DNA of 64,000 nucleotides from Patulibacter minatonensis DSM 18081. GTDB lineage: Bacteria > Actinomycetota > Thermoleophilia > Solirubrobacterales > Solirubrobacteraceae. The translations under genes were made by a program, and so were the position numbers. Below the pieces are notes generated by a model that was not told where the DNA came from, searched no databases, and was given only the letters and a program-made list of their open reading frames with translations. The stretch covers positions 4,049,859-4,113,858 of the forward strand of contig NZ_KI912613.1 of assembly GCF_000519325.1 (NCBI RefSeq), written 5' to 3'. This document shows positions 1-64,000 of the stretch, in pieces (position 1 is the stretch's first letter; every line of letters starts with the position of its first letter).

Positions 1-111
1 TACCCGCCGCCGCCCGTCGCCGACGCCCCGCCGCCGACGTTGCCGCCGTCGCTGCGGGATGCGGTGCTGCACACGCCGTCGGGCCCCCGCCGGGACCGCT
101 TCGGGGCCTGA
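1..111 (+). CDS. C-terminal end of an unidentified protein (partial)
   Basis: An open frame runs from the window edge to a TGA at 109-111 and encodes 36 residues. They start Pro/Ala-rich and end in a charged tail (SLRDAVLHTPSGPRRDRFGA). The composition fits the disordered C-terminus of an actinobacterial protein. No domain is visible, so no function is assigned. The next gene is on the opposite strand and ends 50 bp away, which would make the two convergent. That this fragment is coding at all is an inference from the open frame and codon pattern. Confidence 0.35.
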   Translation, partial: YPPPPVADAPPPTLPPSLRDAVLHTPSGPRRDRFGA

Positions 112-163
112 CCGGGCCCGGGACCTCGCGACCGGTGGGTGGGGCCGGTCGCCCGCGTGTCGA

Positions 164-625
164 TCAGTCCACCGGCGGGCCGTGCCGCGTCACGGAGAGC
201 CCGGGCGGAGCGGCAGGGACGTCCTCCGGCGGGGTCATCGTCCGCAGGCGGCCCTGGAACGCGAACGCGAGGCGGTCCGCGTGGAGCTTCGCGTGCTCGG
301 CGCGCTCGCCGGCGAAGAGCTCGTCGACGGTGGTGTGCCACAGGAGCAGCCAGCGCTGGAAGTGCCCGGGACGGAGGCGGACCTTCGCGTGCAGCGCGGC
401 GTGGGGGTGGAACGCCCCGCCGGTGTACGACTTCGCGCCGAGCAGGACGGTCTCCCAGAACGTCGCGACGTGCGGCGCGTGCACGTCCAGGTCGAGGTCG
501 GCGACGTCGGTGAAGATGAACCCGACGACGGGGTCGACCAGCGCCCGGCCGTAGAAGGCGCGGACGAGGCGCTCGCAGTCGTCGCGGTCCTGGATGTCGG
601 GGAGCGGGGCGATGCCCGGAACTAT
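164..625 (-). CDS. Group III truncated haemoglobin (start codon unclear)
   Basis: This is a small haem-binding globin of the truncated-haemoglobin group III type, a family linked to oxygen or NO chemistry. Reading the minus strand gives an N-terminal helix with LVRAFYGRALVDPVVGFIF, then FWETVLLG, then H-A-K-V-R-L-R-P-G-H-F-Q-R-W with the likely proximal His, then LLLWHTTVDELF. The homologous frame reaches back to about 625, but no ATG, GTG or TTG lies upstream in frame. The first canonical start is GTG at 484, which would remove the A-E helices. An ATA at 623-625, overlapping the TAG of the upstream arrestin-like gene, is the least bad start. A sequence error or rare initiation is possible. 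The family call is firm; the 5' end is not. Confidence 0.75.
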   Translation of the reverse strand: MVPGIAPLPDIQDRDDCERLVRAFYGRALVDPVVGFIFTDVADLDLDVHAPHVATFWETVLLGAKSYTGGAFHPHAALHAKVRLRPGHFQRWLLLWHTTVDELFAGERAEHAKLHADRLAFAFQGRLRTMTPPEDVPAAPPGLSVTRHGPPVD

Positions 626-1548
626 GCCGACCGCGGACCGTCGACCGCGGTGTGCACGCCGAAGCCTCGCCGGACGCGGTCAGGACCCCCCGGCGTGAAC
701 CGGCGGGGCTCGACGCTCACGCGGACGAACCACCCCAGCGACGCGTGGACGGTCTCGGTCGACGGGGCCGCGTCCCCCGGCACGTCGATCGCGAACGGCA
801 CGGTCGCCTCGACGCCGGGCGCGAGCGGGGCGTCCTCCGCGATCGTCACGACCGGCCCGTCGATGATCAGCGTGTCGCCCGGCGTGCGGACCAGCGGGTG
901 CGAGACCACCGTGCGCTGGAGCCGCACCGTCAGGGTGCTCGCCCCGAGGTCGACGCGGGGCGCCACCGCGACCCGCCCGCGGAGCTGCTCGCCTGGCAGC
1001 CACCAGTCCCGGTCCAGGGCGATCGACACGTCCGACGACGTGCCGTCCAGGCGCTCGTCCGCGAACCCGGCGGGCGCGTCGGGCGGCGGGACGACGACCT
1101 CGAACGCCTCGGCGGCCCGGAGATCGCGTCCGGAGCGCTCGACGTGCAGACGCACCTCCCAGCGCACGAGGCTCTCCGACGAGCCCGGCGACCACGACGG
1201 CAGGCGCAGCGGGACCTCGTGGGCCCCTGCGCGGAGCGTCCCGCCCGCCACCGGGAGCGGGGCGTCGAGCACGTGCACCCAGTCCGTGGTGGTCCGGTCC
1301 GTGCCGAAGTCGGTCCCAGCCGTGTCGGGCGCGAACAGGTCGAGGTCCCGGTTCATCGTGGCCTGCACCCGGCGGCCCGCCCAGCGGTAGGGATACCGGT
1401 TGACGTACCCGAGCTCGACCCGCGCGGACGTGACCCCGCGGACGTCGCCGTCGAGCCCGACCCGCGCCGTCAGCGTGCTCGTCGGGAGGTGCGGGCCCGC
1501 GGGACCGAGCCGGAGATCGACCGCGGGGCCTCGCGAGAACAGCCCCAC
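622..1548 (-). CDS. Arrestin-like/SpoOM-type protein
   Basis: A 308-residue soluble protein starts MGLFSRGPAVDLRLGP. It has two beta-rich halves, roughly residues 5-150 and 155-300. The halves contain the arrestin-fold signatures seen in Spo0M-like proteins: a WWLPGEQLRGRVAV strand pair at the start of the second half and late FAIDVPGDAAPS / LGWFVRVSVE strands. The family has a beta-sandwich scaffold and no known catalytic residues; Spo0M itself affects sporulation and cell physiology in Bacillus. No signal peptide or membrane segment is seen. It sits directly upstream of the truncated haemoglobin and 10 bp downstream of the small membrane protein on the same strand, so the three could share a transcript. 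Exact role is unknown. Confidence 0.7.
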   Translation of the reverse strand: MGLFSRGPAVDLRLGPAGPHLPTSTLTARVGLDGDVRGVTSARVELGYVNRYPYRWAGRRVQATMNRDLDLFAPDTAGTDFGTDRTTTDWVHVLDAPLPVAGGTLRAGAHEVPLRLPSWSPGSSESLVRWEVRLHVERSGRDLRAAEAFEVVVPPPDAPAGFADERLDGTSSDVSIALDRDWWLPGEQLRGRVAVAPRVDLGASTLTVRLQRTVVSHPLVRTPGDTLIIDGPVVTIAEDAPLAPGVEATVPFAIDVPGDAAPSTETVHASLGWFVRVSVEPRRFTPGGPDRVRRGFGVHTAVDGPRSA

Positions 1549-1558
1549 GGAGCGGTCC

Positions 1559-1948
1559 TCAGCCCGTCTTGCCGTGCTTCTCGCGCCACGCCGCGGCCTC
1601 CTCGGGGTGGTGCTTGAAGTGGTGCCGACGGACCGGCCAGAAGAGGAGCATCAGCACCGCCTCGCCGGCCTTCGCGAGCAGCTGCAGCGGCCAGGCGAGC
1701 ACCAGGCCGAGGACCACGACGAAGAGCCACGCCGGGTAGACGAGCACGAGGCAGAACCAGAGGAACTGCTTGATGCCCGGCGGGTAGCCGTCGGCCTGGC
1801 TCAGCACCAGTCGCGGGTTCGCGCCCGCCTTCAGCTTCTGGGTCCACGTCGACGCCCGCTCGAAGGCGATCTCGTGCTCGTTGGCGTCGGACCCGCGCTC
1901 CTGCGCGGTCGAGCCGCGCTGGGGACGGGATGGTTCGGCGGTCGACAT
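1559..1948 (-). CDS. Small membrane protein, unknown
   Basis: This protein has 129 residues when started at ATG 1948 (MSTAEPSRPQRG...). A frame extension to 2026 encodes only Pro/Arg-rich residues and is not used. The first 50 residues are polar and predicted cytosolic. Two adjacent hydrophobic stretches follow (about FLWFCLVLVYPAWLFVVVLGLVL and AWPLQLLAKAGEAVLMLLFWP), then a basic His/Arg-rich tail (RRHHFKHHPEEAAAWREKHG). It looks like an integral membrane protein with a hairpin and charged ends. I do not recognise a named family. It is probably co-transcribed with the arrestin-like gene 10 bp downstream. Confidence 0.7.
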   Translation of the reverse strand: MSTAEPSRPQRGSTAQERGSDANEHEIAFERASTWTQKLKAGANPRLVLSQADGYPPGIKQFLWFCLVLVYPAWLFVVVLGLVLAWPLQLLAKAGEAVLMLLFWPVRRHHFKHHPEEAAAWREKHGKTG

Positions 1949-2121
1949 GGTGCGACGTCCTGGGGTCGGGGGCGGGCGCGGGAGGAGCGCCGACAGCCGG
2001 GCAGCGTCGCAGGGGACGGCCGGCACGGCGTGGGGGACGGGGCCCTGAACTTTCGGCGGGCCGGCCGGCCGCGGGATCCGACCGGCCGGCGAGCGGACCC
2101 GTGGGCCCCGCCGCTACGGCC

Positions 2122-2388
2122 TCAGGCGAGCGGGCGCCCGGCCCTCCAGACGGCGTACCGCCCGGGCAGGCAGACGGCGCACGGCCGGTAGCCGGCGCGG
2201 ATCGCGGTGTCCTCGTCGGCGAAGAAGACCCGGTCCCGCACGTACCCGCCCCGCTCGATCGCCCGCCGCGCGGTCCGGCAGTCCAGGCGGCCGTAGATCC
2301 GCGACCGGCGGTGCCCGCCCAGCGTCCCGGGGCGGTCGGAGACGACGGGGGCGCCGTCGGGACCGAGCAGCTTCCACGTCGTCCGCAC
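2122..2388 (-). CDS. Ada-type metal-binding domain protein
   Basis: This 88-residue protein consists essentially of one Ada-like zinc-binding domain. The domain shows the typical ...IYGRLDCRTARRAI...GGYVRDRVFFADEDTAIRAGYRPCAVCLP pattern, with a first Cys in the LDC element and a C-x2-C pair in RPCAVC. In Ada the domain uses four Cys to hold zinc and accept methyl groups; stand-alone copies are common and their role is not established. Only three Cys are obvious here, so zinc coordination may be altered. It is divergent from the 2457-2894 gene. The start ATG at 2388 is followed by a plausible strand (TWKLLGPDGAPV). Confidence 0.75.
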   Translation of the reverse strand: MRTTWKLLGPDGAPVVSDRPGTLGGHRRSRIYGRLDCRTARRAIERGGYVRDRVFFADEDTAIRAGYRPCAVCLPGRYAVWRAGRPLA

Positions 2389-2456
2389 GCCCGGATCATC
2401 CCCGACGGCCCCGCCCGGGCTTGTGGAGGTTCGCGACGGGGTATTTTGGAGGTCTG

Positions 2457-2894
2457 ATGCTCGGGCCCGTCCGTCGACTTCGCGTGATCGCGGAACGCGA
2501 CCTGCGCCGCCGGGTCATCAGCGACGACCGCCTCCACGACACCGCGAAGGTGCTGCAGGACGGCGCGGTCCGGGCCGAGGGCTGGATGGCCTGGCTCCGC
2601 CGGCACTCACGGATCGCGGGGCTCGGCAGCCTCGCCGTCGTCATCGCGCTCGTCTCCTTCGCGGTCGCGACCTCGGGCGGCGGGACGGTCAAGGTCTCGA
2701 GCGCGTCCGACGCGGCGAAGACCGCGATGGACCTGCAGTCCGGGCTCAGGAACGTCGAGTGCACGCGCGGCTCCGGGGCGTGGGAGTGCGTCGGGGTGCG
2801 GAGGAAGCGCGCGTGGTCGTGCCGGATCTACCTCCAGCACACCGACCGCCAGGCGATCACCGGGACGTGCAACCGCGGGACCCAGGCGCCCTGA
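2457..2894 (+). CDS. Single-pass membrane protein, unknown
   Basis: A 145-residue protein starts at ATG 2457, preceded by a good GGAGG ribosome site at about 2447-2451; an upstream TTG at 2421 is less likely. Residues 1-45 are basic and helical (PVRRLRVIAERDLRRRVISDDRLHDTAKVLQ). One transmembrane helix follows (IAGLGSLAVVIALVSFAVATSGG). The C-terminal outer domain contains four Cys (VECTR, EWECVG, WSCRIY, GTCNRG), which could form two disulfides outside the membrane. No family recognised. The AT-rich patch just before the ribosome site is unusual for this region and may belong to the promoter. Confidence 0.7.
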   Translation: MLGPVRRLRVIAERDLRRRVISDDRLHDTAKVLQDGAVRAEGWMAWLRRHSRIAGLGSLAVVIALVSFAVATSGGGTVKVSSASDAAKTAMDLQSGLRNVECTRGSGAWECVGVRRKRAWSCRIYLQHTDRQAITGTCNRGTQAP

Positions 2895-2948
2895 CCACCG
2901 GCCCGCCGCCGGTCCCGGGCCCAGGATCCGCGGACCACGACCGGTAGC

Positions 2949-5540
2949 GTGGCTCCGCGACGCATGACCCTGGTCGACGCCCTGCCCTCCGATCCCAGCG
3001 CCGACGCGCTCTACGACGCGTTCGTGGAATGGACGGCGGAACGGGAGCTCGAGCTCTACCCGCACCAGGAGGAGGCCGCGATCGAGCTCTTCTCCGGGAA
3101 CAACGTCGTTCTGGCCACCCCGACCGGCTCGGGCAAGTCGATGGTCGCGATCGCCGCGCACTTCGCGGCGCTGGCCGACGACCGCGTCACGTTCTACACC
3201 GCGCCGATCAAGGCCCTGGTGTCGGAGAAGTTCTTCGCGCTCTGCGAGGTCTTCGGGGCGTCCAACGTCGGGATGCTGACCGGCGACGCGTCCGTCAACG
3301 CCGACGCCCCGATCATCTGCTGCACCGCCGAGGTCCTGGCGAACATCGCGTTGCGCGAGGGGCCCCGGGCGGACGTCGGGCAGGTCGTGATGGACGAGTT
3401 CCACTACTACGCCGACGGGCAGCGCGGCTGGGCGTGGCAGGTCCCGCTGCTCGGGCTGCCGCAGGCGCAGTTCCTCCTGATGTCGGCGACGCTCGGCGAC
3501 ATCACCCGGATCTCCGAGGACCTGACCCGTCGCACCGGTCGCGAGACCGCGCTGATCGACGACGCCGAGCGCCCCGTGCCGCTGAGCTTCGAGTGGTCCG
3601 TCGACCCGCTCCACGAGCTGCTCGAGACGCTGGTGGAGACCGACAAAGCCCCGATCTACGTGGTGCACTTCACGCAGGCGTCGGCGATGGAGCGTGCGCA
3701 GTCGCTGCTCTCGGCGAAGCTCGTCTCCCGCGCGGAGCGGGACCGGATCGCCGAGGAGCTCGGGGCGTTCCGGTTCACCGCGGGCTTCGGGAAGACGCTG
3801 TCGAAGCTCGTCCGCGGCGGGATCGGCGTCCACCACGCCGGCATGTTGCCGCGGTACCGCCGCCTCGTCGAGCAGCTCGCGCAGACCGGCCTCCTGAAGG
3901 TCATCTGCGGGACCGACACGCTCGGCGTCGGCATCAACGTGCCGATCCGCACCGTGGTCTTCACCGCGCTGGCGAAGTACGACGGGACGAAGCACCGGCT
4001 GCTGAAGGCGCGGGAGTTCCACCAGATCGCCGGCCGCGCCGGGCGCGCGGGGTTCGACACGTCGGGGCACGTGATCGTCCAGGCGCCCGAGCACGTGATC
4101 GAACGGACGAAGGCGCTCGCGAAGGCCGGCGACGACCCGAAGAAGCGCCGCAAGGTCCAGACGAAGAAGCCGCAGGACGGTGCCGTCAGCTGGACCGAGG
4201 AGACCTTCGAGCGGCTGAAGGCCGCGCAGCCGGAGGCCCTGGTCTCCCGCATGCGGGTCGACCACTCGATGATCCTCAACGTCGTCAACCAGCACGGCGA
4301 CCCCGTCGAGACCATGCGGGCGCTGATGGAGGAGAACCACGAGGACGAGGGCCGCCGGGCGAAGCTCTACGCGCAGGCGCAGGAGCTGGGCGACGAGCTC
4401 GTCGCCGCCGGGGTGCTCGAGTGGCTCCCCGAGCCCGACGAGCACGGGCGGACGTTGCGGCTGGCGCTCGACCTGCAGGACGACTTCGCGCTGAACCAGC
4501 CGCTCGCGTCGTTCGCGCTGCAGGCGTTCGAGCTCCTGAACGCCGAGGCCGAGACCTACACGCTCGACGTGCTCTCGGTCGTCGAGGCGATCCTCGACGA
4601 CCCCTTCCCGGTCCTGATGGCGCAGGCCAACGAGGCCCGCGGCGAGGCCGTCGCCGAGATGAAGCAGCAGGGCATCGAGTACGACGAGCGGATGGAGCTG
4701 CTCGAGCAGGTCACCTACCCGAAGCCGCTCGGCGAGCCGCTGCTGGACGCGCTCCGGACCTTCCGGGAGACCCACCCGTGGGTGCGCGAGAGCGACCTCT
4801 CGCCGAAGTCGGTCGTCCGCGACATGTACGAGTGGGGCCGCTCGTTCACCGAGTTCGTCTCGCACTACAAGCTCGCCCGGTCCGAGGGGGCGCTGCTGCG
4901 GTACCTCTCGAGCGCGTACCGGGCGTTGCGCCAGACGGTCCCGGAGCAGGTCCGCACCGAGGAGCTCGAGGTCATCATCGAGTGGCTGGGGGAGACCGTC
5001 CGCCAGACCGACTCCTCGCTGCTCGACGAGTGGGCCGCGCTGACCGACCCCGAGGCCGTCGAGCAGGCCGCGGCGGACCTGGCGGCCGGGAAGCCGCCGG
5101 CGCCGGCGCGGCCCATCACCGGGAACGAGAAGACGTTCTTCGTGATGGTCCGCAACGCGATGTTCCAGCGGGTGCAGCTCGCGTCGCGCGACCGCTCGGG
5201 GGCGCTGGCGCAGCTCGACGCCGCCGCGGCCGCGCTGACCGAGCCCCCTGGGCGGATCACGATGCGCGAGCCCGCCTGGCGCAGCGCGCTGGACGCGTAC
5301 TGGGAGACCTACGAGGAGCTGCCCGCCGGGCCGGCGGCGCGGTCTCCCGCGCTGCTGCTCGTCGACAAGGACGCGGGGCAGGACGGCGCACGGGTGTGGA
5401 AGGTCCGGCAGATCATCGACGACCCCGAGGACCACCACGACGTCGCGATCGTCGCGGAGGTCGACCTCGACGGCTCCGACCAGGCGGGCGAGCCCGTGAT
5501 CCGGACCCTGTCGTTCGGGACGGACGAGCTCGGCGGCTGA
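2949..5540 (+). CDS. Ski2-like DEAD/DEAH helicase with DUF3516 C-terminus
   Basis: An 863-residue superfamily 2 helicase. In order it shows a YPHQ element, Walker A ATPTGSGKS (about residues 56-64), a DEFHYY box in place of DEAD, SAT in the linker motif, and helicase C motifs ending HQIAGRAGRAG. The second half (from about residue 400) matches the DUF3516 region found in actinobacterial Ski2-like helicases. The family unwinds nucleic acid with ATP; the physiological substrate of DUF3516 helicases is not settled. Translation may start at GTG 2949 or ATG 2964 (MTLVDALP); the ATG is more usual. It ends 3 bp from the convergent VOC gene. Confidence 0.9.
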   Translation: MAPRRMTLVDALPSDPSADALYDAFVEWTAERELELYPHQEEAAIELFSGNNVVLATPTGSGKSMVAIAAHFAALADDRVTFYTAPIKALVSEKFFALCEVFGASNVGMLTGDASVNADAPIICCTAEVLANIALREGPRADVGQVVMDEFHYYADGQRGWAWQVPLLGLPQAQFLLMSATLGDITRISEDLTRRTGRETALIDDAERPVPLSFEWSVDPLHELLETLVETDKAPIYVVHFTQASAMERAQSLLSAKLVSRAERDRIAEELGAFRFTAGFGKTLSKLVRGGIGVHHAGMLPRYRRLVEQLAQTGLLKVICGTDTLGVGINVPIRTVVFTALAKYDGTKHRLLKAREFHQIAGRAGRAGFDTSGHVIVQAPEHVIERTKALAKAGDDPKKRRKVQTKKPQDGAVSWTEETFERLKAAQPEALVSRMRVDHSMILNVVNQHGDPVETMRALMEENHEDEGRRAKLYAQAQELGDELVAAGVLEWLPEPDEHGRTLRLALDLQDDFALNQPLASFALQAFELLNAEAETYTLDVLSVVEAILDDPFPVLMAQANEARGEAVAEMKQQGIEYDERMELLEQVTYPKPLGEPLLDALRTFRETHPWVRESDLSPKSVVRDMYEWGRSFTEFVSHYKLARSEGALLRYLSSAYRALRQTVPEQVRTEELEVIIEWLGETVRQTDSSLLDEWAALTDPEAVEQAAADLAAGKPPAPARPITGNEKTFFVMVRNAMFQRVQLASRDRSGALAQLDAAAAALTEPPGRITMREPAWRSALDAYWETYEELPAGPAARSPALLLVDKDAGQDGARVWKVRQIIDDPEDHHDVAIVAEVDLDGSDQAGEPVIRTLSFGTDELGG

Positions 5541-5543
5541 GGG

Positions 5544-5960
5544 TCAGGAGACCTTGGCCCGCGACACCTGGTTGAGCGCGAGCACGTTGCCCTCGCTGTC
5601 GCGGAGGAACGCCGCCTTGACCGGCCCGAAGTTCGCGACGTCGGGGTCGCGACCCTCGTCCCCGCCGGCGTACGCGCCGCCGGACGAGAGGGGCACGAAC
5701 CCGGCCCCGCGCTCCTTGAGACCCGCGACGAGCTCGTCGATGCCCCGCACCGCGAAGCTCGCGACCGGGTAGGCGACCGGGACGCGGTCGGCGGGCGCCT
5801 CGGCCAGGGCGACCAGGGTCCCGTCGCCGGCGCGGAAGGACTGGAGCTCGTCCTCCGGGTCCGCGGTCGCCTGCAGGCCGAGCACCTCGGTGTAGAAGCG
5901 GCGGGCGCGCCCCAGGTCGTGCGCGGGGAGGACGGCCGTGACGGGGAAGCGGTCGAGCAT
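5544..5960 (-). CDS. VOC/glyoxalase-fold protein
   Basis: A single vicinal-oxygen-chelate domain of 138 residues: VTAVLPAHDLGRARRFYTEVLGLQA at the start and FLRDSEGNVLALNQV at the end, the usual beta-alpha-beta-beta-beta pair. Such proteins bind a divalent metal or simply a small ligand; examples include glyoxalase I, extradiol dioxygenases and bleomycin-binding proteins. The metal ligands cannot be assigned confidently here, so substrate is unknown. The ATG at 5960 (MLDRFPV) is chosen because upstream codons lack domain character. It is convergent with the helicase gene and only 3 bp separates their stops. Confidence 0.85.
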   Translation of the reverse strand: MLDRFPVTAVLPAHDLGRARRFYTEVLGLQATADPEDELQSFRAGDGTLVALAEAPADRVPVAYPVASFAVRGIDELVAGLKERGAGFVPLSSGGAYAGGDEGRDPDVANFGPVKAAFLRDSEGNVLALNQVSRAKVS

Positions 5961-6052
5961 GCGCCTACGGTACGCGTGGCGCCCGCAGATCGACCGGTCC
6001 GTGGCCCGCGTGCCGCGCGGTTCAGCCGTTCCCGACGGGAGCACCGGGCTTG

Positions 6053-6070
6053 TAGTTGCGTCTGCAACTA
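6053..6070. promoter_or_regulatory. Perfect inverted repeat, likely repressor operator
   Basis: TAGTTGC and GCAACTA flank a 4-nt spacer. This 18-bp perfect dyad of the MarR/HxlR-operator type sits 20 bp before the chosen start of the NmrA-like gene. Only one gene starts here, because the VOC gene reads away on the other strand from 5960. The repressor itself is not encoded next door. Confidence 0.55.
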
Positions 6071-6089
6071 GATGCGGTACGGTGCAGGC

Positions 6090-6947
6090 ATGACCACGAG
6101 CGCCGCCGGATCCGACCCGTCCTCCCGTCCGCAGGCCGGTGGCCTGCCCGTCCTCGTCACCGGCGCGACCGGCACCCAGGGCGGGGCCGTGATCCGGGCG
6201 ATCGTCGGCGCGGGCCTGCCCGCCGCCGCGCTGGTCCGGGACCCGGGGTCCGGGCGGGCGCGGGCCCTGGCGGACCTCGGCGTGGAACTGCGGACGGGGG
6301 ACCTGGCGGACGAGGCGTCCCTCGTGCGCGCGTTCGCGGACGTGTCCGCGCTCTACGCCGTCACGACGCCGTTCGAGGGCGGGACGGAGCAGGAGGTCGC
6401 CCAGGGCGTCGCCGTCGTGGACGCGGCCGTCGCGGCCGGGGTCCCGTGGCTCGTGCTCGCGTCGGTCGCCGCCGCGGACCGCGCGGCCGTGCCGCACTTC
6501 CGGAGCAAGGCGCGGATCGAGGAGCACCTGGGCGCGTCCGGCGTGCCGTGGACGGTGGTGGCGCCCAGCTACTTCTACGAGAACGTGTCGCGTCCCGACC
6601 CGGCCGATCCGGTCCTCCGCGTCCCGCTGCCGGCCACGACGCCCCTGCACCAGGTCGCGCTCGAGGACCTCGGCGCGGTCGTCGCCGCCGTGCTCGGGCG
6701 CCGCGACGAGCACCTGGGCGTCCGCGTCGAGGTCGCCGGCGACGCCCCGACCCCGCAGGAGATGGCCGACGCCCTCGGCGTGACGTTCGAGGAGCAGCCG
6801 CTGGAGGCGGTCGAGGCGCGGAGCGCGGACCTCGGCGCGATGTACCGCTTCCTCGCCGGACCGGGATACGGGATCGACGTCGACGCGGTCCGGGCCCGGT
6901 ACCCGGAGGTCGCCTGGCGGAGCTTCTCCGCCTGGGCCCGCGGCTGA
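6090..6947 (+). CDS. NmrA-like NAD(P)-binding Rossmann protein
   Basis: A 285-residue atypical short-chain dehydrogenase of the NmrA/HSCARG kind. The N-terminal nucleotide loop is VLVTGATGTQGGAV, followed by a basic residue after strand 2 (ALVRDPGSG) that suits NADP. FRSKARIEEHLGASGVPWTVVAPSYFYEN is the family's typical substrate-side segment. NmrA relatives act as redox sensors or as NAD(P)H:quinone oxidoreductases, and the catalytic Tyr-x3-Lys is usually lost, as it is here. Start ATG 6090 is chosen over 6072, which sits right against the 18-bp operator. Regulation by that dyad is likely. Confidence 0.85.
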   Translation: MTTSAAGSDPSSRPQAGGLPVLVTGATGTQGGAVIRAIVGAGLPAAALVRDPGSGRARALADLGVELRTGDLADEASLVRAFADVSALYAVTTPFEGGTEQEVAQGVAVVDAAVAAGVPWLVLASVAAADRAAVPHFRSKARIEEHLGASGVPWTVVAPSYFYENVSRPDPADPVLRVPLPATTPLHQVALEDLGAVVAAVLGRRDEHLGVRVEVAGDAPTPQEMADALGVTFEEQPLEAVEARSADLGAMYRFLAGPGYGIDVDAVRARYPEVAWRSFSAWARG

Positions 6948-7043
6948 CGCCCTTGCCTCTGTGCGGCAGGGCCGGCCCGGGACCGAGCGACGCCGGGCCC
7001 GCCCGGCGCGTCAGGATGGGGGAGTCCCCTCCCGGAGTGCCCC

Positions 7044-7454
7044 ATGAAGATCACCCGCAACACGCTCCCGACCACCCCCGGACCCGCCGACTGGTTCACC
7101 GGCACCGTCCTGATCGACACGGTCGCCACCCCGGAGGCGACGTCGACGGTCGCAGCCGCGAACGTCCACTTCACGCCGGGCGCGCGGACGGCGTGGCACA
7201 CGCACCCGCACGGCCAGACGATCTGGGTGACCGAGGGCACCGGGCTGTGCCAGCGGGAGGGCGGGCCCGTCGAGGTCCTGCACCCCGGCGACCGCGTGTT
7301 CTTCGAGCCGGGCGAGGACCACTGGCACGGCGCCGCGCCGGACCGCTTCATGGTCCACGTCGCGATCCAGCAGGCCGACGCGGCGGGCGAGGCCGTCGTC
7401 TGGGGCCGGCACGTGACCGACGAGGAGTACGGCGCGGCGACCGCCGCCGCGTGA
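7044..7454 (+). CDS. Small cupin protein
   Basis: A 136-residue single-domain cupin. Motif 1 reads TPGARTAWHTHPHGQTIWVTEGTG, with His ligands in the HTHPHGQ segment and a downstream Glu, and motif 2 reads LHPGDRVFFEPGEDHWHGA. Such small cupins bind a metal and are often isomerases, decarboxylases or lyases; several relatives are annotated next to carboxymuconolactone decarboxylases. The actual reaction is unknown. The stop overlaps the GTG of the thioesterase-like gene (GTGA at 7451-7454), so the two are very likely translated together. Confidence 0.85.
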   Translation: MKITRNTLPTTPGPADWFTGTVLIDTVATPEATSTVAAANVHFTPGARTAWHTHPHGQTIWVTEGTGLCQREGGPVEVLHPGDRVFFEPGEDHWHGAAPDRFMVHVAIQQADAAGEAVVWGRHVTDEEYGAATAAA

Positions 7455-8254
7455 GCCCCGCGATGCCCGCCGGCCCCGACGCCTATTTCGTCCGCGTCGA
7501 CGAGCGCAGCTTCCGCCCGACCGCGCTGACGGGCGGCGGCTGGTCGACCGACGAGCAGCACATCAGTCCGATGAACGGCCTCGTGGTGCACGAGGTCGAG
7601 CGGTTCGTCGCCGCCCGGGGCGACGACGGCCTGCAGATCGGGCGGATCGGCCTCGACATCCTCGGCGTCCTGCCGATCGACGTCTTCGAGGTCGCCGTCG
7701 AGGTGGTGCGGCCGGGACGCACGATCGAGCTGCTCGAGGTCGTCGTCACCTCGGGCGGCCGCGCGGCGCTGCGGGCACGGGTCTGGCGGATGGCCGTCGC
7801 CGACACCGCCGCGGCGGCCGGCGATGACGCCCGGCGCCTGCCCGGTCCGGACGGGCTGCCGACCGACGACCTGACGCGGACGTGGCCCGGCGGCTTCATC
7901 GGGTCGCTCGAGTTCCGGCCGGTGACCGAGCACGCCCCGGGCCGCCGCGCCGGGTGGATCACGAGCCACGTCCCGCTCGTGGACGGCGAGCCCGTCAGCG
8001 ACCTCGCGCGCTTCGTCGGCTACGTCGACACGATGAACGGCATCGCCGTCCGGCGCTCCCCGGACGACTGGGCGTACCCGAACCTCGACCTGACGATCCA
8101 CCTGGTCCGGCAGCCGGTCGGGACGTGGGTCGGGCTCGACGTGACCGTCGACCTCGGCACGGGCGGCCTGGGGCTCACGAGCGCGGCGGTGCACGACGAG
8201 CGCGGCCCGGTCGGTCGGGCGGCGCAGACGCTCACGGTCCGGCCGCGGGGCTGA
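7451..8254 (+). CDS. Acyl-CoA thioesterase-family protein (double hotdog)
   Basis: A 267-residue protein with two hotdog-like halves. The first half contains WSTDEQHISPMNGLVVHEVERF and IGRIGLDILGVLPIDVFEVAVEVVRPGRTIELLEVVV; the second contains ARFVGYVDTMNGIAVRRSPDDWAYPNLDLTIHLVRQP. This resembles the thioesterase-like superfamily (4HBT_3/TesB type), which hydrolyses acyl-CoA esters. The NLDLTIH motif fits the second catalytic hotdog. GTG 7451 overlaps the cupin stop; ATG 7463 is an alternative. The cupin-thioesterase pair suggests processing of an acyl or aromatic acid, which is inference. Confidence 0.8.
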   Translation: MSPAMPAGPDAYFVRVDERSFRPTALTGGGWSTDEQHISPMNGLVVHEVERFVAARGDDGLQIGRIGLDILGVLPIDVFEVAVEVVRPGRTIELLEVVVTSGGRAALRARVWRMAVADTAAAAGDDARRLPGPDGLPTDDLTRTWPGGFIGSLEFRPVTEHAPGRRAGWITSHVPLVDGEPVSDLARFVGYVDTMNGIAVRRSPDDWAYPNLDLTIHLVRQPVGTWVGLDVTVDLGTGGLGLTSAAVHDERGPVGRAAQTLTVRPRG

Positions 8255-8279
8255 CGGGCCGCCGGCCGTGGCGGGTCGC

Positions 8280-8297
8280 CCCGCCGGACGCGGCGGG
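8280..8297. terminator. Hairpin between convergent genes
   Basis: CCCGCCG and CGGCGGG form a perfect 7-bp stem with a GACG loop. It lies in the 96-bp gap between the convergent thioesterase and LLM oxidoreductase genes. There is no T run, as is common in such GC-rich genomes. Confidence 0.45.
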
Positions 8298-8350
8298 TCG
8301 CGGATCGCCGTGGGCCCGAGAGCGGTCGGACGGCACCAGCCCGAGAGCCG

Positions 8351-9280
8351 TCAGGCCGCGCCTGACGAGGACGGCACCGGAGCACCCGCCGCCTCCAGCG
8401 GGTCGACCACCTCGCGGAGCTCCCGGAGCCACGTCGGTACGTCACGGGCGTGGGGGACGAGCACGAACTTCGTCGCGCCGACGGCGAGGAACCGTTCCAG
8501 GAGCCGGCGCACGCCGTCGAGGCCGTGGCCGACGTGGTCCTCCGGGGCGACGTCCTTCTGCAGCTCGAGCAGGCGCCCGTGCCCCGGCGAGATCCCGTCG
8601 GGCTCGCGGACGGCGTGGATCGTCGCGCCGTAGTGGTCCTCGTCGATCGTCCGGCCGGCCTCAGCGGCGGCGGTGCGGATCGTGGCGATGCCGGCGCGGA
8701 CCCGGTCCGGCCCGTCGGCGGACGCCAGCCAGCCGTCCGCGATCCGGCCGACGCGCCGCAGGCCGACGTCCGTCCGGGCGCCGAGCCACAGCTCCAGCCG
8801 CGGCCGCGCCGGACGCGGGGAGAGCCGCAGATCGGAGAACGACCAGAACCGCCCCTCGTGGGTCACGGGCTCTCCGGTCCACAACGCGCGGACGACGGCC
8901 ACGGCCTCCTCCAACCGCGCCGCGCGCTCCTCGCGGGGCACGCCCATCGCCTGCCGCTCCCGGGCCCGCTGGAGTCCGAGCGCGGCGGTCGGCAGCAGAC
9001 GGCCGCCGGAGAGCGCGTCGACCGCCGCGAGCTCCCGCGCCGCCGTCACGGGATTGCCGGCGGAGAGGACGAGGGCGTTGGTCCCGAGCTTCAGGCGTGC
9101 GGTGCGGCCGGCGACGGCGGCGAGCACCGGCAGCGGCGCGATCCCGCCGATCGGCGCGAGGTCCGGGAGCCAGAGGGAGTCCCATCCACCCGCCTCGAGC
9201 TCGTCGACGACGGGCCACAGCGACGCGAGGTCGCGCCCGGCCCACGTGACCCCGACCCGGACGCTGAGGCGTGGCTCCAT
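8351..9280 (-). CDS. LLM-class (F420-dependent type) oxidoreductase
   Basis: A 309-residue luciferase-like TIM barrel. The start RVGVTWAGRDLASLWPVVDELEAGGWDSLWLPDL, the LKLGTNALVLSAGNPVTAARELAAVDALSGGRL block and the late PARPRLELWLGARTDVGLRRVGRIADGWLAS block are standard for actinobacterial LLM enzymes. Many of these use coenzyme F420 and some use FMN. The substrate is not predictable from sequence. The gene is monocistronic by spacing. Its start lies beside the start region of the small protein at 9367 on the other strand. Confidence 0.88.
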   Translation of the reverse strand: MEPRLSVRVGVTWAGRDLASLWPVVDELEAGGWDSLWLPDLAPIGGIAPLPVLAAVAGRTARLKLGTNALVLSAGNPVTAARELAAVDALSGGRLLPTAALGLQRARERQAMGVPREERAARLEEAVAVVRALWTGEPVTHEGRFWSFSDLRLSPRPARPRLELWLGARTDVGLRRVGRIADGWLASADGPDRVRAGIATIRTAAAEAGRTIDEDHYGATIHAVREPDGISPGHGRLLELQKDVAPEDHVGHGLDGVRRLLERFLAVGATKFVLVPHARDVPTWLRELREVVDPLEAAGAPVPSSSGAA

Positions 9281-9366
9281 GCGGGAGTCCTAGCACGCGG
9301 GGGAGCCCTCCCGGCACGCAGCGGCCGCCGGAAGGGACGCCGGACGGTCCGTCGAACGAGAGGGTC

Positions 9367-9573
9367 GTGGAGATCACGACGTTCTGGGTCCAGGGCCACG
9401 GGCTGCGGGAGTTCGTCGGTGCCGCCGACCCGGTCTCCCCGCGCTTCGAGGCGCTGACGAACGAGGCGGTGGGGATGGCGGCCACGATCGGCGGGGCGTG
9501 GGCGACCGTCGTCGTCGACGTCCCCGACGACCTGATCGTCGACGCGTTCGCCCGGATCGACCCCGTCGCCTGA
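9367..9573 (+). CDS. Small hypothetical protein
   Basis: A 68-residue frame starts at GTG 9367 after an AGAGGG-like ribosome site. It reads VEITTFWVQGHGLREFVGAADPVSP, then a helix (ALTNEAVGMAATIGG) and a strand (AWATVVVDVPDDLIVDAFARI). An alternating hydrophobic pattern supports a folded alpha/beta protein. A longer reading from ATG 9271 would overlap the LLM gene and adds low-complexity residues. No family is recognised. It precedes the ECF42 sigma gene on the same strand, but is not the DGPF protein usual in that position. Confidence 0.5.
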   Translation: MEITTFWVQGHGLREFVGAADPVSPRFEALTNEAVGMAATIGGAWATVVVDVPDDLIVDAFARIDPVA

Positions 9574-9665
9574 TCGCGGATCCGATGTCGAGAACCACGG
9601 GCGGGCTCCGCTCACCACACGACGGGCCGCGCGACGCGGGCCCGCGGCCCCGGAGGAGCACCCCC

Positions 9666-9713
9666 ATGCCGAACGCCCCGATCCTCGTGCACGACGACCA
9701 TGCCGACGCCTGA
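9666..9713 (+). CDS. Possible 15-codon leader peptide of the sigma gene
   Basis: ATG 9666 is preceded by a GGAGGA-type ribosome site and encodes MPNAPILVHDDHADA. Its TGA at 9711-9713 lies inside the sigma factor gene, which starts at 9700 in another frame. Translation of the sigma gene could therefore be coupled to this short frame. No homology claim is made. Confidence 0.35.
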   Translation: MPNAPILVHDDHADA

Positions 9714-10944
9714 CGCCACCCCGCGCCGACCGGGCGCCGGTGTCCTCGACGAGGGTGCCCTGCGCGCCCTGGTCCCGCGGGTCCTCGCCGGGATGGTGCG
9801 TCGCGGCGAGCGGTTCGACGCCGCCGAGGACGCGCTGCAGGAGGCCCTGATCGAGGCGCTCCGCGTGTGGCCCGCGTCGCCGCCCGACGACCCCCGTGCG
9901 TGGCTGACGACGGTGGCGACCCGCCGGCTCGTGGACGCCCGGCGCAGCGAGACCTCCCGCGCCCGCCGGGAGGAGACGACCTACGACCGGGCGCCCCACG
10001 TGGAGCTCGGCCGGTCGGACGACGCGGCCGAGGGCGACGACACGCTCTTCCTGCTCTTCTGCTGCTGCCACCCCGACCTCGCGCCCACGTCGCAGGTCGC
10101 GCTGACGCTGCGCGCCGTCGGTGGCCTCAGCACCCGCCAGATCGCGGACGCGTTCTACGTGCCGGAGGCGACGATGGCCCAGCGGATCAGCCGTGCCAAG
10201 CGGACGGTGGAGGGCCGGCGGCTGGACCGTCCGGGCGACCTCGCCGTCGTCCTGCGCGTGCTCTACCTCGTCTACACGACGGGCCACGCGGGCCGCACGG
10301 ACCTCGCCGAGGAGGCGATCAGGCTGACCCGGCAGCTGGCCCTGGTCTCCGAGGAGCCCGAGGTCCGTGGCCTGCTCGCCCTGATGCTGCTCGGTCACGC
10401 GCGCCTCGCGGCGCGGTTCGACGCCGAGGGCCGGATCGTGCCGCTCGACCTCCAGGACCGCAGCCTCTGGGACACCCGGCGGATCGCGGAGGGCGTCCGC
10501 GTCCTGCAGTCGGTCTTGGCGGCCCAGACCGACGAGCGACCGCCCGGCCGGCACCAGATCGAGGCCGCGATCGCGGCGCTCCACGCCGACGCGGCGAACG
10601 CGGCGGAGACCGACTGGCCGCAGATCCTCGCGTGGTACGACGAGCTCGTCGGCCTGACCGCCCGGCCCGTGACGGACGATCCCTCGGCGGTGCTCGGACG
10701 GGCCGTCGCCGTCGGGCACGTCCTCGGTGCCGCGGCCGGCCTCCGCGAGACCGACCGCCTGCGTGAGACCTTCGGCGAGCGCCACCGGTGGCACGCCGTC
10801 CGCGGGTACCTCCACGAGCTCGGCGGGAACCTGCCGGCGGCGGCCGACGCGTACGCCGAGGGCGCGCGGCGGGCGACCGACGTGGCCGAGCGCGACCACC
10901 TCGTCCGCCAGGCGGCACGGGCGCGCGCGGGGCGCCCGGCGTAG
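9700..10944 (+). CDS. ECF sigma factor, ECF42 type, with DUF6596/TPR-like tail
   Basis: A 414-residue sigma factor, twice the usual ECF length. Region 2 is degenerate (FDAAEDALQEALIEALRVWP, DDPRAWLTTVATRRLVDARR). Region 4 is LTLRAVGGLSTRQIADAFYVPEATMAQRISRAKRTV. An acidic linker with TLFLLFCCCHPDLAP leads into region 4. The remaining 230 residues are helical and match the DUF6596/TPR-like extension that defines ECF42. Known ECF42 factors lack a classical anti-sigma, depend on the C-terminal extension and usually neighbour DGPF/YCII genes. No DGPF gene is seen nearby. Confidence 0.9.
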   Translation: MPTPDATPRRPGAGVLDEGALRALVPRVLAGMVRRGERFDAAEDALQEALIEALRVWPASPPDDPRAWLTTVATRRLVDARRSETSRARREETTYDRAPHVELGRSDDAAEGDDTLFLLFCCCHPDLAPTSQVALTLRAVGGLSTRQIADAFYVPEATMAQRISRAKRTVEGRRLDRPGDLAVVLRVLYLVYTTGHAGRTDLAEEAIRLTRQLALVSEEPEVRGLLALMLLGHARLAARFDAEGRIVPLDLQDRSLWDTRRIAEGVRVLQSVLAAQTDERPPGRHQIEAAIAALHADAANAAETDWPQILAWYDELVGLTARPVTDDPSAVLGRAVAVGHVLGAAAGLRETDRLRETFGERHRWHAVRGYLHELGGNLPAAADAYAEGARRATDVAERDHLVRQAARARAGRPA

Positions 10945-11040
10945 CCGGTCCACGGGACCGACCGTCCCGGGGTGGGAGAGGACCCCAACGCCTCCGGACG
11001 CCCGTCCACCACGACCGCGCCGGGCGCGTATCGTCGGTCC

Positions 11041-11730
11041 ATGGTCGCCCCGTCCGTCTCCTCCGAGCACCTGCGGCCGTCGGCGTCGCTCGACGCCGAC
11101 CACCCGTCCGTCGTCGCGTTCGCGCAGGACGCCGTCGCCGGCGTCGAGGACGAGCGGGAGCGCGCGGTGGCGCTCTACCTCGCCGTCCGCGACGGCTTCC
11201 GGTACGACCCCTACGCGATCGACCAGACGCCCGCCGGGTTCCGCGCGAGCACGCTGGTCGCACGCGGGTCCGGGTACTGCGTGCCGAAGGCGACGCTCCT
11301 CGCGGCGAGCGCCCGCGCCGTCGGCATCCCGGCGCGCGTCGGGTACGCCGACGTGCGCAACCACCTGAGCAGTCCGCGGCTGGCCCGCATGCTGGGGGAC
11401 ACCGACGTCTTCGTCTTCCACGGCTACGCGCAGCTCCACGTGGAGGGTCGGTGGGTGAAGGCGACGCCGGCGTTCAACGCGTCGCTGTGCGAGAAGATCG
11501 GCATCGAGCCGCTCGCGTTCGACGGCCGCGAGGACTCGCTCTTCCAGCAGTTCGACCGCTCGGGCCGGCAGCACATGGAGTACGTCCAGGACCGCGGGAC
11601 GTTCTCCGACGTCCCGGTCGACACCATCGTCGCGACCTGGCGCGCGGCGTACCCGCACTCGGCGTCGTGGCCCGACGGCTCGCCGGAGAGCGCCGCCGCG
11701 TTCGAGCGCGACGCCCACGGCGGTGGGTGA
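11041..11730 (+). CDS. Transglutaminase-like cysteine protease-fold protein
   Basis: A 229-residue protein with a papain/transglutaminase core. The Cys is in RGSGYCVPKATLLAASARAVGIPARVGYADV (Cys about 80), the His in VFHGYAQLHVEGRWVKATPAFN (His about 127), and the third polar residue follows in the WVKATPAFN strand. Bacterial members include proteases, amidases and uncharacterised enzymes; no signal peptide is present, so it should act in the cytosol. Start ATG 11041 is chosen because upstream residues look non-coding. The end overlaps the GTG of the large regulator by 8 bp, which indicates translational coupling. Confidence 0.82.
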   Translation: MVAPSVSSEHLRPSASLDADHPSVVAFAQDAVAGVEDERERAVALYLAVRDGFRYDPYAIDQTPAGFRASTLVARGSGYCVPKATLLAASARAVGIPARVGYADVRNHLSSPRLARMLGDTDVFVFHGYAQLHVEGRWVKATPAFNASLCEKIGIEPLAFDGREDSLFQQFDRSGRQHMEYVQDRGTFSDVPVDTIVATWRAAYPHSASWPDGSPESAAAFERDAHGGG

Positions 11731-14700
11731 GCCGCTGCAGGTCCCCGCGACGTCGTCCCGTCCGTCCGTGCCGCCGACCTCCGACGAGCTGCGCCTGCTC
11801 GACCGCAACGCCTGGGTCGTCCCCCGTCCGCGGCTGACCGCCCGGATCGTCGAGCTGACCGAGCGCTTCGGCGTCGTCTGGGTGCTCGGGTCGGCCGGGG
11901 CGGGGAAGACCACGGCGGTGGCGGACGCCGTCGCCTCGACCGGCCGGGCGACCGCGTGGCTCACGCTCGACGCGACCGACACCGCACCCGGGCGCCTCCT
12001 CCTGCACCTCCAACGCGCGCTGTCGGGGGCGCTGCCCGGACTCCCGGCCGTCGCCGACGAGGCGCTGGCCGCGGACGTCCCGCACGTCGAGGTCGCCGGC
12101 CGCGTCTCCGCCGCCGTGGGCTCCGACCCGGTGACGCTCGTCCTCGACGAGGTCGAGCGGCTCGGGGACGCGGAGTCCGCGCGCGCGGTGCTCGCGTCGT
12201 TCCTCCGGGGCATCGGGCCCGCCGTGCAGGTCGTGCTGATCTCGCGCCGCGACGTCCCGCTCGCGCTCGGCAGCGCCCGCGCGGTCGGCGGGGTCGGGCG
12301 GGTCTCCGAACGCGACCTCGCCTTCAGCGTCCAGGAGGCGGCGGAGGTCCTCGCGCTGCTCGAACGCCCCGGCGACGACGCCGAGGAGGCCGTCCGCGCG
12401 ACCGGCGGCTGGGTGGCCGGCGTCCTCTTCGAGGCGTGGCGCTCCCCGGAGCACACCCACGGCTCCGGCGGCGAGGCCGACGCGCTCAGCGGCTACCTGT
12501 CGCTCGAGATCATGCAGGGGCTGACGGCCGACCAGCAGTGGTTCCTGGAGGCCACGTCCGTCCTGCGGGAGGTCACGGCGCGGCGGGCCGGGCGGCTCGG
12601 GCAGGCCCGGGCGCCGGAGCTCCTCGCGGGTCTCCGGGAGCACCACATCCCGGTCTGGTTGTCGGCGGACGGCGCCGAGCTGCGCTGCCACCCGCGCTTC
12701 CGGGAGTACCTGCGGCGCCGGCTCGACGATCGCGGCGGACCGGAGGTCGAGGCGCTGCACGCCGCGCACGGACGGCTGCTGCTCGAGGAGGACGACCCGG
12801 AGGACGCGGTCGGCGCGTTCCTGCTCGCGGGCGACCTGGCGGCGGCGGAGGACGCCGGCGAGCGCGCGATGCCGGAGGTCCTGCGGCGCAGCGACGTCGA
12901 CGTCGCCGAGGCGTGGCTCCGCGCGTTCCGGCGCGCGACGGTCCAGCGGTCGGAGGTCCTGACCCGGGCGGAGCTCGCCGTGGCGCTCGAGCGGGAGGCC
13001 TGGGCGGCCGGGGCGACGGCCGCGGACCGCCTGCTCGGCATGCTGCACGCCGAGGCCGCCGCGGGGCGTCTGGATCCGCTGCTCGCCGGCACGGTCGGGA
13101 CCTGCATGGTCCACATGGGGCGCTTCGAGGACGCCGTCGCCGTCGTCGAGGGCGCGCGGCCCGGGCCCGCCCGCGAGGCCTGGCGGATCGCGTTGGGGAT
13201 CGACGTCGTCGACCGGCCGGAGCACTACCGCGACCGGCCCCCGGACCGCGACGAGACCCTCGACGGGCTGCTCCACCGCATCGACTTCATGCACGGCCGC
13301 CTCGAGCGGCTCGTCGACGACCGGACCGCGCCGTGGGCCGCCGCGCGCTCCAGCCGGATCGCCGCGCTGCGCGCCGTCGGCCGCCACCACGAGGCGCTGG
13401 CCCTGATCGAGGCGTGGCCCGGCCGCGAGCGTTCACCGACGATGACGCGCGTCCTCGTCGACATCCTCGTCGACCTGGGCCGGCACGACGAGGCCGAGAC
13501 CGCGCTGCGGGACGGACGCGACGTCGCAGCCCGCAGCTCGCCGTACTGCGTGTCGCTGCACCTGCTCTACCGGGCGATGCTCGCGCTGCGCGTGCACGGC
13601 GACGTGCCGGCCGCGCGGGCGCTGCTCGAGCGCGTCGAGGAGGACCCCGGCGCGCGGCGCCGCACCCGGGTGCTCGACCAGCTCGGGATCTGGCGCGGCC
13701 TCGCGGCGCTGCTCGACGGCGACGCGACGCTCGCCGCCACGCACCTGCGCGAGGCGCTCACCACGATGCTGCACTGGGATCGCCAGCTCTTCGTGCCCAC
13801 CGCAGGGGTCTACCTCGCCGAGGCCGAATGGCGGCTCGGCGAGGAGGACGCCGCCGACGCGGCCATGGACCACGCGCTGGCGGCCGCGCGGATCCAGGGG
13901 TCCGACCACCTGCTCCTGCAGGCGCTGCACCAGTTCCCGGCCGTCCTGTCCCGCCGGGTCGACGCGGAGCAGGAGAGCGACACCGCGTGGCACGCGCTGG
14001 GGCGCGTGCTCGTGACGGACACGACGGCCTCCGCCTCCGCGCAGGCGTCCGGCACGCACCTCCGCGAGTACGGGGTCCCCGAGATCGTGCACGCGGGCGT
14101 CCGCGTCGACCCGCGCCTGAGCCGGTCGTTCGAGGTGCTGGCCCACCTCGCCGCCCATGACGGCCGGTCCTCGAAGGCCGTGCTGCTCGTCGACCTCTTC
14201 GGCGGCGGGACGGACGACCGCACCCGCGCGTACCTCCGCCAGGCGCTCAAGCGCCTGCGCGACGCGCTCCCCGTCGACTCGCCCCTGACGACCGACGGTC
14301 CCGACGTCACGTGGGCGGGCGGGCACCTGACCAGCGACTCCACGACGTTCGAACGGACGGCGCGCGAGGCGCTCCGGCTCCGGGGCCGGGCCCGCCTGGA
14401 GGCCGATCTCCGCGCCCTCGCCGTCACCGAGCGGGGGGAGTACCTGCCGGGTTCGACGACGGAGTGGGTCCAGGACCGCCGACGGGCCCTGCGGATCGCC
14501 GCGACCGACCTGCGCCTGGACGCCGCCGAGGTCGCCTTCGGGCTGGACGAGCTCGAGCGGGCGCGCCACCTGGTCGACGCCGTCCTGGAGGAGGACCCGT
14601 ACCGCGAGAGCGCGTGGCGGCTGTCGATGCGGATCGCCGCGGCGATGGGGCACGACGACCGCGTGATCGCCCTCTTCATCGCCTGTCGCGACCGCCTGGC

Positions 14701-14761
14701 CGAGCTCCCCACCACGCCGGCGGCCTCTACGCAGCGGCTCCTCGACCAGCTGCGCCGCTGA
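11723..14761 (+). CDS. Large ATP-binding transcriptional regulator with BTAD domain
   Basis: A 1012-residue LAL/SARP-like hybrid. A P-loop, GSAGAGKTT (residues 56-64), and a Walker B-like LVLDEVERL begin a STAND/MalT-type NTPase. A long helical TPR-like middle follows (about 330-760). Near residue 800 comes a winged-helix segment (PRLSRSFEVLAHLAAHDGRSSKAVLLVDLFG ... RQALKRLRDAL). The bacterial transcriptional activator domain ends the protein (TTEWVQDRRRALRIAATDLRLDAAEVAFG ... EDPYRESAWRLSMRIAAAMGH). Such proteins activate nearby catabolic or secondary-metabolism operons after ligand sensing. The likely target is the 14804-17449 operon starting 42 bp downstream. Starts at GTG within the transglutaminase gene. 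Confidence 0.85.
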   Translation: MGEPLQVPATSSRPSVPPTSDELRLLDRNAWVVPRPRLTARIVELTERFGVVWVLGSAGAGKTTAVADAVASTGRATAWLTLDATDTAPGRLLLHLQRALSGALPGLPAVADEALAADVPHVEVAGRVSAAVGSDPVTLVLDEVERLGDAESARAVLASFLRGIGPAVQVVLISRRDVPLALGSARAVGGVGRVSERDLAFSVQEAAEVLALLERPGDDAEEAVRATGGWVAGVLFEAWRSPEHTHGSGGEADALSGYLSLEIMQGLTADQQWFLEATSVLREVTARRAGRLGQARAPELLAGLREHHIPVWLSADGAELRCHPRFREYLRRRLDDRGGPEVEALHAAHGRLLLEEDDPEDAVGAFLLAGDLAAAEDAGERAMPEVLRRSDVDVAEAWLRAFRRATVQRSEVLTRAELAVALEREAWAAGATAADRLLGMLHAEAAAGRLDPLLAGTVGTCMVHMGRFEDAVAVVEGARPGPAREAWRIALGIDVVDRPEHYRDRPPDRDETLDGLLHRIDFMHGRLERLVDDRTAPWAAARSSRIAALRAVGRHHEALALIEAWPGRERSPTMTRVLVDILVDLGRHDEAETALRDGRDVAARSSPYCVSLHLLYRAMLALRVHGDVPAARALLERVEEDPGARRRTRVLDQLGIWRGLAALLDGDATLAATHLREALTTMLHWDRQLFVPTAGVYLAEAEWRLGEEDAADAAMDHALAAARIQGSDHLLLQALHQFPAVLSRRVDAEQESDTAWHALGRVLVTDTTASASAQASGTHLREYGVPEIVHAGVRVDPRLSRSFEVLAHLAAHDGRSSKAVLLVDLFGGGTDDRTRAYLRQALKRLRDALPVDSPLTTDGPDVTWAGGHLTSDSTTFERTAREALRLRGRARLEADLRALAVTERGEYLPGSTTEWVQDRRRALRIAATDLRLDAAEVAFGLDELERARHLVDAVLEEDPYRESAWRLSMRIAAAMGHDDRVIALFIACRDRLAELPTTPAASTQRLLDQLRR

Positions 14762-14803
14762 CCGATTTCGGTCGGATTTCGCCCGCCGCTGGATGGTGGG
14801 CAC

Positions 14804-15811
14804 GTGATCACCGCAGCCGACTCCGAGTTCCACGAACGCGACCCGTCGATCGCCAACTGGGCTGAGACGATCGTCCTCATCTTCTCGGTCCCGGAGGCCG
14901 GGATCATGGGCAACGCCTACGTCCTGGCCCGGCCGAACCTGGGGGTGGCGGCCGCGTCGGTCATCGTCTTCCAGGGCTTCACGCCGAAGGCCCACCAGAT
15001 CGACTTCTCCGACGCGCGGATGCACCAGCCGTGCCCCGAGTCGTTCCTCGACATGTCGTTCCCGGACATGGGCTACCGGGTGCAGACGCTCGACGCCCCA
15101 CGCGACTTCCGGTTCTCCTACGACGACCCGCACGGCGCCTGCAGGTTCGACCTGACGTTCAAGGCGCTGCACGAGCCGTTCGACACCCACGACCCCGCGC
15201 AGAACCCGCTGATCGAGGCCGGCGGGACGGACATGGGGTACGGGGACGCCTGGGCCAACGGCCACCTCGACGTGATCGGGCACACCACCGGCACGCTGGA
15301 GCTCCGCGGCAAGGAGTACGTGGTCGACTGCTACGACGGCATGGACCGTTCGTGGGGCCCGCGCGAGGAGTGGGGCGGACGCGCCGTGACCTGGGTCCAC
15401 GTGACCTACGGCGCCGAGTTCGGCCTGCACCTCGCCTTGACGATGCAGCGCGACGAGCGCGGGCACGTCGTCTACGACCAGCTGCGCTTCGGTTACCTGC
15501 ACGAGAACGGCGAGGTCTTCGGGATCACCGAGGCCCACATGAGCGCCGAGCGCGTCGACATGGTCCCCGTCAGCAACCGCATCTGGTGCAAGGACACCCG
15601 CGGGAAGGAGCACGAGTTCCATGGGACCGCCGTCGCCGGATGCCCCTGGTACCAGTTCATCCCCGCCTACGTCTGCTTCCACACGCTGATGCGCTACGAG
15701 GACCGCCAGGGCCGCGTCGGCCACGCCGAACACGGGGACATCTTCGGCATGGACTGGCTCGGCGACCGCTACTCCAGCCACGCGCGCATCGGTGCGGGGG
15801 TGGCGGGATGA
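14804..15811 (+). CDS. DUF7064/DUF7065 (AttH/CrtC-like) protein
   Basis: A 335-residue protein of the tandem lipocalin-like type now split into DUF7065 and DUF7064. Marks include FHERDPSIANWAETIVLIFSVPEAGIMGNAYVLARPNLG at the start, a central GYGDAWANGHLDVIGHTTGTLELRGKEYVVDCYDGMDRSWGPRE, and a C-terminal HGDIFGMDWLGDRY. Related folds (CrtC hydratase, AttH) bind hydrophobic ligands, and several are thought to work on terpenoids or steroids. The function of this subgroup is unproven. Its stop overlaps the next ATG (ATGA), coupling it to the APH-like kinase, a pairing seen in many actinobacteria. Confidence 0.8.
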   Translation: MITAADSEFHERDPSIANWAETIVLIFSVPEAGIMGNAYVLARPNLGVAAASVIVFQGFTPKAHQIDFSDARMHQPCPESFLDMSFPDMGYRVQTLDAPRDFRFSYDDPHGACRFDLTFKALHEPFDTHDPAQNPLIEAGGTDMGYGDAWANGHLDVIGHTTGTLELRGKEYVVDCYDGMDRSWGPREEWGGRAVTWVHVTYGAEFGLHLALTMQRDERGHVVYDQLRFGYLHENGEVFGITEAHMSAERVDMVPVSNRIWCKDTRGKEHEFHGTAVAGCPWYQFIPAYVCFHTLMRYEDRQGRVGHAEHGDIFGMDWLGDRYSSHARIGAGVAG

Positions 15812-16941
15812 GCCGCTCCACGACGCTCGAGCCCTCGGTGGAGCGGACGCTCGACCGCAAGCGCGCCCGCCGCGGGGTCGTCCAGCACGAGGCGCCGGTC
15901 GTGTCCGTGATCGAGGAGCGGCTGCGCACGTTCCTCGCCGCCCGCATCAACGGCGAGCACGCGGTCTCGGACCTGCGGCGCATGGCCGGCGGTGCGTCGA
16001 AGGAGCAGTTCACCTTCACCCTGGAGTGGGAGGGGCGCCGCGAGAAGCTCGTGCTCCGCATGGACCCGCCCGCGTCGCTGGTCGAGACGCCGCGGCTGCG
16101 CGAGGTCGAGGTCCTGGGCGCGCTGCAGGGCACCCTGCCCACGCCGGTCGTCCACTTCGCCACCGACGACCCGGACGACCTCGGTGCCCCGGCGATGGTC
16201 TGCTCGTTCATCGACGGCGTCGTCGCGCCCGCCGACGCGCCGAAGACCGCGTCCGGGCTCGGCACCACCTACGGTCCGGCGCTCCGGCCGCGGCTGGCGG
16301 AGCAGTTCGTCGACCACCTCGCGGCGCTCCACCGGTTCGACTGGTCCGGCCACGAGCTGCCGTCGTTCCAGCGGCCGCGACCCGGGACGACGGACGCGAT
16401 CGACTGGCGTCTCGCGCACTTCGACCGGATGTGGGCCGACGACGCGTTCGAGGCCCACCCGACGATCGCGCTGGTCCGCGAGTGGCTGTGGGAGCACCGG
16501 CCGGAGGTCGACCACGTCTCGATCGTCCACGGGGACTACCGCAACGGCAACTTCCTCTTCGACGAGGGCGACGCGCGGATCACCGCGATCCTCGACTGGG
16601 AGCTCACCTGCCTCGGCGACCGCCACCACGACCTCGCGTACGTGGTGATGAAGGACTGGGGCCAGGTCGACCCCGAGACCGGCACGTTCTACTGCTGCGC
16701 CCTGATGCCGCGCGAAGAGCTCTTCGCCCGCTACGAGGCCGCGTCCGGCCTGACGGTCGACCCCGCCCGCATCGACTACTACGTCGTGCTGAACCTGTAC
16801 TGGGCCGCGGTCTGCACCATCGCGTGCGGCGTCCGGGCGGCCGCGGAGCGCATGACGCACCTGGACGTCCTGCAGAACATCGTCAGCGGCCTCGGCGTCG
16901 CGTTCATCCACGAGGCCGCGAGCCTCATCGAGGAGAGGTGA
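15808..16941 (+). CDS. APH-family phosphotransferase
   Basis: A 377-residue protein with the aminoglycoside-phosphotransferase/choline-kinase fold. The nucleotide-binding lobe begins near ISDLRRMAGGASKEQFTFTLEW with a Lys/Arg pair in EKLVLRMDPP. The catalytic loop is IVHGDYRNGNFLF and the metal-binding motif is ITAILDWELTCLGD. Family members phosphorylate small hydroxylated or acyl substrates; environmental members in CoA/lipid operons are not antibiotic-resistance enzymes. Coupled by ATGA overlap to the DUF7064 gene upstream and 4 bp from the next gene, so a joint step on a hydroxylated lipid or terpenoid is the best guess. Confidence 0.88.
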   Translation: MSRSTTLEPSVERTLDRKRARRGVVQHEAPVVSVIEERLRTFLAARINGEHAVSDLRRMAGGASKEQFTFTLEWEGRREKLVLRMDPPASLVETPRLREVEVLGALQGTLPTPVVHFATDDPDDLGAPAMVCSFIDGVVAPADAPKTASGLGTTYGPALRPRLAEQFVDHLAALHRFDWSGHELPSFQRPRPGTTDAIDWRLAHFDRMWADDAFEAHPTIALVREWLWEHRPEVDHVSIVHGDYRNGNFLFDEGDARITAILDWELTCLGDRHHDLAYVVMKDWGQVDPETGTFYCCALMPREELFARYEAASGLTVDPARIDYYVVLNLYWAAVCTIACGVRAAAERMTHLDVLQNIVSGLGVAFIHEAASLIEER

Positions 16942-16945
16942 GGAC

Positions 16946-17449
16946 GTGGTCCCCAACGTCGAGCAGCAGCTGAACGCGATCCGTCGCACGATCGAGAAGA
17001 CCATCCAGCCGGCCCTCCCGGCCGACGAGGGCTTCGCCCAGGAGCAGGCCGGCCTCGTGCTCGCCTCGCTGGACTGGGTGATGGACGTCGTCGCCCACGA
17101 GCAGCGCTACGAGCAGATCGAGCACGCCGACACCCGCGCACTCCTGGAGGACCTCCTCGGCCTGGCCGGAACCACCGACGACGACGCCCGCGCGCTGCTC
17201 GAGCAGTCGGCCGAGCCGCCCGCCGACCTGCCGGCGCTGCGCGAGCAGACGGGGCGCCTGAAGGCCGCCACCGTGCGCCTGTTCGACGTCCTGGCGGCCG
17301 AGCCCGCGACCCGACCGGACGCCCGGCGGCTCCTCGCCGCGTCCTCTCGCCGGCAGATGGAGCGCGAGCGCTCGTGGACGCGCATGACAGGCTTCTCGGG
17401 CGACGTCCCGAACGTCGGCGAGGTGCTCGCGGCGCAGGCGGGCGGCTGA
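16946..17449 (+). CDS. Helical protein of the DUF7064-APH operon, unknown
   Basis: A 167-residue all-helical protein starting at GTG 16946 after a GAGGTGAGG ribosome site that overlaps the end of the kinase gene. It has no membrane segment. Features are VEQQLNAIRRTIEKTIQPALP, a Trp-containing helix LVLASLDWVMDVVAHEQRYEQIEHAD, and a C-terminal RRQMERERSWTRMTGFSGDVPNVGEVLAAQ. I do not recognise a family. Its tight spacing makes it the third member of the DUF7064-kinase operon, perhaps an accessory or subunit. Confidence 0.75.
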   Translation: MVPNVEQQLNAIRRTIEKTIQPALPADEGFAQEQAGLVLASLDWVMDVVAHEQRYEQIEHADTRALLEDLLGLAGTTDDDARALLEQSAEPPADLPALREQTGRLKAATVRLFDVLAAEPATRPDARRLLAASSRRQMERERSWTRMTGFSGDVPNVGEVLAAQAGG

Positions 17450-17511
17450 CCGGCGGCCGGCGCGGGGGAGGACAGGGTTCGGACGACCCGGCGGCGCCGG
17501 ACGCCGAACCG

Positions 17512-18972
17512 TCAGCGGTGCGGGAAGGCCACGCGCTCGACGGTGGCGCCGGGCACGGGACGGACGGTCGTGGAACCCGCCGCCGGACCGCCCCAGGTCA
17601 GGCTGGTCGGGGTCAGGTCGAGCGCCGCGTCGATGCCGGCGTGGGCGGGCAGCCTGCCGACCGGCCGGACGCCCGCGGCATCGGCGAGCCAGATGCGGCG
17701 GGGGAGAGCGTCCAGCGCCCGGGAGCGGCCGGGCTTCGCGCCACCGAGCCACGCGACGGCCCCCGGGAGCACTCGGACACTGGTCGGCGTGCCGACGAGT
17801 CGCGGCTCGTCGGGACCTGCGGGATCGCCGACGCCGCCCGTCACGGAGGTCGACGCGCCGGTCCGCAGGTCGGTGACCTCGCTCAGCACGGTCGTGCCGT
17901 AGTCCTCGTTCGTGTCGGCCTCGACGAGCACCCCGGCGGTCGAGATCGCGTCGACCGGGACTCCACCGGTGTTCTCCATGTACTTCGTGCCGAGCCCGGG
18001 CGTCGCGTGGACGTGGACGTAGTCACCGACGCGGGGGTCGCAGAGGAGCGACTGCGCCCAGTACGTCACGGCGCCGGGCTCGGTGATGCTCGCGCCGGGC
18101 ACGTGGACGAGCGACCGGCCGGCGATCGGGCTGACCGTCGCCCCGACGGGGGTGGGGCAGCGGCCGGGCGTGGTGGGGCCATACCGCAGGACCGTCGCGC
18201 TGGGTCCGAGGATCACGTGCCGATCGTCGACGATGCGGACGTCCCAGCCGGGATCGCGCACGCGCGCCCGCGGCGGCAGGACGAGCCGCCGTGCGGCACG
18301 ACCCGCCGGCCACAGCCACACGGCCGCACGCCCGGCGACGGGCAGGCTCCACGCGGCGGTGCCGTCGGGCACGACGAGGATCCGGCCGTTGATCGCGTCC
18401 GCCCGGGCGAGCGTCGGCACCGCGGTCGTGCGGACCGCGACCACGCGGCCGTGGTCGATGCGGCCGACCGAGAGCGTCCCCGGCCGGCCGGCCCGCCAGA
18501 CCCGCCACGCGATCCGGTCGCCGTTCACGCTGACCCCGCCGATGCGACCGCGGGGATCCGGGCGGCGGATGGTCGCGAGCCGCTTGCGGCGGTCGCAGAG
18601 CTCCAGCCGCACGACCCGGTCGCCCCGGCGGACGCTGCGGAGCGCCGCCCGGTGCGTCGTGGCCCCGTCGTCGACGAGCAGCCCGCGACCGCTCGCCAGC
18701 CCGGCGACCGCGACGGTCGACCCCTCGCCCCACTCGCCGTCGTTCCCGTACGTCTCCGGCCTGGTGATCGGGTCGCCGTCGGGGTCGTCGCTCGGCAGCC
18801 AGGTCCCGAGCGTCGCGACGACCCCTGGGCTCCCGGGCGAGCACGGACGACCGGCTGCGTGCGCCGCGGGTGCTCCGGCGAACCCCAGCAGCCCGATCCC
18901 GAGGACGACCCCGAGTCCGGGCCGGAGACCGGGGGAGCGGCCTCTTCGGGTTCCGGTCGACACCACGCGCAT
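17512..18972 (-). CDS. Secreted protein, unknown
   Basis: A 486-residue exported protein. ATG 18972 gives a twin-Arg-free signal peptide: basic TRRGRSPGLRPG, hydrophobic LGVVLGIGLLGFAGAPA, and AHAAG as a cleavage region. The mature part has repeated short beta strands (VAVAGLASGRGLLVDDG, DRIAWRVWRAGRPG, GAVTYWAQSLLCD, GAVAWLGGAKPG) and few charged helices. This suggests a beta-propeller-like repeat protein, but no repeat family can be named. It is divergent from another secreted protein at 19045, with a short shared promoter region of about 70 bp. Confidence 0.7.
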   Translation of the reverse strand: MRVVSTGTRRGRSPGLRPGLGVVLGIGLLGFAGAPAAHAAGRPCSPGSPGVVATLGTWLPSDDPDGDPITRPETYGNDGEWGEGSTVAVAGLASGRGLLVDDGATTHRAALRSVRRGDRVVRLELCDRRKRLATIRRPDPRGRIGGVSVNGDRIAWRVWRAGRPGTLSVGRIDHGRVVAVRTTAVPTLARADAINGRILVVPDGTAAWSLPVAGRAAVWLWPAGRAARRLVLPPRARVRDPGWDVRIVDDRHVILGPSATVLRYGPTTPGRCPTPVGATVSPIAGRSLVHVPGASITEPGAVTYWAQSLLCDPRVGDYVHVHATPGLGTKYMENTGGVPVDAISTAGVLVEADTNEDYGTTVLSEVTDLRTGASTSVTGGVGDPAGPDEPRLVGTPTSVRVLPGAVAWLGGAKPGRSRALDALPRRIWLADAAGVRPVGRLPAHAGIDAALDLTPTSLTWGGPAAGSTTVRPVPGATVERVAFPHR

Positions 18973-19044
18973 GTTCGCTACAACCGGCGAGAGGGCGGAT
19001 AGGATCGCTCCGGCGGCGCGAAGCGTGGGAGAGAGGTGCAGGAC

Positions 19045-19794
19045 ATGGCGGTGATTCGTGGTGGTCGTCGGTTCGCGGTCTGCGCCGCCGTCGCGTCCGG
19101 GGTGCTCGGCGCGCCGGCCGGTGCCGCGGCCCAGGGTCAGGCTCCGGTGCGCTCCGCGGTCGTGACGTCCGGGGCGGATACGGTCGTCGCGGTGACGGGG
19201 TCCGGGACGTTCCGGTTCGCCGGCGACGACGGGGCGCCACCGGCCGTGGTGGTCGCCGACGGGGTGGCTCCGCCGCAGACGGCCGGGGTCCTGTCGGTGC
19301 AGCCGCGCGCGACCGTCCACGTGGAGTACAGCGCGCCGGTCACCGTCCTCGCGTCCTCGGCGATCGCCCGGACGGCGCCGTCGGGACCGGGTGCGTCGTT
19401 GGCCGTCGTCCAGACCTCCGCGACCGGAGCCGAAATCACGATGCCGTCGGTGACCGTCCCGCCGCTTCACACCGTCTCGGTCTCGACGCGCTGGGAGTCC
19501 GGGTCGTGGTCCGGCACGCAGCACGACGCGTTCGCGATCGCGCTCCCGCAACGCCCGGTCGTGCCGCCGGCGGGTCCGGGTGTCGACTCCGGTCGTGGCG
19601 CGACACCGAAGCTGCGGACGATGATCGCCGTCCCGTCCAGCACGCGGTGCGTGCGTTCGTCGCTCCGCGTCCCGGTCCGGGAGCGCTGGCGGTCGCGGGT
19701 GCGCCGGATCTCGATCACGGTGCGCGGGCGGACGGCGAGCCGCGACCCGCGTCGGTTGCGGAAGGACGCGGTGCGGTACCGCGGCTGCGGATGA
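19045..19794 (+). CDS. Secreted protein, unknown
   Basis: A 249-residue protein started at ATG 19045, with GGAGAGAGG upstream. The signal peptide is GGRRFAVCAAVASGVLGAPAGAAAQG. The mature part is rich in Val/Ala/Thr strands (VTSGADTVVAVTGSGTFRF, ATVHVEYSAPVTVLASSA), then a Pro/Gly-rich linker and a basic tail containing an isolated Cys pair (TRCVRSS, YRGCG). The tail pattern resembles the short C-terminal repeats of Thermoleophilia surface proteins, but this is an impression only. It is the last gene before the transposon left end. Confidence 0.65.
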   Translation: MAVIRGGRRFAVCAAVASGVLGAPAGAAAQGQAPVRSAVVTSGADTVVAVTGSGTFRFAGDDGAPPAVVVADGVAPPQTAGVLSVQPRATVHVEYSAPVTVLASSAIARTAPSGPGASLAVVQTSATGAEITMPSVTVPPLHTVSVSTRWESGSWSGTQHDAFAIALPQRPVVPPAGPGVDSGRGATPKLRTMIAVPSSTRCVRSSLRVPVRERWRSRVRRISITVRGRTASRDPRRLRKDAVRYRGCG

Positions 19795-19917
19795 GCCGGA
19801 CGCTCAGCGACCTGCGCGCAGCGTCACCCGGAGGAGCCCCTCTCCGTTCCAGGTTTCCATAAGACTGATTATCGAGCGCACACGTTTCGAGAGGGGCGAG
19901 GGGGCTGCCGGCCTCGG

Positions 19918-19953
19918 GACGCGCATGATCCTTCGGGATCAGGAATGCGCGTC
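19918..19953. terminator. Strong hairpin with UUCG tetraloop
   Basis: GACGCGCAT (19918-19926) pairs with ATGCGCGTC (19945-19953). Inside it, GATCC and GGATC flank a TTCG tetraloop. It lies 123 bp after the secreted-protein gene and 35 bp before the inferred transposon end. It could end transcription from either side or be part of a structured RNA. Confidence 0.5.
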
Positions 19954-19994
19954 TCAGACCCGCCAGCCGAGCTTGCGGCCGACGGCGTGTGGAA

Positions 19995-20134
19995 CGACAT
20001 CGGGATGAGGTCGAAACGACATCAGACCGAGGCAGTTAACGACACCGGACCAAGACAGTCGACGACGCCGACTGAGGCAGTTCGCGACACGGAGTGAGGC
20101 AGTTGGCGTCACGCCGTGGTGCAGTCCGCGACGT
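19995..20134 (+). repeat. Seven phased TnsB-type binding repeats (transposon left end)
   Basis: A CGACAC/CGACAT-like hexamer occurs at 19995, 20017, 20040, 20063, 20085, 20107 and 20129, with a spacing of 22 or 23 bp throughout. The inner five copies are preceded by GAGGCAGTT or a close variant (20029, 20052, 20074, 20096, 20118), giving a unit GAGGCAGTTnnCGACAC. Tandem 22-bp sites are the hallmark of Tn7-like ends bound by TnsB. The outermost copies differ from the inner ones. Confidence 0.75.
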
Positions 20135-20282
20135 CGTCGCTATCGCTTGCTTCCGCGCAGTCGGGAACGTCGTTCGTTGCGAGCGGTCGTTCGGCGCTGG
20201 CGTGTGCGTTCGGGATCGGTTCCGAACGGTGCCCGCGTGACGAGCCGGGTCGCCGAGTGATCCATGCTGACGCCGGTTCGGG

Positions 20283-21809
20283 TCAGAACCAGCGGGTTTG
20301 TAGGCGGGGTCCGACGTATACGCCGGTACGTGCCTTGAGGTGCTCTTCGAACCACCCGACGAGCAGGTACCTCCGGCGATGCTCGTCCCACACGGCCAGG
20401 TCGTGTTCGAGCAGCCACCTGAGACCTTCGGACTCGGGTGCTTTCCCGTTTGGCCTGTCGTACGGCGTCGCTCGCGAGTGCTCGTCGCGGAGCCTGCGCG
20501 CGTGAAGCGCTGCGCTCAGGGGCATCGAGTCCGAGGTGCAGATGGCGCGCAGTCGGCGGCGCTCTTCGATCTCGACCGGCATCTCGGATTCGGCTGTAGC
20601 GAGCTGGATGTAGGCGGCGGCAGGCCGGATGGCGTCGATGACCGGGGCGAGGTCGGCATATTCGAGGTGTGCGGGTCGGCCTGCGTTCGTGGCGGAGACC
20701 ATTTCGAACGCTGATCGATCTGGTGGCTGCCCGGTGGCGGTCCGGCGGCGTGCTCTGGCGATGCGAGACCTTTGCGGACCTCGTATGGCCAGGGCGGCGC
20801 GGGCGTGCCACTGCAGCCAGGGTGGGATGTCGATGAGTTCGCCGGAGCTGGGGATGAACTGCGTTCCGTCGTCCGCCAGCTCGATGGGTCCGCGCTCGCG
20901 GGCTGCGGGTGCCCAGGACGCCCGCATACGGGCGTAGATGTCGAGCACTGCCTGCTGCGGGTCGGCTTCCTGGTCGTAGAGCGTACCGTCGGCAACGGGG
21001 CCCTCGAGCGCGTCGCGTTTGAGCGTGCGCATGGTCGCGGCGATCGTCTTGGGGCTGGTCACGAGTAGGCCGTCGGCCATGAACACGTCCTCCTCGAACG
21101 CGCGCAGCAGGATGGAGAGATCGGCGGCGGAGTCGGAGATGAGCGCGATCCGTGCGACGGCCGCGAGGACGTGGCGACGCTCGTAGGGTGGTCGGCCGAG
21201 CATGCTCTGGATCACGGGCCAGAGCGCCTCGTAGGTCCCGTGGAGATCGAGGATCGAGCGATACGTCTGGGTCCGGGTCGGGGTGTTCGCGATCGTCGTG
21301 CGGGCGAGCGGGTACGGCGGCAGGATCGGGGTCCCCCACTCCCCGGTCGGGTCGTGCCCGAGCAGCAGATCGTCCCCAGCCGGTGACGGGACCGTGTCGT
21401 GCCATGGTCGGGTGAGGAACGTGGCCCAGGACCACGAATGTCCGGGGACCATGTCGAGTGGAGCGTTCTGGCCGAGCGGTGCTACGAGCCATACGTTGAC
21501 GGTGTTGGTGGCCAGCTCGGTGAGCCACCGGATGCCCGCCGTGGTGAGGCGTGCGGCGCCGTAGACGATCAGCTGGCAGTGCGGCCGGGCGGTGCTGAGC
21601 CATGCCGCCGACCACGCTTGCAGCTTGGTGCTGGGGGTGTCGACGTTGGCGGGTCGTCCGAGGGCCCAGAGGATGTCGTCGGCGAGCGGTCCGGTGCCGC
21701 CGGCGGCTTGGACGTGGGTGACGATCACGCCGCAGGTCGGGGCGTGTAGGGCGTTTACCTTGTCGGCGGCGTCGAGGTCGTCGGGGTCTTCCACGACGCG
21801 CCGGAGCAT
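20283..21809 (-). CDS. Third transposition-operon protein, possible degenerate AAA+ domain
   Basis: A 508-residue protein occupying the place of TniQ, but without its zinc-finger Cys/His pattern. Residues 26-50 (CGVIVTHVQAAGGTGPLADDILWAL) and 79-110 (QLIVYGAARLTTAGIRWLTELATNTVNVWLVA) line up in layout with Walker A and Walker B/sensor 1 of the ATPase encoded just upstream. The Lys and the Asp-Glu are missing, so it would be an inactive copy; this is inference. A tryptophan-rich middle and helical segments follow (ERRHVLAAVARIALISDSAADLSILLRAFEE). The ATG overlaps the ATPase stop (TGATG), so it is translated with it. It probably takes part in target choice or regulates the ATPase. Confidence 0.6.
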   Translation of the reverse strand: MLRRVVEDPDDLDAADKVNALHAPTCGVIVTHVQAAGGTGPLADDILWALGRPANVDTPSTKLQAWSAAWLSTARPHCQLIVYGAARLTTAGIRWLTELATNTVNVWLVAPLGQNAPLDMVPGHSWSWATFLTRPWHDTVPSPAGDDLLLGHDPTGEWGTPILPPYPLARTTIANTPTRTQTYRSILDLHGTYEALWPVIQSMLGRPPYERRHVLAAVARIALISDSAADLSILLRAFEEDVFMADGLLVTSPKTIAATMRTLKRDALEGPVADGTLYDQEADPQQAVLDIYARMRASWAPAARERGPIELADDGTQFIPSSGELIDIPPWLQWHARAALAIRGPQRSRIARARRRTATGQPPDRSAFEMVSATNAGRPAHLEYADLAPVIDAIRPAAAYIQLATAESEMPVEIEERRRLRAICTSDSMPLSAALHARRLRDEHSRATPYDRPNGKAPESEGLRWLLEHDLAVWDEHRRRYLLVGWFEEHLKARTGVYVGPRLQTRWF

Positions 21810-22573
21810 CACGTGCCGGGCCAGTCGATGCCGTGCCAGAGCAGCAGGGCGGGGACCTCGGCCATCGTCACGGGCTTGCTGTTCTCCTTGCGGGTGGTGG
21901 TCGCGGTGACGGTGATCGACGCCCAGTTGCCGGCCATGCCTTGCGCGAAGTGGCTGTCGATGACGTCGATCACCCTTTGTTCGGTCTTCCAGACCGCGTG
22001 GTACTTCGGCAGCAGGGTGCGGACCTCGTCGAGGTTGAGGTACCGGAAGGCCGTGTGTCGGTAGACGCGTCGTCGGAGGTGCGGTTCGGCGCCGATCCTG
22101 GCCCAGCATCCCTCGCCGCCGGCGAGGATCAGGCAGAAGTCTGATTCGCGGTGCTCGTAGAGGTACCGGAGGTGGTCCAGGCACCGGCGGTCCATGCGTT
22201 GCGCTTCGTCGACGATCACGATCTTCGGGGTGCGCAGCGCCTCGATCAGCGGTCGGACCTTCTTGTGCTTGCTCGCGCGTTTGCCGCCCTCGTCGCCGGT
22301 GAGCTCGAACAGCATCTGTTCGGTGATCGACAGCATCGTCGGGTCCTCTTCGGGTTCGAAGCGCAGGACCGGGCGGTCGAACTCGGGTTGGACCGTGTCG
22401 AGGAGGAAGGTCTTGCCGGAGCCGGGCGGCCCGGTGATCGCGCAGATCGCCTGGCGCGCGACGGTCTGGTGGAGGCTCTCGCGTCCGATCACCCAGAACG
22501 GGGTGCGCAGCAGTGTCGCGCCTTGCAGGTCGAGGAAGTGCTTGCCGTTGGGGCCGTCGCCCGGTGCGCTCAT
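21809..22573 (-). CDS. TniB/TnsC-type AAA+ transposition ATPase
   Basis: A 254-residue AAA+ ATPase. Walker A is GPPGSGKT (residues 48-55), Walker B is IVIVDEAQ (118-125), and sensor 1 lies in CLILAGGEG (about 147-155). An Arg-rich segment, HLRRRVYRHTAFRYLNLDEV, follows. In Tn5053/Tn7 systems this protein assembles on DNA, connects target selection to the transposase and is driven by ATP binding. Length fits TniB better than the longer TnsC. It overlaps the transposase stop at 22570-22573 (ATGA) and the third gene downstream, so the operon order is transposase, ATPase, third protein. Confidence 0.88.
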   Translation of the reverse strand: MSAPGDGPNGKHFLDLQGATLLRTPFWVIGRESLHQTVARQAICAITGPPGSGKTFLLDTVQPEFDRPVLRFEPEEDPTMLSITEQMLFELTGDEGGKRASKHKKVRPLIEALRTPKIVIVDEAQRMDRRCLDHLRYLYEHRESDFCLILAGGEGCWARIGAEPHLRRRVYRHTAFRYLNLDEVRTLLPKYHAVWKTEQRVIDVIDSHFAQGMAGNWASITVTATTTRKENSKPVTMAEVPALLLWHGIDWPGT

Positions 22574-24054
22574 GCCGCGTCCCGCTCATCGGTGGTGGGC
22601 GGTTCGGTGTCGGGGTCGTCGAGGTCGGTCCGGAGCTGCAGGTGGTTGAGCAGGTCCATCACGTTCTGCGGGACGCCGCTGGTCTCGCGGGCGGCCTCGG
22701 CACCGGTGATGACGGTGCTGTTCTCCGCGCGCTGGCGGTCGGTGCTCGCTCGTGTCTGTGCCCGGGCGAGGCGGCGGGCGGCGGCGAGGTCCTTTCTCTG
22801 ACGTTTGAGGTGCTCGCGCCGGACGCGGAGGACCTCCTCGACCTGTTCGGGGCTGGCCGGGTCGGAGAGGCGGGCGGTGCACCAGTGCCTGTCGCCGCGG
22901 TAGATCTCGAGCTGCCGCTGGTCGTCCTGGGCGTAGCGGACCTCGATCTTCGTGCCGAGGTTCCCTTCGAACTCCGGGGCGTAGTAGTGGCGGCCCGCGA
23001 ACCGGACGCCGTACTCGACGATCGTGCGGCGGACCTTGCTCAGCAGGTATCGGCGAAGGACGGCGTCCGGGACGCGTCGTTCCGGGGTGGCGTCCTCGGC
23101 GTAGACCTCGTTCGGGGTGCTGCCCTGGAGGCTTCGGTGGCCCCGGTTCTCGTATTGCTCGTGGGTCTGGAAGAAGAGTTCCTCGAACCTGGGCAGCGGG
23201 ATGACGGGTGGGGCGCCCAAGAGCGGTTTGCCTCTGATGTTCACCGCCGGCGTCGGTGTGGTGCCGCAGGCGTGCGTCAGCATCCGGTTGAGCGTCTGGT
23301 GGAACCGTTCGACCTTGCCCTTGTGGTGCGGGTGGTACGCGAGCGTGGCCATCGCGACGTATCCGAGCTCGGCGGCGTGCTCGGTCACCGAGCGGGCGAG
23401 GAACTCGCGGCCTTGGTCGAAGATCAGCGCGCGTGGGGTGCCGCACCGGCGGATCGCCATCCCGAGGGCGGCGAGCACATGCCCTTGGTTGGGACGGAGC
23501 GAGATCGAGACGCCGACCGCGCGACGGCTGTACCCGTCGATGATCACGGTCATCCACGGCTTGACCGGGATCGTGCCGCGCGGTGGGAGGACGTCGACGT
23601 CCAGCTGCTTGTGGTCGGCCAGCCAGACCTCGTTGCGGTCGGCGTCCTCGACCGCGACGACCAGCCGCTTTCCGCGGGCCGCGGCGTGGCCCTTCTCTGC
23701 CAGAGCCCGCTCGTCGGCGGTGAAGTCCAGGTCACGGGTGCGCTGCATCGTGCGGACCGACGGCAGCACCTCGTCGGGGTGCTCCGTGCTCAGCAGTTCG
23801 CGGGCGTACGTCACGTCGCCCGCGGCGCGGTAGTAGGCCGCGCGTGCCGTCCCTTCCCATCGCCAGCGCGACCGGTCCGCGGCGGCGGGAACGCCTTGGG
23901 CGACGTAGCGCTGCAGCGTCGAGCGTGGGACGCCGAGCGCTGCACCGATCTCGTTCAGCCATCCGCGCGGCACGGTGCCGGCGTGCGCGTGCCGCGCGGC
24001 CCGCATCCGGTCGACAGCGAACTCGATCGTCGCGCGATCCGCTCGGGCGCTCAC
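22570..24054 (-). CDS. TniA/TnsB-type DDE transposase
   Basis: A 494-residue retroviral-integrase-fold transposase. An N-terminal helix-turn-helix region (PRGWLNEIGAALGVPRSTLQRYVAQG) precedes the catalytic core. The acidic triad is visible as Asp147 in WLADHKQLDV, Asp213 in IFDQGREF and Glu249 in KGKVERFHQ, with the DD35E spacing. A Mu-type C-terminal beta barrel follows (VRFAGRHYYAPEF...LGTKIEVRYAQDDQRQLEIY), then a basic helical tail that probably contacts the ATPase. Such enzymes cut 3' ends and join them to target DNA. GTG 24054 overlaps the stop of the upstream gene (GTGA). Confidence 0.92.
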   Translation of the reverse strand: MSARADRATIEFAVDRMRAARHAHAGTVPRGWLNEIGAALGVPRSTLQRYVAQGVPAAADRSRWRWEGTARAAYYRAAGDVTYARELLSTEHPDEVLPSVRTMQRTRDLDFTADERALAEKGHAAARGKRLVVAVEDADRNEVWLADHKQLDVDVLPPRGTIPVKPWMTVIIDGYSRRAVGVSISLRPNQGHVLAALGMAIRRCGTPRALIFDQGREFLARSVTEHAAELGYVAMATLAYHPHHKGKVERFHQTLNRMLTHACGTTPTPAVNIRGKPLLGAPPVIPLPRFEELFFQTHEQYENRGHRSLQGSTPNEVYAEDATPERRVPDAVLRRYLLSKVRRTIVEYGVRFAGRHYYAPEFEGNLGTKIEVRYAQDDQRQLEIYRGDRHWCTARLSDPASPEQVEEVLRVRREHLKRQRKDLAAARRLARAQTRASTDRQRAENSTVITGAEAARETSGVPQNVMDLLNHLQLRTDLDDPDTEPPTTDERDAA

Positions 24055-24659
24055 GACGCCGATCCGTCCCGTCCGTCGATCGAGAACGTCGTAGCGGTCC
24101 GAAGCCCCACCACCCGGACCCCTGCGAACCGGTCACCGAACGCCAGGCGCCCTGCCGCCGCGTGGGCTTCGGCCCGCGAGGCGAACGTGTTGGCGTGCAT
24201 CCGACCGGTCTGCAGGTCGTCGGCGAGCAGATCGCCGTCGGGGAGTCTCCAGAGCAGCCCGAACCGCACTTCGGCGTGGGTCTCCTCGAGGGAGTGCAGC
24301 TGCGCGCCGGCCGGGAAGTGATCGGCGAAGTACGACGCGACGAGCGTGGTGACCGCTCCCAGTGCGGCCTGATGGCCGCTGGAGGACCGGCGGGCGGTGC
24401 GTCGCGTGCTCGCGATCTCCGTGATCAGATCGAGCGACGGCTGCGCACTTCTCACCGAGCACAGCGCCACGACTCGTCGTGTCGCCACACAGACGGTCGA
24501 GGCCGACGACACCAGCGCAGCGAGCTCCTCAGACAGTTCCGAGTCGTCCGCCCCGACGCGGTGAAGCGACAGACGCGTACCCGGTGTCTCGCCCGGTTTG
24601 GGCGAGAGATCCGGTCGGTCGATGGCGCGGAGGTCCGGTAGATCAGGGGTGCAGGTCAC
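24051..24659 (-). CDS. First gene of transposition operon, PD-(D/E)XK nuclease-like
   Basis: A 202-residue protein. The C-terminal half has the layout of RecB/TnsA-like PD-(D/E)XK nucleases: a helix with SGHQAALGAVTTLVASYF, a strand with Glu (EETHAEVRFGLLWRLPDG), then LLADDLQTGR where active relatives have D-x-K-T-G, then a helix and a final strand (AGVRVVGLRT). Gln150 replaces the usual Lys, so catalysis may be lost or altered. Tn7 uses a PD-(D/E)XK endonuclease (TnsA) for second-strand cleavage, so the position just before the transposase is suggestive. The family assignment is by eye only. Starts at GTG 24659. Confidence 0.5.
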   Translation of the reverse strand: MTCTPDLPDLRAIDRPDLSPKPGETPGTRLSLHRVGADDSELSEELAALVSSASTVCVATRRVVALCSVRSAQPSLDLITEIASTRRTARRSSSGHQAALGAVTTLVASYFADHFPAGAQLHSLEETHAEVRFGLLWRLPDGDLLADDLQTGRMHANTFASRAEAHAAAGRLAFGDRFAGVRVVGLRTATTFSIDGRDGSAS

Positions 24660-24738
24660 GCCTTCAGAGGTAGCCGTCCCGAGCCGGACATCACAAGCCC
24701 TGCGAGCGGCTGGCGATCAGTTCACGGCGCACCCGCGT

Positions 24739-25122
24739 TCAGAGTTGAAGCGGTGCGCGGAGGTCCTGCGGAATTTCGCCGTACCGCGGGCGGACATACG
24801 GCGAGCACTTCGCGAGCACCTCTGAGACATCGTCGCTATAGACGAAGTCGCTCGGCGTTCGGTGCCCCTCGCTGCGATAGAGGTTCCAGAAGTACTGCAC
24901 GCGCCACCCGATCTGGTCGCCGGCCTCCTGGATCGACTCGACCCGAACGACGACATCGTGCTCCCGGGCGAACCGCCGAAGCGACGCTACGAAGGACAGG
25001 TGTTCGCTCGCGTAGTCCTCGCCCCTGATGCAGTCCACCGGCAGACCGGAGGCGATCGTGTGCATGTCGTGGCGCTGTCCCTCCCACAGCCGCCGCGGCT
25101 TCGGTGTCGCAAGACGAGGCAT
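24739..25122 (-). CDS. Transposon passenger, unknown
   Basis: A 127-residue protein beginning MPRLATPKPRRLWEGQRHDMH at ATG 25122; a GTG one codon earlier is possible. It is alpha/beta, with ASEHLSFVASLRRFAREHDVVVRVESIQEAGDQIGWRVQYFWNLYRSEG and a final EVLAKCSPYVRPRYGEIPQDL. No family is recognised, and there is no signal peptide or membrane segment. It lies inside the element on the same strand as the transposition genes, 79 bp upstream of the nuclease-like gene, so it is either a cargo gene or an accessory transposition gene. Confidence 0.6.
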   Translation of the reverse strand: MPRLATPKPRRLWEGQRHDMHTIASGLPVDCIRGEDYASEHLSFVASLRRFAREHDVVVRVESIQEAGDQIGWRVQYFWNLYRSEGHRTPSDFVYSDDVSEVLAKCSPYVRPRYGEIPQDLRAPLQL

Positions 25123-25288
25123 CACTAAGAAGCCTAGCCCTCGACGTCGAGAAGAACCACACGATCCCTCGCAGATGATCGTTGGGTGCTCGTCGAGTGC
25201 TTGCGGTTTGCTCGTAGCGTGTCCGTGCGTGTTCCGACAGAACCGACTGGTATCCGCTCGTCTTTAGCTTCGTGCACGCGATAGTGCA

Positions 25289-25316
25289 AGTAGCGATACG
25301 TGCTGTTATTGCTACT
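25289..25316. repeat. Core-type recombination site (imperfect 10-8-10 inverted repeat)
   Basis: AGTAGCGATA (25289-25298) and TATTGCTACT (25307-25316) are inverted with one mismatch around the 8-bp spacer CGTGCTGT. The arrangement matches core sites of tyrosine recombinases. It sits 22 bp before the recombinase start. A further CGATA copy at about 25279 suggests accessory arms. Confidence 0.5.
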
Positions 25317-25338
25317 GGAGGACCTCTAGGCTTCACGC

Positions 25339-26340
25339 ATGGCTGACGCCGAGACGACCCCGGATCTGGACGTCGAGGTCGTCGACGCACTGCCGACCGT
25401 CGTTCCGTCACACCTCCCCGGCGAGCTGCAGGACCTACTCGACGCCGCCCGCGAGTACGCCGACGCCGCAACCGCACCGAACACCGTCAAGGCGTACCAG
25501 TCCGACTGGCGCGGCTTCACCGCCTGGTGCGCCCAGCACCGCCTGCAGCCACTGCCGGCCGACTCGATGACCGTCGCGCTGTACCTGACCGCGATGGCCA
25601 AGAACGGCCGCAAGGTCACCACGATCCGCCGGCACACCGCCGCGATCGCCCGCGCACACCGCGACAACGGCCTCCCCAACCCGATGTGGGACCCCACCGC
25701 AGCGCTGGTCCTCGAGGGCATCGCCCGCACGCACCGCTCCGCGCCGAAGAAGAAGGTCGCGCTGTTGCGCGACCCGATGGTGCAGCTCATCGACCGGATC
25801 GAGACCGACACCCCGGCCGGGCTCCGCGACCGCGCGCTCCTCCTGCTCGGCTTCGCGCTCGGCCTGCGCCGCTCCGAGCTCGTGCAGATCCTGATCGAGG
25901 ACCTCTCCCCCAACGCCGACGGCCTCACCATCCGCCTGGCGACCTCGAAGACCGACCAGACCGGGCACGGCCACGAGTTCCTTCTCCCCTACGCCGAGCC
26001 CGGCCGCCCGTGCCCCGTCCGCGCGATCCGCGCCTGGCTGGACCACACCGGCCTCACCCATGGCCCCCTGATCCGACGCCTCCACCGCAACGGCATCCCC
26101 GGCGAAGCGCTCTCCCCGCAGTCCGTCGCGCTGATCGTCAAGCGCCGCGCCAAGGCCGCCGGCCTGAACCCCGCCGACTTCGCCGGCCACAGCCTCCGGG
26201 CCGGGTTCGCGACCCAGGCCTCCCGCGACGGGCACCGCACCGAGCAGATCACCGACGTCACCCGACATCGCGACCGCCGCACGCTCGACGGGTACGTCCG
26301 GGCCGGCAAGGGCGCCGAGGACGTCGCCCGCGTGCTCTGA
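25339..26340 (+). CDS. Tyrosine site-specific recombinase
   Basis: A 333-residue XerC/D-like integrase. An N-terminal SAM-like core-binding domain covers about residues 25-130 (APNTVKAYQSDWRGFTAWC, VTTIRRHTAAIARAHR). The catalytic domain shows Arg in LGLRRSEL (about 177), Lys204 in ATSKTDQ, His284-x-x-Arg287 in GHSLRAGF, His310 in VTRHRDRR and the nucleophile Tyr319 in LDGYVRAG. All residues needed for strand exchange are present. Within a replicating TniA/TniB-type element it could resolve cointegrates at the adjacent core site, replacing the serine resolvase TniR. The start ATG 25339 follows a GGAGGA ribosome site. Confidence 0.9.
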   Translation: MADAETTPDLDVEVVDALPTVVPSHLPGELQDLLDAAREYADAATAPNTVKAYQSDWRGFTAWCAQHRLQPLPADSMTVALYLTAMAKNGRKVTTIRRHTAAIARAHRDNGLPNPMWDPTAALVLEGIARTHRSAPKKKVALLRDPMVQLIDRIETDTPAGLRDRALLLLGFALGLRRSELVQILIEDLSPNADGLTIRLATSKTDQTGHGHEFLLPYAEPGRPCPVRAIRAWLDHTGLTHGPLIRRLHRNGIPGEALSPQSVALIVKRRAKAAGLNPADFAGHSLRAGFATQASRDGHRTEQITDVTRHRDRRTLDGYVRAGKGAEDVARVL

Positions 26341-26353
26341 GCTTCCCGACCAC

Positions 26354-26491
26354 CACGGACCCGTGGTTGCGGACGTGGAACCGGTCCACTGGCGTCACGT
26401 CGTGCTCCCCCAGGTCCGTTCTCGACGTCTCGGCGTTCAGCGGATCGCTCGTGTGCACGATCATCGAGCCGGTCTTGCCGAAGACATCCAC
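26354..26491 (-). pseudogene. 5' fragment of a sulfite-oxidase-like gene
   Basis: The minus strand encodes 46 residues (MDVFGKTGSMIVHTSDPLNAETSR..., ending VRNHGSV) that align without gaps to the start of the intact protein encoded at 32057-33133 (MAAYGKTDTMIVHTADPLNAETSR...). The match stops abruptly at the inferred right end of the mobile element. The rest of the gene is not found on the left side of the element. Confidence 0.75.
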
Positions 26492-26578
26492 TCGTCAGGC
26501 GTACCCCTCCGCGGTGCGCTCCACCCGGATCCTGTCAGCCACTGCGTAACGCGGTGGCCCAATGCAGGACCATGCACC

Positions 26579-26953
26579 ATGCTCTCGATCCCCGGCTCCC
26601 CCCGACCTCTCCTGATGGCCGTCCTGTCCGCGGGGGCGCTGGCGTCGTGCGGCGCCGAGTCGTCGGACCCGGCCGGGCCGGCGAGCACGACCGCGCCGAC
26701 GTCCGTCGCAGGCTCGCCCGGCTCCTCGTGCCCGGACATCCCGGTTCCGGGCCACCGGGCGACCCGCGTGCGGGTCGTCGGCGTCACCTGCGCGGTCGCC
26801 GTCACCGTCGCCAATGATGCGGAGGGACGGGGGCGCGCCGCATACGCCTCCGCGGGTCTGTCCTGCACGCCGTCCGACGCCACCGCCGGCGACACCGACT
26901 ACGCCTGCACCGACGGGGAACGTCGGCTGACCTTCCGCTACGGGGCGCGCTGA
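26579..26953 (+). CDS. Small lipoprotein, unknown
   Basis: A 124-residue protein with a lipoprotein signal: SPRPLLMAVLSAGALASC, where LASC is a good lipobox and Cys29 would be lipidated. A Ser/Thr/Pro linker follows. The folded part has three further Cys (GSSCPDIP, GVTCAVAV, LSCTPSD, YACTDG counted with the linker) that could pair as disulfides, and ends ERRLTFRYGAR. It resembles the many small actinobacterial lipoproteins of unknown role. Start ATG 26579 is taken, with ATG 26615 as alternative. It precedes a sigma/anti-sigma pair by 70 bp. Confidence 0.65.
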   Translation: MLSIPGSPRPLLMAVLSAGALASCGAESSDPAGPASTTAPTSVAGSPGSSCPDIPVPGHRATRVRVVGVTCAVAVTVANDAEGRGRAAYASAGLSCTPSDATAGDTDYACTDGERRLTFRYGAR

Positions 26954-27023
26954 CGCCGACGGTCCGACAGACTCGGCGTCCGAGTGTTCGAACCATTGCT
27001 CCCCCGCCGACGTAGGACCCCCG

Positions 27024-27569
27024 ATGCGATCCGACGAGCACCTGCTGCGGGATCTGGGGACGCGGCGCGCCGAGTCTGCAGCGCGGGCGCTCTACCGGGG
27101 CTACCAGCGGGAGCTGTTCGGGTTCGTGGCGCACCGCCTCGGTGATCGGGCGCTCGCGGAGGAGGTCGTCCAGGACGTCTTCACCCGGGTCTGGCGCAGC
27201 GCCGCGAGCTACGACGAATCACGGGCCACCGTTCGGACGTGGATCTACGGGATAACGCGCAACGCGATCGTCGACGCCGAGCGCCGTCGCGGCCGTCGTC
27301 CTCCAGCCGCGCGGTACGCCCAGGACGACGACCAGGGTGGCATCGACGAACCGATCGAGCGGACCCTGCTGCGGTGGCAGGTCGGGGATGCGTTGGCGCG
27401 GCTGACGCCCGAGCACCGAGAGGTCCTGCGCCTCGGGCATCTCGGGGGTCTCTCGGTCGCCGAGATCGCTGAGGCCTTGGGCGTGGCGCCCGGAACGGTG
27501 AAGAGTCGGACGTACTACGCGATGAAGAACCTGCGCCTGGTCCTCGAAGAGATGGAGATCACGTCATGA
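27024..27569 (+). CDS. ECF-family RNA polymerase sigma factor
   Basis: A 181-residue ECF sigma factor. Region 2 reads LYRGYQRELFGFVAHRLGDRALAEEVVQDVFTRVWRSAASYD...TWIYGITRNAIVDAERRR and region 4 reads RLTPEHREVLRLGHLGGLSVAEIAEALGVAPGTVKSRTYYAMKNLR. Layout resembles SigK/SigL-type factors paired with zinc-type anti-sigmas. Its stop overlaps the ATG of the anti-sigma gene (27566-27569), the standard coupled pair. It should direct transcription of its own operon and perhaps the secreted protein downstream. Confidence 0.92.
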   Translation: MRSDEHLLRDLGTRRAESAARALYRGYQRELFGFVAHRLGDRALAEEVVQDVFTRVWRSAASYDESRATVRTWIYGITRNAIVDAERRRGRRPPAARYAQDDDQGGIDEPIERTLLRWQVGDALARLTPEHREVLRLGHLGGLSVAEIAEALGVAPGTVKSRTYYAMKNLRLVLEEMEITS

Positions 27570-28315
27570 ACGATCACGACGAGCTGCGCGTGAGCCTCGG
27601 GTCGTTCGTGCTGGGCAACCTCGACCTCGACGATCGGGAGCGCGTCGAGGAGCACCTGCGAACGTGCGAGCACTGCAGGGCCGAGCTCGAGCTGCTCCGG
27701 CCGCTCACAGGTCTCTTGGACCTGGCGCGCGCCACCGCCGTCGACCCGGTGGAGGCGTCCCCGCTCCTGGAGCAGCGCGTGCTCGACGACCGTCGGCGTG
27801 CCGTCGGCGTGGATCGACATCCGACCGGACGTCGAGCTGCTCGCGACCCACGGCGGTGGGGGTCGGATCGACGGCGGCTGGTGGTCGCTTCCGCCGGTGC
27901 GCTCCTCGGTGTCCTGGGCACCGTCGGGATCATGGCTGCGGCCGGCGCGTTCGACGGCGCCTCGCCCGCCACGACGACGGTGGCCCTTCGGCCGGTCACC
28001 GCGGCAGGTGGTCCGACGGCGAGTGACGCGGCGACCGCCCGGATCGTCGCGACCGGTTCCGGGTCGCGGGTCGCTCTGGATGCCTCGTTGCCGCCGACGA
28101 CCGGACGTCAGGTCTACGAGGTGTGGTTCGTCAGCCCGAGGGGGCGGGTCAGCGCGGGGACGTTCCGCGTCGGCCCCGCCGGACGGGCGACCGCCGAGCT
28201 CGGCGTCGCCGCCGGGCGAGGCGGGTTCGGGAAGATCGGGATCACGAGGGAGCCCGACGCCGACGATCCCACGCGCAACGGCGAGACCGTCGTCAGCGGC
28301 GCGCTGCCCGACTGA
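27566..28315 (+). CDS. Anti-sigma factor (RskA-like, ZAS motif)
   Basis: A 249-residue membrane anti-sigma factor. The N-terminal zinc-binding anti-sigma motif is His-x3-Cys-x2-Cys in VEEHLRTCEHCRAELELL. One membrane helix (RLVVASAGALLGVLGTVGIMAAAGAF) is near residue 120. The extracytoplasmic part is an RskA-type domain (TGRQVYEVWFVSPRGRVSAGTFRVGPAGRATAELG). It would hold the upstream sigma factor at the membrane until regulated proteolysis. Overlaps the sigma gene by 4 bp. Confidence 0.9.
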   Translation: MNDHDELRVSLGSFVLGNLDLDDRERVEEHLRTCEHCRAELELLRPLTGLLDLARATAVDPVEASPLLEQRVLDDRRRAVGVDRHPTGRRAARDPRRWGSDRRRLVVASAGALLGVLGTVGIMAAAGAFDGASPATTTVALRPVTAAGGPTASDAATARIVATGSGSRVALDASLPPTTGRQVYEVWFVSPRGRVSAGTFRVGPAGRATAELGVAAGRGGFGKIGITREPDADDPTRNGETVVSGALPD

Positions 28316-28417
28316 TCCTGGACGGCAGGTCTTGGGCCTGGAATGAACCGGCCCGCACCGGCAGGCGTAACGCCCCGCGACGACGCCGCTCGGCGTCCTG
28401 ACCATCGGAGAACCCCC

Positions 28418-29164
28418 ATGTCCACCGTCTCGATGCCCACGGCGCTCGGTGCTGCGCTGCTCACCACCGCCGCTCTCGCCCTGCCGGCCACCGCCATGGC
28501 CGCCACGTCCCACCACGCGAAGAAGGCGTCCGCCTCGACGGCCCACAAGCACACCGCCGCAGCGAAGAAGAAGGCGAAGGCGAAGGGCCGTACGGTCCCG
28601 GTGAGCGTCAACGTCCTCTCCCCGTTCACGGGTGACCGCGCCGGCGCCGGATCGCAGGGTTTCGGAGTCAGCCTGCGGCTGCGGTTCAACACCGGCCTGG
28701 CGGCCACCGGGTTCACCGCTCCGCAGCTGACCGGGCCGATGGCCCACGCCAACGCCGCACCGTTCCCCGGCTCCTTCTCCGGCGGCCAGGACGACCGGCT
28801 CCCCGGCCTGATCGTCCTGCTGTCCACGACGCAGACGACGAAGGCCGACGGCACGCCGACCGGATTCACCGGCGCGGGCCAGAACCTCGCCAACCTCTTC
28901 AACACGACCGCCGTCGCCGACCGCACGAAGAAGACGACCGACATCTCCACCGACTGGATCGCCGGCGCCCCGCTCTTCGGCCGCAACGTCCGCACAACGC
29001 TGACGGTCGCCGTCGCCGCCGACAAGAACAAGGACGGGATCTACAACGACGCGCCGGCGAGCGTCACGGACCTCAACGGCGACGGCCGCATCGACGCGTT
29101 CGACCTCAAGGCGTTCGGGATCGCCTCCTCCGCCCGGACGGTGACGTTCTCGATCGTCGACTGA
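28418..29164 (+). CDS. Secreted protein with dockerin/EF-hand-like tail
   Basis: A 248-residue exported protein. ATG 28418 gives a signal peptide (ALGAALLTTAALALPATAMAATS), followed by a Lys/His/Ala-rich linker (HHAKKASASTAHKHTAAAKKKAKAK) like cell-wall-associated spacers. The globular part contains NVLSPFTGDRAGAGSQGFGVSLRLRFN. The C-terminus has two Asp-rich loops (DKNKDGIYND and DLNGDGRIDAFDLKAFG) of the dockerin/EF-hand type and should bind calcium. It follows the sigma/anti-sigma pair by 100 bp and is a natural candidate for their regulon. Substrate or partner unknown. Confidence 0.75.
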   Translation: MSTVSMPTALGAALLTTAALALPATAMAATSHHAKKASASTAHKHTAAAKKKAKAKGRTVPVSVNVLSPFTGDRAGAGSQGFGVSLRLRFNTGLAATGFTAPQLTGPMAHANAAPFPGSFSGGQDDRLPGLIVLLSTTQTTKADGTPTGFTGAGQNLANLFNTTAVADRTKKTTDISTDWIAGAPLFGRNVRTTLTVAVAADKNKDGIYNDAPASVTDLNGDGRIDAFDLKAFGIASSARTVTFSIVD

Positions 29165-29373
29165 CGCACGCATACGGCGATCACCAGCGCCTGGAGTGGC
29201 ACGTCGGGGCAAGGCAGTTCTTCGGCGGCCTGCTCGGAGCACGCCCGCCGCCGCGTGAGGGCGGCGGCCAGGGCCATGACGGGCACGAACGCGAGGATCG
29301 CGCCGCCGCCGCCGACGACGGTGCCGACGATCAGGCCGATCACGAGCCCGAACGGGATCGCGAGCAGCGTCAC
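29165..29373 (-). pseudogene. Internally deleted TauE/SafE sulfite exporter remnant
   Basis: Reading from GTG 29373, the minus strand encodes VTLLAIPFGLVIGLIVGT...GGGGAIL, then jumps directly to FVPVMALAAALTRRRAC...PCPDVP. Both parts match the intact exporter at 53527-54303 but about 100 residues between them, and everything after the second part, are missing. ATCCT-type microhomology lies at the join. It cannot encode a working multi-span exporter. Confidence 0.75.
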
Positions 29374-29420
29374 CTGGCCCGCCTCTCGGTGGGGAGCACC
29401 ACGACCGGCACCGAGAGGGC

Positions 29421-29682
29421 CTAGACGGCCTCGGTCGGGGCGTCGGGCTTCTCGAGCTCGTGACCGAGCCTCCCCCACTTCGGCACGCCGCCGTCGGTGA
29501 CGTGCACGACGTCGCGGCCACCGTGGCGGACGACGAGGCTCGCGAGCGCCTGGTCGACGAACTGCTGTTCGTCGGTGATCTGCAGCGTCGGGTTGGCGTG
29601 GCGCTCGTAGCCGATCGTCGAGGACGTCTTCATGTCCATCCCCGGGCCGCCGCACATCGATCCACCGAGGTGGCCGGGCCAG
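29421..29682 (-). pseudogene. Internally deleted persulfide dioxygenase-rhodanese remnant
   Basis: The minus strand carries WPGHLGGSMCGGPGMDMK...DEQQFVDQALA joined to SLVVRHGGRDVVHVTDGGVPKWGRLGHELE and a stop at 29421-29423. Both pieces match the intact gene at 52092-53492; roughly 190 residues between them and the first 195 or so residues are gone. Its order relative to the TauE remnant is the same as in the intact operon, so both remnants derive from one ancestral pair. Confidence 0.8.
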
Positions 29683-29726
29683 CCCGGAGCAGGCGCGCGA
29701 GCAGAACGCCGGTGTCGTCGGCTCCC

Positions 29727-29762
29727 CGGTCGGCCCCGACCGTCCTGTCGGGGCCGACCGGT
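29727..29762. terminator. Perfect 15-bp stem-loop
   Basis: CCGGTCGGCCCCGAC (29727-29741) and GTCGGGGCCGACCGG (29748-29762) form a perfect stem around CGTCCT. It lies just past the stop of the DUF305 gene (minus strand, ends 29769) and probably ends its transcript, though there is no U tract. Confidence 0.65.
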
Positions 29763-29768
29763 TGAGCT

Positions 29769-30458
29769 TCAGGCGACGGGCACGCCGCCGGCGGGGGACG
29801 GGGCGCCGTACCAGTCGGTGCGCCAGGAGTTCATCTGCTTGATCTCCTTGGTCTGCGCTTCGAGGATCGCGGTGGCGATCTTCTTCAGCTCGGGGTCCTT
29901 TCCGCGGGCGAGTTCGGCGCGGGCCATCACGATCGCGCCCTGGTGGTGGGGCAGCATCTCGTCGATGAACGCACGATCGAACGGGTTGGCCTTGGCCAGG
30001 GAGCCCATGTCCATCGACATGCCCATCTGGTCCGTCGGGATGCCGAGCGTCTTCGCTGCGGCGGTCATCGAGTCGCCGCCGTGCACGGAGTGGTTCATGC
30101 CGCCGTTGGCGTGGGAGGGCATCTCCGCGACCGTCGCGCCGAGCCTCCTGGCTGCGGCCTTCATCTCGGTGATCTCGGTGGTCTGGCTGGCGATGATGCT
30201 CTTGCCCAGCTCCTTGATCTGCGTGTGCTGGCCGCGGGCGGGGGCGTAGCCGGCCATCTCCAGCGCCATCTGGTGGTGCGGGATCATCTGCGACACGAAC
30301 GCCTTGTCGACCTCCGCCGCCGACGCGGTCGACGATGCGGTGGTCGCGGGGGTGGTGGTCGACGAGCCGGAGTCGTCGGAGCCGCAACCGGTCGCGGCCA
30401 CAGCGGTCAGGGCGGTGGCGCTCAGCAGCGCCACGGTGCGGGTGGGAAACGTGAACAT
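29769..30458 (-). CDS. DUF305 lipoprotein
   Basis: A 229-residue exported protein with a lipoprotein signal (TVALLSATALTAVAATGC; lipidated Cys25). Two DUF305 repeats are marked by MIPHHQMALEMAGYA and MLPHHQGAIVMARAEL, the ferritin-like four-helix signature with HH pairs. The linker between them has a Met/His-rich run (HANGGMNHSVHGGDSM and DQMGMSMDMG), typical of copper-related periplasmic proteins. DUF305 function is unproven; it often neighbours copper genes. A second paralogue is at 59776-60612. Confidence 0.88.
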   Translation of the reverse strand: MFTFPTRTVALLSATALTAVAATGCGSDDSGSSTTTPATTASSTASAAEVDKAFVSQMIPHHQMALEMAGYAPARGQHTQIKELGKSIIASQTTEITEMKAAARRLGATVAEMPSHANGGMNHSVHGGDSMTAAAKTLGIPTDQMGMSMDMGSLAKANPFDRAFIDEMLPHHQGAIVMARAELARGKDPELKKIATAILEAQTKEIKQMNSWRTDWYGAPSPAGGVPVA

Positions 30459-30557
30459 CGGTGGTCCTTCTGGAAGTGATCGTCATGAAGCACGCCAACC
30501 CGAGGGAGAGCGTGCGGCAGGTGCTCCGGCGACCCAGGGGGCGGCCGGTGCGATCGA

Positions 30558-30914
30558 TCACCGTCGAAGGACTTCGTACTGCAGATACAGCGGGCTCGAG
30601 CGAGCCCGCGGCAATGGGCCCGCCGGCACGATCCGCACGACGGCCGGCAGCAACGCCCGGAGCGGGCGTGGCACCGTGCGTCGCCGGCGCACGACCGCAG
30701 CGACCAGGCCGACGATCGCGACCGTGGCAGCGATCGTGCCGACACACATCGCCGTGGCAGCCATCGAATGGTCGCCACCGTGCATCCCGCCCATCTCGTG
30801 CGTCGCACCGGAGTGATGCACGACGACCGAGCAGGCCAGGACCAGGACCGCCAACAGCGCCACGAAGCGCTGGTTGGTCTGCGCCCACCGGGCACGGATG
30901 GCCATCGGACCCAT
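30558..30914 (-). CDS. His/Met-rich small membrane protein
   Basis: A 118-residue protein from ATG 30914 (MGPMAIRARWAQTNQRF); a longer start at 30941 overlaps the intergenic region. Two hydrophobic segments are seen: FVALLAVLVLACSVVVHHSG and TAMCVGTIAATVAIVGLVAAVV. They are separated by a metal-ligand-like loop ATHEMGGMHGGDHSM. This matches small membrane proteins found with copper genes but no family name is certain. It is divergent from the DUF4396 gene, and the CsoR-like operator lies between them, so both are probably regulated together. Confidence 0.65.
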   Translation of the reverse strand: MGPMAIRARWAQTNQRFVALLAVLVLACSVVVHHSGATHEMGGMHGGDHSMAATAMCVGTIAATVAIVGLVAAVVRRRRTVPRPLRALLPAVVRIVPAGPLPRARSSPLYLQYEVLRR

Positions 30915-30966
30915 GACCCAGTTGTACCCACCAGACCTCAACGGCCACCACCGAACCCGTCTGCTA

Positions 30967-30983
30967 ATACCCCCAGGGGGTAT
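30967..30983. promoter_or_regulatory. CsoR/CstR-type operator
   Basis: ATACCCCC and GGGGGTAT form a perfect palindrome around a central A. This is the form of operators recognised by CsoR (copper) and CstR (persulfide) repressors. It lies in the 80-bp space between the divergent membrane-protein and DUF4396 genes. A TATAAG-like -10 is immediately downstream on the plus strand. No CsoR/CstR gene is encoded in the window. Confidence 0.65.
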
Positions 30984-30994
30984 AAGCTCGGGGC

Positions 30995-31465
30995 ATGGAT
31001 CACGTGACGCATCACGACCACGAAGACGGTGGCGCCCTCACCCGCACCGCGATCAGCGCCACGCTGCACTGCCTGACCGGCTGCGCGATCGGCGAGGTAC
31101 TCGGCATGGTGCTCGCCACCGCGTTTGGGTGGGGCAACGGCCTCTCTATCGCCGCATCGATCACGCTGGCGTTCGTCTTCGGCTACGGCCTGACATCGAT
31201 CCCGCTCGTCAAGGCCGGCCTCCCGGCCCGGAAGATCATCGGTCTGGCCCTTGCAGCCGACACGTTCTCGATCGCGACGATGGAGCTCCTGGACTCCCTC
31301 ACGATCCTGGTCGTCCCCGGCGCCATGGACGCCGGCCTCGACGACCTTCTCTTCTGGGGCTCACTCGTCGGAGCGCTCTTCATCGCGTTCTGGGCCGCCG
31401 TCCCGGTCAACCGGTGGTTGATCGGACGCGGCAAGGGCCACGCCGTCGTCCACGCCTACCACTGA
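30995..31465 (+). CDS. DUF4396 membrane protein
   Basis: A 156-residue integral membrane protein of the DUF4396 family. It shows an N-terminal His/Asp motif (MDHVTHHDHEDGG), TLHCLTGCAIGEVLGMVLATAFGWGN with a conserved Cys pair in the first helix, SITLAFVFGYGLTSIPLVKAG, and two later helices including DDLLFWGSLVGALFIAFWAAVPVN. DUF4396 proteins occur beside copper resistance genes; the Cys-rich helix and His-rich start suggest metal handling. Start ATG 30995 follows the CsoR-like operator by 11 bp, so it should respond to copper or sulfane sulfur. Confidence 0.85.
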   Translation: MDHVTHHDHEDGGALTRTAISATLHCLTGCAIGEVLGMVLATAFGWGNGLSIAASITLAFVFGYGLTSIPLVKAGLPARKIIGLALAADTFSIATMELLDSLTILVVPGAMDAGLDDLLFWGSLVGALFIAFWAAVPVNRWLIGRGKGHAVVHAYH

Positions 31466-31598
31466 CCCTGCGAGCACCCACGTAGCGAAACACGAAGACC
31501 GCGACACAGCGCTGAGAGCTGCAGCCCCGAGCTGTGATGTTGATCGCTCCCTGGCGCGGTTTCGGCAGCGGTGTCTGGCACTGGCTGGGACGTCCGGG

Positions 31599-31646
31599 GT
31601 GTCCCCGGTCCCGGGTGTCCCCGGTCCGGGGTGTCCCCGGTCCGGG
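31599..31646 (+). repeat. Three 16-nt GC-rich tandem repeats
   Basis: GTGTCCCCGGTCC(C/G)GG occurs three times head to tail (31599, 31615, 31631) with partial copies on both sides. It lies between the convergent DUF4396 and DUF202 genes, and CCGG cores can fold into overlapping hairpins, so a bidirectional terminator role is possible. Confidence 0.6.
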
Positions 31647-31658
31647 GTGCGGTTCCGG

Positions 31659-32060
31659 TTACGGGTCGACGAGGATGAGCGCGACGGTGGCAAGGCCGAG
31701 CAGCGCGCCGGTCGTGGTGATGATGAGGCTGATGGCGCGGTTGACCTCGGCGAACTCGCCTCGCCGCACGGCCTTGGACACGGCGGCGCGGCGGTGCTCT
31801 CCGTAGACCATGCAGAGCACTCCGAGGAGCGCGAAGACGGTGCCCAGGACGAGGTAGGGCCACGTGGTCTTCGAGCCGGAGAGCTCGGGAACGACACGGG
31901 CGGCCGCGATCGCGACGGTCAGGCTCGTCAGGCCGGTGCGCCACCACGCCAGGAAGGTGCGCTCATTGGCCAACAGCGTCCGCCGGCTGTAGTCGCGCGG
32001 GTCCAACGGGCGCCGCGGATCGTCGGCGGCGATCTCCTCATCCCGCGCGGGGGCGTTCAT
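31659..32060 (-). CDS. DUF202 membrane protein
   Basis: A 133-residue YidH/DUF202-type protein. The family start RRTLLANERTFLAWWRTGLTSLTVAIAAARVVPEL is present. Three membrane helices follow (from LTSLTVAIAAA, WPYLVLGTVFALLGVLCMVYG, and LIITTTGALLGLATVALILV). DUF202 proteins are of unknown function. ATG 32060 overlaps the stop of the sulfite-oxidase-like gene by 4 bp, so it is translated with it and may act as its membrane partner, which is inference. Confidence 0.85.
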   Translation of the reverse strand: MNAPARDEEIAADDPRRPLDPRDYSRRTLLANERTFLAWWRTGLTSLTVAIAAARVVPELSGSKTTWPYLVLGTVFALLGVLCMVYGEHRRAAVSKAVRRGEFAEVNRAISLIITTTGALLGLATVALILVDP

Positions 32061-33133
32061 GCGACGTGGAGCGTGACGCGGCCCCAGGCGTTGTTGACGT
32101 ACCCCTTGGGGTTCCAGAGCGGCCCCGGGTGCTCGGGCTGCGAGGCGGCGGCGCTGTCCCAGGCGCGGACGACGATCTCGTGGTCGCCGCGGTCCAGGTG
32201 CATCTCGGTGCTCCAGAGTCGCCAGGCCCAGCGGCCGAGGTCCTCGTCGAGGTCCGCTTCGACCCAGGTCTTCCCGCCGTCGGCCGAGACGTCGACGCGC
32301 GCGACGTGGCGCTCTCCGCCGGCGAACGCGTAGCCGCGCACCGCGACCGGACCGGCGGTCACTCGTGCGTCGTGGTCGGGCACGAGGATCTCGGCGTTCA
32401 GCGCGACCTCGCCCAGCGGTGTCCCGACCCCGGGACCGGGCTCCTGCTCGGGCTGCAGGAGGCGGTAGACGACGTCCTGGAAGAAGCCCTCCCACGGGCG
32501 GTCGCGGACCTCGACGTGGTGCAGCCACTTGACGCTTCGCGCCCCGATGTAGCCGGGCACCACGACGCGGACGGGGGCGCCGTGGACCGGTGGGAGCAGT
32601 TCGCCGTTCATCTCGTAGGCCAGCAGCACCTCGTCGCGCAACGCCTTCTCCAGCCGGATCGACCCACCGAACTCCTGTGGAGGCTCGGCCTCCTCCGACA
32701 CGTCCGCACCGACCAGGCCGACGTGCGTCGCGGTCCCGGTCGGCCGCGCGAGCGCCAGGACGTCGGCCAGCGCGACGCCGCCCCAGGTCGCGGTGCCGGT
32801 CGCGCCGGGCCCCCAGGGCTCCTCGCCCGGGATGTCCCGGACCTCGAGGAGGCCGGACCGCCGGTTGCCCGCGCACTGCAGCGTCGCGGCGACCTCGCGG
32901 CGCTGGAGGCCCCGGAGGTCGTCCAGCGAGAGGGTCAGCGGCTGCTCGACCAGGCCATCGATGCGGAGCGTCCACGCCGCCGGGTCCGTGTCGGGTACCG
33001 ACCCGTGGTTGCGCACGTAGAAGCGATCGGCGGGCGTGAGGTCGTGCTCGGCCAGTGCCGCGCGGGAGGTCTCGGCGTTCAGCGGATCGGCCGTGTGGAC
33101 GATCATCGTGTCGGTCTTGCCGTAAGCAGCCAC
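32057..33133 (-). CDS. Sulfite-oxidase-family molybdopterin enzyme
   Basis: A 358-residue member of the sulfite oxidase family. The molybdenum-binding domain has the catalytic Cys in VAATLQCAGNRRS and contacts such as VHGAPVRVVVPGYIGARSVKWLHHVEV. The C-terminal Mo-co dimerisation domain is marked by VRGYAFAGGERHVARVDVSADGGKTW. It has no signal peptide or haem domain, so it should work in the cytosol and use an unknown electron acceptor. ATG 33133 is supported because the same N-terminus is conserved in the fragment at 26354-26491. Confidence 0.9.
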   Translation of the reverse strand: MAAYGKTDTMIVHTADPLNAETSRAALAEHDLTPADRFYVRNHGSVPDTDPAAWTLRIDGLVEQPLTLSLDDLRGLQRREVAATLQCAGNRRSGLLEVRDIPGEEPWGPGATGTATWGGVALADVLALARPTGTATHVGLVGADVSEEAEPPQEFGGSIRLEKALRDEVLLAYEMNGELLPPVHGAPVRVVVPGYIGARSVKWLHHVEVRDRPWEGFFQDVVYRLLQPEQEPGPGVGTPLGEVALNAEILVPDHDARVTAGPVAVRGYAFAGGERHVARVDVSADGGKTWVEADLDEDLGRWAWRLWSTEMHLDRGDHEIVVRAWDSAAASQPEHPGPLWNPKGYVNNAWGRVTLHVA

Positions 33134-33187
33134 GAGGTGGTGCTACCCGTCCGTGCCGCTTGCGCACCTCGCGGCCGGTCCCGCGCG

Positions 33188-34000
33188 TCACCGAGAGCGC
33201 GGGGCGACGTCGTCCACGGCGCGGGCGATCGCGTCCACGTCGTCGAACGCCGAGACCCGCGGGCCCGTCGTCGCACCCCGGGGGACGACGTAGACCGACG
33301 GGGTCGCGTCGGTGCCGAGCGCCCGGATGATCCGGTCGTCAGCGGCCGTCAGGGCCCGGGAGTCCGGCGTCTCGCGGACGACGACCTGGCCACCGGTCGT
33401 GCCGGGCGCGGCCTCGGCGATGCTCCGCAGGAGCGGCTCGGTCGCCCACTCCTCCCGGGTGTCCCCCTGGTTCCAGAACGTCGTCTGGACGAAGCCCCAG
33501 AAGCGGTCCGCAGCAACGAGCCCATACGCGACCCGGCGCGCGAGCGCACCGTCGGTCGTGGCCCGCGCGGGATCGCGGAAGTTCGCGAGCACCATCCGCA
33601 GGTTCGCGCGTCCCGTCCGCACGAGACGCTCGACGATCTCCGGCTGCGTCTCGATCGCGTGCTCCTTGCAGCTGGGGCACTTCAGGTCCGAGACCTCCAG
33701 GATCGTCACGGGCGCGTCAGGGCGCCCGAGAACGGTCCCCCGCTGGGGCAGTCCCCGCAGCAGCGCAGCGGTCTCGTCGGCGCCACGGATCTCGACCCCA
33801 CGGACGGTCGTCCGCGAGCCGTCGGCGGCGGGGTCGCGCTTGAACGACCCGACGCCCACCAGCACGGCCACGACGAGCACCGCGACGGCAGCGGCCACGC
33901 CCAGGAGCCGCAGGCGCTGACGTCGCTGAGCATCAGCAGGCGACGTTCGACCGTCGGTCGCCGGAGGGTCCGTCAGCGGCGGACGAGTCGCACGGGCCAT
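33188..34000 (-). CDS. Membrane-anchored DsbA-like thioredoxin-fold protein
   Basis: A 270-residue protein starting at ATG 34000 (an extension to 34036 is possible). One membrane anchor (LRLLGVAAAVAVLVVAVLVGVGSF) leads into a DsbA-type domain. The domain has the redox motif in LEVSDLKCPSCKEHAIETQPEIV (Cys-Pro-Ser-Cys) and cis-Pro in TDATPSVYVVPRG. The active site should face the outside. Similar proteins oxidise or isomerise disulfides in actinobacterial envelope proteins. It lies 54 bp upstream of the sulfite-oxidase-like gene on the same strand and may be in the same operon. Confidence 0.82.
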   Translation of the reverse strand: MARATRPPLTDPPATDGRTSPADAQRRQRLRLLGVAAAVAVLVVAVLVGVGSFKRDPAADGSRTTVRGVEIRGADETAALLRGLPQRGTVLGRPDAPVTILEVSDLKCPSCKEHAIETQPEIVERLVRTGRANLRMVLANFRDPARATTDGALARRVAYGLVAADRFWGFVQTTFWNQGDTREEWATEPLLRSIAEAAPGTTGGQVVVRETPDSRALTAADDRIIRALGTDATPSVYVVPRGATTGPRVSAFDDVDAIARAVDDVAPRSR

Positions 34001-34104
34001 GACCGAAGTCTGCCCCACCACCAACCCCTCGAGCATTCCTTTTCGGCATACTAGGCTGGCGGGAATGACTGGTGGACCGGCTTCTCGAGGCGCATGCTGT
34101 GTTC

Positions 34105-35253
34105 ATGGCCACCACGACGAGCGACCACCACATGACCGCCACACCCGTCACGTCGGGCCGCACGTTCCTCCGCGAGCTGGAGGACCGGGGCGCCGCGTTC
34201 GCGCACATCGGCCCCAACTGGTTCGCGTCGGTCATGGGCACCGGCATCGTCGCCAACGCCGCCGCGCTGCTGCCCCGGCAGGTCGCCGGACTGCACGAGT
34301 TCGCCGTCGGCGTCTGGGTCATCGCCGCCGCCTGGCTGATCACCCTCACCGCCATCACCGCGGTCCACTGGACCCGCCACACCGACAACGCCAGGGCCCA
34401 CGCGTCGAACCCCGCGATGGCGCCGTTCTACGGCGCACCCCCGATGGCCCTGATGACCGTCGGCGCCGGCACGCTGCTGGTCGGCCACGACGTCATCGGC
34501 ATGCCCGCCGCGATCGTCGTCGCGTTCGTCCTCTGGACCCTGGGCACCCTCGGCGGCCTCGCCTCCAGCGCCCTGGTCCCCTACTGGCTCTTCACCCGCC
34601 ACGAGGTCGACGTGCAGCACACCTTCGCCACCTGGCTGATGCCCGTCGTCCCCCCGATGGTCTCCGCCGCCACCGGCGCCGCACTGATCCAGCACCTGCC
34701 CGCCGGCCAGGCCCGCGAGGCGATGCTGCTCGCCTGCTACGCCATGTTCGGCCTCAGCCTGCTCGCCTCGCTCGTCATCATCACGCTCGTCTGGGGCCGC
34801 CTGGCCTACGAGAAGACCGGGCCCGTGGCCACCGTCCCCACGCTGTTCATCGTGCTCGGGCCCCTCGGCCAGTCGATCACGGCCGCCAACCTCCTGGGCA
34901 ACCAGGCCCACATCGCCATCGCCGCACCCTTCTCCACCGGCTTCCAGGCCATGGGCGTCCTCTACGGCGCCCCGGTCTTCGGCTTCGCGATGCTCTGGCT
35001 CGTCATCGCCGCCGCGCTCGTCGTCCGCGCCGCGAAACAGGGCATGGGCTTCTCGCTGACCTGGTGGAGCTTCACCTTCCCCGTCGGCACCGTCGTCACC
35101 GGCACCTCGCTGCTGGCCACGGACACCGGCCTGGACGCCCTCGCCTGGATCGCCGTCGGCCTCTACGTCCTCCTGCTGGCCGCCTGGGTCACCGCCGCCG
35201 TCCGCACCGCCCACGGCGCCCTGCGGACCGGGACCCTGCTGCAGGCCACCTGA
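34105..35253 (+). CDS. TDT-family transporter (TehA/SLAC1-like)
   Basis: A 382-residue integral membrane protein with about ten hydrophobic helices. The family start HIGPNWFASVMGTGIVANAAALLP is present, with later IVLGPLGQSITAANLLGN and WWSFTFPVGTVVTGTSLLA, typical of tellurite-resistance/dicarboxylate transporters and SLAC1-like anion channels. Members carry tellurite, sulfite (Ssu1), malate or anions. Given nearby sulfite-oxidase and other sulfur genes, sulfite export is attractive here but not proven. ATG 34105 is chosen; upstream GTG 34072 adds a poor leader. Confidence 0.87.
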   Translation: MATTTSDHHMTATPVTSGRTFLRELEDRGAAFAHIGPNWFASVMGTGIVANAAALLPRQVAGLHEFAVGVWVIAAAWLITLTAITAVHWTRHTDNARAHASNPAMAPFYGAPPMALMTVGAGTLLVGHDVIGMPAAIVVAFVLWTLGTLGGLASSALVPYWLFTRHEVDVQHTFATWLMPVVPPMVSAATGAALIQHLPAGQAREAMLLACYAMFGLSLLASLVIITLVWGRLAYEKTGPVATVPTLFIVLGPLGQSITAANLLGNQAHIAIAAPFSTGFQAMGVLYGAPVFGFAMLWLVIAAALVVRAAKQGMGFSLTWWSFTFPVGTVVTGTSLLATDTGLDALAWIAVGLYVLLLAAWVTAAVRTAHGALRTGTLLQAT

Positions 35254-35259
35254 CCCCGA

Positions 35260-35927
35260 TCACGCGTCGGCCAGCTCTCGGGCGCGCCCGAGGACGTCGT
35301 CGAGCATCGGGGCCGTGAGGACGCCGGTCGCGGTGTTCTGGCGGCTCGGGTGGTAGCAGCCCAGGAGCAGCGGCCCGGCCGGCAGCCGGTGCTCCGCGCC
35401 ATGGCCGAAGCGTGGCCGCGGTGGCGCGTCGAACGCCTTCAAGACCGCGGACCACGTCCAGCCGCCGAGCGCCACGATCACCCGCAGCGCGGGCAATGCC
35501 GCCACCTCAGCCCGGAGATACGGCAGGCACCGGTCGCGCTCCCCGGGCGTCGGGCGGTTGCCCGGCGGGGGCATCGCACCACCGATGCCATCCACGCGCC
35601 GTCGAGGTGGAGTCCGTCTCCCCGGTGCTCCGACGTCGCCCGACTCGCGAAGCCGGCGCGGTGCATGGCCGGCATCAGCGAATCGGCGCTCGGATTGCCC
35701 GTGAACGCGCGGCCGGTGCGGTTGCCGCCGTGCGCGGCCGTCGCGAGGCCGAGCACGAAGACTCGGGCGGCGGGGTCGCCGAAGCCGGGGACCGGGCGCG
35801 CCCAGTACGCCGCCCCGGGCACCGCGCGGGAATCGTCAGCGGCCTCCTCACGGCGCGTGACCAGCCGCGGGCAGCGGCGGCAGCCGACGACCGCCGCCTC
35901 CACCGCGCTGAGCGGACCGCGCTTCAT
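35260..35927 (-). pseudogene. Type 5 uracil-DNA glycosylase, frameshifted
   Basis: The first part (from ATG 35927) has the Fe-S Cys pair in VGCRRCPRLV and the type 5 motif GLATAAHGGNRTGRAFTGNPSADSLM. It reads in frame to SVVRC. The remainder (PPPGNRPTPGERDRCLPYLRAEVAALPALRVIVALGG ... LLLGCYHPSRQNTATG) is intact in a different frame. The two join at a run of five G on the plus strand (35567-35571); one extra base there would restore a full protein of about 220 residues. Either a recent inactivating mutation or a homopolymer sequencing error. The enzyme removes uracil and hypoxanthine from DNA. Confidence 0.8.
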
Positions 35928-35995
35928 CGCGCCACCGTACCCGGGCCAGCGCGAGGAGGCACGCCCGAACGGATGGGGACGGGTACGAGCAGGGC

Positions 35996-36277
35996 ATGAA
36001 GCTGCTGCACCCCTCCCTCGAGGACCTCACCCCGCGCCACATCGAGCTGTTCTGGCGCTACCAAGTGGTCCGCACCGGCGTCGACTTCAGCGCCGCCATG
36101 TGCTTCCTCGTCGGGAGCGCGTTCTTCTTCTTCGCCTCGCTGAGCACCCCCGCGGACTGGCTCTTCCTCGTCGGCTCGATCCTCTTCGCGGTCAAGCCGA
36201 CGATCGACCTCGTCCGTTCCGCGCACCTCCGCCGACTGCCGACCACCTCGTCGCCCGCGGCGGGCGACCTGCGATGA
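35996..36277 (+). CDS. YrhK-like small membrane protein
   Basis: A 93-residue protein with a YrhK domain. RHIELFWRYQVVRTGVDFSAAMCFLVGSAFFFFASL and WLFLVGSILFAVKPTIDLVRSAH form two membrane helices with conserved Arg and Asp residues. The YrhK family is of unknown function. It is expressed away from the UDG gene and ends 26 bp before the fluoride aptamer begins. Confidence 0.75.
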   Translation: MKLLHPSLEDLTPRHIELFWRYQVVRTGVDFSAAMCFLVGSAFFFFASLSTPADWLFLVGSILFAVKPTIDLVRSAHLRRLPTTSSPAAGDLR

Positions 36278-36302
36278 TCATGGTGTTCGCGCCCTCGTGG
36301 TG

Positions 36303-36398
36303 CGTCCGAGTGATGAGGCCCGCTCCATAACCGCCGCCCGCAGTTCGGGGGGCTGATGGCTTCTACGACCACGCCCCGCCCGGGGCGCCGTAGAAGCC
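36303..36398 (+). ncRNA. Fluoride riboswitch (crcB motif) with switching hairpin
   Basis: The aptamer runs GAGTGATGAGGCCCGCTC, a variable arm, then GGGGGGCTGATGGCTTCTACG, matching the crcB RNA consensus. The last ten aptamer bases (GGCTTCTACG, 36358-36367) are perfectly complementary to CGTAGAAGCC (36389-36398), with an inner GC-rich hairpin (CGCCCCG/CGGGGCG) between them. The downstream stem therefore competes with the aptamer and would be prevented when fluoride is bound, allowing expression of the two crcB genes. Confidence 0.88.
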
Positions 36399-36567
36399 CG
36401 TGCCACGTCCGTCGCCCGCGCTGCCGCCGCGCCCCGTCCAACGACAGGAGCCGAAGTGCGCACCACCAGCAACATCGTCATCGAGGTCCTCGAGGAGAGC
36501 ACGGTCCCGGGCCTGATCGCCGCCGGCTGCGCGCGACGCGAAGCCCTTACGCGCGCGGAGAGCGCGC

Positions 36568-37008
36568 ATGAGCATCGAGCAGACCGTCGCCCGCGAAGCC
36601 AGACGCCACCACGTGCTGATCGCCGTCTTCTGCGGCGGCGCGCTCGGAACGCTTGCTCGCGCCGCCTCGTCCTCGACGTTTTCCCATGCACCGGACCGGT
36701 GGCCGTGGGCGACGTTGGCGGTCAACGTCGTCGGCACGCTGCTGCTCGGGTGGTGGAGCACCCGGCTGATGCGCTCCCCCGACGTCGATCCACGGCTGCG
36801 GCCGTTTCTCGCGACCGGGATCTGTGGCGGCCTGACGACGTTCTCGACCCTGCAGATCGAGCTCGTGCTGATGCTCGACGCACACGCCTACGCACTGGCT
36901 ACCGGCTACGCCGCCACCACGATCGTCCTGGGCCTGGTCGCCATCGTCGCCGGCCAACAGGCCGCCCACGCCCACCACCGCCGGCAACGCCGATCGGGTC
37001 GCCGATGA
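36568..37008 (+). CDS. crcB: Fluoride exporter CrcB, first subunit
   Basis: A 146-residue four-helix membrane protein of the CrcB/Fluc family: VFCGGALGTLARAASSS at the start, the polar-track helix LAVNVVGTLLLGWWS with the conserved Asn, and GGLTTFSTLQIELV with the Phe-box and TFST motif. Fluc channels export fluoride as dual-topology dimers; actinobacteria often use two homologues that pair. Preceded by a GGAGAG ribosome site and a fluoride riboswitch. The stop overlaps the second crcB start (ATGA). A basic His/Arg tail extends its C-terminus. Confidence 0.92.
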   Translation: MSIEQTVAREARRHHVLIAVFCGGALGTLARAASSSTFSHAPDRWPWATLAVNVVGTLLLGWWSTRLMRSPDVDPRLRPFLATGICGGLTTFSTLQIELVLMLDAHAYALATGYAATTIVLGLVAIVAGQQAAHAHHRRQRRSGRR

Positions 37009-37373
37009 ACGGCGCGACGCTCTGGGCGGCGGTCACCGTGGCCGGTGGATGCGGAGCCGTCATGCGGCTGCACGTCGACGAGACGATCCGAAACCGCACG
37101 CACGGCGACGCACCGGTGGGGATCTTCGTCGTCAACCTGACGGGCGCCCTGCTCCTCGGCATCCTCACCGGCGCCGCACTGCCCCACCACACGTCACTGA
37201 TCACGGCCACCGCCTTCGTCGGCGCGTACACCACGTTCTCGACCTGGATGCTCGACACCATCGGCGCCGCGAGTCGACACCAGGCCACCGTTGCCGCCGG
37301 CAACCTCGTCGGGAGTGTCGCCTGCGGGCTTGCCGCCGCCGCGATCGGGCGACAGATCGGCGTACACCTCTGA
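37005..37373 (+). CDS. crcB: Fluoride exporter CrcB, second subunit
   Basis: A 122-residue partner of the preceding protein, starting at ATG 37005. It has VTVAGGCGAVMRLHVDE, VVNLTGALLLGILTGAAL with the conserved Asn, and AFVGAYTTFSTWMLDTIGAA. Four membrane helices are expected. In heterodimeric Fluc systems the two subunits face in opposite directions, and the coupled ATGA overlap supports equal production. The C-terminus (VACGLAAAAIGRQIGVHL) is short. Confidence 0.92.
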   Translation: MNGATLWAAVTVAGGCGAVMRLHVDETIRNRTHGDAPVGIFVVNLTGALLLGILTGAALPHHTSLITATAFVGAYTTFSTWMLDTIGAASRHQATVAAGNLVGSVACGLAAAAIGRQIGVHL

Positions 37374-37406
37374 GACCGAAGACCGCGAGATACCGACGAT
37401 CCCACG

Positions 37407-37580
37407 AAGGGGCGTCCTACGGGGCACCGCCAGTGCCTATCTGGATGCCGACGACAGTGGCCGGTTCGGGGCGGTGTCCGAGGTCCGCGAAGTAGACGTC
37501 TCAGGCCTCGTCGCGCGTCTCCCCCACGCGGGTCTCGTTCCGGCGCCGTCACACGTCTCGATCTGGTGACGTTCGACACG
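37407..37580. repeat. Diverged 174-nt repeat, copy A
   Basis: This segment aligns with 58528-58701 over its whole length: both start AAGGGGCGT, share CTGGATGCCGAC-like and GGTCTC/TTTCGGCGCC-like blocks, and end in the identical 20-mer CGATCTGGTGACGTTCGACA plus flanks. No reading frame is kept in both copies. It may be an IS or mobile-gene remnant, or a structured noncoding element. Confidence 0.55.
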
Positions 37581-37624
37581 ACACCTTCCCGAGCGGCACG
37601 GTTCGGGCGTCCACAGCGGCGTGA

Positions 37625-38047
37625 CTACGTCGCCGTGTGCTGGTGGTTCGTGGCCGTTGAGTCGCCGACGAGGTCGGACGATTGGATGGTGAGGATGCAG
37701 CCGATCGCGCGCAGCACTCGGACGTAGCGTGCGTCGGTATCGGGGGCGATCGCGATCTGGGTGGCACGGTCCACGCCGAGCTGCCGTCGGAGGTCGTGCA
37801 GCACGGCGGCGTGGTCGGCGGGCACGCCGGGGTGAAACTGCGGCGGGCAGCCCGCCGCGAGGGCTGCCGCGACGGCGTCCCCCTCCCCGACGGCAGGGGG
37901 AATGCGCGGGTCGCGCTCTCCCGCCGCTTCGATCCGCTCGTAGAGGACCTCGAGGAGCGGCCCGGCGATCGCGATCGTCCCGGAGGGCCGGACGGCCGCG
38001 AGGCGGTCGGCGGCTGCCGTCACGGCGCTGGTGCCTGTCATGGGCAT
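37625..38047 (-). CDS. Hypothetical protein
   Basis: A 140-residue frame starting at ATG 38047 (or M3 at 38041). The helical start TSAVTAAADRLAAVRPSGTIAIAGPLLEVLYERIEAAGERDPRIPPAVGEGDAVAAALA leads to a second part with QFHPGVPADHAAVLHDLRRQLGVDRATQIAIAPDTDARYVRVLRAIGCILTIQ. It looks like a soluble alpha/beta protein, but I recognise no family. It follows the GMC oxidoreductase on the other side of a 52-bp gap and is on the same strand, so it could be the last gene of that operon. Confidence 0.55.
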   Translation of the reverse strand: MPMTGTSAVTAAADRLAAVRPSGTIAIAGPLLEVLYERIEAAGERDPRIPPAVGEGDAVAAALAAGCPPQFHPGVPADHAAVLHDLRRQLGVDRATQIAIAPDTDARYVRVLRAIGCILTIQSSDLVGDSTATNHQHTAT

Positions 38048-38099
38048 CGTTCTCTCAGACGTTGGAGGGGCGACGGCGGGTCGCGGCGTTCTGGGTCGG

Positions 38100-39683
38100 T
38101 CAGGCCGTCGCGGCGACGTCGGTCACGGCGGCGGTGGCGTCCTGGCGGATCATGTCGGCGGCCTTCTCGGCGATCATGATCACCGGCGCGTTGGTGTTGC
38201 CACGGACGATGCTCGGCATCACCGAGGCGTCGACGACGCGCAGACCGCGAACGCCATGGACGCGCAGCCGTGCGTCGACGACGGGCCCGATCGCGCAAGT
38301 CGAGGTGGGGTGGTAAATCGTCATCGTGTTGGCGGTGACGTAGTCCCAGAGGTCCTCGTCGGAGACGTCGGGTGTGGGGGCGAGGAACTCGCCGGTGATG
38401 AAGTCCTTCAGGGCGTCCTGCTGCGAGATCTCCAGCGCGACGCGGGCGCCAGCGAGCATCGTCGCGCGGTCCTCCTCGGTCGTGAGGTAGTTGTGGATGA
38501 TCCGCGGCTTGGAGTGCGGGTTGGCGGTCCGCAGCGTCACGGAGCCGCGGCTGGTCGGCTTGACGACTCCGGGTCCGAAGGCCACGCCGTGCTCGACGGC
38601 CGGACCGAGCCCTTCCTGCCAGAACAGCGCCGGGGCGCAGTGGAACTGGCAGTCGGGTGCGTTGAGGCCCGGGCGGGTGCGGATGAAGCCGCCGGCCTCG
38701 GCGATGTTGGAGGTCAGCGGCCCGGTGCCCTCGGTCTGTAGCTGGGCGACGTTCTCGGGCGTCAACGCGGTCATGAGCGATTCGTAGTCCGCCGACCAGT
38801 TCATCAGCAGCATGCAGTGGTCCTGCAGGCCCTGACCGACGGGCAGCTCCTTGCGGACCTCGATCCCGAACGGCGCGAGACCCTCGGCGGGACCGATCCC
38901 AGAGAGCATCAGCAGCTGCGGGGACTGGTAGGCGCCCGCGCAGACGAGGACCTCGCGGGCGGCGTGGACCTCCTCGATCGTGCCGGCGTGATCGATCTCG
39001 ACGCCCGACGCGCGGTCGCCGTCAAACAGCAGGCGCAGTGCCGTGGCCTCGGTGAGGACGGTCAGGTTCTCGCGGTCGGTCACGGGGTGCAGGTACCGCA
39101 CGGCGGTGCTTGCGCGCATGCCGTTCTCCTGCGTGGTCTGGTACCGGCCGAAGCCTTCCTGGCGGGCGCCGTTGAAGTCGGGGTTCTTCTCGTGTCCGGC
39201 CTGGTTGGCGGCCTCGACGAACGCGTCGACGACAGGGTTCATCGAGCGGCTCTCGCGCACCGGCAGCGGGCCGCCGGTGCCGTGAAAGAGGTCCTCGCCG
39301 CGCTCCTGGTCCTCGGAGCGCTTGAAGTACGGCAGGACGTCGTCGTAGTTCCAGCCCTCAGCGCCGAGGGTCTCCCACTCGTCGTAGTCGACGCGGTTTC
39401 CGCGGATGTAGACCATCGCGTTCATTGACGAGCAGCCGCCGAGCACCTTCGCCCGTGGCAGGTAGGCGCGGCGGCCGTTGAGGCCGGGCTCCGGCTCGGT
39501 GTGGAAGTCCCAGTCCAGGCGGCCCTTGAAGAGCGCGCCGAACGCGGCGGGGATGTGGATCTCCTGGTCGGTGTCGGCACCGCCGGCCTCCAGGAGCGCC
39601 ACGGTGACGGTGGGATCCTCGGTCAGGCGGGCGGCGAGGACGGCGCCGGCAGAGCCGGCCCCGACGATGACGTAGTCGTACAC
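38100..39683 (-). CDS. GMC-family FAD oxidoreductase (choline/alcohol dehydrogenase type)
   Basis: A 527-residue flavoenzyme. The dinucleotide motif is YDYVIVGAGSAGAVLAARL, the first GMC signature is in RAYLPRAKVLGGCSSMNAMVYIRGN, the second in GAYQSPQLLMLSGIGPAEGL, and the catalytic His is in TIYHPTSTCAIG with a partner Asn in VRGNTNAPVIMIAEKAADMI. It oxidises an alcohol to an aldehyde, probably of an aliphatic or terpene substrate. GTG 39683 is preceded by a CAGGAGA ribosome site. It follows the P450 gene on the same strand by 110 bp, so hydroxylation by the P450 then oxidation here is a natural two-step path. Confidence 0.9.
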   Translation of the reverse strand: MYDYVIVGAGSAGAVLAARLTEDPTVTVALLEAGGADTDQEIHIPAAFGALFKGRLDWDFHTEPEPGLNGRRAYLPRAKVLGGCSSMNAMVYIRGNRVDYDEWETLGAEGWNYDDVLPYFKRSEDQERGEDLFHGTGGPLPVRESRSMNPVVDAFVEAANQAGHEKNPDFNGARQEGFGRYQTTQENGMRASTAVRYLHPVTDRENLTVLTEATALRLLFDGDRASGVEIDHAGTIEEVHAAREVLVCAGAYQSPQLLMLSGIGPAEGLAPFGIEVRKELPVGQGLQDHCMLLMNWSADYESLMTALTPENVAQLQTEGTGPLTSNIAEAGGFIRTRPGLNAPDCQFHCAPALFWQEGLGPAVEHGVAFGPGVVKPTSRGSVTLRTANPHSKPRIIHNYLTTEEDRATMLAGARVALEISQQDALKDFITGEFLAPTPDVSDEDLWDYVTANTMTIYHPTSTCAIGPVVDARLRVHGVRGLRVVDASVMPSIVRGNTNAPVIMIAEKAADMIRQDATAAVTDVAATA

Positions 39684-39793
39684 GTAAATCTCCTGTTCGG
39701 TGGAAGGGTCCGGGAGGGTCCCCGGGGTGCGGCGGCGGGCGCCGCCGGACGTCGGGTCCGGCGGCGCGGGGGCGGCGGTCTGCCGCACCGGGC

Positions 39794-41023
39794 TCAGGCG
39801 TTGGTGGTGACCGGGAAGGTCGTGAGCTGGTTGACGAAGATCGCCGTCGCGTAGCGCGGCTGCTCGGCGAACTCGAGGTTCGGGAAGCGCTTGAGCGTCT
39901 CCTCGAACATGACCCGCAGCTCCAGGCGCGCCAGGGCGGTCCCGAGGCAGAAGTGGCGGCCGCCGGCCCCGAACGCCTGGTGCTCGGGGTTGCGCAGGAC
40001 GTCGAAGCGGTCGGGGTCCTCGTAGACGGACTCGTCGCGTCCGGTCGACGGGTACCACATCATGATCTTCTCGCCGCTCTTGATCGGCGTGCCGCCGAGT
40101 TCGGTGTCCTTCGTCGCAGTGCGCCGGAAGTGCGCGAACGCCGGGAACATCCGCAGGCATTCTTCGACCGCACTGGGGATCAGCGACGGGTCGTCGATCA
40201 GCTTCTGTCGCTCGCCGGGGTTCTCCAGGAGCGCCTTCATGCCGCTGGAGAAGGTGGACTTCGTGGAGTCGTTGCCGGCGGTGACCAGGAGGATGAAGCC
40301 CATCACGATCTCCCAGTCGCTGAGCATCTCGCCGTCGATCTCGGCGTGCACGAGGATGCTCATGAGGTCATCGGTCGGCGCGGCGCGGCGCGCGTCGATG
40401 AGGACCTGGCAGCGTCCCACGATCTCGGGAATGACCTTGTCGATCACCGACTGCGGGCCCTCCGGGTTCATCTCCGCGTCGTCGCCGCCGACCAGCTGGT
40501 TCATCAGCCGCGCCCAGATCGCGTCGTCGGCGGGGTCGATCCCCATGAACGAGCCGATCACGCGGGAGACGACCGGCGCGGCGAGCTCGGTGACGACGTC
40601 GAAGCTCTCGCGCCCCGTCAGGCCGTCGAGGACGCCGATGGTGATCTCGCGGATCGCCGGCTCGTGCTCGGCCGTTCGCTTCGGGGTGAACCCGCGCTGA
40701 AACAGCGACTTCAGCCGGTCGTGCTTGGGCGGGTCCATGCCGATGAACATGCCGTTTTGGACCTCGAGCTGGACCCATGGCATCCCGACCATGCCGCCGA
40801 GCTCGGACGAGAAGGTCTTCCAGTCGCGGCTGACCTCTCGCACGAGCTCCTGGTTGGTGACCGACCAGAACCCCGGCTCGTCGGGGAACGAGCTCATGCC
40901 GTCGGACCAGTGGACCGGGCTGGAGGCCCGCAGCTCGCGGAAGAGCTCCAGCGGCGGGCCCTCACGCCAATGCTCGGGGTCGGCGACGCGGACGGCGTCG
41001 AGGTTCTGGTCGATGGTGCTCAT
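39794..41023 (-). CDS. Cytochrome P450 (CYP124/125/142-like)
   Basis: A 409-residue class I bacterial P450. The I-helix oxygen-binding motif is in LVTAGNDSTKSTF, the ExxR pair is in EECLRMF, and haem Cys359 sits in FGAGGRHFCLGTALARLEL. The MDPPKHDRLKSLFQRGFTPK element resembles mycobacterial CYP124/125/142 enzymes, which hydroxylate steroid side chains or branched lipids; subfamily assignment is tentative. No dedicated ferredoxin is adjacent. Start ATG 41023 (MSTIDQNLD) is chosen. It is divergent from a TetR gene that probably controls it. Confidence 0.9.
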   Translation of the reverse strand: MSTIDQNLDAVRVADPEHWREGPPLELFRELRASSPVHWSDGMSSFPDEPGFWSVTNQELVREVSRDWKTFSSELGGMVGMPWVQLEVQNGMFIGMDPPKHDRLKSLFQRGFTPKRTAEHEPAIREITIGVLDGLTGRESFDVVTELAAPVVSRVIGSFMGIDPADDAIWARLMNQLVGGDDAEMNPEGPQSVIDKVIPEIVGRCQVLIDARRAAPTDDLMSILVHAEIDGEMLSDWEIVMGFILLVTAGNDSTKSTFSSGMKALLENPGERQKLIDDPSLIPSAVEECLRMFPAFAHFRRTATKDTELGGTPIKSGEKIMMWYPSTGRDESVYEDPDRFDVLRNPEHQAFGAGGRHFCLGTALARLELRVMFEETLKRFPNLEFAEQPRYATAIFVNQLTTFPVTTNA

Positions 41024-41097
41024 GAGGGGGTCCGTGATAGTCGAGGGACGGTGTACGACCGAACCTCCCACAGTGCTTTACAAGCTGTCAACCGGGT

Positions 41098-41721
41098 GTG
41101 TCATACGGTATCGTCGAAGGGGTGTCGTCTGTCCTGTCACGCCGGTCCACGAGCCCTGAGGATCAGCGCGGCCAGACCCGCGCGAAGATCCTCGACGCCA
41201 CCGTGCAGCTGCTGGGCGAGGACCGCGCCTTTGCGGAGCTGAGCGTCGGCGAGATCTCCGGACGGGCCGGCGTCTCGAGGCCGACCTTCTACTCGTACTT
41301 CCAGGACAAGCGCGCGCTCATCCTGGCGCTGGGCGACGGCTTCGAGACGGATGCGCGGACCGCGGCCCAGCCGTGGTTGCGCAACGACACCGATGACCTC
41401 CGAGCGACCCTCACGGGCGTGCTGGGCGCGTTTGTCACGCACAAGGCGACGGTGGGAGCGGTCGTCGAGGCGGCGACGTACGACGCCGACGTCGCGGTCT
41501 TCTGGCGCGAGTTCCACGAGTGGTTCATCGTCAACACCGTCCAGCGCGCCACGACCTCCGACCCGGACCTCGCGCGCGAGGATGCGGAGGCGCTCGCCTA
41601 CTCGCTGGTGTGGATGACGGAGCGGTCGTTCACCGAATACCTCGCCTCGCCTCGCGTCTCCGAGGCCGCCCTGCTCCGCGCCATCGAGCGTCTCTGGCGC
41701 ACGGTCGTTCCCGTCGACTAG
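41098..41721 (+). CDS. TetR-family regulator
   Basis: A 207-residue TetR/AcrR protein. The DNA-binding domain is RAKILDATVQLLGEDRAFAELSVGEISGRAGVSRPTFYSYFQDKRALILALG. The ligand domain resembles those controlling lipid and steroid operons (GAVVEAATYDADVAVFWREFHEWF, LAYSLVWMTERSFTEYL). GTG 41098 is taken, with GTG 41122 as alternative. The palindrome ATAC-G-GTAT (41103-41111) would then lie inside the gene or, with the later start, just before it, and may be its own operator. Divergent from the P450 gene at 41023, so it is likely a repressor of the P450-GMC genes. Confidence 0.88.
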   Translation: MSYGIVEGVSSVLSRRSTSPEDQRGQTRAKILDATVQLLGEDRAFAELSVGEISGRAGVSRPTFYSYFQDKRALILALGDGFETDARTAAQPWLRNDTDDLRATLTGVLGAFVTHKATVGAVVEAATYDADVAVFWREFHEWFIVNTVQRATTSDPDLAREDAEALAYSLVWMTERSFTEYLASPRVSEAALLRAIERLWRTVVPVD

Positions 41722-41960
41722 CTCCCGGTCCCACCGGCGGTCGCGAGGCATCTCTCAACGGCGTCGGGTCTCCGGGGACGGGCACAACCAGAGATGGCGG
41801 GCTGGAGGGCGTTTCCGGACCACCTGAGCTGGTTTGTGGCTCGACGCGACTGTGGCACTTGGTGGTCTTCAATGCAGCTGTCTCCTAACGGCGGCTGGTG
41901 CTGACTCTCGGCTTCTAGTCGACCTTTCCATCCGGGGGGCTCACTCCCCCGCGCCGGCCG

Positions 41961-43409
41961 TCAGCGGAGTTGGTCGGCCGTCACCGGCGCCAGGCGCGGA
42001 TAGACCTTGTCAGTCCCGGGGAAGTTCTTTTGCGGAACGCACGGCGGGCCGCCCATGCCCGGCAGGTCCAAGATCCCGGTGAGGATGCCCGAAGCGTTGC
42101 CCGTGTGGTCGCACGAGAACGACGGGTTTCGACCGGTGCCGGCCAGCTCGAGCTCGCCCGGACGCGGGTACGGGGCGAACCGGCTGTTTGGGTTGCGCGT
42201 TGTGGCGCCCTGCACCGTCTCACCGTTGATCGGCAGCTGGAGGCGCAGGTACGAACGCTGCACGCCGAGCGCGTCGGGGGCGGTAGCTTGCGTCGCCGCG
42301 CCGGTGTTAGCGAAGGTCACCGACAGCTCGCGCTTGTAGAGGTTCACGAAGCGCGCGATCGGCAGCAGGTCCTGCGTGAGGGGCTCCAGCCCGTCGGACA
42401 CCGGACGCAGCGCGTTCAGCAGCCGACGGATCGGCGGCATCCCCGTACGCACGCGCTTGAGGACCGGGTCCAGCTCGACGAGCGTCTGCTCCAGCTGCGG
42501 AGCCAGGACGGCGAGCCGCTGGAGCGCGGGACGCACGAGCGGGGTGACGGGCCGCAGGTCCGCAATCGCGGGCTTCGCCGCACGGGACGTCGCCTCGACG
42601 GTGGTCATGAAGCGGCGGGTCTCGCGTCCGAACGACGGCAGCGTGCGCAGCGTGTCGCGCAGCGCCGGCGTGATCGCGGAGGTCGTCTCCAGCAGCTGCC
42701 GCCCGCCCTCGGCGATGCCCTGGATTGCACCGGAGCGCCGGCCGACCGCGGCGAACGTCGTCGCGAAGTCGCGGCTGCCCGACCGCACCTCGGCCGACTG
42801 CCGATTGAGGAGGTCGAACAGCCCGTCAGCACCCTCGGCCAGCGGAGCGACCTGGCCGACTGCCGCGTTGAGGTTCTTGCCCTGCCCCTCGGTGCCCTTC
42901 GCGATCGAGGTCAGCACGACCTTGAGGTCCTTGCGGGTCTTCTCGTCGAACGCGTCGAGGATCTGGTCCAGCTCGACCGTCGGCTGAATGTTCTGCGCCG
43001 GGATCGTGCCACCGTCGGGTATGAACGCCCGTCGGCCGATCTGGTCCTTGCGTGACCCGAACGAGAGGTTCACGAACGTCTCGCCGACCAGCGTCTTCGT
43101 CCGCAAGGTCGCCCGAGTGTCCTTGGGCAGCGGCGCGAACTTCGGCTCGATCTTCATCGTGACCTTGGCCTTGCCGCCCTCGCGCACGATCGTCGTGACC
43201 TTGCCCACGGTCACACCGCTGACGCGGACGTCGGCGTACCCGGCCAGCTGCGTGCCCTGCGCGAACGCCGTCTTCACCTGGTACGGCCGGCCCTTGAGCG
43301 GCACGGGGCCACCGAAGCTCGTCCAGAGGAACAGCAACAGACCGAAGCACGACAGCGCGAACGCCACCATGACCCCGATCTGCACGGGGTGCGGACGGTT
43401 CTTGTTCAC
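41961..43409 (-). CDS. MCE/MlaD-family membrane-anchored lipid-transport protein
   Basis: A 482-residue protein. A single N-terminal anchor (QIGVMVAFALSCFGLLLFLW) is followed by one MCE domain (YQVKTAFAQGTQLAGYADVRVSGVTVGKVTTIV...AKVTMKIEPKFAPLPKDTRATLRTKTLVGETFVNLSFG). After it comes the long helical region typical of actinobacterial Mce proteins (ELDQILDAFDEKTRKDLKVVLTSIAKG). A six-gene mce operon with YrbE permeases would be usual, but none is here, so it is an orphan subunit. It may help import the hydrophobic substrate of the nearby P450/GMC enzymes, which is inference. Confidence 0.9.
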   Translation of the reverse strand: MNKNRPHPVQIGVMVAFALSCFGLLLFLWTSFGGPVPLKGRPYQVKTAFAQGTQLAGYADVRVSGVTVGKVTTIVREGGKAKVTMKIEPKFAPLPKDTRATLRTKTLVGETFVNLSFGSRKDQIGRRAFIPDGGTIPAQNIQPTVELDQILDAFDEKTRKDLKVVLTSIAKGTEGQGKNLNAAVGQVAPLAEGADGLFDLLNRQSAEVRSGSRDFATTFAAVGRRSGAIQGIAEGGRQLLETTSAITPALRDTLRTLPSFGRETRRFMTTVEATSRAAKPAIADLRPVTPLVRPALQRLAVLAPQLEQTLVELDPVLKRVRTGMPPIRRLLNALRPVSDGLEPLTQDLLPIARFVNLYKRELSVTFANTGAATQATAPDALGVQRSYLRLQLPINGETVQGATTRNPNSRFAPYPRPGELELAGTGRNPSFSCDHTGNASGILTGILDLPGMGGPPCVPQKNFPGTDKVYPRLAPVTADQLR

Positions 43410-43601
43410 GCTCGAGCGCCCCTCTTATCGCGGTGCAGAACAACGCGCGCGGTCCCGGAGTCATCGGGTGAGGGGGAACGTTCTTCGTGACCCGATCGAG
43501 AGCGTTGGTCGATCGAGCAAAGGCGCTTCGCATGTGCGGGGCCTGCTTCGGTCGGAACCTCCGCGGGCGTGTCGCTGCTAGGACCCGACAGGAGTGGGGG
43601 T

Positions 43602-44096
43602 TCAGGCATCGGGGCTCGGATCGGATGCGGGGCTCCAGTCCTCCCACCCGGGAAGGAGTGCGTGTCCGCCGCTTTCGAAGTGGGTGACGTCAACGATCAA
43701 AAAGAGGGCCTGGGCTTCAGCGATGACGGTCTCGTTGTCGAGGAGCCGTCCGTGGAGGTGGAGCTTGCGACCGTCGCGGCCGACCGCCCATGCTTCGATC
43801 TGCATCGGGCGCTCGAGGAGCGCGGGTGCGCGGAAGCTGACGTTCAGGTTCGCGGTAACCGCCGGTGTGCCGAGCACGATCAGGAGCGACCCGAGGGAGT
43901 CGTCCAGCACCGTTGCGACCGCCCCGCCGTGCACGATGCCGGGGGCTCCCTCGTGCCGGCGGTCAAACGTGATGGTCCCGCGCAGGAGGTCGCCGTCGAC
44001 CCGGAGGCGGAGACCCATCCCGGCGGGGTTCTGCGAGCCACAGCCGAGGCAGTTGGGGTGGTGTTCGGGGATCGTGCCGTCCGCGGCGACCTTCAT
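43602..44096 (-). CDS. PaaI-like hotdog thioesterase
   Basis: A 164-residue hotdog-fold protein. It starts with a Cys motif in HHPNCLGCGSQNPAGMGLRLRVDGD, then the conserved HGG motif IVHGGAVATVLDDSLGSLL of PaaI thioesterases, and a last strand (LHGRLLDNETVIAEAQALFLIV). It should hydrolyse an acyl- or aryl-CoA thioester. The start ATG 44096 overlaps the stop of the BtrH-like gene (ATGA), so the two are probably made together. The C-terminal WEDWSPASDPSPDA is poorly conserved in the family. Confidence 0.85.
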   Translation of the reverse strand: MKVAADGTIPEHHPNCLGCGSQNPAGMGLRLRVDGDLLRGTITFDRRHEGAPGIVHGGAVATVLDDSLGSLLIVLGTPAVTANLNVSFRAPALLERPMQIEAWAVGRDGRKLHLHGRLLDNETVIAEAQALFLIVDVTHFESGGHALLPGWEDWSPASDPSPDA

Positions 44097-45142
44097 ATGG
44101 TGCGCTCCAGCGCTTGGAGCGCCTCGGGCTCGAGGCGCCGGATCTGCTGGATGACGTCGCGTGCTTCGGCGACCTCGTGCGCTGCGGCTCGGGCGCCGAG
44201 TGCCTCCCAGGCGTCGCTGAGGGTGCGGTAGCGCTCGGCAGCGGATCGGACCGTGGCGTCGTCCAGGAGCTCGGCGGTCTCTTCGAGGTAGCCGGCCTGC
44301 AGCGAGCGGAACATCGCACCGCCGGTCCCGGCCTTGATGATCAGGACCGCGAGGGTGTCGAGCGCTTCGGGAAGTCGGTCACCGAAACGAGCCGGCCAGT
44401 CACCGAAGGTGCCGGCGAAGTACTCGACGCCGTCCAGTCCGGTGCGGCCCTCGAGACTTCCGACCGTCTGGGCGCTCTGGCGCATGTTCTTGGACGTCGC
44501 GGACGCCACATCGCGGACGACGTCGGCCAGCGCTGGTAGCTCGGTCGGCCACCGGTACGTGAACATCGCGTTGCGGGTCGGCGCGGGAAAGGACTGGGAG
44601 TTGCGCGCGCGGTGCAGGCTGTCCAAGGAACAGGCCTGAAGGTCCTCGCGGTCATTGTCGGCGACCCACGCGATCCCACGGCCTTCGTCGTGGTCGACGA
44701 TCACGATGTCGTGACGGGTGTTGCGCATCCGGACGCGGAGGTACTCCAGCTCGCCGATGTCCGCCCACACCATCGGCGGGTCTCCGCGATCAATCGCGGC
44801 TTTCACCGACTCCCACCCTTGTGCGGCATCGTCGGTCTGCTCGAACGTCACGGGCGCCGCGAGGTGTTCGCCGATGTCCCGCTCCATCGACCCGGTGCGA
44901 CCGACGAGGTAGAACGGGATCCCGGGCACCTGGTCGGAGAAGAAGAACCCCAGTCCACCGGCGAGCCCGAAAACCATCGGTTCGCTCAGCGGCCCGTGCC
45001 CGTAGTCCAGGCCATGGAACTCGAGCAGGTCGCGCAAGGCTCCGGACCCGCAATGGCCCGCTCGGCGGTGTGGGAACGCCTGTGCTCGTACCGACGGCGT
45101 CGGCGACAACGAGGTCGGCGTCCTAGGCGGCAGGGTGCTCAC
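44093..45142 (-). CDS. BtrH-N/DUF4872 domain protein (acyl-transfer-like)
   Basis: A 349-residue protein starting at GTG 45142. The N-terminal BtrH-like domain shows FPHRRAGHCGSGALRDLLEFHGLDYGHGPLSEPMVFGLAGGLGFFFS, with the Cys-His pattern of this cysteine-protease-like fold. DUF4872 follows (ALADVVRDVASATSKNMRQ). In butirosin biosynthesis BtrH transfers an acyl group from a carrier protein to an aminoglycoside. Other members are unassigned. Coupling to a PaaI thioesterase suggests work on an acyl thioester. No carrier protein is nearby. Confidence 0.82.
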   Translation of the reverse strand: MSTLPPRTPTSLSPTPSVRAQAFPHRRAGHCGSGALRDLLEFHGLDYGHGPLSEPMVFGLAGGLGFFFSDQVPGIPFYLVGRTGSMERDIGEHLAAPVTFEQTDDAAQGWESVKAAIDRGDPPMVWADIGELEYLRVRMRNTRHDIVIVDHDEGRGIAWVADNDREDLQACSLDSLHRARNSQSFPAPTRNAMFTYRWPTELPALADVVRDVASATSKNMRQSAQTVGSLEGRTGLDGVEYFAGTFGDWPARFGDRLPEALDTLAVLIIKAGTGGAMFRSLQAGYLEETAELLDDATVRSAAERYRTLSDAWEALGARAAAHEVAEARDVIQQIRRLEPEALQALERTI

Positions 45143-45330
45143 TGGTTCAGGGCGCCCGGGAGCATCGGTTGGCTGGTGAGCTGCCGGATCACGTAGGTCG
45201 ACTCGTCGCTGATCGTCATGTTCGGGGAACGCTTCACAGTCTCTCGCCGAGGATCCCCAGCTGCAGGCGCCATCGCAAAACGAGGGCACAAGTGCTGGAC
45301 GCCGCCGCGAGCGCCCTAAGCTCGGCGCGT

Positions 45331-45360
45331 TGACATAGTGTCGAACATAGTGACAAGCAG
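45331..45360 (+). promoter_or_regulatory. Promoter/operator region of the LLM oxidoreductase gene
   Basis: A TTGACA -35-like box is followed by two direct copies of ACATAGTG (about 45335 and 45347) and a TT-ACA-nnn-TGT-AA dyad. The region lies about 90 bp before the LLM gene and is AT-richer than its surroundings. A TetR gene follows the LLM gene, so this is a candidate operator. Confidence 0.35.
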
Positions 45361-45440
45361 CGTGTATCGTCAACCGCGAGTGCCGAAGGTCACAGTCGGA
45401 CCCTGCGGCGCTCGGACGTCCCTGACTCGAAAGGCATCTC

Positions 45441-46439
45441 GTGCGCGCACCGTCGATCGTTCTCTCTCCCGGCCCCTTGCGGGACCAGATTCAGGCCGCA
45501 AGGTGGGCGGAGGACGCCGGCTTCTCGTCGGTCTGGACCACGGAGTTCCACCACCGCTCCGCGACCGTGCCGCTCGGCGCGATTATCCAGGCGACCTCGA
45601 CCATCGGTGTTGGCACTGCCATCGCCTACGCCTTCGGCCGCACCCCCGTCGTTCTCGCCGCCGAGATCCGGGACCTCGACGAGCTCTCCGAGGGACGCCT
45701 GCGATTCGGTCTCGGGACGGGTACGAAGCGGATGCAGCAGAACTGGCACGGTTTGGATGGCGAGCACCCCGCCCCGCGCATGGAGGAGCTCCTCCCGCTG
45801 GTCCGCAAGCTCTGGCGGCTGCATGAGGGACCGCAGGCCTTCGAGGGCCGGTTCTACCGCGTGAACGTCAAGCCGACCGTGCCCGTCGATCCACCGCTGC
45901 GCCCCGACGTGCCGCTGCTGATGGCCGGTGTGAACCCCCGGATGATCCAGGCCGCAGGCCGGGTCTCCGACGGCCTGGTCGGCCACCCGCTCTTCACCGC
46001 CTCCTACATCGAGCACGTCGTCCGGCCCGCCCTGGCCGAGGGGGCACGACGCGCAGGTCGTCCGGCTCCGCCGCTGGTCGGCTACCTGACCTGCTGCATC
46101 GATGAGGACGGTGACGTCGCCCGACAGCAGGCCGCGGCGGTCATCGCCTTCAACAGCACGGTGAAGACCTACCAGGGCATCCACGAGCACCACGGGTTCT
46201 TGAGCGAGGTCGCCGCGATCCGCGAAGCGTGGAAGCAGGGCGACTTCCCCAGCATGGTCGCTGCAGTCTCCCGCGAGATGATCGACACGATCGCCCTCGC
46301 CGGAACTCCGCAGGAGGTTCGGGACCGTTACGAGGAACGGGCCGCGGTCTACGACGACGTGCTCCTCTGGCCTCCGGCCTTTGTCGGTCAGGACGGCATC
46401 CGCAAGGTCATCGACACTCTCAGCGTTCGTGACACGTAA
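45441..46439 (+). CDS. LLM-class flavin-dependent oxidoreductase
   Basis: A 332-residue luciferase-like monooxygenase. Marks are QIQAARWAEDAGFSSVWTTEFHHRSATVPLGAIIQATSTIGVGTAIAYAFGRTPVVLAAEIRDLDELSEGRLRFGLGTG and late PDVPLLMAGVNPRMIQAAGRVSDGLVGHPLFT. The TEF motif and the GTG loop are typical of F420- or FMN-using LLM enzymes. Substrate unknown. The GTG 45441 start follows weak ribosome-site sequence. A TetR regulator starts 62 bp downstream, probably on the same message. Confidence 0.85.
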   Translation: MRAPSIVLSPGPLRDQIQAARWAEDAGFSSVWTTEFHHRSATVPLGAIIQATSTIGVGTAIAYAFGRTPVVLAAEIRDLDELSEGRLRFGLGTGTKRMQQNWHGLDGEHPAPRMEELLPLVRKLWRLHEGPQAFEGRFYRVNVKPTVPVDPPLRPDVPLLMAGVNPRMIQAAGRVSDGLVGHPLFTASYIEHVVRPALAEGARRAGRPAPPLVGYLTCCIDEDGDVARQQAAAVIAFNSTVKTYQGIHEHHGFLSEVAAIREAWKQGDFPSMVAAVSREMIDTIALAGTPQEVRDRYEERAAVYDDVLLWPPAFVGQDGIRKVIDTLSVRDT

Positions 46440-46501
46440 ATGCTGCTGAACCCCCCTACCGTTATTGGGTGTTCGGGCGCCCTTGCCCGTACGATCAGCT
46501 G

Positions 46502-47098
46502 ATGGCGGTCCTTTCGAAGCGCGACGACCCTGAAGCTCGAGGGCGCGCTGAGGCGGAACTGATCGAAGCGGTCGTCGCTCTGCTCACCGACGGGACTCCG
46601 TACGCGTCACTGTCGATCAGCAAGATCGCCGAACGAGCGGGACACACCCGCACCGGGTTCTACTTCTATTTCCGCGACAAGCGCGACCTCCTGATGAGCG
46701 CCACGAGCCGCCTCGTCGAGGAGCTCTTCCGGGGCACCACCACCTGGCTGGAGGGCCCCGGCGGCAGCGCCGAACTGCAACGCGCGCTTTCTCAGGTCCT
46801 GCACGCTTATCGTCGATCCAGCGCGCTGCTGCGTGCGCTCATCGAAGCCACGACCTACGACGCCGTGATCGCGACGTACTGGCACGACGAGATCGGCAGG
46901 TTCATCGCCGCCACCGCCCAGCGTCTCGAACGCGACGGTCTCCCCGCCACGCAGGCCCGCGGCACCGCGGACGCCCTGGTCTGGATGGTCGAACGGGTCT
47001 ACTACCAGCGTGTCCTCAACGACGACCCCGAAGAGGACAAACTCGCGATCGACTCCCTCACCGCGATCTGGGCCCGCACCCTTAACCTCTCGACTTAG
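46502..47098 (+). CDS. TetR-family regulator
   Basis: A 198-residue TetR/AcrR regulator from ATG 46502. The DNA-binding domain is AEAELIEAVVALLTDGTPYASLSISKIAERAGHTRTGFYFYFRDKRDLLMSATS. The effector domain resembles that of the 41098 regulator (LLRALIEATTYDAVIATYWHDEIGRFIAATAQ; TADALVWMVERVYYQRVL), so the two are paralogues and may sense related compounds. It follows the LLM oxidoreductase gene. The gene ends close to a strong hairpin at 47158 and is convergent with the methyltransferase gene. Confidence 0.87.
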   Translation: MAVLSKRDDPEARGRAEAELIEAVVALLTDGTPYASLSISKIAERAGHTRTGFYFYFRDKRDLLMSATSRLVEELFRGTTTWLEGPGGSAELQRALSQVLHAYRRSSALLRALIEATTYDAVIATYWHDEIGRFIAATAQRLERDGLPATQARGTADALVWMVERVYYQRVLNDDPEEDKLAIDSLTAIWARTLNLST

Positions 47099-47157
47099 CC
47101 CTTCGCTCTTGACGGCCGGGGCGTGGAGTACGGCGTGGGAATACACAGAGAGGCGGC

Positions 47158-47180
47158 GCGGCGTGTTTGGTTCACGCCGC
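47158..47180. terminator. Hairpin at convergent gene ends
   Basis: GCGGCGTG and CACGCCGC form a perfect 8-bp stem around TTTGGTT. It overlaps the last codons of the methyltransferase gene and lies 60 bp after the TetR gene, so it can end transcription of the TetR operon. Confidence 0.5.
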
Positions 47181-47834
47181 CTGAGCGGAACCCGCGATGA
47201 GCGGCCGGACGATCGCGGGCATCCGCCGCCACCGGGCGTCGCGAAGGGCGGTGGTGTCGAAGCCGGCGTTCCGGAGCGCTTCTATGGTGTCGCGGTTGCA
47301 GTTGCAGCCGTAGCCGATCGCCCGCCACGGACGGTGCAGCCGGTCCTGGATCCGGGCCAGGCGCGGCCTCGACGAGCGGACGTGCTCGATGAGCAGCAGC
47401 CTCCCGCCGGGACGAAGGACCCGGCGGACCTCCCGAAGTGCCTGGTCGGGGTCCTCGACGGTGCAGAGCACCAGCGTGCTCACGACCGTGTCAAACGCGT
47501 TCTCATCGAACGGGAGGTCCTCGGCGCCGGCCTGCACCACGCGAGGGTGGCCGCCGAGCCGTTGAAGACGTTTGACCATCGAGGCCTCGGGTTCGGTGAG
47601 CGTCAGGCTCGCCACCGTCGGCGGGTAGGCGTTGATGTTCAGGCCGGTACCGGCACCGAGCTCGAGGACCTCACCGGTCGCGCCGGAGAGCACGTCGCGG
47701 CGGAGGTCACGCATGCCGGTCCGCTCGCCCCAGGCGAGGAGAGGGTCGTAGATGGCGGTGAAGACGGGGGCGTAGAGCGACACGAGGCGATCGTCCCTGG
47801 ATCGGAGGGCTGGCTGGATGTGCGCCGGACCCAT
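47172..47834 (-). CDS. Class I SAM-dependent methyltransferase
   Basis: A 220-residue methyltransferase of the UbiE/SmtA-like type. Motif I is VLELGAGTGLNINAYP, motif II surrounds AGAEDLPFDENAFDTVVSTLVLCTVEDPDQALREVRRVLRPGGRLLLIEHVRS. Its start (YAPVFTAIYDPLLAWGERTGMRDLRRDVLSGATGEV) and VGCNCNRDTI-like late element resemble phospholipid or thiol methyltransferases found near sulfur genes. Substrate unknown. It is 32 bp downstream of the HTH gene on the same strand. Confidence 0.87.
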   Translation of the reverse strand: MGPAHIQPALRSRDDRLVSLYAPVFTAIYDPLLAWGERTGMRDLRRDVLSGATGEVLELGAGTGLNINAYPPTVASLTLTEPEASMVKRLQRLGGHPRVVQAGAEDLPFDENAFDTVVSTLVLCTVEDPDQALREVRRVLRPGGRLLLIEHVRSSRPRLARIQDRLHRPWRAIGYGCNCNRDTIEALRNAGFDTTALRDARWRRMPAIVRPLIAGSAQAA

Positions 47835-47866
47835 CGGGTGGGTCCGGTGGGAGGCGGCGGGGTCGT

Positions 47867-48256
47867 TCAGCGGGGGCGGTAGCGCGCGTCGGCGGCGAGC
47901 TCGGCGTCGTGGTGCTCGGTGATGAACGCGTCGATCCTCCGCAGGTCGTCGACGGCCCGCTTGGCCATCGGCAACAGCTGGTGGCCCAGTTCGGTCGGTC
48001 GGACCTCGGACGGCAGCCCCTCGGCGAGGACGACCGCGGCGCGTTGCTCGAGCTTGCGGATCCGGCGAACCAACGACGTTGCGGTCACGTCCAGCTCGGC
48101 CGCGGCCGCGGCGGTGGTGCCGTGCTTGACGCCGACGACGAACGCTTCGAGGTCCACCAAGGTGATCGGGTAGGGCTGCGAGCGCCTCCCGGGCCGGCGG
48201 GAGAGCCGTGCGGCGCCGCGGGTCGAAGCGGGAAGGATCTCGTGCTCAGCGCTCAT
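47867..48256 (-). CDS. HTH-only LysR-like DNA-binding protein
   Basis: A 129-residue protein with just a LysR-type winged helix: ITLVDLEAFVVGVKHGTTAAAAAELDVTATSLVRRIRKLEQRAAVVLAEGLPSEVRPTELGHQLLPMAKRAVDDL. The usual effector domain of about 200 residues is absent; the frame simply ends after a short helical tail. It may be a natural short regulator or a truncated one. ATG 48256 overlaps the stop of the TlpA-like gene by 4 bp, so the two are coupled. Confidence 0.75.
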   Translation of the reverse strand: MSAEHEILPASTRGAARLSRRPGRRSQPYPITLVDLEAFVVGVKHGTTAAAAAELDVTATSLVRRIRKLEQRAAVVLAEGLPSEVRPTELGHQLLPMAKRAVDDLRRIDAFITEHHDAELAADARYRPR

Positions 48257-48885
48257 CGGTTCTGGGTGAGATGGGGTCGGAGGAACTGGTCGACCTGACG
48301 GTCGGTGGTGAACTCGCCGGCCTTGATCGCCGTCACGTCACCGGTGGCGTCGACGAGGATCGTCTGCGGGAACACGCCGCCGGCCTGAAACGCACCGGCG
48401 ATCTGCTCGTCGGGGTCCTGCACGTGCGGGTAGATCGTCGGGTTGGTCTTGAGGAACCGCCGCGCGTTCTGCGCCTTGTCGGCGGCGTTGAGGCCCAGGA
48501 ACGCGACGCGATCGCCGTAGCGAGCGGCCGCGCGGCGCAGGAGCGTGAACTCCCGCCGGCACGGCGCACACCACGACGCCCACTTGTTGATCAGGACCAC
48601 GTGGCCCTGAAGGGCCTTCATCTTCGCCACGAACGCGTCGCCGTTCAGATGCAACAGCTGGCCGTGCTGGCGGTACAGCCTCCGGATCGGGGCCGGTGCC
48701 CGGGCCGCCGCGCTCTGCACCGCCACCGCCGACGGGGGCGTCCCGCGCGGTGTCCTGGCAGCAGGATCGGACTGCGCCAAGCCGATCACCGCCACGACGG
48801 CTACCAGCAGGGCTGCTGCGAGCAGCCGCGCTCGGGTGCTCGTCGCCCGCAGGGCGGTGAGGACTCGTCGAACCATCGACAGCAC
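48253..48885 (-). CDS. TlpA-like membrane-anchored thioredoxin
   Basis: A 210-residue TlpA/ResA-type protein. The N-terminal anchor is RARLLAAALLVAVVAVIGLA. The thioredoxin domain has VVLINKWASWCAPCRREFTLLRRAAARYGDRVAFLGLNAADKAQNARRFL, with a Cys-Ala-Pro-Cys site, and ends VFPQTILVDATGDVTAIKAGEFTTDRQVDQFL. It reduces disulfides outside the membrane, for example in cytochrome c or copper centres. It is divergent from the ArsR-led sulfide operon and may share its control region (48886-48951). Confidence 0.87.
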   Translation of the reverse strand: MLSMVRRVLTALRATSTRARLLAAALLVAVVAVIGLAQSDPAARTPRGTPPSAVAVQSAAARAPAPIRRLYRQHGQLLHLNGDAFVAKMKALQGHVVLINKWASWCAPCRREFTLLRRAAARYGDRVAFLGLNAADKAQNARRFLKTNPTIYPHVQDPDEQIAGAFQAGGVFPQTILVDATGDVTAIKAGEFTTDRQVDQFLRPHLTQNR

Positions 48886-48951
48886 CGTATCTACTTTCAG
48901 TGCTCTACGTACGAATTGCTTTCACAACGGTTCAGTAGTAAAGTGGTGACT

Positions 48952-49302
48952 ATGGAGATGCCCCGCCCGATCCCTGCACCTCTCGTCGAGCTGATCGCGC
49001 AGCGCTTCCGGGTCATCGGCGACCCGGTGCGCATCCGCCTGCTCGACCACCTCCGCGACACCCCGTCGACGGTCGGCGAGCTCAAGGACGCGCTGGGCGC
49101 GAGTCAGCAGAACGTGTCCAAGCACCTCGGCGTGTTGCACCAAGCCGGGATCGTCTCGCGGACCAAGGAGGGCACCGCGGTGCGCTACGCGATCCAGGAC
49201 GAGTCGGTGTTCGCGATCTGCGAGCTCGTGTGCGGCGGCCTGCGTCAGCAGCTCAACGAGCTCGACGCGCTCCTCGGTGGCCAGACCGAGGCGACGTCGT
49301 GA
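48952..49302 (+). CDS. ArsR-family regulator with C-x3-C pair
   Basis: A 116-residue ArsR/SmtB regulator. The winged helix is FRVIGDPVRIRLLDHLRDTPSTVGELKDALGASQQNVSKHLGVLHQAGIVSRTKEGTAVRYAI. Cys90 and Cys94 lie in VFAICELVCGG at the dimer helix. Its SqrR/BigR relatives sense persulfide through two Cys, but the N-terminal Cys of those proteins is absent here, so the Cys90/94 pair could serve instead. The downstream genes are persulfide genes, which supports a sulfur-responsive role. Second ATG at 48958 is possible. Couples to the next gene by GTGA. Confidence 0.85.
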   Translation: MEMPRPIPAPLVELIAQRFRVIGDPVRIRLLDHLRDTPSTVGELKDALGASQQNVSKHLGVLHQAGIVSRTKEGTAVRYAIQDESVFAICELVCGGLRQQLNELDALLGGQTEATS

Positions 49303-49562
49303 GCGCCCCGACCATCGTTCCCGCCGCGCCGGCGACCCGTTCTTCGCGGTGGCCGCTGGAGCGGGCACTGTTTCTGATGGCCGGCACCGTGACGATCGTC
49401 TCCGTCCTCCTGGCCGTCTCGATCTCGCAGTGGTTTCTCCTGCTGACCGTCTTCGTCGGTCTGAATCAGTGGGTCTTCGTCGCCGTCGGGGCCTGCCCGG
49501 CGTCGCTGGTGATGAGTCGTGTCCTCGGCCTTCAGCCCGCATGTGATCGGAGGATTCGATGA
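49299..49562 (+). CDS. DUF2892/YgaP-like inner membrane protein
   Basis: An 87-residue protein with two membrane helices (LFLMAGTVTIVSVLLAVSIS and FLLLTVFVGLNQWVFVAVGACPAS), matching the DUF2892/YgaP transmembrane domain. YgaP itself joins such a domain to rhodanese; here the rhodanese is a separate gene further down the operon. GACPASLVM carries a Cys that matches the family's C-P motif. Its GTG overlaps the ArsR stop and its stop overlaps the MMPL start. Confidence 0.82.
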   Translation: MSAPTIVPAAPATRSSRWPLERALFLMAGTVTIVSVLLAVSISQWFLLLTVFVGLNQWVFVAVGACPASLVMSRVLGLQPACDRRIR

Positions 49563-51664
49563 GCACCGTTGGTCCGATCGGCCGTCTGGGCCGCTACACC
49601 GCCACCCACTTCAAGCAGGTCGCGATCGGCTGGGGCATCCTCGTCCTGGTCCTCGCCGTCTTCGCCCCCCGCGTCGAGTCCGCCCTCTCCGGTGCAGGCT
49701 GGGAGGCCTCCGGGTCGGAGTCCGTCCAGGCCCGCCAGCTGATCGACAAGAACGTCGGCGGGCTCTCCAGCTCCGCGTTGCAGGTCGTGGTCCACTCGGA
49801 GACGCAGACCGCCACCGACCCGGCCTTCCAGGCTGCGATCGCCAAGACCGAGGCGACGCTGAAGGACACCGAGTTCGTCGGCCGCGTCGTTCCTCCGCAG
49901 CCCGGGATGTCGATCTCGAAGGACGGGCACACCGCGATCGTGCAGGGTGCCGCCGCGGGCACGTCCAACGACATGGTCCGCGCCGCCGACGACGCCAAGA
50001 AGGGCCTCGAGAAGGCCGGCGCCGACGGGGTCGAGGTGCACCTCACCGGCGCGTCGGGCCTGTGGTCGGACTTCAACCACGCCAACCTCACCGCGATGCT
50101 CAAGAGCGAGGTGATCTCCTGGCCGGTGACGATGGCGATCCTCGTCGTCGCGTTCGGGTCGCTGGTCGCCGCCGGGCTGCCGCTGATGCTGACCATCACC
50201 GGCCTGGTCGCCGCCGCCGGGTCGCTGTTCCTCGGCGCGCAGGTGCTCGACATCTCGGTCTGGGCGTTCAACTTCGCGATGATGTTCGCCCTCGCGCTGG
50301 GCATCGACTACGCCCTCTTCATGGTCATGCGCTTCCGCAGTGCGAGAGCCGAGCACGGCGACCCCGTGCGGGCAGTGACCGAGACGATGGACACCGCCGG
50401 CAAGGCCGTCCTGTTCTCCGGCATCACCGTCCTGATCTCGCTGACCGCGGTCATGCTGGTCCCGAGCCCGGCGTTCCGGTCGATGGCGCTGGGGATCATG
50501 CTCGCCGTCATCTTCGTGCTCGCTGCGACCCTGACGCTGCTGCCGGCCGTGCTGGGCCGCCTGGACGGCAAGGTCGACAAGGGTGCGCTGCCGTGGCTGC
50601 GCTCCGGGGAGGCCCGCTCCCCGCGCTTCGAGGCCTGGGCGACCACCATATGGAAGCACCCCAAGAAGCTCGGCGGTCTCGCGCTGATCCTGCTTCTCGT
50701 GGTCATGATCCCCGTGCTCGGCATCAAGACCGGCATGCCGTCGATCAAGGTCGTGCCGTCCGAGGACGGCTCCGCGCAGGGCTACGCCCTGGTGAAGCAG
50801 GCCTTCGGTCCCGGTGCGCCCGGACAGCTGCAGCTCGTCACGACGTCGGGCGAGGCGGCCGCGGTGGCGAAGGCTGCCGGCTCCGACCGCGGGATCTCGC
50901 GGGTGATGGCGACGATGAACGGCACCGGCGGCGTGGCCGTGGTGCCGGTGCTCCCGAACGTCGACGCGTCGGACCCCGCGCTGGGGACGACGATCGACCG
51001 GCTGCGGGCCGAGCTGCCCGCCGGCACGAAGGTCGGCGGTCAGCCGGCCGAGAACCACGACCTCGAGGCCGCGCTCTCGTCGCGGACGCCGGTCGTCGTC
51101 GGCGTGGTCCTCGGCCTCGGGTTCCTGCTGCTGCTGCTCGCGCTGCAGGCGCCGATCATCGCCGCCGTCGGCGTCGTCACGAACCTGCTGGCCGTCGGTG
51201 CGGCGTTCGGGGTCGGCCGGCTGGTCTTCCAGGACGGCGTCGGCGCGAGCGTGCTGGGCTTCGACTCCCAGGGCTTCCTCGACGCCTGGGCGCCGGTCTT
51301 CTTCTTCGCGATGATCTTCGCGATCTCGATGGACTACACCGTCTTCCTGCTCTCGGCCGCCAAGGAGCGCTGGGACCTCACCCACAACCCGCGCGAGGCG
51401 ATGATCGGCGGCCTCGCCGGGTCCGGTCGGGTGATCTTCGCGGCCGCGGCGGTGATGGTCGCGATCTTCTTCACCTTCTCGCTCTCGGGCCCGATCCCGC
51501 CGAAGGAGATGGGCGTGATCCTCGGCGTCGCCGTCCTGCTGGACGCGTTCCTGATCCGCCTGCTGCTCCTGCCCGCCGCGCTGCGGCTGCTCGGGAAGTG
51601 GGCGTGGTGGACGCCGAGGTCGCTGGCGAAGGTGCTGCCCGACATCCGCTTCGGGCACGCCTGA
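49559..51664 (+). CDS. MMPL/RND-type transporter
   Basis: A 701-residue integral membrane protein with the two-block MMPL layout. One early helix is followed by a large outer domain, then VISWPVTMAILVVAFGSLVAAGLPLMLTITGLVAAAGSLFL and the DY-containing LGIDYALFMVMRFR. The second block includes VVVGVVLGLGFLLLLLALQAPIIAAVGVVTNLLAVG and the matching MDYTVFLLSAAKERW. Proton-coupling Asp-Tyr pairs are present in both halves. Substrate unknown; being inside a sulfide operon is unusual. It overlaps the gene before it by 4 bp. Confidence 0.88.
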   Translation: MSTVGPIGRLGRYTATHFKQVAIGWGILVLVLAVFAPRVESALSGAGWEASGSESVQARQLIDKNVGGLSSSALQVVVHSETQTATDPAFQAAIAKTEATLKDTEFVGRVVPPQPGMSISKDGHTAIVQGAAAGTSNDMVRAADDAKKGLEKAGADGVEVHLTGASGLWSDFNHANLTAMLKSEVISWPVTMAILVVAFGSLVAAGLPLMLTITGLVAAAGSLFLGAQVLDISVWAFNFAMMFALALGIDYALFMVMRFRSARAEHGDPVRAVTETMDTAGKAVLFSGITVLISLTAVMLVPSPAFRSMALGIMLAVIFVLAATLTLLPAVLGRLDGKVDKGALPWLRSGEARSPRFEAWATTIWKHPKKLGGLALILLLVVMIPVLGIKTGMPSIKVVPSEDGSAQGYALVKQAFGPGAPGQLQLVTTSGEAAAVAKAAGSDRGISRVMATMNGTGGVAVVPVLPNVDASDPALGTTIDRLRAELPAGTKVGGQPAENHDLEAALSSRTPVVVGVVLGLGFLLLLLALQAPIIAAVGVVTNLLAVGAAFGVGRLVFQDGVGASVLGFDSQGFLDAWAPVFFFAMIFAISMDYTVFLLSAAKERWDLTHNPREAMIGGLAGSGRVIFAAAAVMVAIFFTFSLSGPIPPKEMGVILGVAVLLDAFLIRLLLLPAALRLLGKWAWWTPRSLAKVLPDIRFGHA

Positions 51665-51753
51665 GCACCACGCCCGCTCCGGTCCCGCGCTCCGACAGCA
51701 GTCGGAGCGCGGCCCCGGGCACCGTCCGCACGACCGACAAGGGAGCACCCCGC

Positions 51754-52095
51754 ATGTTCGGCAGGAAGAAGCACCAAATCATCGACCTCACCCCGAAGGA
51801 GGCCGAGCACGCCGCCAAGACCGGTGAGCTCGTCCTCGTCGACGTCCGCGAGGCCGACGAGCGCCGGCAGCTCGCTCCCAAGGTGAAGTCCATGCACATC
51901 CCCGTTGGTGGGATCGCCGACAGGACCGGCGAGCTGCCCACTGACCGGCCCGTCGCGTTCGTCTGCAAGGCCGGCGGCCGCAGCATGAAGGCCGCCAAGA
52001 CCGCCGCCACCGCTGGTCTCGACGTCCGCAACGTGGTCGGCGGGATGACCGCCTGGGACGCTCAGGGCCTGCCCACGAAGAAGGGCTCCGCATGA
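51754..52095 (+). CDS. Single-domain rhodanese
   Basis: A 113-residue sulfurtransferase. The structural block is LVLVDVREADERRQLAPKVKSMHIPVGGI and the catalytic Cys71 is in VAFVCKAGGRSMKAAKTAA. It should move sulfane sulfur between thiols, using persulfide on that Cys. ATG 51754 is preceded by GGGAG. Its stop overlaps the ATG of the persulfide dioxygenase gene, so both products form a functional unit. Confidence 0.9.
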   Translation: MFGRKKHQIIDLTPKEAEHAAKTGELVLVDVREADERRQLAPKVKSMHIPVGGIADRTGELPTDRPVAFVCKAGGRSMKAAKTAATAGLDVRNVVGGMTAWDAQGLPTKKGSA

Positions 52096-53492
52096 TCTTC
52101 CGCCAGATCACCCACGACGACCTCGGCTGCGCCAGCTACCTGATCGGTGACGAGAAGGCCGGCATCGCCGCCGTCGTCGACCCGCGGTTCGAGATCGACG
52201 AGTACCTCGACCTCGCGCGCTACATGGGCGTCTCGATCGACCACGTCTTCGAGACCCACAACCACGCCGACCACGTCTCCGGCCACGGCCGCCTCGCCGT
52301 CGCCACCGGCGCCACCATCCACGTCCACCGCCTCGCCGAACCCGACTACGCCCACCAGCCGTTCGACGACGGCGACGAGTTCCAGCTCGGCGGCCTCACC
52401 GTCCGGGCCATCCACACCCCCGGGCACCGCCCTGAGCACACCGCCTTCGCGCTCATCGACACCAAGCGCAGCGACCAGCCCTGGGCCGTCCTCACCGGCG
52501 ACACCCTCTTCGTCAACGACGTCGCCCGACCGGACCTCGCGATCGAGAAGGCCGAAGGCGCCCGCGGCATCTTCCACTCGCTCAAGGACAAGCTGCTCGT
52601 CCTCCCGCCCGAGGTCGAGGTCTGGCCCGGGCACCTCGGCGGGTCGATGTGCGGCGGCCCCGGCATGGACATGAAGGTCTCCTCAACCATCGGCTACGAG
52701 CACCGCGCCAACCCCACGCTCCAGATCGAGGACGAGCAGCAGTTCGTCGACGAGGCCTTGGCGAAGCTCGGGCCGCAGCCGCCGAACTTCCAGGCCATCG
52801 TGGAGCTCAATCGCGGACCGCTCGTCACCGAGGGCGTCCAGCTGCTGCCCCTGACGCCCCGCCAGGTCGAGCTCAAGCGCTCCGAGGGGGCACTTGTCGT
52901 CGATGTCCGCACCGATCTGCAGTTCGACGAGGCGCACATCCCCGGAGCGATCTGCGCGCCGATGCACCGCGCCGGGTTCGGCTCCAAGCTGGCCTGGCTG
53001 GCGGACCGCGAGCAGGAGATCGTTCTGATCGGCCGCGACGACCAGGACGGCCACGAGGCCGGCAAGCTCGCGCTCGCCGTCGGGATCCGCAAGCTCGGCG
53101 GGTACCTCCACGGCGGCATGACCTCCTGGCGTCAGGAGAAGCGACCCACCAACACCATCCCGCGCGTGGCCGTGGAGGACCTCGAGGACCACCGCACCGC
53201 GTTCCCGGACCTGCAGATCCTCGACGTCCGCGACCAGAGTGAGTACGACGCCGGACATATCCCCGGCTCGACGCTCACGATCTGGCACGACATCACCTCC
53301 TGGCCCACGGACCTCGACCCCGAGCTCCCCGTCGCCGTGATCTGCGGTTCCGGGCAGCGTGCCGCGACCGCCGCCAGCCTCGTCGTCCGCCACGGCGGCC
53401 ACGACGTCGTCCACGTCGTCGACGGCGGCGTCCCGAAGTGGGGACGCCTCGGCAACGACCTCGAGACCACCAGCAGCACCTCGAAGGCGTGA
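52092..53492 (+). CDS. Persulfide dioxygenase-rhodanese fusion (MBL fold)
   Basis: A 466-residue three-domain protein. The first 240 residues are an ETHE1-type metallo-beta-lactamase fold with iron ligands in THNHADHVSGH and in VWPGHLGGSMCGGPGMD. The middle rhodanese (VVDVRTDLQFDEAHIPGAICAP) lacks the catalytic Cys (VLIGRDDQ). The last rhodanese (ILDVRDQSEYDAGHIPGSTL) has the Cys in AVICGSGQRAA. It should oxidise glutathione- or other persulfides to sulfite and pass sulfane sulfur, ending in the TauE exporter. An internally deleted copy is at 29421-29682. Confidence 0.92.
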   Translation: MIFRQITHDDLGCASYLIGDEKAGIAAVVDPRFEIDEYLDLARYMGVSIDHVFETHNHADHVSGHGRLAVATGATIHVHRLAEPDYAHQPFDDGDEFQLGGLTVRAIHTPGHRPEHTAFALIDTKRSDQPWAVLTGDTLFVNDVARPDLAIEKAEGARGIFHSLKDKLLVLPPEVEVWPGHLGGSMCGGPGMDMKVSSTIGYEHRANPTLQIEDEQQFVDEALAKLGPQPPNFQAIVELNRGPLVTEGVQLLPLTPRQVELKRSEGALVVDVRTDLQFDEAHIPGAICAPMHRAGFGSKLAWLADREQEIVLIGRDDQDGHEAGKLALAVGIRKLGGYLHGGMTSWRQEKRPTNTIPRVAVEDLEDHRTAFPDLQILDVRDQSEYDAGHIPGSTLTIWHDITSWPTDLDPELPVAVICGSGQRAATAASLVVRHGGHDVVHVVDGGVPKWGRLGNDLETTSSTSKA

Positions 53493-53526
53493 GCCGGGCG
53501 ACGGACCCTCTCCCGGGACCGTTGGG

Positions 53527-54303
53527 GTGACGTTGCTGGCGATCCCGTTCGGGATCCTCATCGGACTGATCGTCGGCACCGTCGGCGGCGGCGGCGCGAT
53601 CCTCGCGCTTCCCGTCCTCGTCTACGTCCTGGGCGAGGACGTCAACCCGGCATCGACCGTATCGCTGATCGTCGTCGCGCTCGCCGCATCCGTCGGCGCC
53701 GGCGCACGGGTGCGCGGCGGCCACGTCTGCGCCCGCCTGGCGATCCTGTTCTCGATCCCGGCCGCCGCCGGCTCCCTGGCCGGCACCGTCCTGGGGCAGG
53801 AGGTCAGCCCGCGACTGCTGATCCTGACGTTCGTGCCCGTCATGGCACTCGCTGCGGCCCTGACCTGGCGCCGTGCCTGCACCGACCAGACCGGCGACGA
53901 AGAGGCCTGCCCCGACGTCCCGATCCGCAAGATCGTGCTCGCCGGAGCGCTCGTCGGGATCCTCACCGGCTTCTTCGGCGTCGGCGGCGGCTTCGTCATC
54001 GTCCCCGTCCTGACGCTCTGGTTCGGCATGAGCTTCCGCCGCGCCGTCGGCACCTCGCTGGTGATCATCACCCTCACCGGCCTCGCCGCCCTGGCCAGCC
54101 ACCTCGCCACTGGCACCACCATCGACCTGCCCGTCACCGCCGCGCTCGCCGGCGCCACGATGCTCGGCGCCCTCATTGGCAGCCGTGTCAGCGACCGGCT
54201 CCCGCAGCGTCTACTCGGCCAGGGGTTCGCGCTGACTGTCGGGGCTGTCGCGATCTTCCTCCTCGTCGACACCCTCGCCCTCGGCGGACCGCCCGGCAGC
54301 TGA
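53527..54303 (+). CDS. TauE/SafE sulfite exporter family protein
   Basis: A 258-residue protein with eight membrane helices in two repeats: LLAIPFGILIGLIVGTVGGGGAILALPVLVYVLG and VLAGALVGILTGFFGVGGGFVIVPVLTLWFG, each holding the GGGG/GVGGG motif. It should export sulfite or another organosulfur anion, completing persulfide oxidation. GTG 53527 is chosen, as the remnant at 29373 starts at the same place. It follows the dioxygenase by 34 bp. Confidence 0.88.
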   Translation: MTLLAIPFGILIGLIVGTVGGGGAILALPVLVYVLGEDVNPASTVSLIVVALAASVGAGARVRGGHVCARLAILFSIPAAAGSLAGTVLGQEVSPRLLILTFVPVMALAAALTWRRACTDQTGDEEACPDVPIRKIVLAGALVGILTGFFGVGGGFVIVPVLTLWFGMSFRRAVGTSLVIITLTGLAALASHLATGTTIDLPVTAALAGATMLGALIGSRVSDRLPQRLLGQGFALTVGAVAIFLLVDTLALGGPPGS

Positions 54304-54394
54304 ACCCGACGTACCCGGATGTGACATCAACAGTCGCCGCCGCTTGATGCATGGGTGACTGACACGCACGCCTGCACGAGGGCGGTCGCGTTGC

Positions 54395-55636
54395 TCATGG
54401 GGCGCTCCGGGCGGGGGTCTGCAGGAGCGAGATCAGCGGCGTGTCGGGGTCCGCCAACAGCGCGCGGTCGGGCGAGAGCTCTTGGGTGATGGCGCGCTTG
54501 CTGAACATGAACTCCTTCGGTCGGTTCACGCAGTCCGCGGCGATCAGCCGGCCGTCGGCAAGGTAGAAGCAGGCGAAGCTGCGGCCGTCAGCGGGGTTTC
54601 CCCGCAGCACGACCTCGTCATGGCCGGTGCTCAGGCCGGCGATCTGCAGCTTCAGGTCGTACTGGTCGGACCAGAACCACGGCAGGGCCGAGATCGGCTT
54701 CTGCTTGCCGCAGATCGCGCCGGCGATCGCCTTGGCGTGCTCCAGCGCGTTGGCGACGCACTCCAGGCGAATTCGCGTCCCGTACCGAGCGTCGTAGTGG
54801 TTGGCGCAGTCGCCGGCGGCGAAGATGCGCGGATCGTCCGTCCGGCCGTGCTCGTCGACGACGATGCCGTTCTCGACCGCCAGGCCGGCGTCGCGGGCGA
54901 GCTCGACGTTGGGCAGGACGCCGACCCCGACGACTACGAGGTCCGCGGGGATCTTGGTGCCGTCGGTGAGGCGGACCGCCCGGACGTGCCCGTCGCCCTC
55001 AAATCCTGCGACGCCGACGCCGGTGCGCAGGTCGACGCCCTCCTCGCGGTGCACGCGGTCGTAAAACGCCGAGACCTCGGGGGCGGTGACCCGCTGCAGG
55101 ACGCGGTCGGCAACCTCGAGGACCGCGACCTCGATCCCCAGCTTCCGCAGCGACGCGGCGGCCTCCAGACCGATGTAGCCCGCGCCGACGATGACGGCCC
55201 GGCGGGCGGTCCGGAGGGTGCCCCGGATCGCCTCGATGTCGGCGGCGTCCCGCAGGGCGTGAATGCCCGGGAGGTCCGCGCCGGGGACGTCCAGCGGGCG
55301 CGGGCGCGCTCCGGTGCAGAGGACGAGCCGGTCGTAGGACAGCGCGTCGCCGTCGTCGAGGGCGACGGTGCCGGCCTCGCGGTCGATCCCGGTGACACGG
55401 GCGTGACGGAAGGTCACGTCCTCCTTCTCGTAGAACTCCGGCCCGCGGATCAGGAGGTCAGAAAGCGTCGTCGTGCCGTGCAGGAACGTCTTCGACAGCG
55501 GCGGCCGCTGATAGGGCAGCGACGGCTCGTCGCCGACCAGCACGATCTCCCCGTCCCAGCCGCCCTGGCGCAGGCTCACGCAGAGCTGCGCGCTCGCGTG
55601 GCCGGCGCCGACCACGATCACCCGGTCGCGTTTCAT
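54395..55636 (-). CDS. Ferredoxin reductase (FAD/NAD-dependent)
   Basis: A 413-residue ferredoxin:NAD(P)H oxidoreductase. The FAD motif is VIVVGAGHASAQLCVSLRQGG, the NAD motif is AVIVGAGYIGLEAAASLRKLG, the late FAD contact is DDPRIFAAGDCANHYD, and the C-terminal reductase domain contains PWFWSDQYDLKLQIAGLSTG. This is the class that delivers electrons to P450 ferredoxins. It lies 32 bp downstream of the CYP153-like gene and with the ferredoxin upstream of that gene completes a three-part hydroxylase. NADH is more likely than NADPH because of the acidic residue after the NAD-motif strand (VLEVADR). Confidence 0.92.
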   Translation of the reverse strand: MKRDRVIVVGAGHASAQLCVSLRQGGWDGEIVLVGDEPSLPYQRPPLSKTFLHGTTTLSDLLIRGPEFYEKEDVTFRHARVTGIDREAGTVALDDGDALSYDRLVLCTGARPRPLDVPGADLPGIHALRDAADIEAIRGTLRTARRAVIVGAGYIGLEAAASLRKLGIEVAVLEVADRVLQRVTAPEVSAFYDRVHREEGVDLRTGVGVAGFEGDGHVRAVRLTDGTKIPADLVVVGVGVLPNVELARDAGLAVENGIVVDEHGRTDDPRIFAAGDCANHYDARYGTRIRLECVANALEHAKAIAGAICGKQKPISALPWFWSDQYDLKLQIAGLSTGHDEVVLRGNPADGRSFACFYLADGRLIAADCVNRPKEFMFSKRAITQELSPDRALLADPDTPLISLLQTPARSAP

Positions 55637-55668
55637 CCCGTCGTCCCTCTCCGCGTCGCCGTTGCGGC

Positions 55669-57111
55669 TCAGGCGCCCGAGGTCGCCTCGACGCGGACAG
55701 GTGTCTGCTCGCGGACCGGCTTCGGTGTGAGCTGCACCTGCATGTCGCTGTAGCCCTTGACGAAGTTCGACTGCACGTAGCTGGGCTCGCCGATCACCTC
55801 GATGCGGTCAAACCGCTCAAGCAGCTCCTCCCACAGGATCCGCAGCTGCATCTCCGCGAGCCGGTTGCCCATGCACCGGTGCACGCCGAACCCGAACGAC
55901 ATGTGGTTGCGCGCGTTCTTGCGGTCGATGATGAAGTCGTCGGCGTTCTCGAACTTCCGCTCGTCGCGGTTGCCCGATACGTACCACATGAGCACCACGT
56001 CACCCTTGCGGATGAACTGCCCGCCGAAGTGGACGTCCCTCTTGGCGACGCGGCGCATGTAGGCCAGCGGCGTCTGCCAGCGGATGATCTCCGAGACCAT
56101 GTTCGGGATCAGCTTCGGGTCGGCCTTGAGCTTCTCGAACTCGTCGGGGAACCGGTTGAGCGCCAGGACGCCGCCGGTCATCGAGTTGCGGGTGGTGTCG
56201 TTGCCGCCGACGATCAGCAGCGTAAGGTTGCCGAGGAACTCAAACGGCTTCTTGATCAGGTCCTTGGTGTCCTCCGACGTCTGCATCAGGGTGATGAGGT
56301 CAAAGCCGTCCGGCTCGCCGGCGGCGCGACGGGCGGCCTTGTCGTGCCACAACGCCGTGAAGTTGCGCGCCAGGTCCACGGCGGCGGGGAAGAGCTCGTC
56401 CTGGTGCGTCGTGCCGCCCGTGGCGTCCGCGGACCCGCTGATCGTGTCGGACCAGTAGGTGAGCTTGTGCCGCTCCTCGAACGGGAAGTCCAGCAGCGTG
56501 GCCAGCATGCGGCCCGTGATCTCCTTCGACACGCGCTCGACCCAGTCAAACGGCCGGTCGGTCGGCAGGTTGTCGAGCACGTCCTGCACGCGCTCGCGGA
56601 TCAGCGACTCCATCTCCTTGAGGTTCTTCGGCGCCACGACGCCCTGCACGGCCCGGCGCTGCACGTCGTGCTTGGGCGGGTCCATCGCGATGAACATCTC
56701 GGCGTTGAACGGCGGAGGCCCCAGGACGATGTAGGGCTCGGCCGAGAACACCTCCGCGTTGGAGTCGACGGCCTGGATGTCGGCGTAGCGCGTGACCGAC
56801 CAGAACGGCCCGAACGGGCTCTTGGGCTGGTAGTGGACGGGGGCCTCCTCACGCAGCCGCGCGAAGTAGGGGTACCACTGGCCCTGACGGTTCATGAACG
56901 GGTTGCTGACGTCGATCTCCTCCAGCGGCACGTCCGCCGGATCGGGGATCGGTCGTTCCTCAAACCGCAGCGCCTTCATCATCCCGGCCAGGCGCTTGGC
57001 CTTCAGCGTAAGGGCCACGCTTTGGATCACGCGGTCGACCGGCACGGTCGCCTGCACCGTGTCGGTCACGCGGACCTTGGTCCGCTGAAAGAGGGTGCTG
57101 TTGGTCGTCAT
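55669..57111 (-). CDS. CYP153-like cytochrome P450 (alkane hydroxylase type)
   Basis: A 480-residue P450 starting at ATG 57111. Marks include RYADIQAVDSNAEVFSAEPYI, FIAMDPPKHDVQRRAVQGVVAPKNL, the oxygen motif VGGNDTTRNSMTGG, RRVAKRDVHFGGQFIRKGDVVLMWYVSGNRDERKFENADDFIIDR, and haem Cys413 in FGFGVHRCMGNRLAEMQLRILWEEL. These match CYP153, which terminally hydroxylates medium-chain alkanes. The length beyond 450 is also usual for that family. Electrons come from the neighbouring ferredoxin and reductase. No alcohol dehydrogenase follows directly, but a GMC enzyme is in the 38.1-kb cluster. Confidence 0.9.
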   Translation of the reverse strand: MTTNSTLFQRTKVRVTDTVQATVPVDRVIQSVALTLKAKRLAGMMKALRFEERPIPDPADVPLEEIDVSNPFMNRQGQWYPYFARLREEAPVHYQPKSPFGPFWSVTRYADIQAVDSNAEVFSAEPYIVLGPPPFNAEMFIAMDPPKHDVQRRAVQGVVAPKNLKEMESLIRERVQDVLDNLPTDRPFDWVERVSKEITGRMLATLLDFPFEERHKLTYWSDTISGSADATGGTTHQDELFPAAVDLARNFTALWHDKAARRAAGEPDGFDLITLMQTSEDTKDLIKKPFEFLGNLTLLIVGGNDTTRNSMTGGVLALNRFPDEFEKLKADPKLIPNMVSEIIRWQTPLAYMRRVAKRDVHFGGQFIRKGDVVLMWYVSGNRDERKFENADDFIIDRKNARNHMSFGFGVHRCMGNRLAEMQLRILWEELLERFDRIEVIGEPSYVQSNFVKGYSDMQVQLTPKPVREQTPVRVEATSGA

Positions 57112-57152
57112 GGTCTCTCGCTTGGTGGTCGTCTGCTCGAACACGGGGTGGG

Positions 57153-57473
57153 CTACATCTGAAACTCGGGGAGGTGCACCGTCAGCCCGTCGAGCGCGGG
57201 GCTGGCCCGCAGCTGGCACGCCAGACGCGAGTTCGGGCCGCACTCCGGCGACATCTCCACCATCTGGCTCTCGAGGTCGGTGCGCGTTCCGGTCGTGGTG
57301 ATCCAGGCGTCGTCGACGATCACGTGGCAGGTGCCGCACGACGCCTCGCCGCCGCAGTCGCCATCGATCCCCGGAACGCCGTGGTTGGTCGCCAGCTCCA
57401 TCAGCGACGAGCCGTCCTCCAGCTCGACCTGGTGCGGCGTGCCGTCGTGCTCGACGAACGTGATGGTCCCCAT
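57153..57473 (-). CDS. [2Fe-2S] ferredoxin (adrenodoxin type)
   Basis: A 106-residue ferredoxin from ATG 57473. The cluster ligands are Cys40, Cys46 and Cys49 in GDCGGEASCGTCHV and Cys86 in RLACQLR. The family's GDGSS-like strand and the acidic helix DLESQMVEM are present, placing it with adrenodoxin/putidaredoxin-type proteins that serve P450s. It is 41 bp upstream of the CYP153-like gene. Confidence 0.93.
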   Translation of the reverse strand: MGTITFVEHDGTPHQVELEDGSSLMELATNHGVPGIDGDCGGEASCGTCHVIVDDAWITTTGTRTDLESQMVEMSPECGPNSRLACQLRASPALDGLTVHLPEFQM

Positions 57474-57558
57474 GACTGCCCTCACTCAATTGGTTTGACG
57501 AAGCCTGCTCAGCGTCCGGGGCGCTCGCTGGGCGACCCACTGACAGGAATGCGCCGAC

Positions 57559-57587
57559 CGTACCATTTTTCTGCACCGTGCGGTACG
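57559..57587. promoter_or_regulatory. TetR-type operator candidates
   Basis: CGTACC (57559) and GGTACG (57582) are inverted with a 17-bp gap, and ACCG-TG-CGGT (57575-57584) is a smaller palindrome overlapping the right arm. The site sits between the divergent ferredoxin and TetR genes, 30 bp before the TetR start. Confidence 0.5.
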
Positions 57588-57615
57588 TTCTGGGAGTGGA
57601 TGCAGAATACGACCG

Positions 57616-58242
57616 ATGAGCACCCCGACGCATCTGACTCGCAAGGGCGCCCGGCGTGCCGAGGAGATCCTCGAGGCCACCGTGCGCTGCCTCGCCCGCG
57701 ACGGGTACGCCGCCACCTCGCTGCAGCGCGTCGCCGAGGAGGCCGGGGTTCCCAAGCGCGCGATCCCGTACTACTTCGCCTCGCGCGAGGGCCTGTTGAC
57801 GAACGCGGCCGAGCACCTCATCGCCCGCCTCGTCGACCAGATCCTGCAGGCCGTCGCCGCGCTGAAGGACGCCGACAGCATCATCGACGTCGGCTTCGAA
57901 GCGTTCTGGGCCGGCCTGACCCGCGACCGGGCGTTCCTGGTCGCATGGCTGGGGCTGCAGACCGAAGCGATCACCAACCCGTCCCTCGCACCAGCAGCCG
58001 CAACGGCGACCGACCAGCTGCGCCGGATGATCGACGGCCTGATCGCCGGGCACCGCGCCCGCGGCGGCCATCTCGCGTACCCGGCGCAGACGATCCAGAT
58101 CACCATCCTCGCATGGGTGCAGGGCCTCGCCCTGGATTGGGCCATCAACGGCAGCACGCCCGCCCTTGAGGACTCCATCGCCGTCTTTCGGACCTGGCTG
58201 AAGACCGCAGCACACCCAGACATGGTGCGGTCCGACACCTGA
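57616..58242 (+). CDS. TetR-family regulator of the CYP153 operon
   Basis: A 208-residue TetR/AcrR regulator. The DNA-binding domain is GARRAEEILEATVRCLARDGYAATSLQRVAEEAGVPKRAIPYYFASREGLLTNAAEHLI. The effector half is hydrophobic and helical (DAVGFEAFWAGLTRDRAFLVAWLGLQTEAITNPSLA). Divergent placement beside the ferredoxin-P450-reductase operon and the palindromes between them make it the probable repressor, induced by a hydrophobic compound such as an alkane. Start ATG 57616. Confidence 0.88.
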   Translation: MSTPTHLTRKGARRAEEILEATVRCLARDGYAATSLQRVAEEAGVPKRAIPYYFASREGLLTNAAEHLIARLVDQILQAVAALKDADSIIDVGFEAFWAGLTRDRAFLVAWLGLQTEAITNPSLAPAAATATDQLRRMIDGLIAGHRARGGHLAYPAQTIQITILAWVQGLALDWAINGSTPALEDSIAVFRTWLKTAAHPDMVRSDT

Positions 58243-58527
58243 GGCACCGCCGCGCACCAAACCGAAGAGCACCCCGGCGGAGACCCTTCGATCGTGCTCC
58301 TCATGGCCGGCGCCGGCCTGTGCCGCGGAGAGGTCGCAGACCTCCACCACGGCCAGTTCGAATACCGACGCCGCTCCAGTTCCCCCGCTCTAGGCGGGCC
58401 GTCCGCGGTTCCACCACGATGGCACTCCCGATCCGCGACAGGGCGGAGTCGAGCGGACCGGACCGCCCACCGCCGCCACCGTCGACGCGATCGCCGCTCG
58501 AACAATGAGCCGGTTTGATTCCCGGGC
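58243..58527. other. Intergenic stretch without recognisable gene
   Basis: Between the TetR gene and the repeat at 58528 there are about 285 bases with only short open frames of Arg/Pro-rich composition on either strand. Together with the repeat copy B this makes a gene-free interval of 467 bases before the esterase gene. I see no RNA gene, promoter or terminator here that I would support. Confidence 0.4.
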
Positions 58528-58701
58528 AAGGGGCGTTATACGAGGCGCTGAGAGTGCGTTCTGGACGCCGACCGCCAGCGGTGGGTTCGCCGCGGCCGTT
58601 CCGAGGCCTGCGGGGTTGACGTTTCGAGTCTTATCGAACGTTCGCCCGCGCTGGTCTCATTTCGGCGCCACCGCCGCTCTCGATCTGGTGACGTTCGACA
58701 C
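58528..58701. repeat. Diverged 174-nt repeat, copy B
   Basis: Second copy of the segment at 37407-37580, of equal length, with small balanced insertions. It shares AAGGGGCGT at one end and the 20-mer CGATCTGGTGACGTTCGACA at the other. It ends 8 bp before the stop of the esterase gene, which is on the minus strand. The two copies lie in intergenic regions 21 kb apart. Confidence 0.55.
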
Positions 58702-58709
58702 CGATCTGC

Positions 58710-59657
58710 TCAAACGCCTTGCAGTACTCGGATCTCATCGGCATATGCGCGCCCTCCGAGCGCGGTGGTCGGCGCGAACAGCTCAAACGCATGCGGACCG
58801 CCTGGGTGGAGGTGCAGCTCGACCTCGACGCCGGCCTGCGCCAGCCTGGCCGCGTACGCGACGTCCTCGTCGCGGAAGATGTCCAGATCGCCGACCATCA
58901 CGTACGTGGCGGGCAGTCCGGAGAGGTCGGTGGCGCGGGCCGGCGCGGCGTAGGCAGACACGTCCGGCCCGCCTGCTGCGTCCCCGAGCAGCGCACCCCA
59001 TCCGGTGACGTTGTCGTCGTAGCTCCACGTCTGGACCGGCGACGCGTCCGCGGGTGCCTCGACGTTGCGGTCGTCGAGCATCGGGTAGATCAGCACCTGC
59101 CGCGTCAGGGCGGGCCCCCCGCGATCACGGGCCAGGAGCGCGACACCGGCGGCGATTCCTCCCCCGGCGCTGTCGCCGGCAACGCCCAGCCGGCCAGGCT
59201 CGCACCCGATCGATGTGGCGTTCTCGGCCGCCCACACGAGGGCGGCGTAGGCGTCTTCGACCGGTGTCGGGTGCGGGTGCTCCGGTGCGAGCCGGTAGTC
59301 GACGGCAACGAGCGTCGATCCGGACGAGCCTGCGAGGAACCGCAGCAGCGGGTCGTACAGCTCGACGCTGCCGAGGATCATCCCGCCGCCGTGGACGTAG
59401 AGCACCAGCCCGCCGGTCGCCGACGTGGGCCGGTAGACGCGAAGCGGGACGGTCGCACCTCCGTGGCCGACGCACGTATCGTCCTGAACGTCCACCGGTG
59501 GTGCGTCGGGAAGGGTTGCCATGAACGTCGCCATCAAGCCACCGACGAGCTCGCGCCGCGCGGCGACATCGCCGGGCGGCGGCGGCTCCATCGTCGCCAG
59601 TTGGCCGAGCACCGGTGCGAGCACCTCGGCGATTTCGGGGTCGAGCGCTCTTGTCAT
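58710..59657 (-). CDS. Alpha/beta hydrolase (HSL-type esterase)
   Basis: A 315-residue carboxylesterase of the hormone-sensitive lipase family IV. The oxyanion motif is LYVHGGGMILGSVE, the nucleophile Ser is in GVAGDSAGGGIAAGVALLA, the acid in VGDLDIFRDEDVAYA and His in HPGGPHAFELF. VDYRLAPEHPHPTPVEDAYAALVW is the typical RLAPE element. It is a cytosolic esterase for short acyl esters. It stands alone, with the repeat on its 3' side. Confidence 0.9.
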   Translation of the reverse strand: MTRALDPEIAEVLAPVLGQLATMEPPPPGDVAARRELVGGLMATFMATLPDAPPVDVQDDTCVGHGGATVPLRVYRPTSATGGLVLYVHGGGMILGSVELYDPLLRFLAGSSGSTLVAVDYRLAPEHPHPTPVEDAYAALVWAAENATSIGCEPGRLGVAGDSAGGGIAAGVALLARDRGGPALTRQVLIYPMLDDRNVEAPADASPVQTWSYDDNVTGWGALLGDAAGGPDVSAYAAPARATDLSGLPATYVMVGDLDIFRDEDVAYAARLAQAGVEVELHLHPGGPHAFELFAPTTALGGRAYADEIRVLQGV

Positions 59658-59775
59658 CGTCCAGGCTCCTTCGGGTTTTGTCGCTGACCAGTGGTGCGCC
59701 CAACAGGCGGGTGCGGCATCGGACCGGGGCCGTGCGCAGCCCGCCGTCTGGCCGACCTATTCACTCTGCCCAGGG

Positions 59776-60612
59776 TCACGGCGACGCCAGTGGCTGGGCC
59801 TTGAGGCCCTTGAGCATTACGAGCATCAGACCAGACTCCTCGACCTGGTCGCGTGCTTCGTTCGCCGCCGCAAGGCGGACGCCGCGAAGCCGGGCGGTGC
59901 GCGAGGCCTCGCCGGCCATCTGGATTCCGCCCTGGTGGTGGCGGAGCATCAGCTGCAGGAACAGCCGATCGAATGCCCTCCCGCGGAGGCCACTGAGCCG
60001 GTTCATTTCGGTCTGGGACGCCATTCCGGGCATCGCGGCAGCTGGTCCACCTGTGGTTGGCATGGCGTGCCCGCCAGAGGTCATTGAGTGGTTCGTGGTC
60101 GCCATGTGATGATCCGCCGAGGCCTCGGGGCACGTCCCGGCCGAGCCTCCGGAGTGGGTGCTGTGGCCCGCACACGAGTCATCGTCGGCTGCTTGCGCGT
60201 GTCCCATCCAGGTCATCGGCGGCCCGGCGGCGACGATCGGCTTCTCCCAGAGGCCGAGCCAGCCCTGCATCGTTCCGATCTCGACGAGCTGCGTCGTGGC
60301 GATGCCGTTGGCAATGGCCCGCACTCCCGGCGTGGCCCGGGTCGGCGCGAGCTGCGCCATCGTCACCGCCTGTTGGTGGTGGACGATCATGTCCTGGCTG
60401 AACCCGATGTCGACCGGGCCGGGAGCGGACGCTGCGGCGGGCGCGTGCTCGTGGGCATCGCCGCCACTTGCCACCAACGCCACGCCGATGGCGATCAGGG
60501 CGGCAACGACGACCGCGGCGAACGCCACGCGACCACGCCGGCCTGTCGGCCGGATCGTGCCCGCGGCCGCGCCGACCGCGGGCACGACGGATTCAGCTCG
60601 TGCGGCCGACAC
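59776..60612 (-). CDS. DUF305 membrane-anchored protein
   Basis: A 278-residue protein with one N-terminal membrane anchor (GRVAFAAVVVAALIAIGVALVASGGD). Two DUF305 signatures follow: MIVHHQQAVTMAQLAP and MLRHHQGGIQMAGEAS. Between them is a His/Met/Cys-rich segment (DSCAGHSTHSGGSAG, ADHHMATTNHSMTSGGHAMP) that should bind copper or another metal. It overlaps the 3' end of the LVIVD gene by 20 bp, so its translation is coupled. It is a paralogue of the 29769 protein. Confidence 0.87.
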   Translation of the reverse strand: MSAARAESVVPAVGAAAGTIRPTGRRGRVAFAAVVVAALIAIGVALVASGGDAHEHAPAAASAPGPVDIGFSQDMIVHHQQAVTMAQLAPTRATPGVRAIANGIATTQLVEIGTMQGWLGLWEKPIVAAGPPMTWMGHAQAADDDSCAGHSTHSGGSAGTCPEASADHHMATTNHSMTSGGHAMPTTGGPAAAMPGMASQTEMNRLSGLRGRAFDRLFLQLMLRHHQGGIQMAGEASRTARLRGVRLAAANEARDQVEESGLMLVMLKGLKAQPLASP

Positions 60613-62458
60613 CGCAGGTCCTCAGGGTGCTCGTAGTGGTGACGGTGCGGCGCGTCGTCGACAGCCGTCCGGTGACCCGGACCTTGTACTTCCCGCGGGC
60701 CAGCCCGACGAGCGTGACGCGGACGGTCCGACGTCCGACCTTCCTGACGGTGATGCGGCGACCGTTCGCCGTCGCACGTAGCCGCGTGATTCGAGCACCG
60801 GTCGGAACCTTCCGGAATCGACGGAGGATCTTCCGGCGGCTGGTGCACGCTGCGGGCGCTGCGGTCGGGTTCAAGGGGTAGGCACCGTTCTTGAACTTGA
60901 GCGCCAAGAACCCGTTGTCCTGGCAGGTCGCCCATAGCTCGTCGGAGCCGTGGAACACCGGCGGTGAGGAACACCAGTCCGCGGTCAGGGTGCTGACCGG
61001 CCGACCGGACGCGATCGAGCCAGCACGTCCGGCGATGCCGTCGACGAGGCCGTTGAGCGAGCCGGAGATCGCCTGGTCGAGCGTCGGCAGAAGCCCGGCG
61101 AGCCCGGCGGCGTGCTCGGAGTCGGGAAGGTCGCCGTTCTTCCCGGTCTGGGCGCCGGGGTTGTAGTAGGCGATTTCCTTCGGGTTCGCGATGTCGCGGA
61201 TGTCGAACACGCGGATCCCGGAGTTGAAGTAGCCGCACGCCAGGGCGGTTGGGTCCTTCGGCCGATCGACGGTGCAGTAGTGCGCGTCGTAGTGAAAGAG
61301 ACCGTTTCCGTCGAGGTCCGCGGTGCTGGCGGCGACGTTCTTGGGCAGCTGGATGGCAAGCCGGAGCGTCGAGACCACCTTGGGATCACGCTCGTTGCTG
61401 ATGTCGACGAAGCGGACGGCACCGCCGCTTCGCGCAACGTTGCCGATCTCGTCGATCGAGATCAACAGCGGCTTCCCGGCTTTCGTGATCGGGACGGTGA
61501 CCTGCGAGATCAAGCCGTCGTCCCACTGCGCGCCCGAGATCTGGCGGACCGTCGCCCCAGCCTTGCGGGTCTGGATGTCGCTGACGTCGTAGATGTTCAC
61601 GCCGCCGGGGATCGTCGAGAGGTACATGCGGCTGCCGTCATCGCTGAACGAGAAGCCGTGGTCGCCGACGGCAGTCACGATGCCGGTCCAGAAGATGCGC
61701 GGTGCTTTCGGATTGTCGACGTCGATCGCGGTCAGCGAGCCGGGGACCAGGCCGGTTGACCAGTAGGTGCGGCCGTCCGGAGACCAGCCGCCCTCGTGGG
61801 CCAGGGCGTTGGCCGGCAGGGTGAGGTCGGAGTCGCCGACGCCGTTGAGGAGCTTGGGGTGGGCGCAGTCGTCTTTGATGTCGTAGACGGAGAACAGGCC
61901 ACCGGCGACGACCGGTCCGACCGCGACGCCGCCGAGCAGGCCGCGCTTTTCGTTGACCTTCAGCGACTCCCAAGGACCGAACATCATCGCCGGGCTCTTC
62001 AGCGTCGCGCTGCGAAACGGTCGTCGCGGGTCGGAGGCATCGATGACGTGCACGCCTGGATCGCCGTCGGTGAAGCTCGCCGGGAACGAGCTCGGGGTGT
62101 ACGTGCAGTGCTTGTAGGTGGGGCTGACCCACGATGCACCCTTGCCCTGATGCTGGCCGACGAGCTCGAGGTTGCACGACGTCCCCGTCTTGCTCGCCCC
62201 CCTCCTGCGTTGGTCGATGCTGACCCGGCCCTGCAACCCGGTCTCGGGCCTCGAGCCCGGGCCACACGTGGCGGGAGCCGCCTGACCTGGGGCAACCCCG
62301 GGCGTCGCGGCAGTCGCAGCACCTGGATACACGGCGAGGAGACCAAGGAGCACCGCGACCGGCCCGAGCAACCGGCGGGTGGCAGGGACAGAACGCCGAA
62401 CGTTGACCCTGACGGACGACGATGAGGCCGGCGGCCCGGAATGTGATGACGAGGACAT
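60593..62458 (-). CDS. LVIVD-repeat secreted protein
   Basis: A 621-residue exported protein with a long signal region (ATRRLLGPVAVLLGLLAVYPGAATAATP). Beta-propeller-like LVIVD repeats are seen as SFTDGDPGVHVIDASDPRRPF, GVNIYDVSDIQTRKAG, GAVRFVDISNERDPKVVSTL and SGIRVFDIRDIANPKEIAYYNPG. The last 90 residues are basic strands (ARITRLRATANGRRITVRKVGRRTVRVTLVGLARGKYKVRVTGRL), a tail shared by many actinobacterial envelope proteins. LVIVD proteins are surface proteins of unknown role, often near copper or DUF305 genes. It is coupled to the DUF305 gene by a 20-bp overlap. Confidence 0.85.
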   Translation of the reverse strand: MSSSSHSGPPASSSSVRVNVRRSVPATRRLLGPVAVLLGLLAVYPGAATAATPGVAPGQAAPATCGPGSRPETGLQGRVSIDQRRRGASKTGTSCNLELVGQHQGKGASWVSPTYKHCTYTPSSFPASFTDGDPGVHVIDASDPRRPFRSATLKSPAMMFGPWESLKVNEKRGLLGGVAVGPVVAGGLFSVYDIKDDCAHPKLLNGVGDSDLTLPANALAHEGGWSPDGRTYWSTGLVPGSLTAIDVDNPKAPRIFWTGIVTAVGDHGFSFSDDGSRMYLSTIPGGVNIYDVSDIQTRKAGATVRQISGAQWDDGLISQVTVPITKAGKPLLISIDEIGNVARSGGAVRFVDISNERDPKVVSTLRLAIQLPKNVAASTADLDGNGLFHYDAHYCTVDRPKDPTALACGYFNSGIRVFDIRDIANPKEIAYYNPGAQTGKNGDLPDSEHAAGLAGLLPTLDQAISGSLNGLVDGIAGRAGSIASGRPVSTLTADWCSSPPVFHGSDELWATCQDNGFLALKFKNGAYPLNPTAAPAACTSRRKILRRFRKVPTGARITRLRATANGRRITVRKVGRRTVRVTLVGLARGKYKVRVTGRLSTTRRTVTTTSTLRTCGVGRTS

Positions 62459-62615
62459 GCGAGCTCCTTCGGGGGCGGTCTGGCTGACACGCCGCGCGGC
62501 GGCGAGGCGGCCACGGTGCGCATCTCGAACCTCTCACCCTCTGTGAGCCCTGTCACCATCCTCGCGCGCCAAACGATGTTCCGCCGAGGAGTACGCAGCA
62601 TCCGTGGGCCTGGCG

Positions 62616-63647
62616 TCAGCGCCCGTATCGGTGGTCTGCGGTTGCGTGACCTGCGGCCACGAAGTCGCTGACCATCGTCGGGTCCGCGTAGTACGGGTCG
62701 CCGTCGCCCGATTCGTGGCGTCGGCGTCCGTACTCGAAGAGCACGGCCAGACGCCAGAGCGCGAACGCTCCGTACCACGACAGCTCCGAGATGTCGCGGC
62801 CTGTCTTCTCGGCGTACCGTGCCGCCAGCTCGCCCGGTGACGGGTAGCCGTCCTCGGTCGTGACCATGCAGAGCCGGGTCAGCGGATGTTCGGGTGCGCC
62901 GGGGTACGCCCAGGTCGCGACCAGGTAGCCGAGGTCGGCGAGCGGATCACCGATCGTGCCGAGCTCCCAGTCGAGGACTGCGACGACGGGCTGCTCCTCG
63001 TCGGGCCGGAGCATGAGGTTGCCGATCCGGTAATCGCCGTGCACGATCGTGGACGGGCCGCTCTCCGGAATGGTGGCGCGCAGCCGGCCGCCGAGCTCGT
63101 CGAGCCCCTCGGGCTGCACTCCGCCGTCGATGAGCTTCCCGAGGCGGCGGAGCTGCCGCTCGAGGTAGCCGTCGGCTTTGCCATAGCCCTCCAGTCCCTG
63201 AGCGCGCCAATCAACGGCGTGCAGCGCGGCCAACGCATCGACGAGGCGCTCACCGACGTGACGGCGCGTCGCAGGGTCGGCGTACGGCTCCGGGGTGTCG
63301 TCGGTTAGGACCACGCCGGCGACGTGTTCCATCACGTACATCGGGACGTCCGCGACCACGGGGACGTCGTCGACGCCGAGGACCTTCGCAACCGGCACGC
63401 CGGTCCCGTCAAGCGCCTGCAGGACCCGGGCCTCGCGGAGCACGTCGTGCGCACCGGGCGGCAGTGGCGGCGGCGGCGGACGGCGCACGACGACCCGCCG
63501 GGCCCCGTCGCCGACCAACAGCGTGATGTTCGAGTGGCCGTCGCCGATCGGCCGCATCTCCTCGATGCGCTTCAGCACGCCGCGGTCCACGAGCCACCGC
63601 TCCAGCGCGTCGCGATCGACGGCCGCCGGCACCTCGGTGGCGGTCAT
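62616..63647 (-). CDS. APH-family kinase (ACAD11-like)
   Basis: A 343-residue phosphotransferase. The start RIEEMRPIGDGHSNITLLVGDGARRVVVRRPP, catalytic loop IVHGDYRIGNLML and metal motif AVLDWELGTIGDPLADLGYLVATW match the kinase domain of ACAD11, which phosphorylates 4-hydroxyacyl-CoA so that it can be dehydrated. Overlap with the acyl-CoA ligase gene by 4 bp (ATGA) supports a role in hydroxy-fatty-acid breakdown. A more distant relative of the 15808 kinase. Confidence 0.9.
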   Translation of the reverse strand: MTATEVPAAVDRDALERWLVDRGVLKRIEEMRPIGDGHSNITLLVGDGARRVVVRRPPPPPLPPGAHDVLREARVLQALDGTGVPVAKVLGVDDVPVVADVPMYVMEHVAGVVLTDDTPEPYADPATRRHVGERLVDALAALHAVDWRAQGLEGYGKADGYLERQLRRLGKLIDGGVQPEGLDELGGRLRATIPESGPSTIVHGDYRIGNLMLRPDEEQPVVAVLDWELGTIGDPLADLGYLVATWAYPGAPEHPLTRLCMVTTEDGYPSPGELAARYAEKTGRDISELSWYGAFALWRLAVLFEYGRRRHESGDGDPYYADPTMVSDFVAAGHATADHRYGR

Positions 63648-64000
63648 CGGGCACCGCCCGTCGGGGTATGCGCCGGCGCGTAGAGCGCGTCGATGTCGTC
63701 GGCGTAGAGCGCCACCACGCTGCGGCGTTTGAGCTTGCCCGTCGCGGTCAGCTCCTCACCCCCCGGCGTCCACTCGGCGGGGACCACCCCGAAGCGCTTG
63801 ATCTGCTCGACCCGCGAGAGCCGGCCGTTGCCCGCGGCGACGATGCGCTCGAGCTCCGCCCGCACGACCGGGTCGTCGGCCAGCTCGGCGGGCGTCGCGC
63901 CCGCCAAGCCGTGGCGGTCCGCGAAAGACCGCAGGACGTCGGCGTCGAGGACGAGCAGCGCGACGTTGTACGGCCGCGCGTCGCCGACGCACACCACCTG
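63644..64000 (-). CDS. Long-chain acyl-CoA ligase, C-terminal part (partial)
   Basis: The last 118 residues of an AMP-forming acyl-CoA synthetase; the rest lies beyond the window edge. VVCVGDARPYNVALLVLDADVLRSFADRHGL, LERIVAAGNGRLSRVEQIKRFGVVPAEWTPGGEELTATGKLKRRSVVALYADDIDALYA is the typical FadD15/long-chain type end, with the catalytic Lys in TATGKLKR. It activates a fatty acid with CoA and should feed the coupled ACAD11-like kinase. The reading frame is open at the window edge. Confidence 0.9.
   Translation of the reverse strand, partial: QVVCVGDARPYNVALLVLDADVLRSFADRHGLAGATPAELADDPVVRAELERIVAAGNGRLSRVEQIKRFGVVPAEWTPGGEELTATGKLKRRSVVALYADDIDALYAPAHTPTGGAR

What the first reader, a model, noticed from the sequence alone, without database searches (positions are those of the whole stretch)
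36303..36398. Fluoride riboswitch whose expression platform directly re-pairs the aptamer
The last ten aptamer bases GGCTTCTACG are perfectly complementary to CGTAGAAGCC 22 nt downstream, with a GC-rich hairpin between. The switch logic can be read from sequence alone, and it controls a two-gene heterodimeric crcB operon.
Basis: partly seen in the sequence, partly recalled or inferred. Interest (0 to 1): 0.55.

Follow-up and report, generated by a model that had tools for sequence, protein, structure and literature searches.

The report
Ordinary fluoride riboswitch with unusual hairpin
This looks like a fluoride-sensing RNA switch in front of two fluoride-channel genes; its hairpin steals a strand from the sensor in the way already described for this family, though here it lacks the two usual output signals.

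Summary
Window 36300-36372 matches the Rfam fluoride aptamer RF01734 at 31.3 bits, E 6e-7, just under the gathering score of 34. GGCTTCTACG (36358-36367) is perfectly complementary to CGTAGAAGCC (36389-36398); the gap is 21 nt, not 22. Such a partner arises in 12 of 20,000 shuffles. Two CrcB genes follow. The claimed novelty is not new: a hairpin overlapping the crcB aptamer was described with the motif in 2010 (PMC2864571) and has since been studied in detail (PMC11077080, PMC13273304). In the same bacterial order the re-pairing strand usually carries ribosome-binding-site letters: 51 of 64 aptamers, and 38 of those 51 have ATG/GTG at the right spacing against 15.7 expected. Here that strand has none, no T-run follows, and crcB1 starts 169 nt downstream. 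The most likely reading is a fluoride ON switch acting through a U-less or Rho-assisted attenuator. That last step is inferred. Verdict: a new member of a known kind, low interest.

The parts
36300..36372 (+). Fluoride riboswitch aptamer, RF01734 match over model positions 1-64 of 64
   Evidence: 31.3 bits, E 6e-7, below gathering score 34; only match at E <= 0.001 in the own genome
36308..36325 (+). P1 hairpin: GAGUG 36308-36312 with CGCUC 36321-36325 (one U-G pair); loop AUGAGGCC 36313-36320
   Evidence: read from the sequence and the alignment to the Rfam consensus
36315..36320 (+). 5' strand of the pseudoknot, GAGGCC, pairs with GGCUUC 36358-36363 (one G-U wobble, 36317 with 36361)
   Evidence: read from the sequence by homology with the described aptamer; duplex energy -7.7 kcal/mol
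36333..36353 (+). P3 stem-loop, GCC 36333-36335 with GGC 36351-36353, extended by CCCG/CGGG after a 1x1 mismatch
   Evidence: alignment and fold
36358..36398 (+). Expression-platform hairpin: outer 10 perfect pairs 36358-36367 / 36389-36398, inner 6 pairs 36372-36377 / 36382-36387; mutually exclusive with the pseudoknot
   Evidence: -28.7 kcal/mol, 0 of 200 shuffles as stable; strand against invader -16.0, pseudoknot -7.7 kcal/mol
36399..36455 (+). Spacer after the hairpin: C-rich (24 C, 15 G in 36400-36449), no T-run, no SD next to the hairpin
36456..36567 (+). Possible leader ORF: GTG with AGGAG at 36446-36450. The frame stays open through crcB1 to the crcB2 stop, so a separate small protein is doubtful
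   Evidence: third-position G+C 0.92 against 0.68 and 0.58 in the other frames; no Pfam or NCBIfam match; found in 2 of 61 genomes, this one and G002
36568..37008 (+). crcB1, fluoride channel subunit, GGAG at 36557-36560
   Evidence: PF02537 95 bits; NF010812 148.7 bits over cut-off 128; K+R 13 on the N-terminal side, 1 on the other
37005..37373 (+). crcB2, partner subunit, start overlaps the crcB1 stop
   Evidence: PF02537 77.2 bits; NF010824 125.4 bits over cut-off 99; K+R 1 on the N-terminal side, 4 on the other (where the script picked only three of the expected four helices)

Best explanation
A fluoride-responsive ON riboswitch controlling a paired-subunit fluoride channel operon (crcB1-crcB2) in an actinobacterium, by its relatives of the order Solirubrobacterales. 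With fluoride and magnesium, the pseudoknot 36315-36320/36358-36363 is held and the platform hairpin cannot form, so the operon is expressed. Without fluoride, CGTAGAAGCC (36389-36398) displaces the pseudoknot strand and a very stable hairpin of 10 + 6 pairs forms. Shown by computation here: the aptamer match, the mutually exclusive pairings and the two CrcB genes. Inferred from the family: fluoride binding and the direction. Inferred only: that the hairpin acts by attenuating transcription, as a terminator without a T-run or with help from Rho, because it lacks the ribosome-binding site that relatives usually carry in that strand and lies 169 nt before crcB1.
For: RF01734 alignment over the full model with P1, P3, the AUGAGGCC loop, AUAACCGCC and CUGAUGGCUUCUAC. 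Perfect 10-bp re-pairing at the right place, 12 of 20,000 shuffles. Strand against invader -16.0, pseudoknot -7.7 kcal/mol. CrcB pair directly downstream. Family mechanism in print: terminators overlap the crcB motif and ligand should raise expression (PMC2864571); pseudoknot strand exchanged into the terminator base (PMC11077080; PMC13273304). Hairpins take the aptamer strand across the order: helix of at least 7 bp in 44 of 64, at least 8 bp in 30 of 64; the shuffle control is moderate, the observed length being reached in at most 5 of 100 shuffles for 28 of 64 (median 7 of 100). For an attenuator: no SD letters in the invading strand, and 9 contiguous pairs without a G-U wobble, the longest wobble-free helix in that count, shared only with the identical G002 copy; Rho gene present; T-run terminators not above chance in 60 kb of this window, 10 found against 12.3 expected, so a T-run may not be what this genome uses.
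Against: Score below Rfam's gathering threshold. No T-run after the hairpin, and a published test of 1901 sequences found nearly no transcriptional variants in Actinomycetota with E. coli RNA polymerase (PMC13273304), so a transcriptional output is against the trend of the phylum. By my mapping the pseudoknot's top pair is C-G and its wobble lies elsewhere, whereas a wobble at position 1 was needed for switching in the tested system (PMC11077080). In computed folds the SD and start of crcB1 hardly change between the two states, one base of AGGAG opens (0.55 to 0.98) and GTG 36400 becomes paired when the aptamer is held (0.83-0.89 to 0.00-0.03), so no clear translational route is visible, but the pseudoknot was not modelled. 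The only near copy (G002) is identical here, so it gives no covariation.
Confidence: 0.62

Rival explanations
1. Translational control. As in relatives, the hairpin governs ribosome access, here through a weak start (GTG 36400 after AGAAG, or GTG 36456 with AGGAG) whose translation couples to crcB1 or protects the mRNA from Rho.
For: 51 of 64 aptamers in the order have SD-like letters in or beside the re-pairing strand, and 38 of these 51 have ATG/GTG 4-14 nt later against 15.7 expected. The frame from GTG 36456 has coding-like third positions, 0.92, and AGGAG, one base of which opens when the aptamer is held. The phylum is almost all non-transcriptional in the published assay (PMC13273304).
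Against: In the window copy the re-pairing strand reads CGTAGAAGCC, without GGAG or GAGG; GTG 36400 opens only 38 codons, its AGAAG is 3 nt away, and in the computed folds it is free without ligand and paired when the aptamer is held, the wrong way round. The ORF from 36456 does not stop before crcB1 and has no relative outside G002 among 61 genomes. AGGAG 36446-36450 and crcB1's own GGAG are outside the hairpin.
Confidence: 0.25
2. Uncoupled relic. The aptamer is intact, but an insertion of about 150 nt separated the hairpin from crcB1, and the switch no longer controls anything.
For: In the same-genus copy L007 an ATG that opens a CrcB frame (PF02537 92.4 bits) lies 9 nt after the hairpin; here the distance is 169 nt. 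A second crcB pair without a detected riboswitch exists in the genome.
Against: The hairpin is perfect rather than decayed, and P1, P3 and the pseudoknot can all form, with one wobble in P1, one in the pseudoknot and one mismatch in P3. The copy in G002 is identical over 2.9 kb, so decay has not been measured.
Confidence: 0.1
3. Chance resemblance, not a fluoride aptamer.
For: Below the gathering score; G+C 71%, where perfect inverted repeats are common.
Against: E 2.0e-6 in the whole genome, and the single hit lies directly upstream of crcB genes. Relatives with scores over the threshold share its core: L006 (35.2 bits) has GATGAGGCCCGCTCCATAACCGC letter for letter.
Confidence: 0.03

Closest known systems
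Fluoride riboswitch, crcB motif, Rfam RF01734 (Bacillus cereus crcB type, transcriptional)
   Same: Aptamer architecture; platform hairpin formed by the pseudoknot strand and its complement just downstream; controls CrcB
   Different: No T-run after the hairpin; score under the gathering threshold; G+C-rich inner stem; pseudoknot wobble not at position 1 by my mapping
Translational fluoride riboswitches (Pseudomonas syringae and Burkholderia pseudomallei controls named in PMC13273304, passages; the Solirubrobacterales relatives found here)
   Same: Aptamer; in the relatives found here the hairpin re-pairs the same aptamer strand and the core is nearly identical
   Different: The re-pairing strand here holds no ribosome-binding site and crcB1 starts 169 nt away; the platforms of the two published controls were not compared
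Fluc/CrcB paired-gene fluoride channels (PMC3755343, passages)
   Same: Two adjacent homologous genes, matching different curated models, opposite charge bias
   Different: No difference was found in what was tested; heterodimer formation not tested

Membership tests
Fluoride riboswitch (RF01734) | Covariance-model match over the family's gathering score | tested here: inconclusive
   31.3 bits against 34, so the curated cut-off is missed; E 6e-7 in 401 nt, 2.0e-6 in the genome
Fluoride riboswitch (RF01734) | P1, P3 and pseudoknot with the conserved AUG loop, AACCGC(C) joiner and CUGAUGG...CUAC strand | tested here: met
   alignment and sequence; one 1x1 mismatch inside P3; the pseudoknot is read by eye
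Fluoride riboswitch (RF01734) | Lies upstream of a fluoride-resistance gene | tested here: met
   two CRCB genes on the same strand
Fluoride riboswitch (RF01734) | Binds fluoride with magnesium | not testable with these tools
   needs in-line probing
Transcriptional fluoride riboswitch with intrinsic terminator | Hairpin overlapping the aptamer's pseudoknot strand | tested here: met
   36358-36398
Transcriptional fluoride riboswitch with intrinsic terminator | T-run directly after the hairpin | tested here: not met
   CGTGCCACGTCCGTCGCCCG follows; not listed by the terminator scan
Translational fluoride riboswitch | Ribosome-binding site inside the re-pairing strand, start codon a few nt later | tested here: not met
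   no GGAG/GAGG/GGAA/AGGA in or within 2 nt of the strand; the first open frames listed start at 36456 and 36568; GTG 36400 opens 38 codons only
Fluc/CrcB fluoride channel pair | Each gene matches the CrcB family | tested here: met
   PF02537 95 and 77.2 bits over 32.9; NF010812 and NF010824 over their own cut-offs
Fluc/CrcB fluoride channel pair | Subunits of opposite orientation | tested here: inconclusive
   K+R 13:1 in crcB1 and 1:4 in crcB2 point that way, but by hydropathy only, few charges in crcB2, and its third helix was not picked by the script
Fluc/CrcB fluoride channel pair | Works only as a heterodimer | not testable with these tools
   needs reconstitution or gene removal

The most novel reading that the evidence does not exclude
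In this lineage a translational fluoride switch has turned into an attenuator. The strand that elsewhere is both invader and ribosome-binding site (GTGGAGG type, with G-U wobbles) has become a wobble-free perfect complement without a ribosome-binding site, and a new leader of about 170 nt lies between it and crcB1. The order would then hold two platform types built on the same hairpin: helices of at least 8 bp without SD letters have no wobble in 6 of 6, those with SD letters in 1 of 24 (L001 and L012 are one sequence, and SD letters opposite the aptamer strand favour wobbles by themselves).
Probability: 0.3. Interest if true: 0.4.

Novelty: new member of a known kind. Interest (0 to 1): 0.2.

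Why it matters
As a single riboswitch it adds one more fluoride switch, in an order for which I looked up no earlier work of this kind. The comparison is of some use. Published work reports that Actinomycetota fluoride aptamers almost never terminate transcription in an E. coli assay (PMC13273304). The loci here suggest what many of them in one actinobacterial order have instead: the aptamer's own conserved CUCC/CUUC strand pairs with the ribosome-binding site. They also single out this copy as an exception that could be tested with an actinobacterial polymerase and Rho.

Tried and rejected
T-run terminator: rejected from the sequence and the scan. A general use of T-run terminators in this stretch: not above chance in 60 of the 64 kb.

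Sequestration of the crcB1 or leader ribosome-binding site by alternative folds: partition-function folds with the aptamer free or held unpaired show no change at crcB1, a small opening at AGGAG, and closing of GTG 36400. The pseudoknot was not modelled, so this is weak.

A small leader protein at 36456: coding-like third positions, but no stop before crcB1, no family match, and found only here and in the near-identical G002 copy among 61 genomes. Left undecided.

A riboswitch at the second crcB pair: none at E up to 5 in the 1.7 kb searched.

A first attempt to orient loci read minus-strand hits on the wrong strand. In one search one hit in a locus cut by a contig end (L021) was placed wrongly. 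Both were redone, and the counts come. Of the 73 RF01734 hits, all 73 were read. 9 were left out of the count because the motif test did not place the strand: L014, which looks like chance, and the 8 loci with an extra stem. Among the 64 counted, L001 and L012 are the same sequence, some others are close copies, L080 may also carry an extra insert, and L088 may be chance. 13 of 64 lack SD letters beside the helix and 5 of these 13 have no helix of 6 bp or more; 13 of the 51 with SD letters have no ATG/GTG at the tested spacing. These are results against a uniform translational platform.

Full report
What is there. The default Rfam scan of the 64 kb window lists no family. With the E-value threshold, 36300-36372 matches the fluoride riboswitch RF01734 over the whole model with 31.3 bits and E 6e-7; the gathering score is 34. 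In the whole genome it is the only match at E <= 0.001, E 2.0e-6. The parts can be read off: P1 GAGUG/CGCUC, loop AUGAGGCC, joiner CAUAACC, P3, then CUGAUGGCUUCUAC, whose preceding-G strand GGCUUC pairs with GAGGCC of the loop. The ten bases in question, 36358-36367, are perfectly complementary to 36389-36398. The gap is 21 nt and holds a 6-bp stem. The hairpin alone folds at -28.7 kcal/mol with z -4.61 and 0 of 200 shuffles as stable. A perfect 10-nt complement of any part of 36348-36372 occurred in 12 of 20,000 shuffles of the 90 nt from 36364. With G-U pairs allowed, the window's 9-bp helix was reached in 3 of 100 shuffles.

The genes. crcB1 (36568-37008) and crcB2 (37005-37373) overlap by ATGA. 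Both pass the PF02537 cut-off and each passes the cut-off of a different NCBIfam CrcB model. The K+R bias is 13:1 towards the N-terminal side in crcB1 and 1:4 in crcB2 (the script picked three of the expected four helices in crcB2). This fits, without proving, the paired, oppositely oriented subunits described for Fluc channels, where the active channel of one gene pair needed both proteins (PMC3755343, passages read). The genome has a second crcB pair at C1:1140866-1141566, with no RNA family match in the 1.7 kb around it.

Why it is not new. The 2010 paper that described the crcB motif says that in many cases predicted terminators overlap the conserved motif, so ligand should raise expression (PMC2864571, passages read). 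PMC11077080 (abstract, introduction and passages read) studies exactly this overlap between pseudoknot and terminator. PMC13273304 (abstract, three sections and passages read) gives a covariation model in which the pseudoknot strand is shared with the terminating stem, and tested 1901 natural sequences. The paper that I recall as identifying fluoride as the ligand is not held and is known to me only from recall.

What comparison adds. RF01734 was searched in 232 genomes of the order: 51 of 232 have a match, 73 matches in all. I place the order as Solirubrobacterales because contigs with the same lengths as those of G013, G021 and G024 (same family as the window's genome) carry titles naming Actinobacteria, Solirubrobacteraceae and Solirubrobacterales. 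The 73 matches were read with their downstream DNA. In 64 the pseudoknot strand could be placed. A contiguous helix between that strand and the next 85 nt, wobbles allowed, has at least 7 bp in 44 of 64 and at least 8 bp in 30 of 64; shuffled downstream DNA reaches the observed length in a median of 7 of 100 trials, and in at most 5 of 100 for 28 of 64. The re-pairing strand, or 2 nt beside it, holds GGAG, GAGG, GGAA or AGGA in 51 of 64. This alone is partly built in, because the conserved aptamer strand resembles an anti-ribosome-binding site. The independent sign is the start codon: ATG or GTG at spacing 4-14 nt in 38 of these 51 against 15.7 expected from shuffles (ATG alone 25 against 8.3). 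The loci are related, so these are not independent trials. None of the 59 with a helix of at least 6 bp has four T in a row within 10 nt after it. So a common platform in this order hides the ribosome-binding site with the aptamer's own strand; 13 of 64 lack SD letters there and do not fit. This agrees with the published remark that Actinomycetota have nearly no transcriptional variants (PMC13273304 discussion).

How the window differs. Its re-pairing strand is CGTAGAAGCC, without such letters. The next good start is GTG 36456 (AGGAG at 36446-36450), 57 nt after the hairpin, and crcB1 starts 169 nt after it with its own GGAG. In a same-genus relative (L007) an ATG opening a CrcB frame lies 9 nt after the hairpin. 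The window's helix in this count is 9 bp without wobble, the longest such among the 64, apart from the identical G002 copy. Helices of at least 8 bp without SD letters have no wobble in 6 of 6, those with them in 1 of 24, with the caveats given under the novel case. I infer that the hairpin here works on its own as an attenuator. Terminators without a poly-U tail have been reported from an actinophage; I saw only the title of that paper, in the reference list of PMC13273304. A Rho gene is present and the 50 nt from 36400 have more C than G (24 to 15). T-run terminators are not above chance in 60 kb of this window: 10 found, 12.3 expected. Against it stand the phylum trend, the missing T-run itself and the place of the pseudoknot wobble.

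Verdict. The identity (fluoride switch before a CrcB pair) is well supported by computation although the score is under the curated threshold. The novelty claim is wrong, and the statement that the logic is readable is only half right. Fluoride response remains untested.

Noticed in passing
L081, L085, L086, L087, L089, L090, L091, L092; further matches L093, L096, L098: Fluoride aptamers with an extra stem-loop apparently inserted between P1 (CAGAUGGAGCCCUG and the like) and the AACCGCC joiner, tail mostly CUCCUUUCGCG in place of CUAC, re-paired downstream by CGCGARAGGAG in 8 of 11. The inserts differ in sequence; 5 of 11 insert folds were reached by at most 1 of 200 shuffles, but 6 of 11 by 8 or more, one by 130. 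A pattern for it occurs in 6 of 399 genomes of the class, 2 of 128 genera, with no match of the reversed control. Rfam scores the first eight at 22-26 bits. Whether an optional P2 has been described is unchecked beyond one paper search.
   Followed up: partly
window 35567-38463: A 6.4 kb contig of another genome of the genus (G002, L043) is identical to the window over these 2.9 kb, while all 74 differences (one of them a gap) lie in 32153-35566. This could mean a recent exchange of the block with the riboswitch and crcB genes.
   Followed up: partly
window 36456-36567: Frame from GTG with AGGAG has third-position G+C of 0.92 but no stop until the crcB2 stop; found in 2 of 61 genomes, this one and G002.
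   Followed up: partly
G160:C49:2288- and 2454+; G159:C24:29379- and 29558+; G143:C26:9488- and 9618+; G086:C238:6124- and 6276+: Pairs of fluoride aptamer matches head to head, 63-101 nt apart on opposite strands; one genome (G160) has 10 matches, 6 of them on one 11.5 kb contig.
   Followed up: no
G000:C1:1140866-1141566: Second crcB pair in the same genome without a detected riboswitch; by eye close in sequence to the window pair.
   Followed up: partly
L053 (G160:C255): Another copy whose re-pairing strand reads GTAGAAGCC as in the window; here it is followed by AAAAGAGGAGG and ATG, so the hairpin sits just before the ribosome-binding site instead of containing it.
   Followed up: no
window 34072-35253 and 35996-36277: Genes upstream of the switch: a SLAC1-type anion channel (PF03595, 263.9 bits) and a YrhK-like protein (PF14145, 70 bits) directly before the aptamer.
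   Followed up: no
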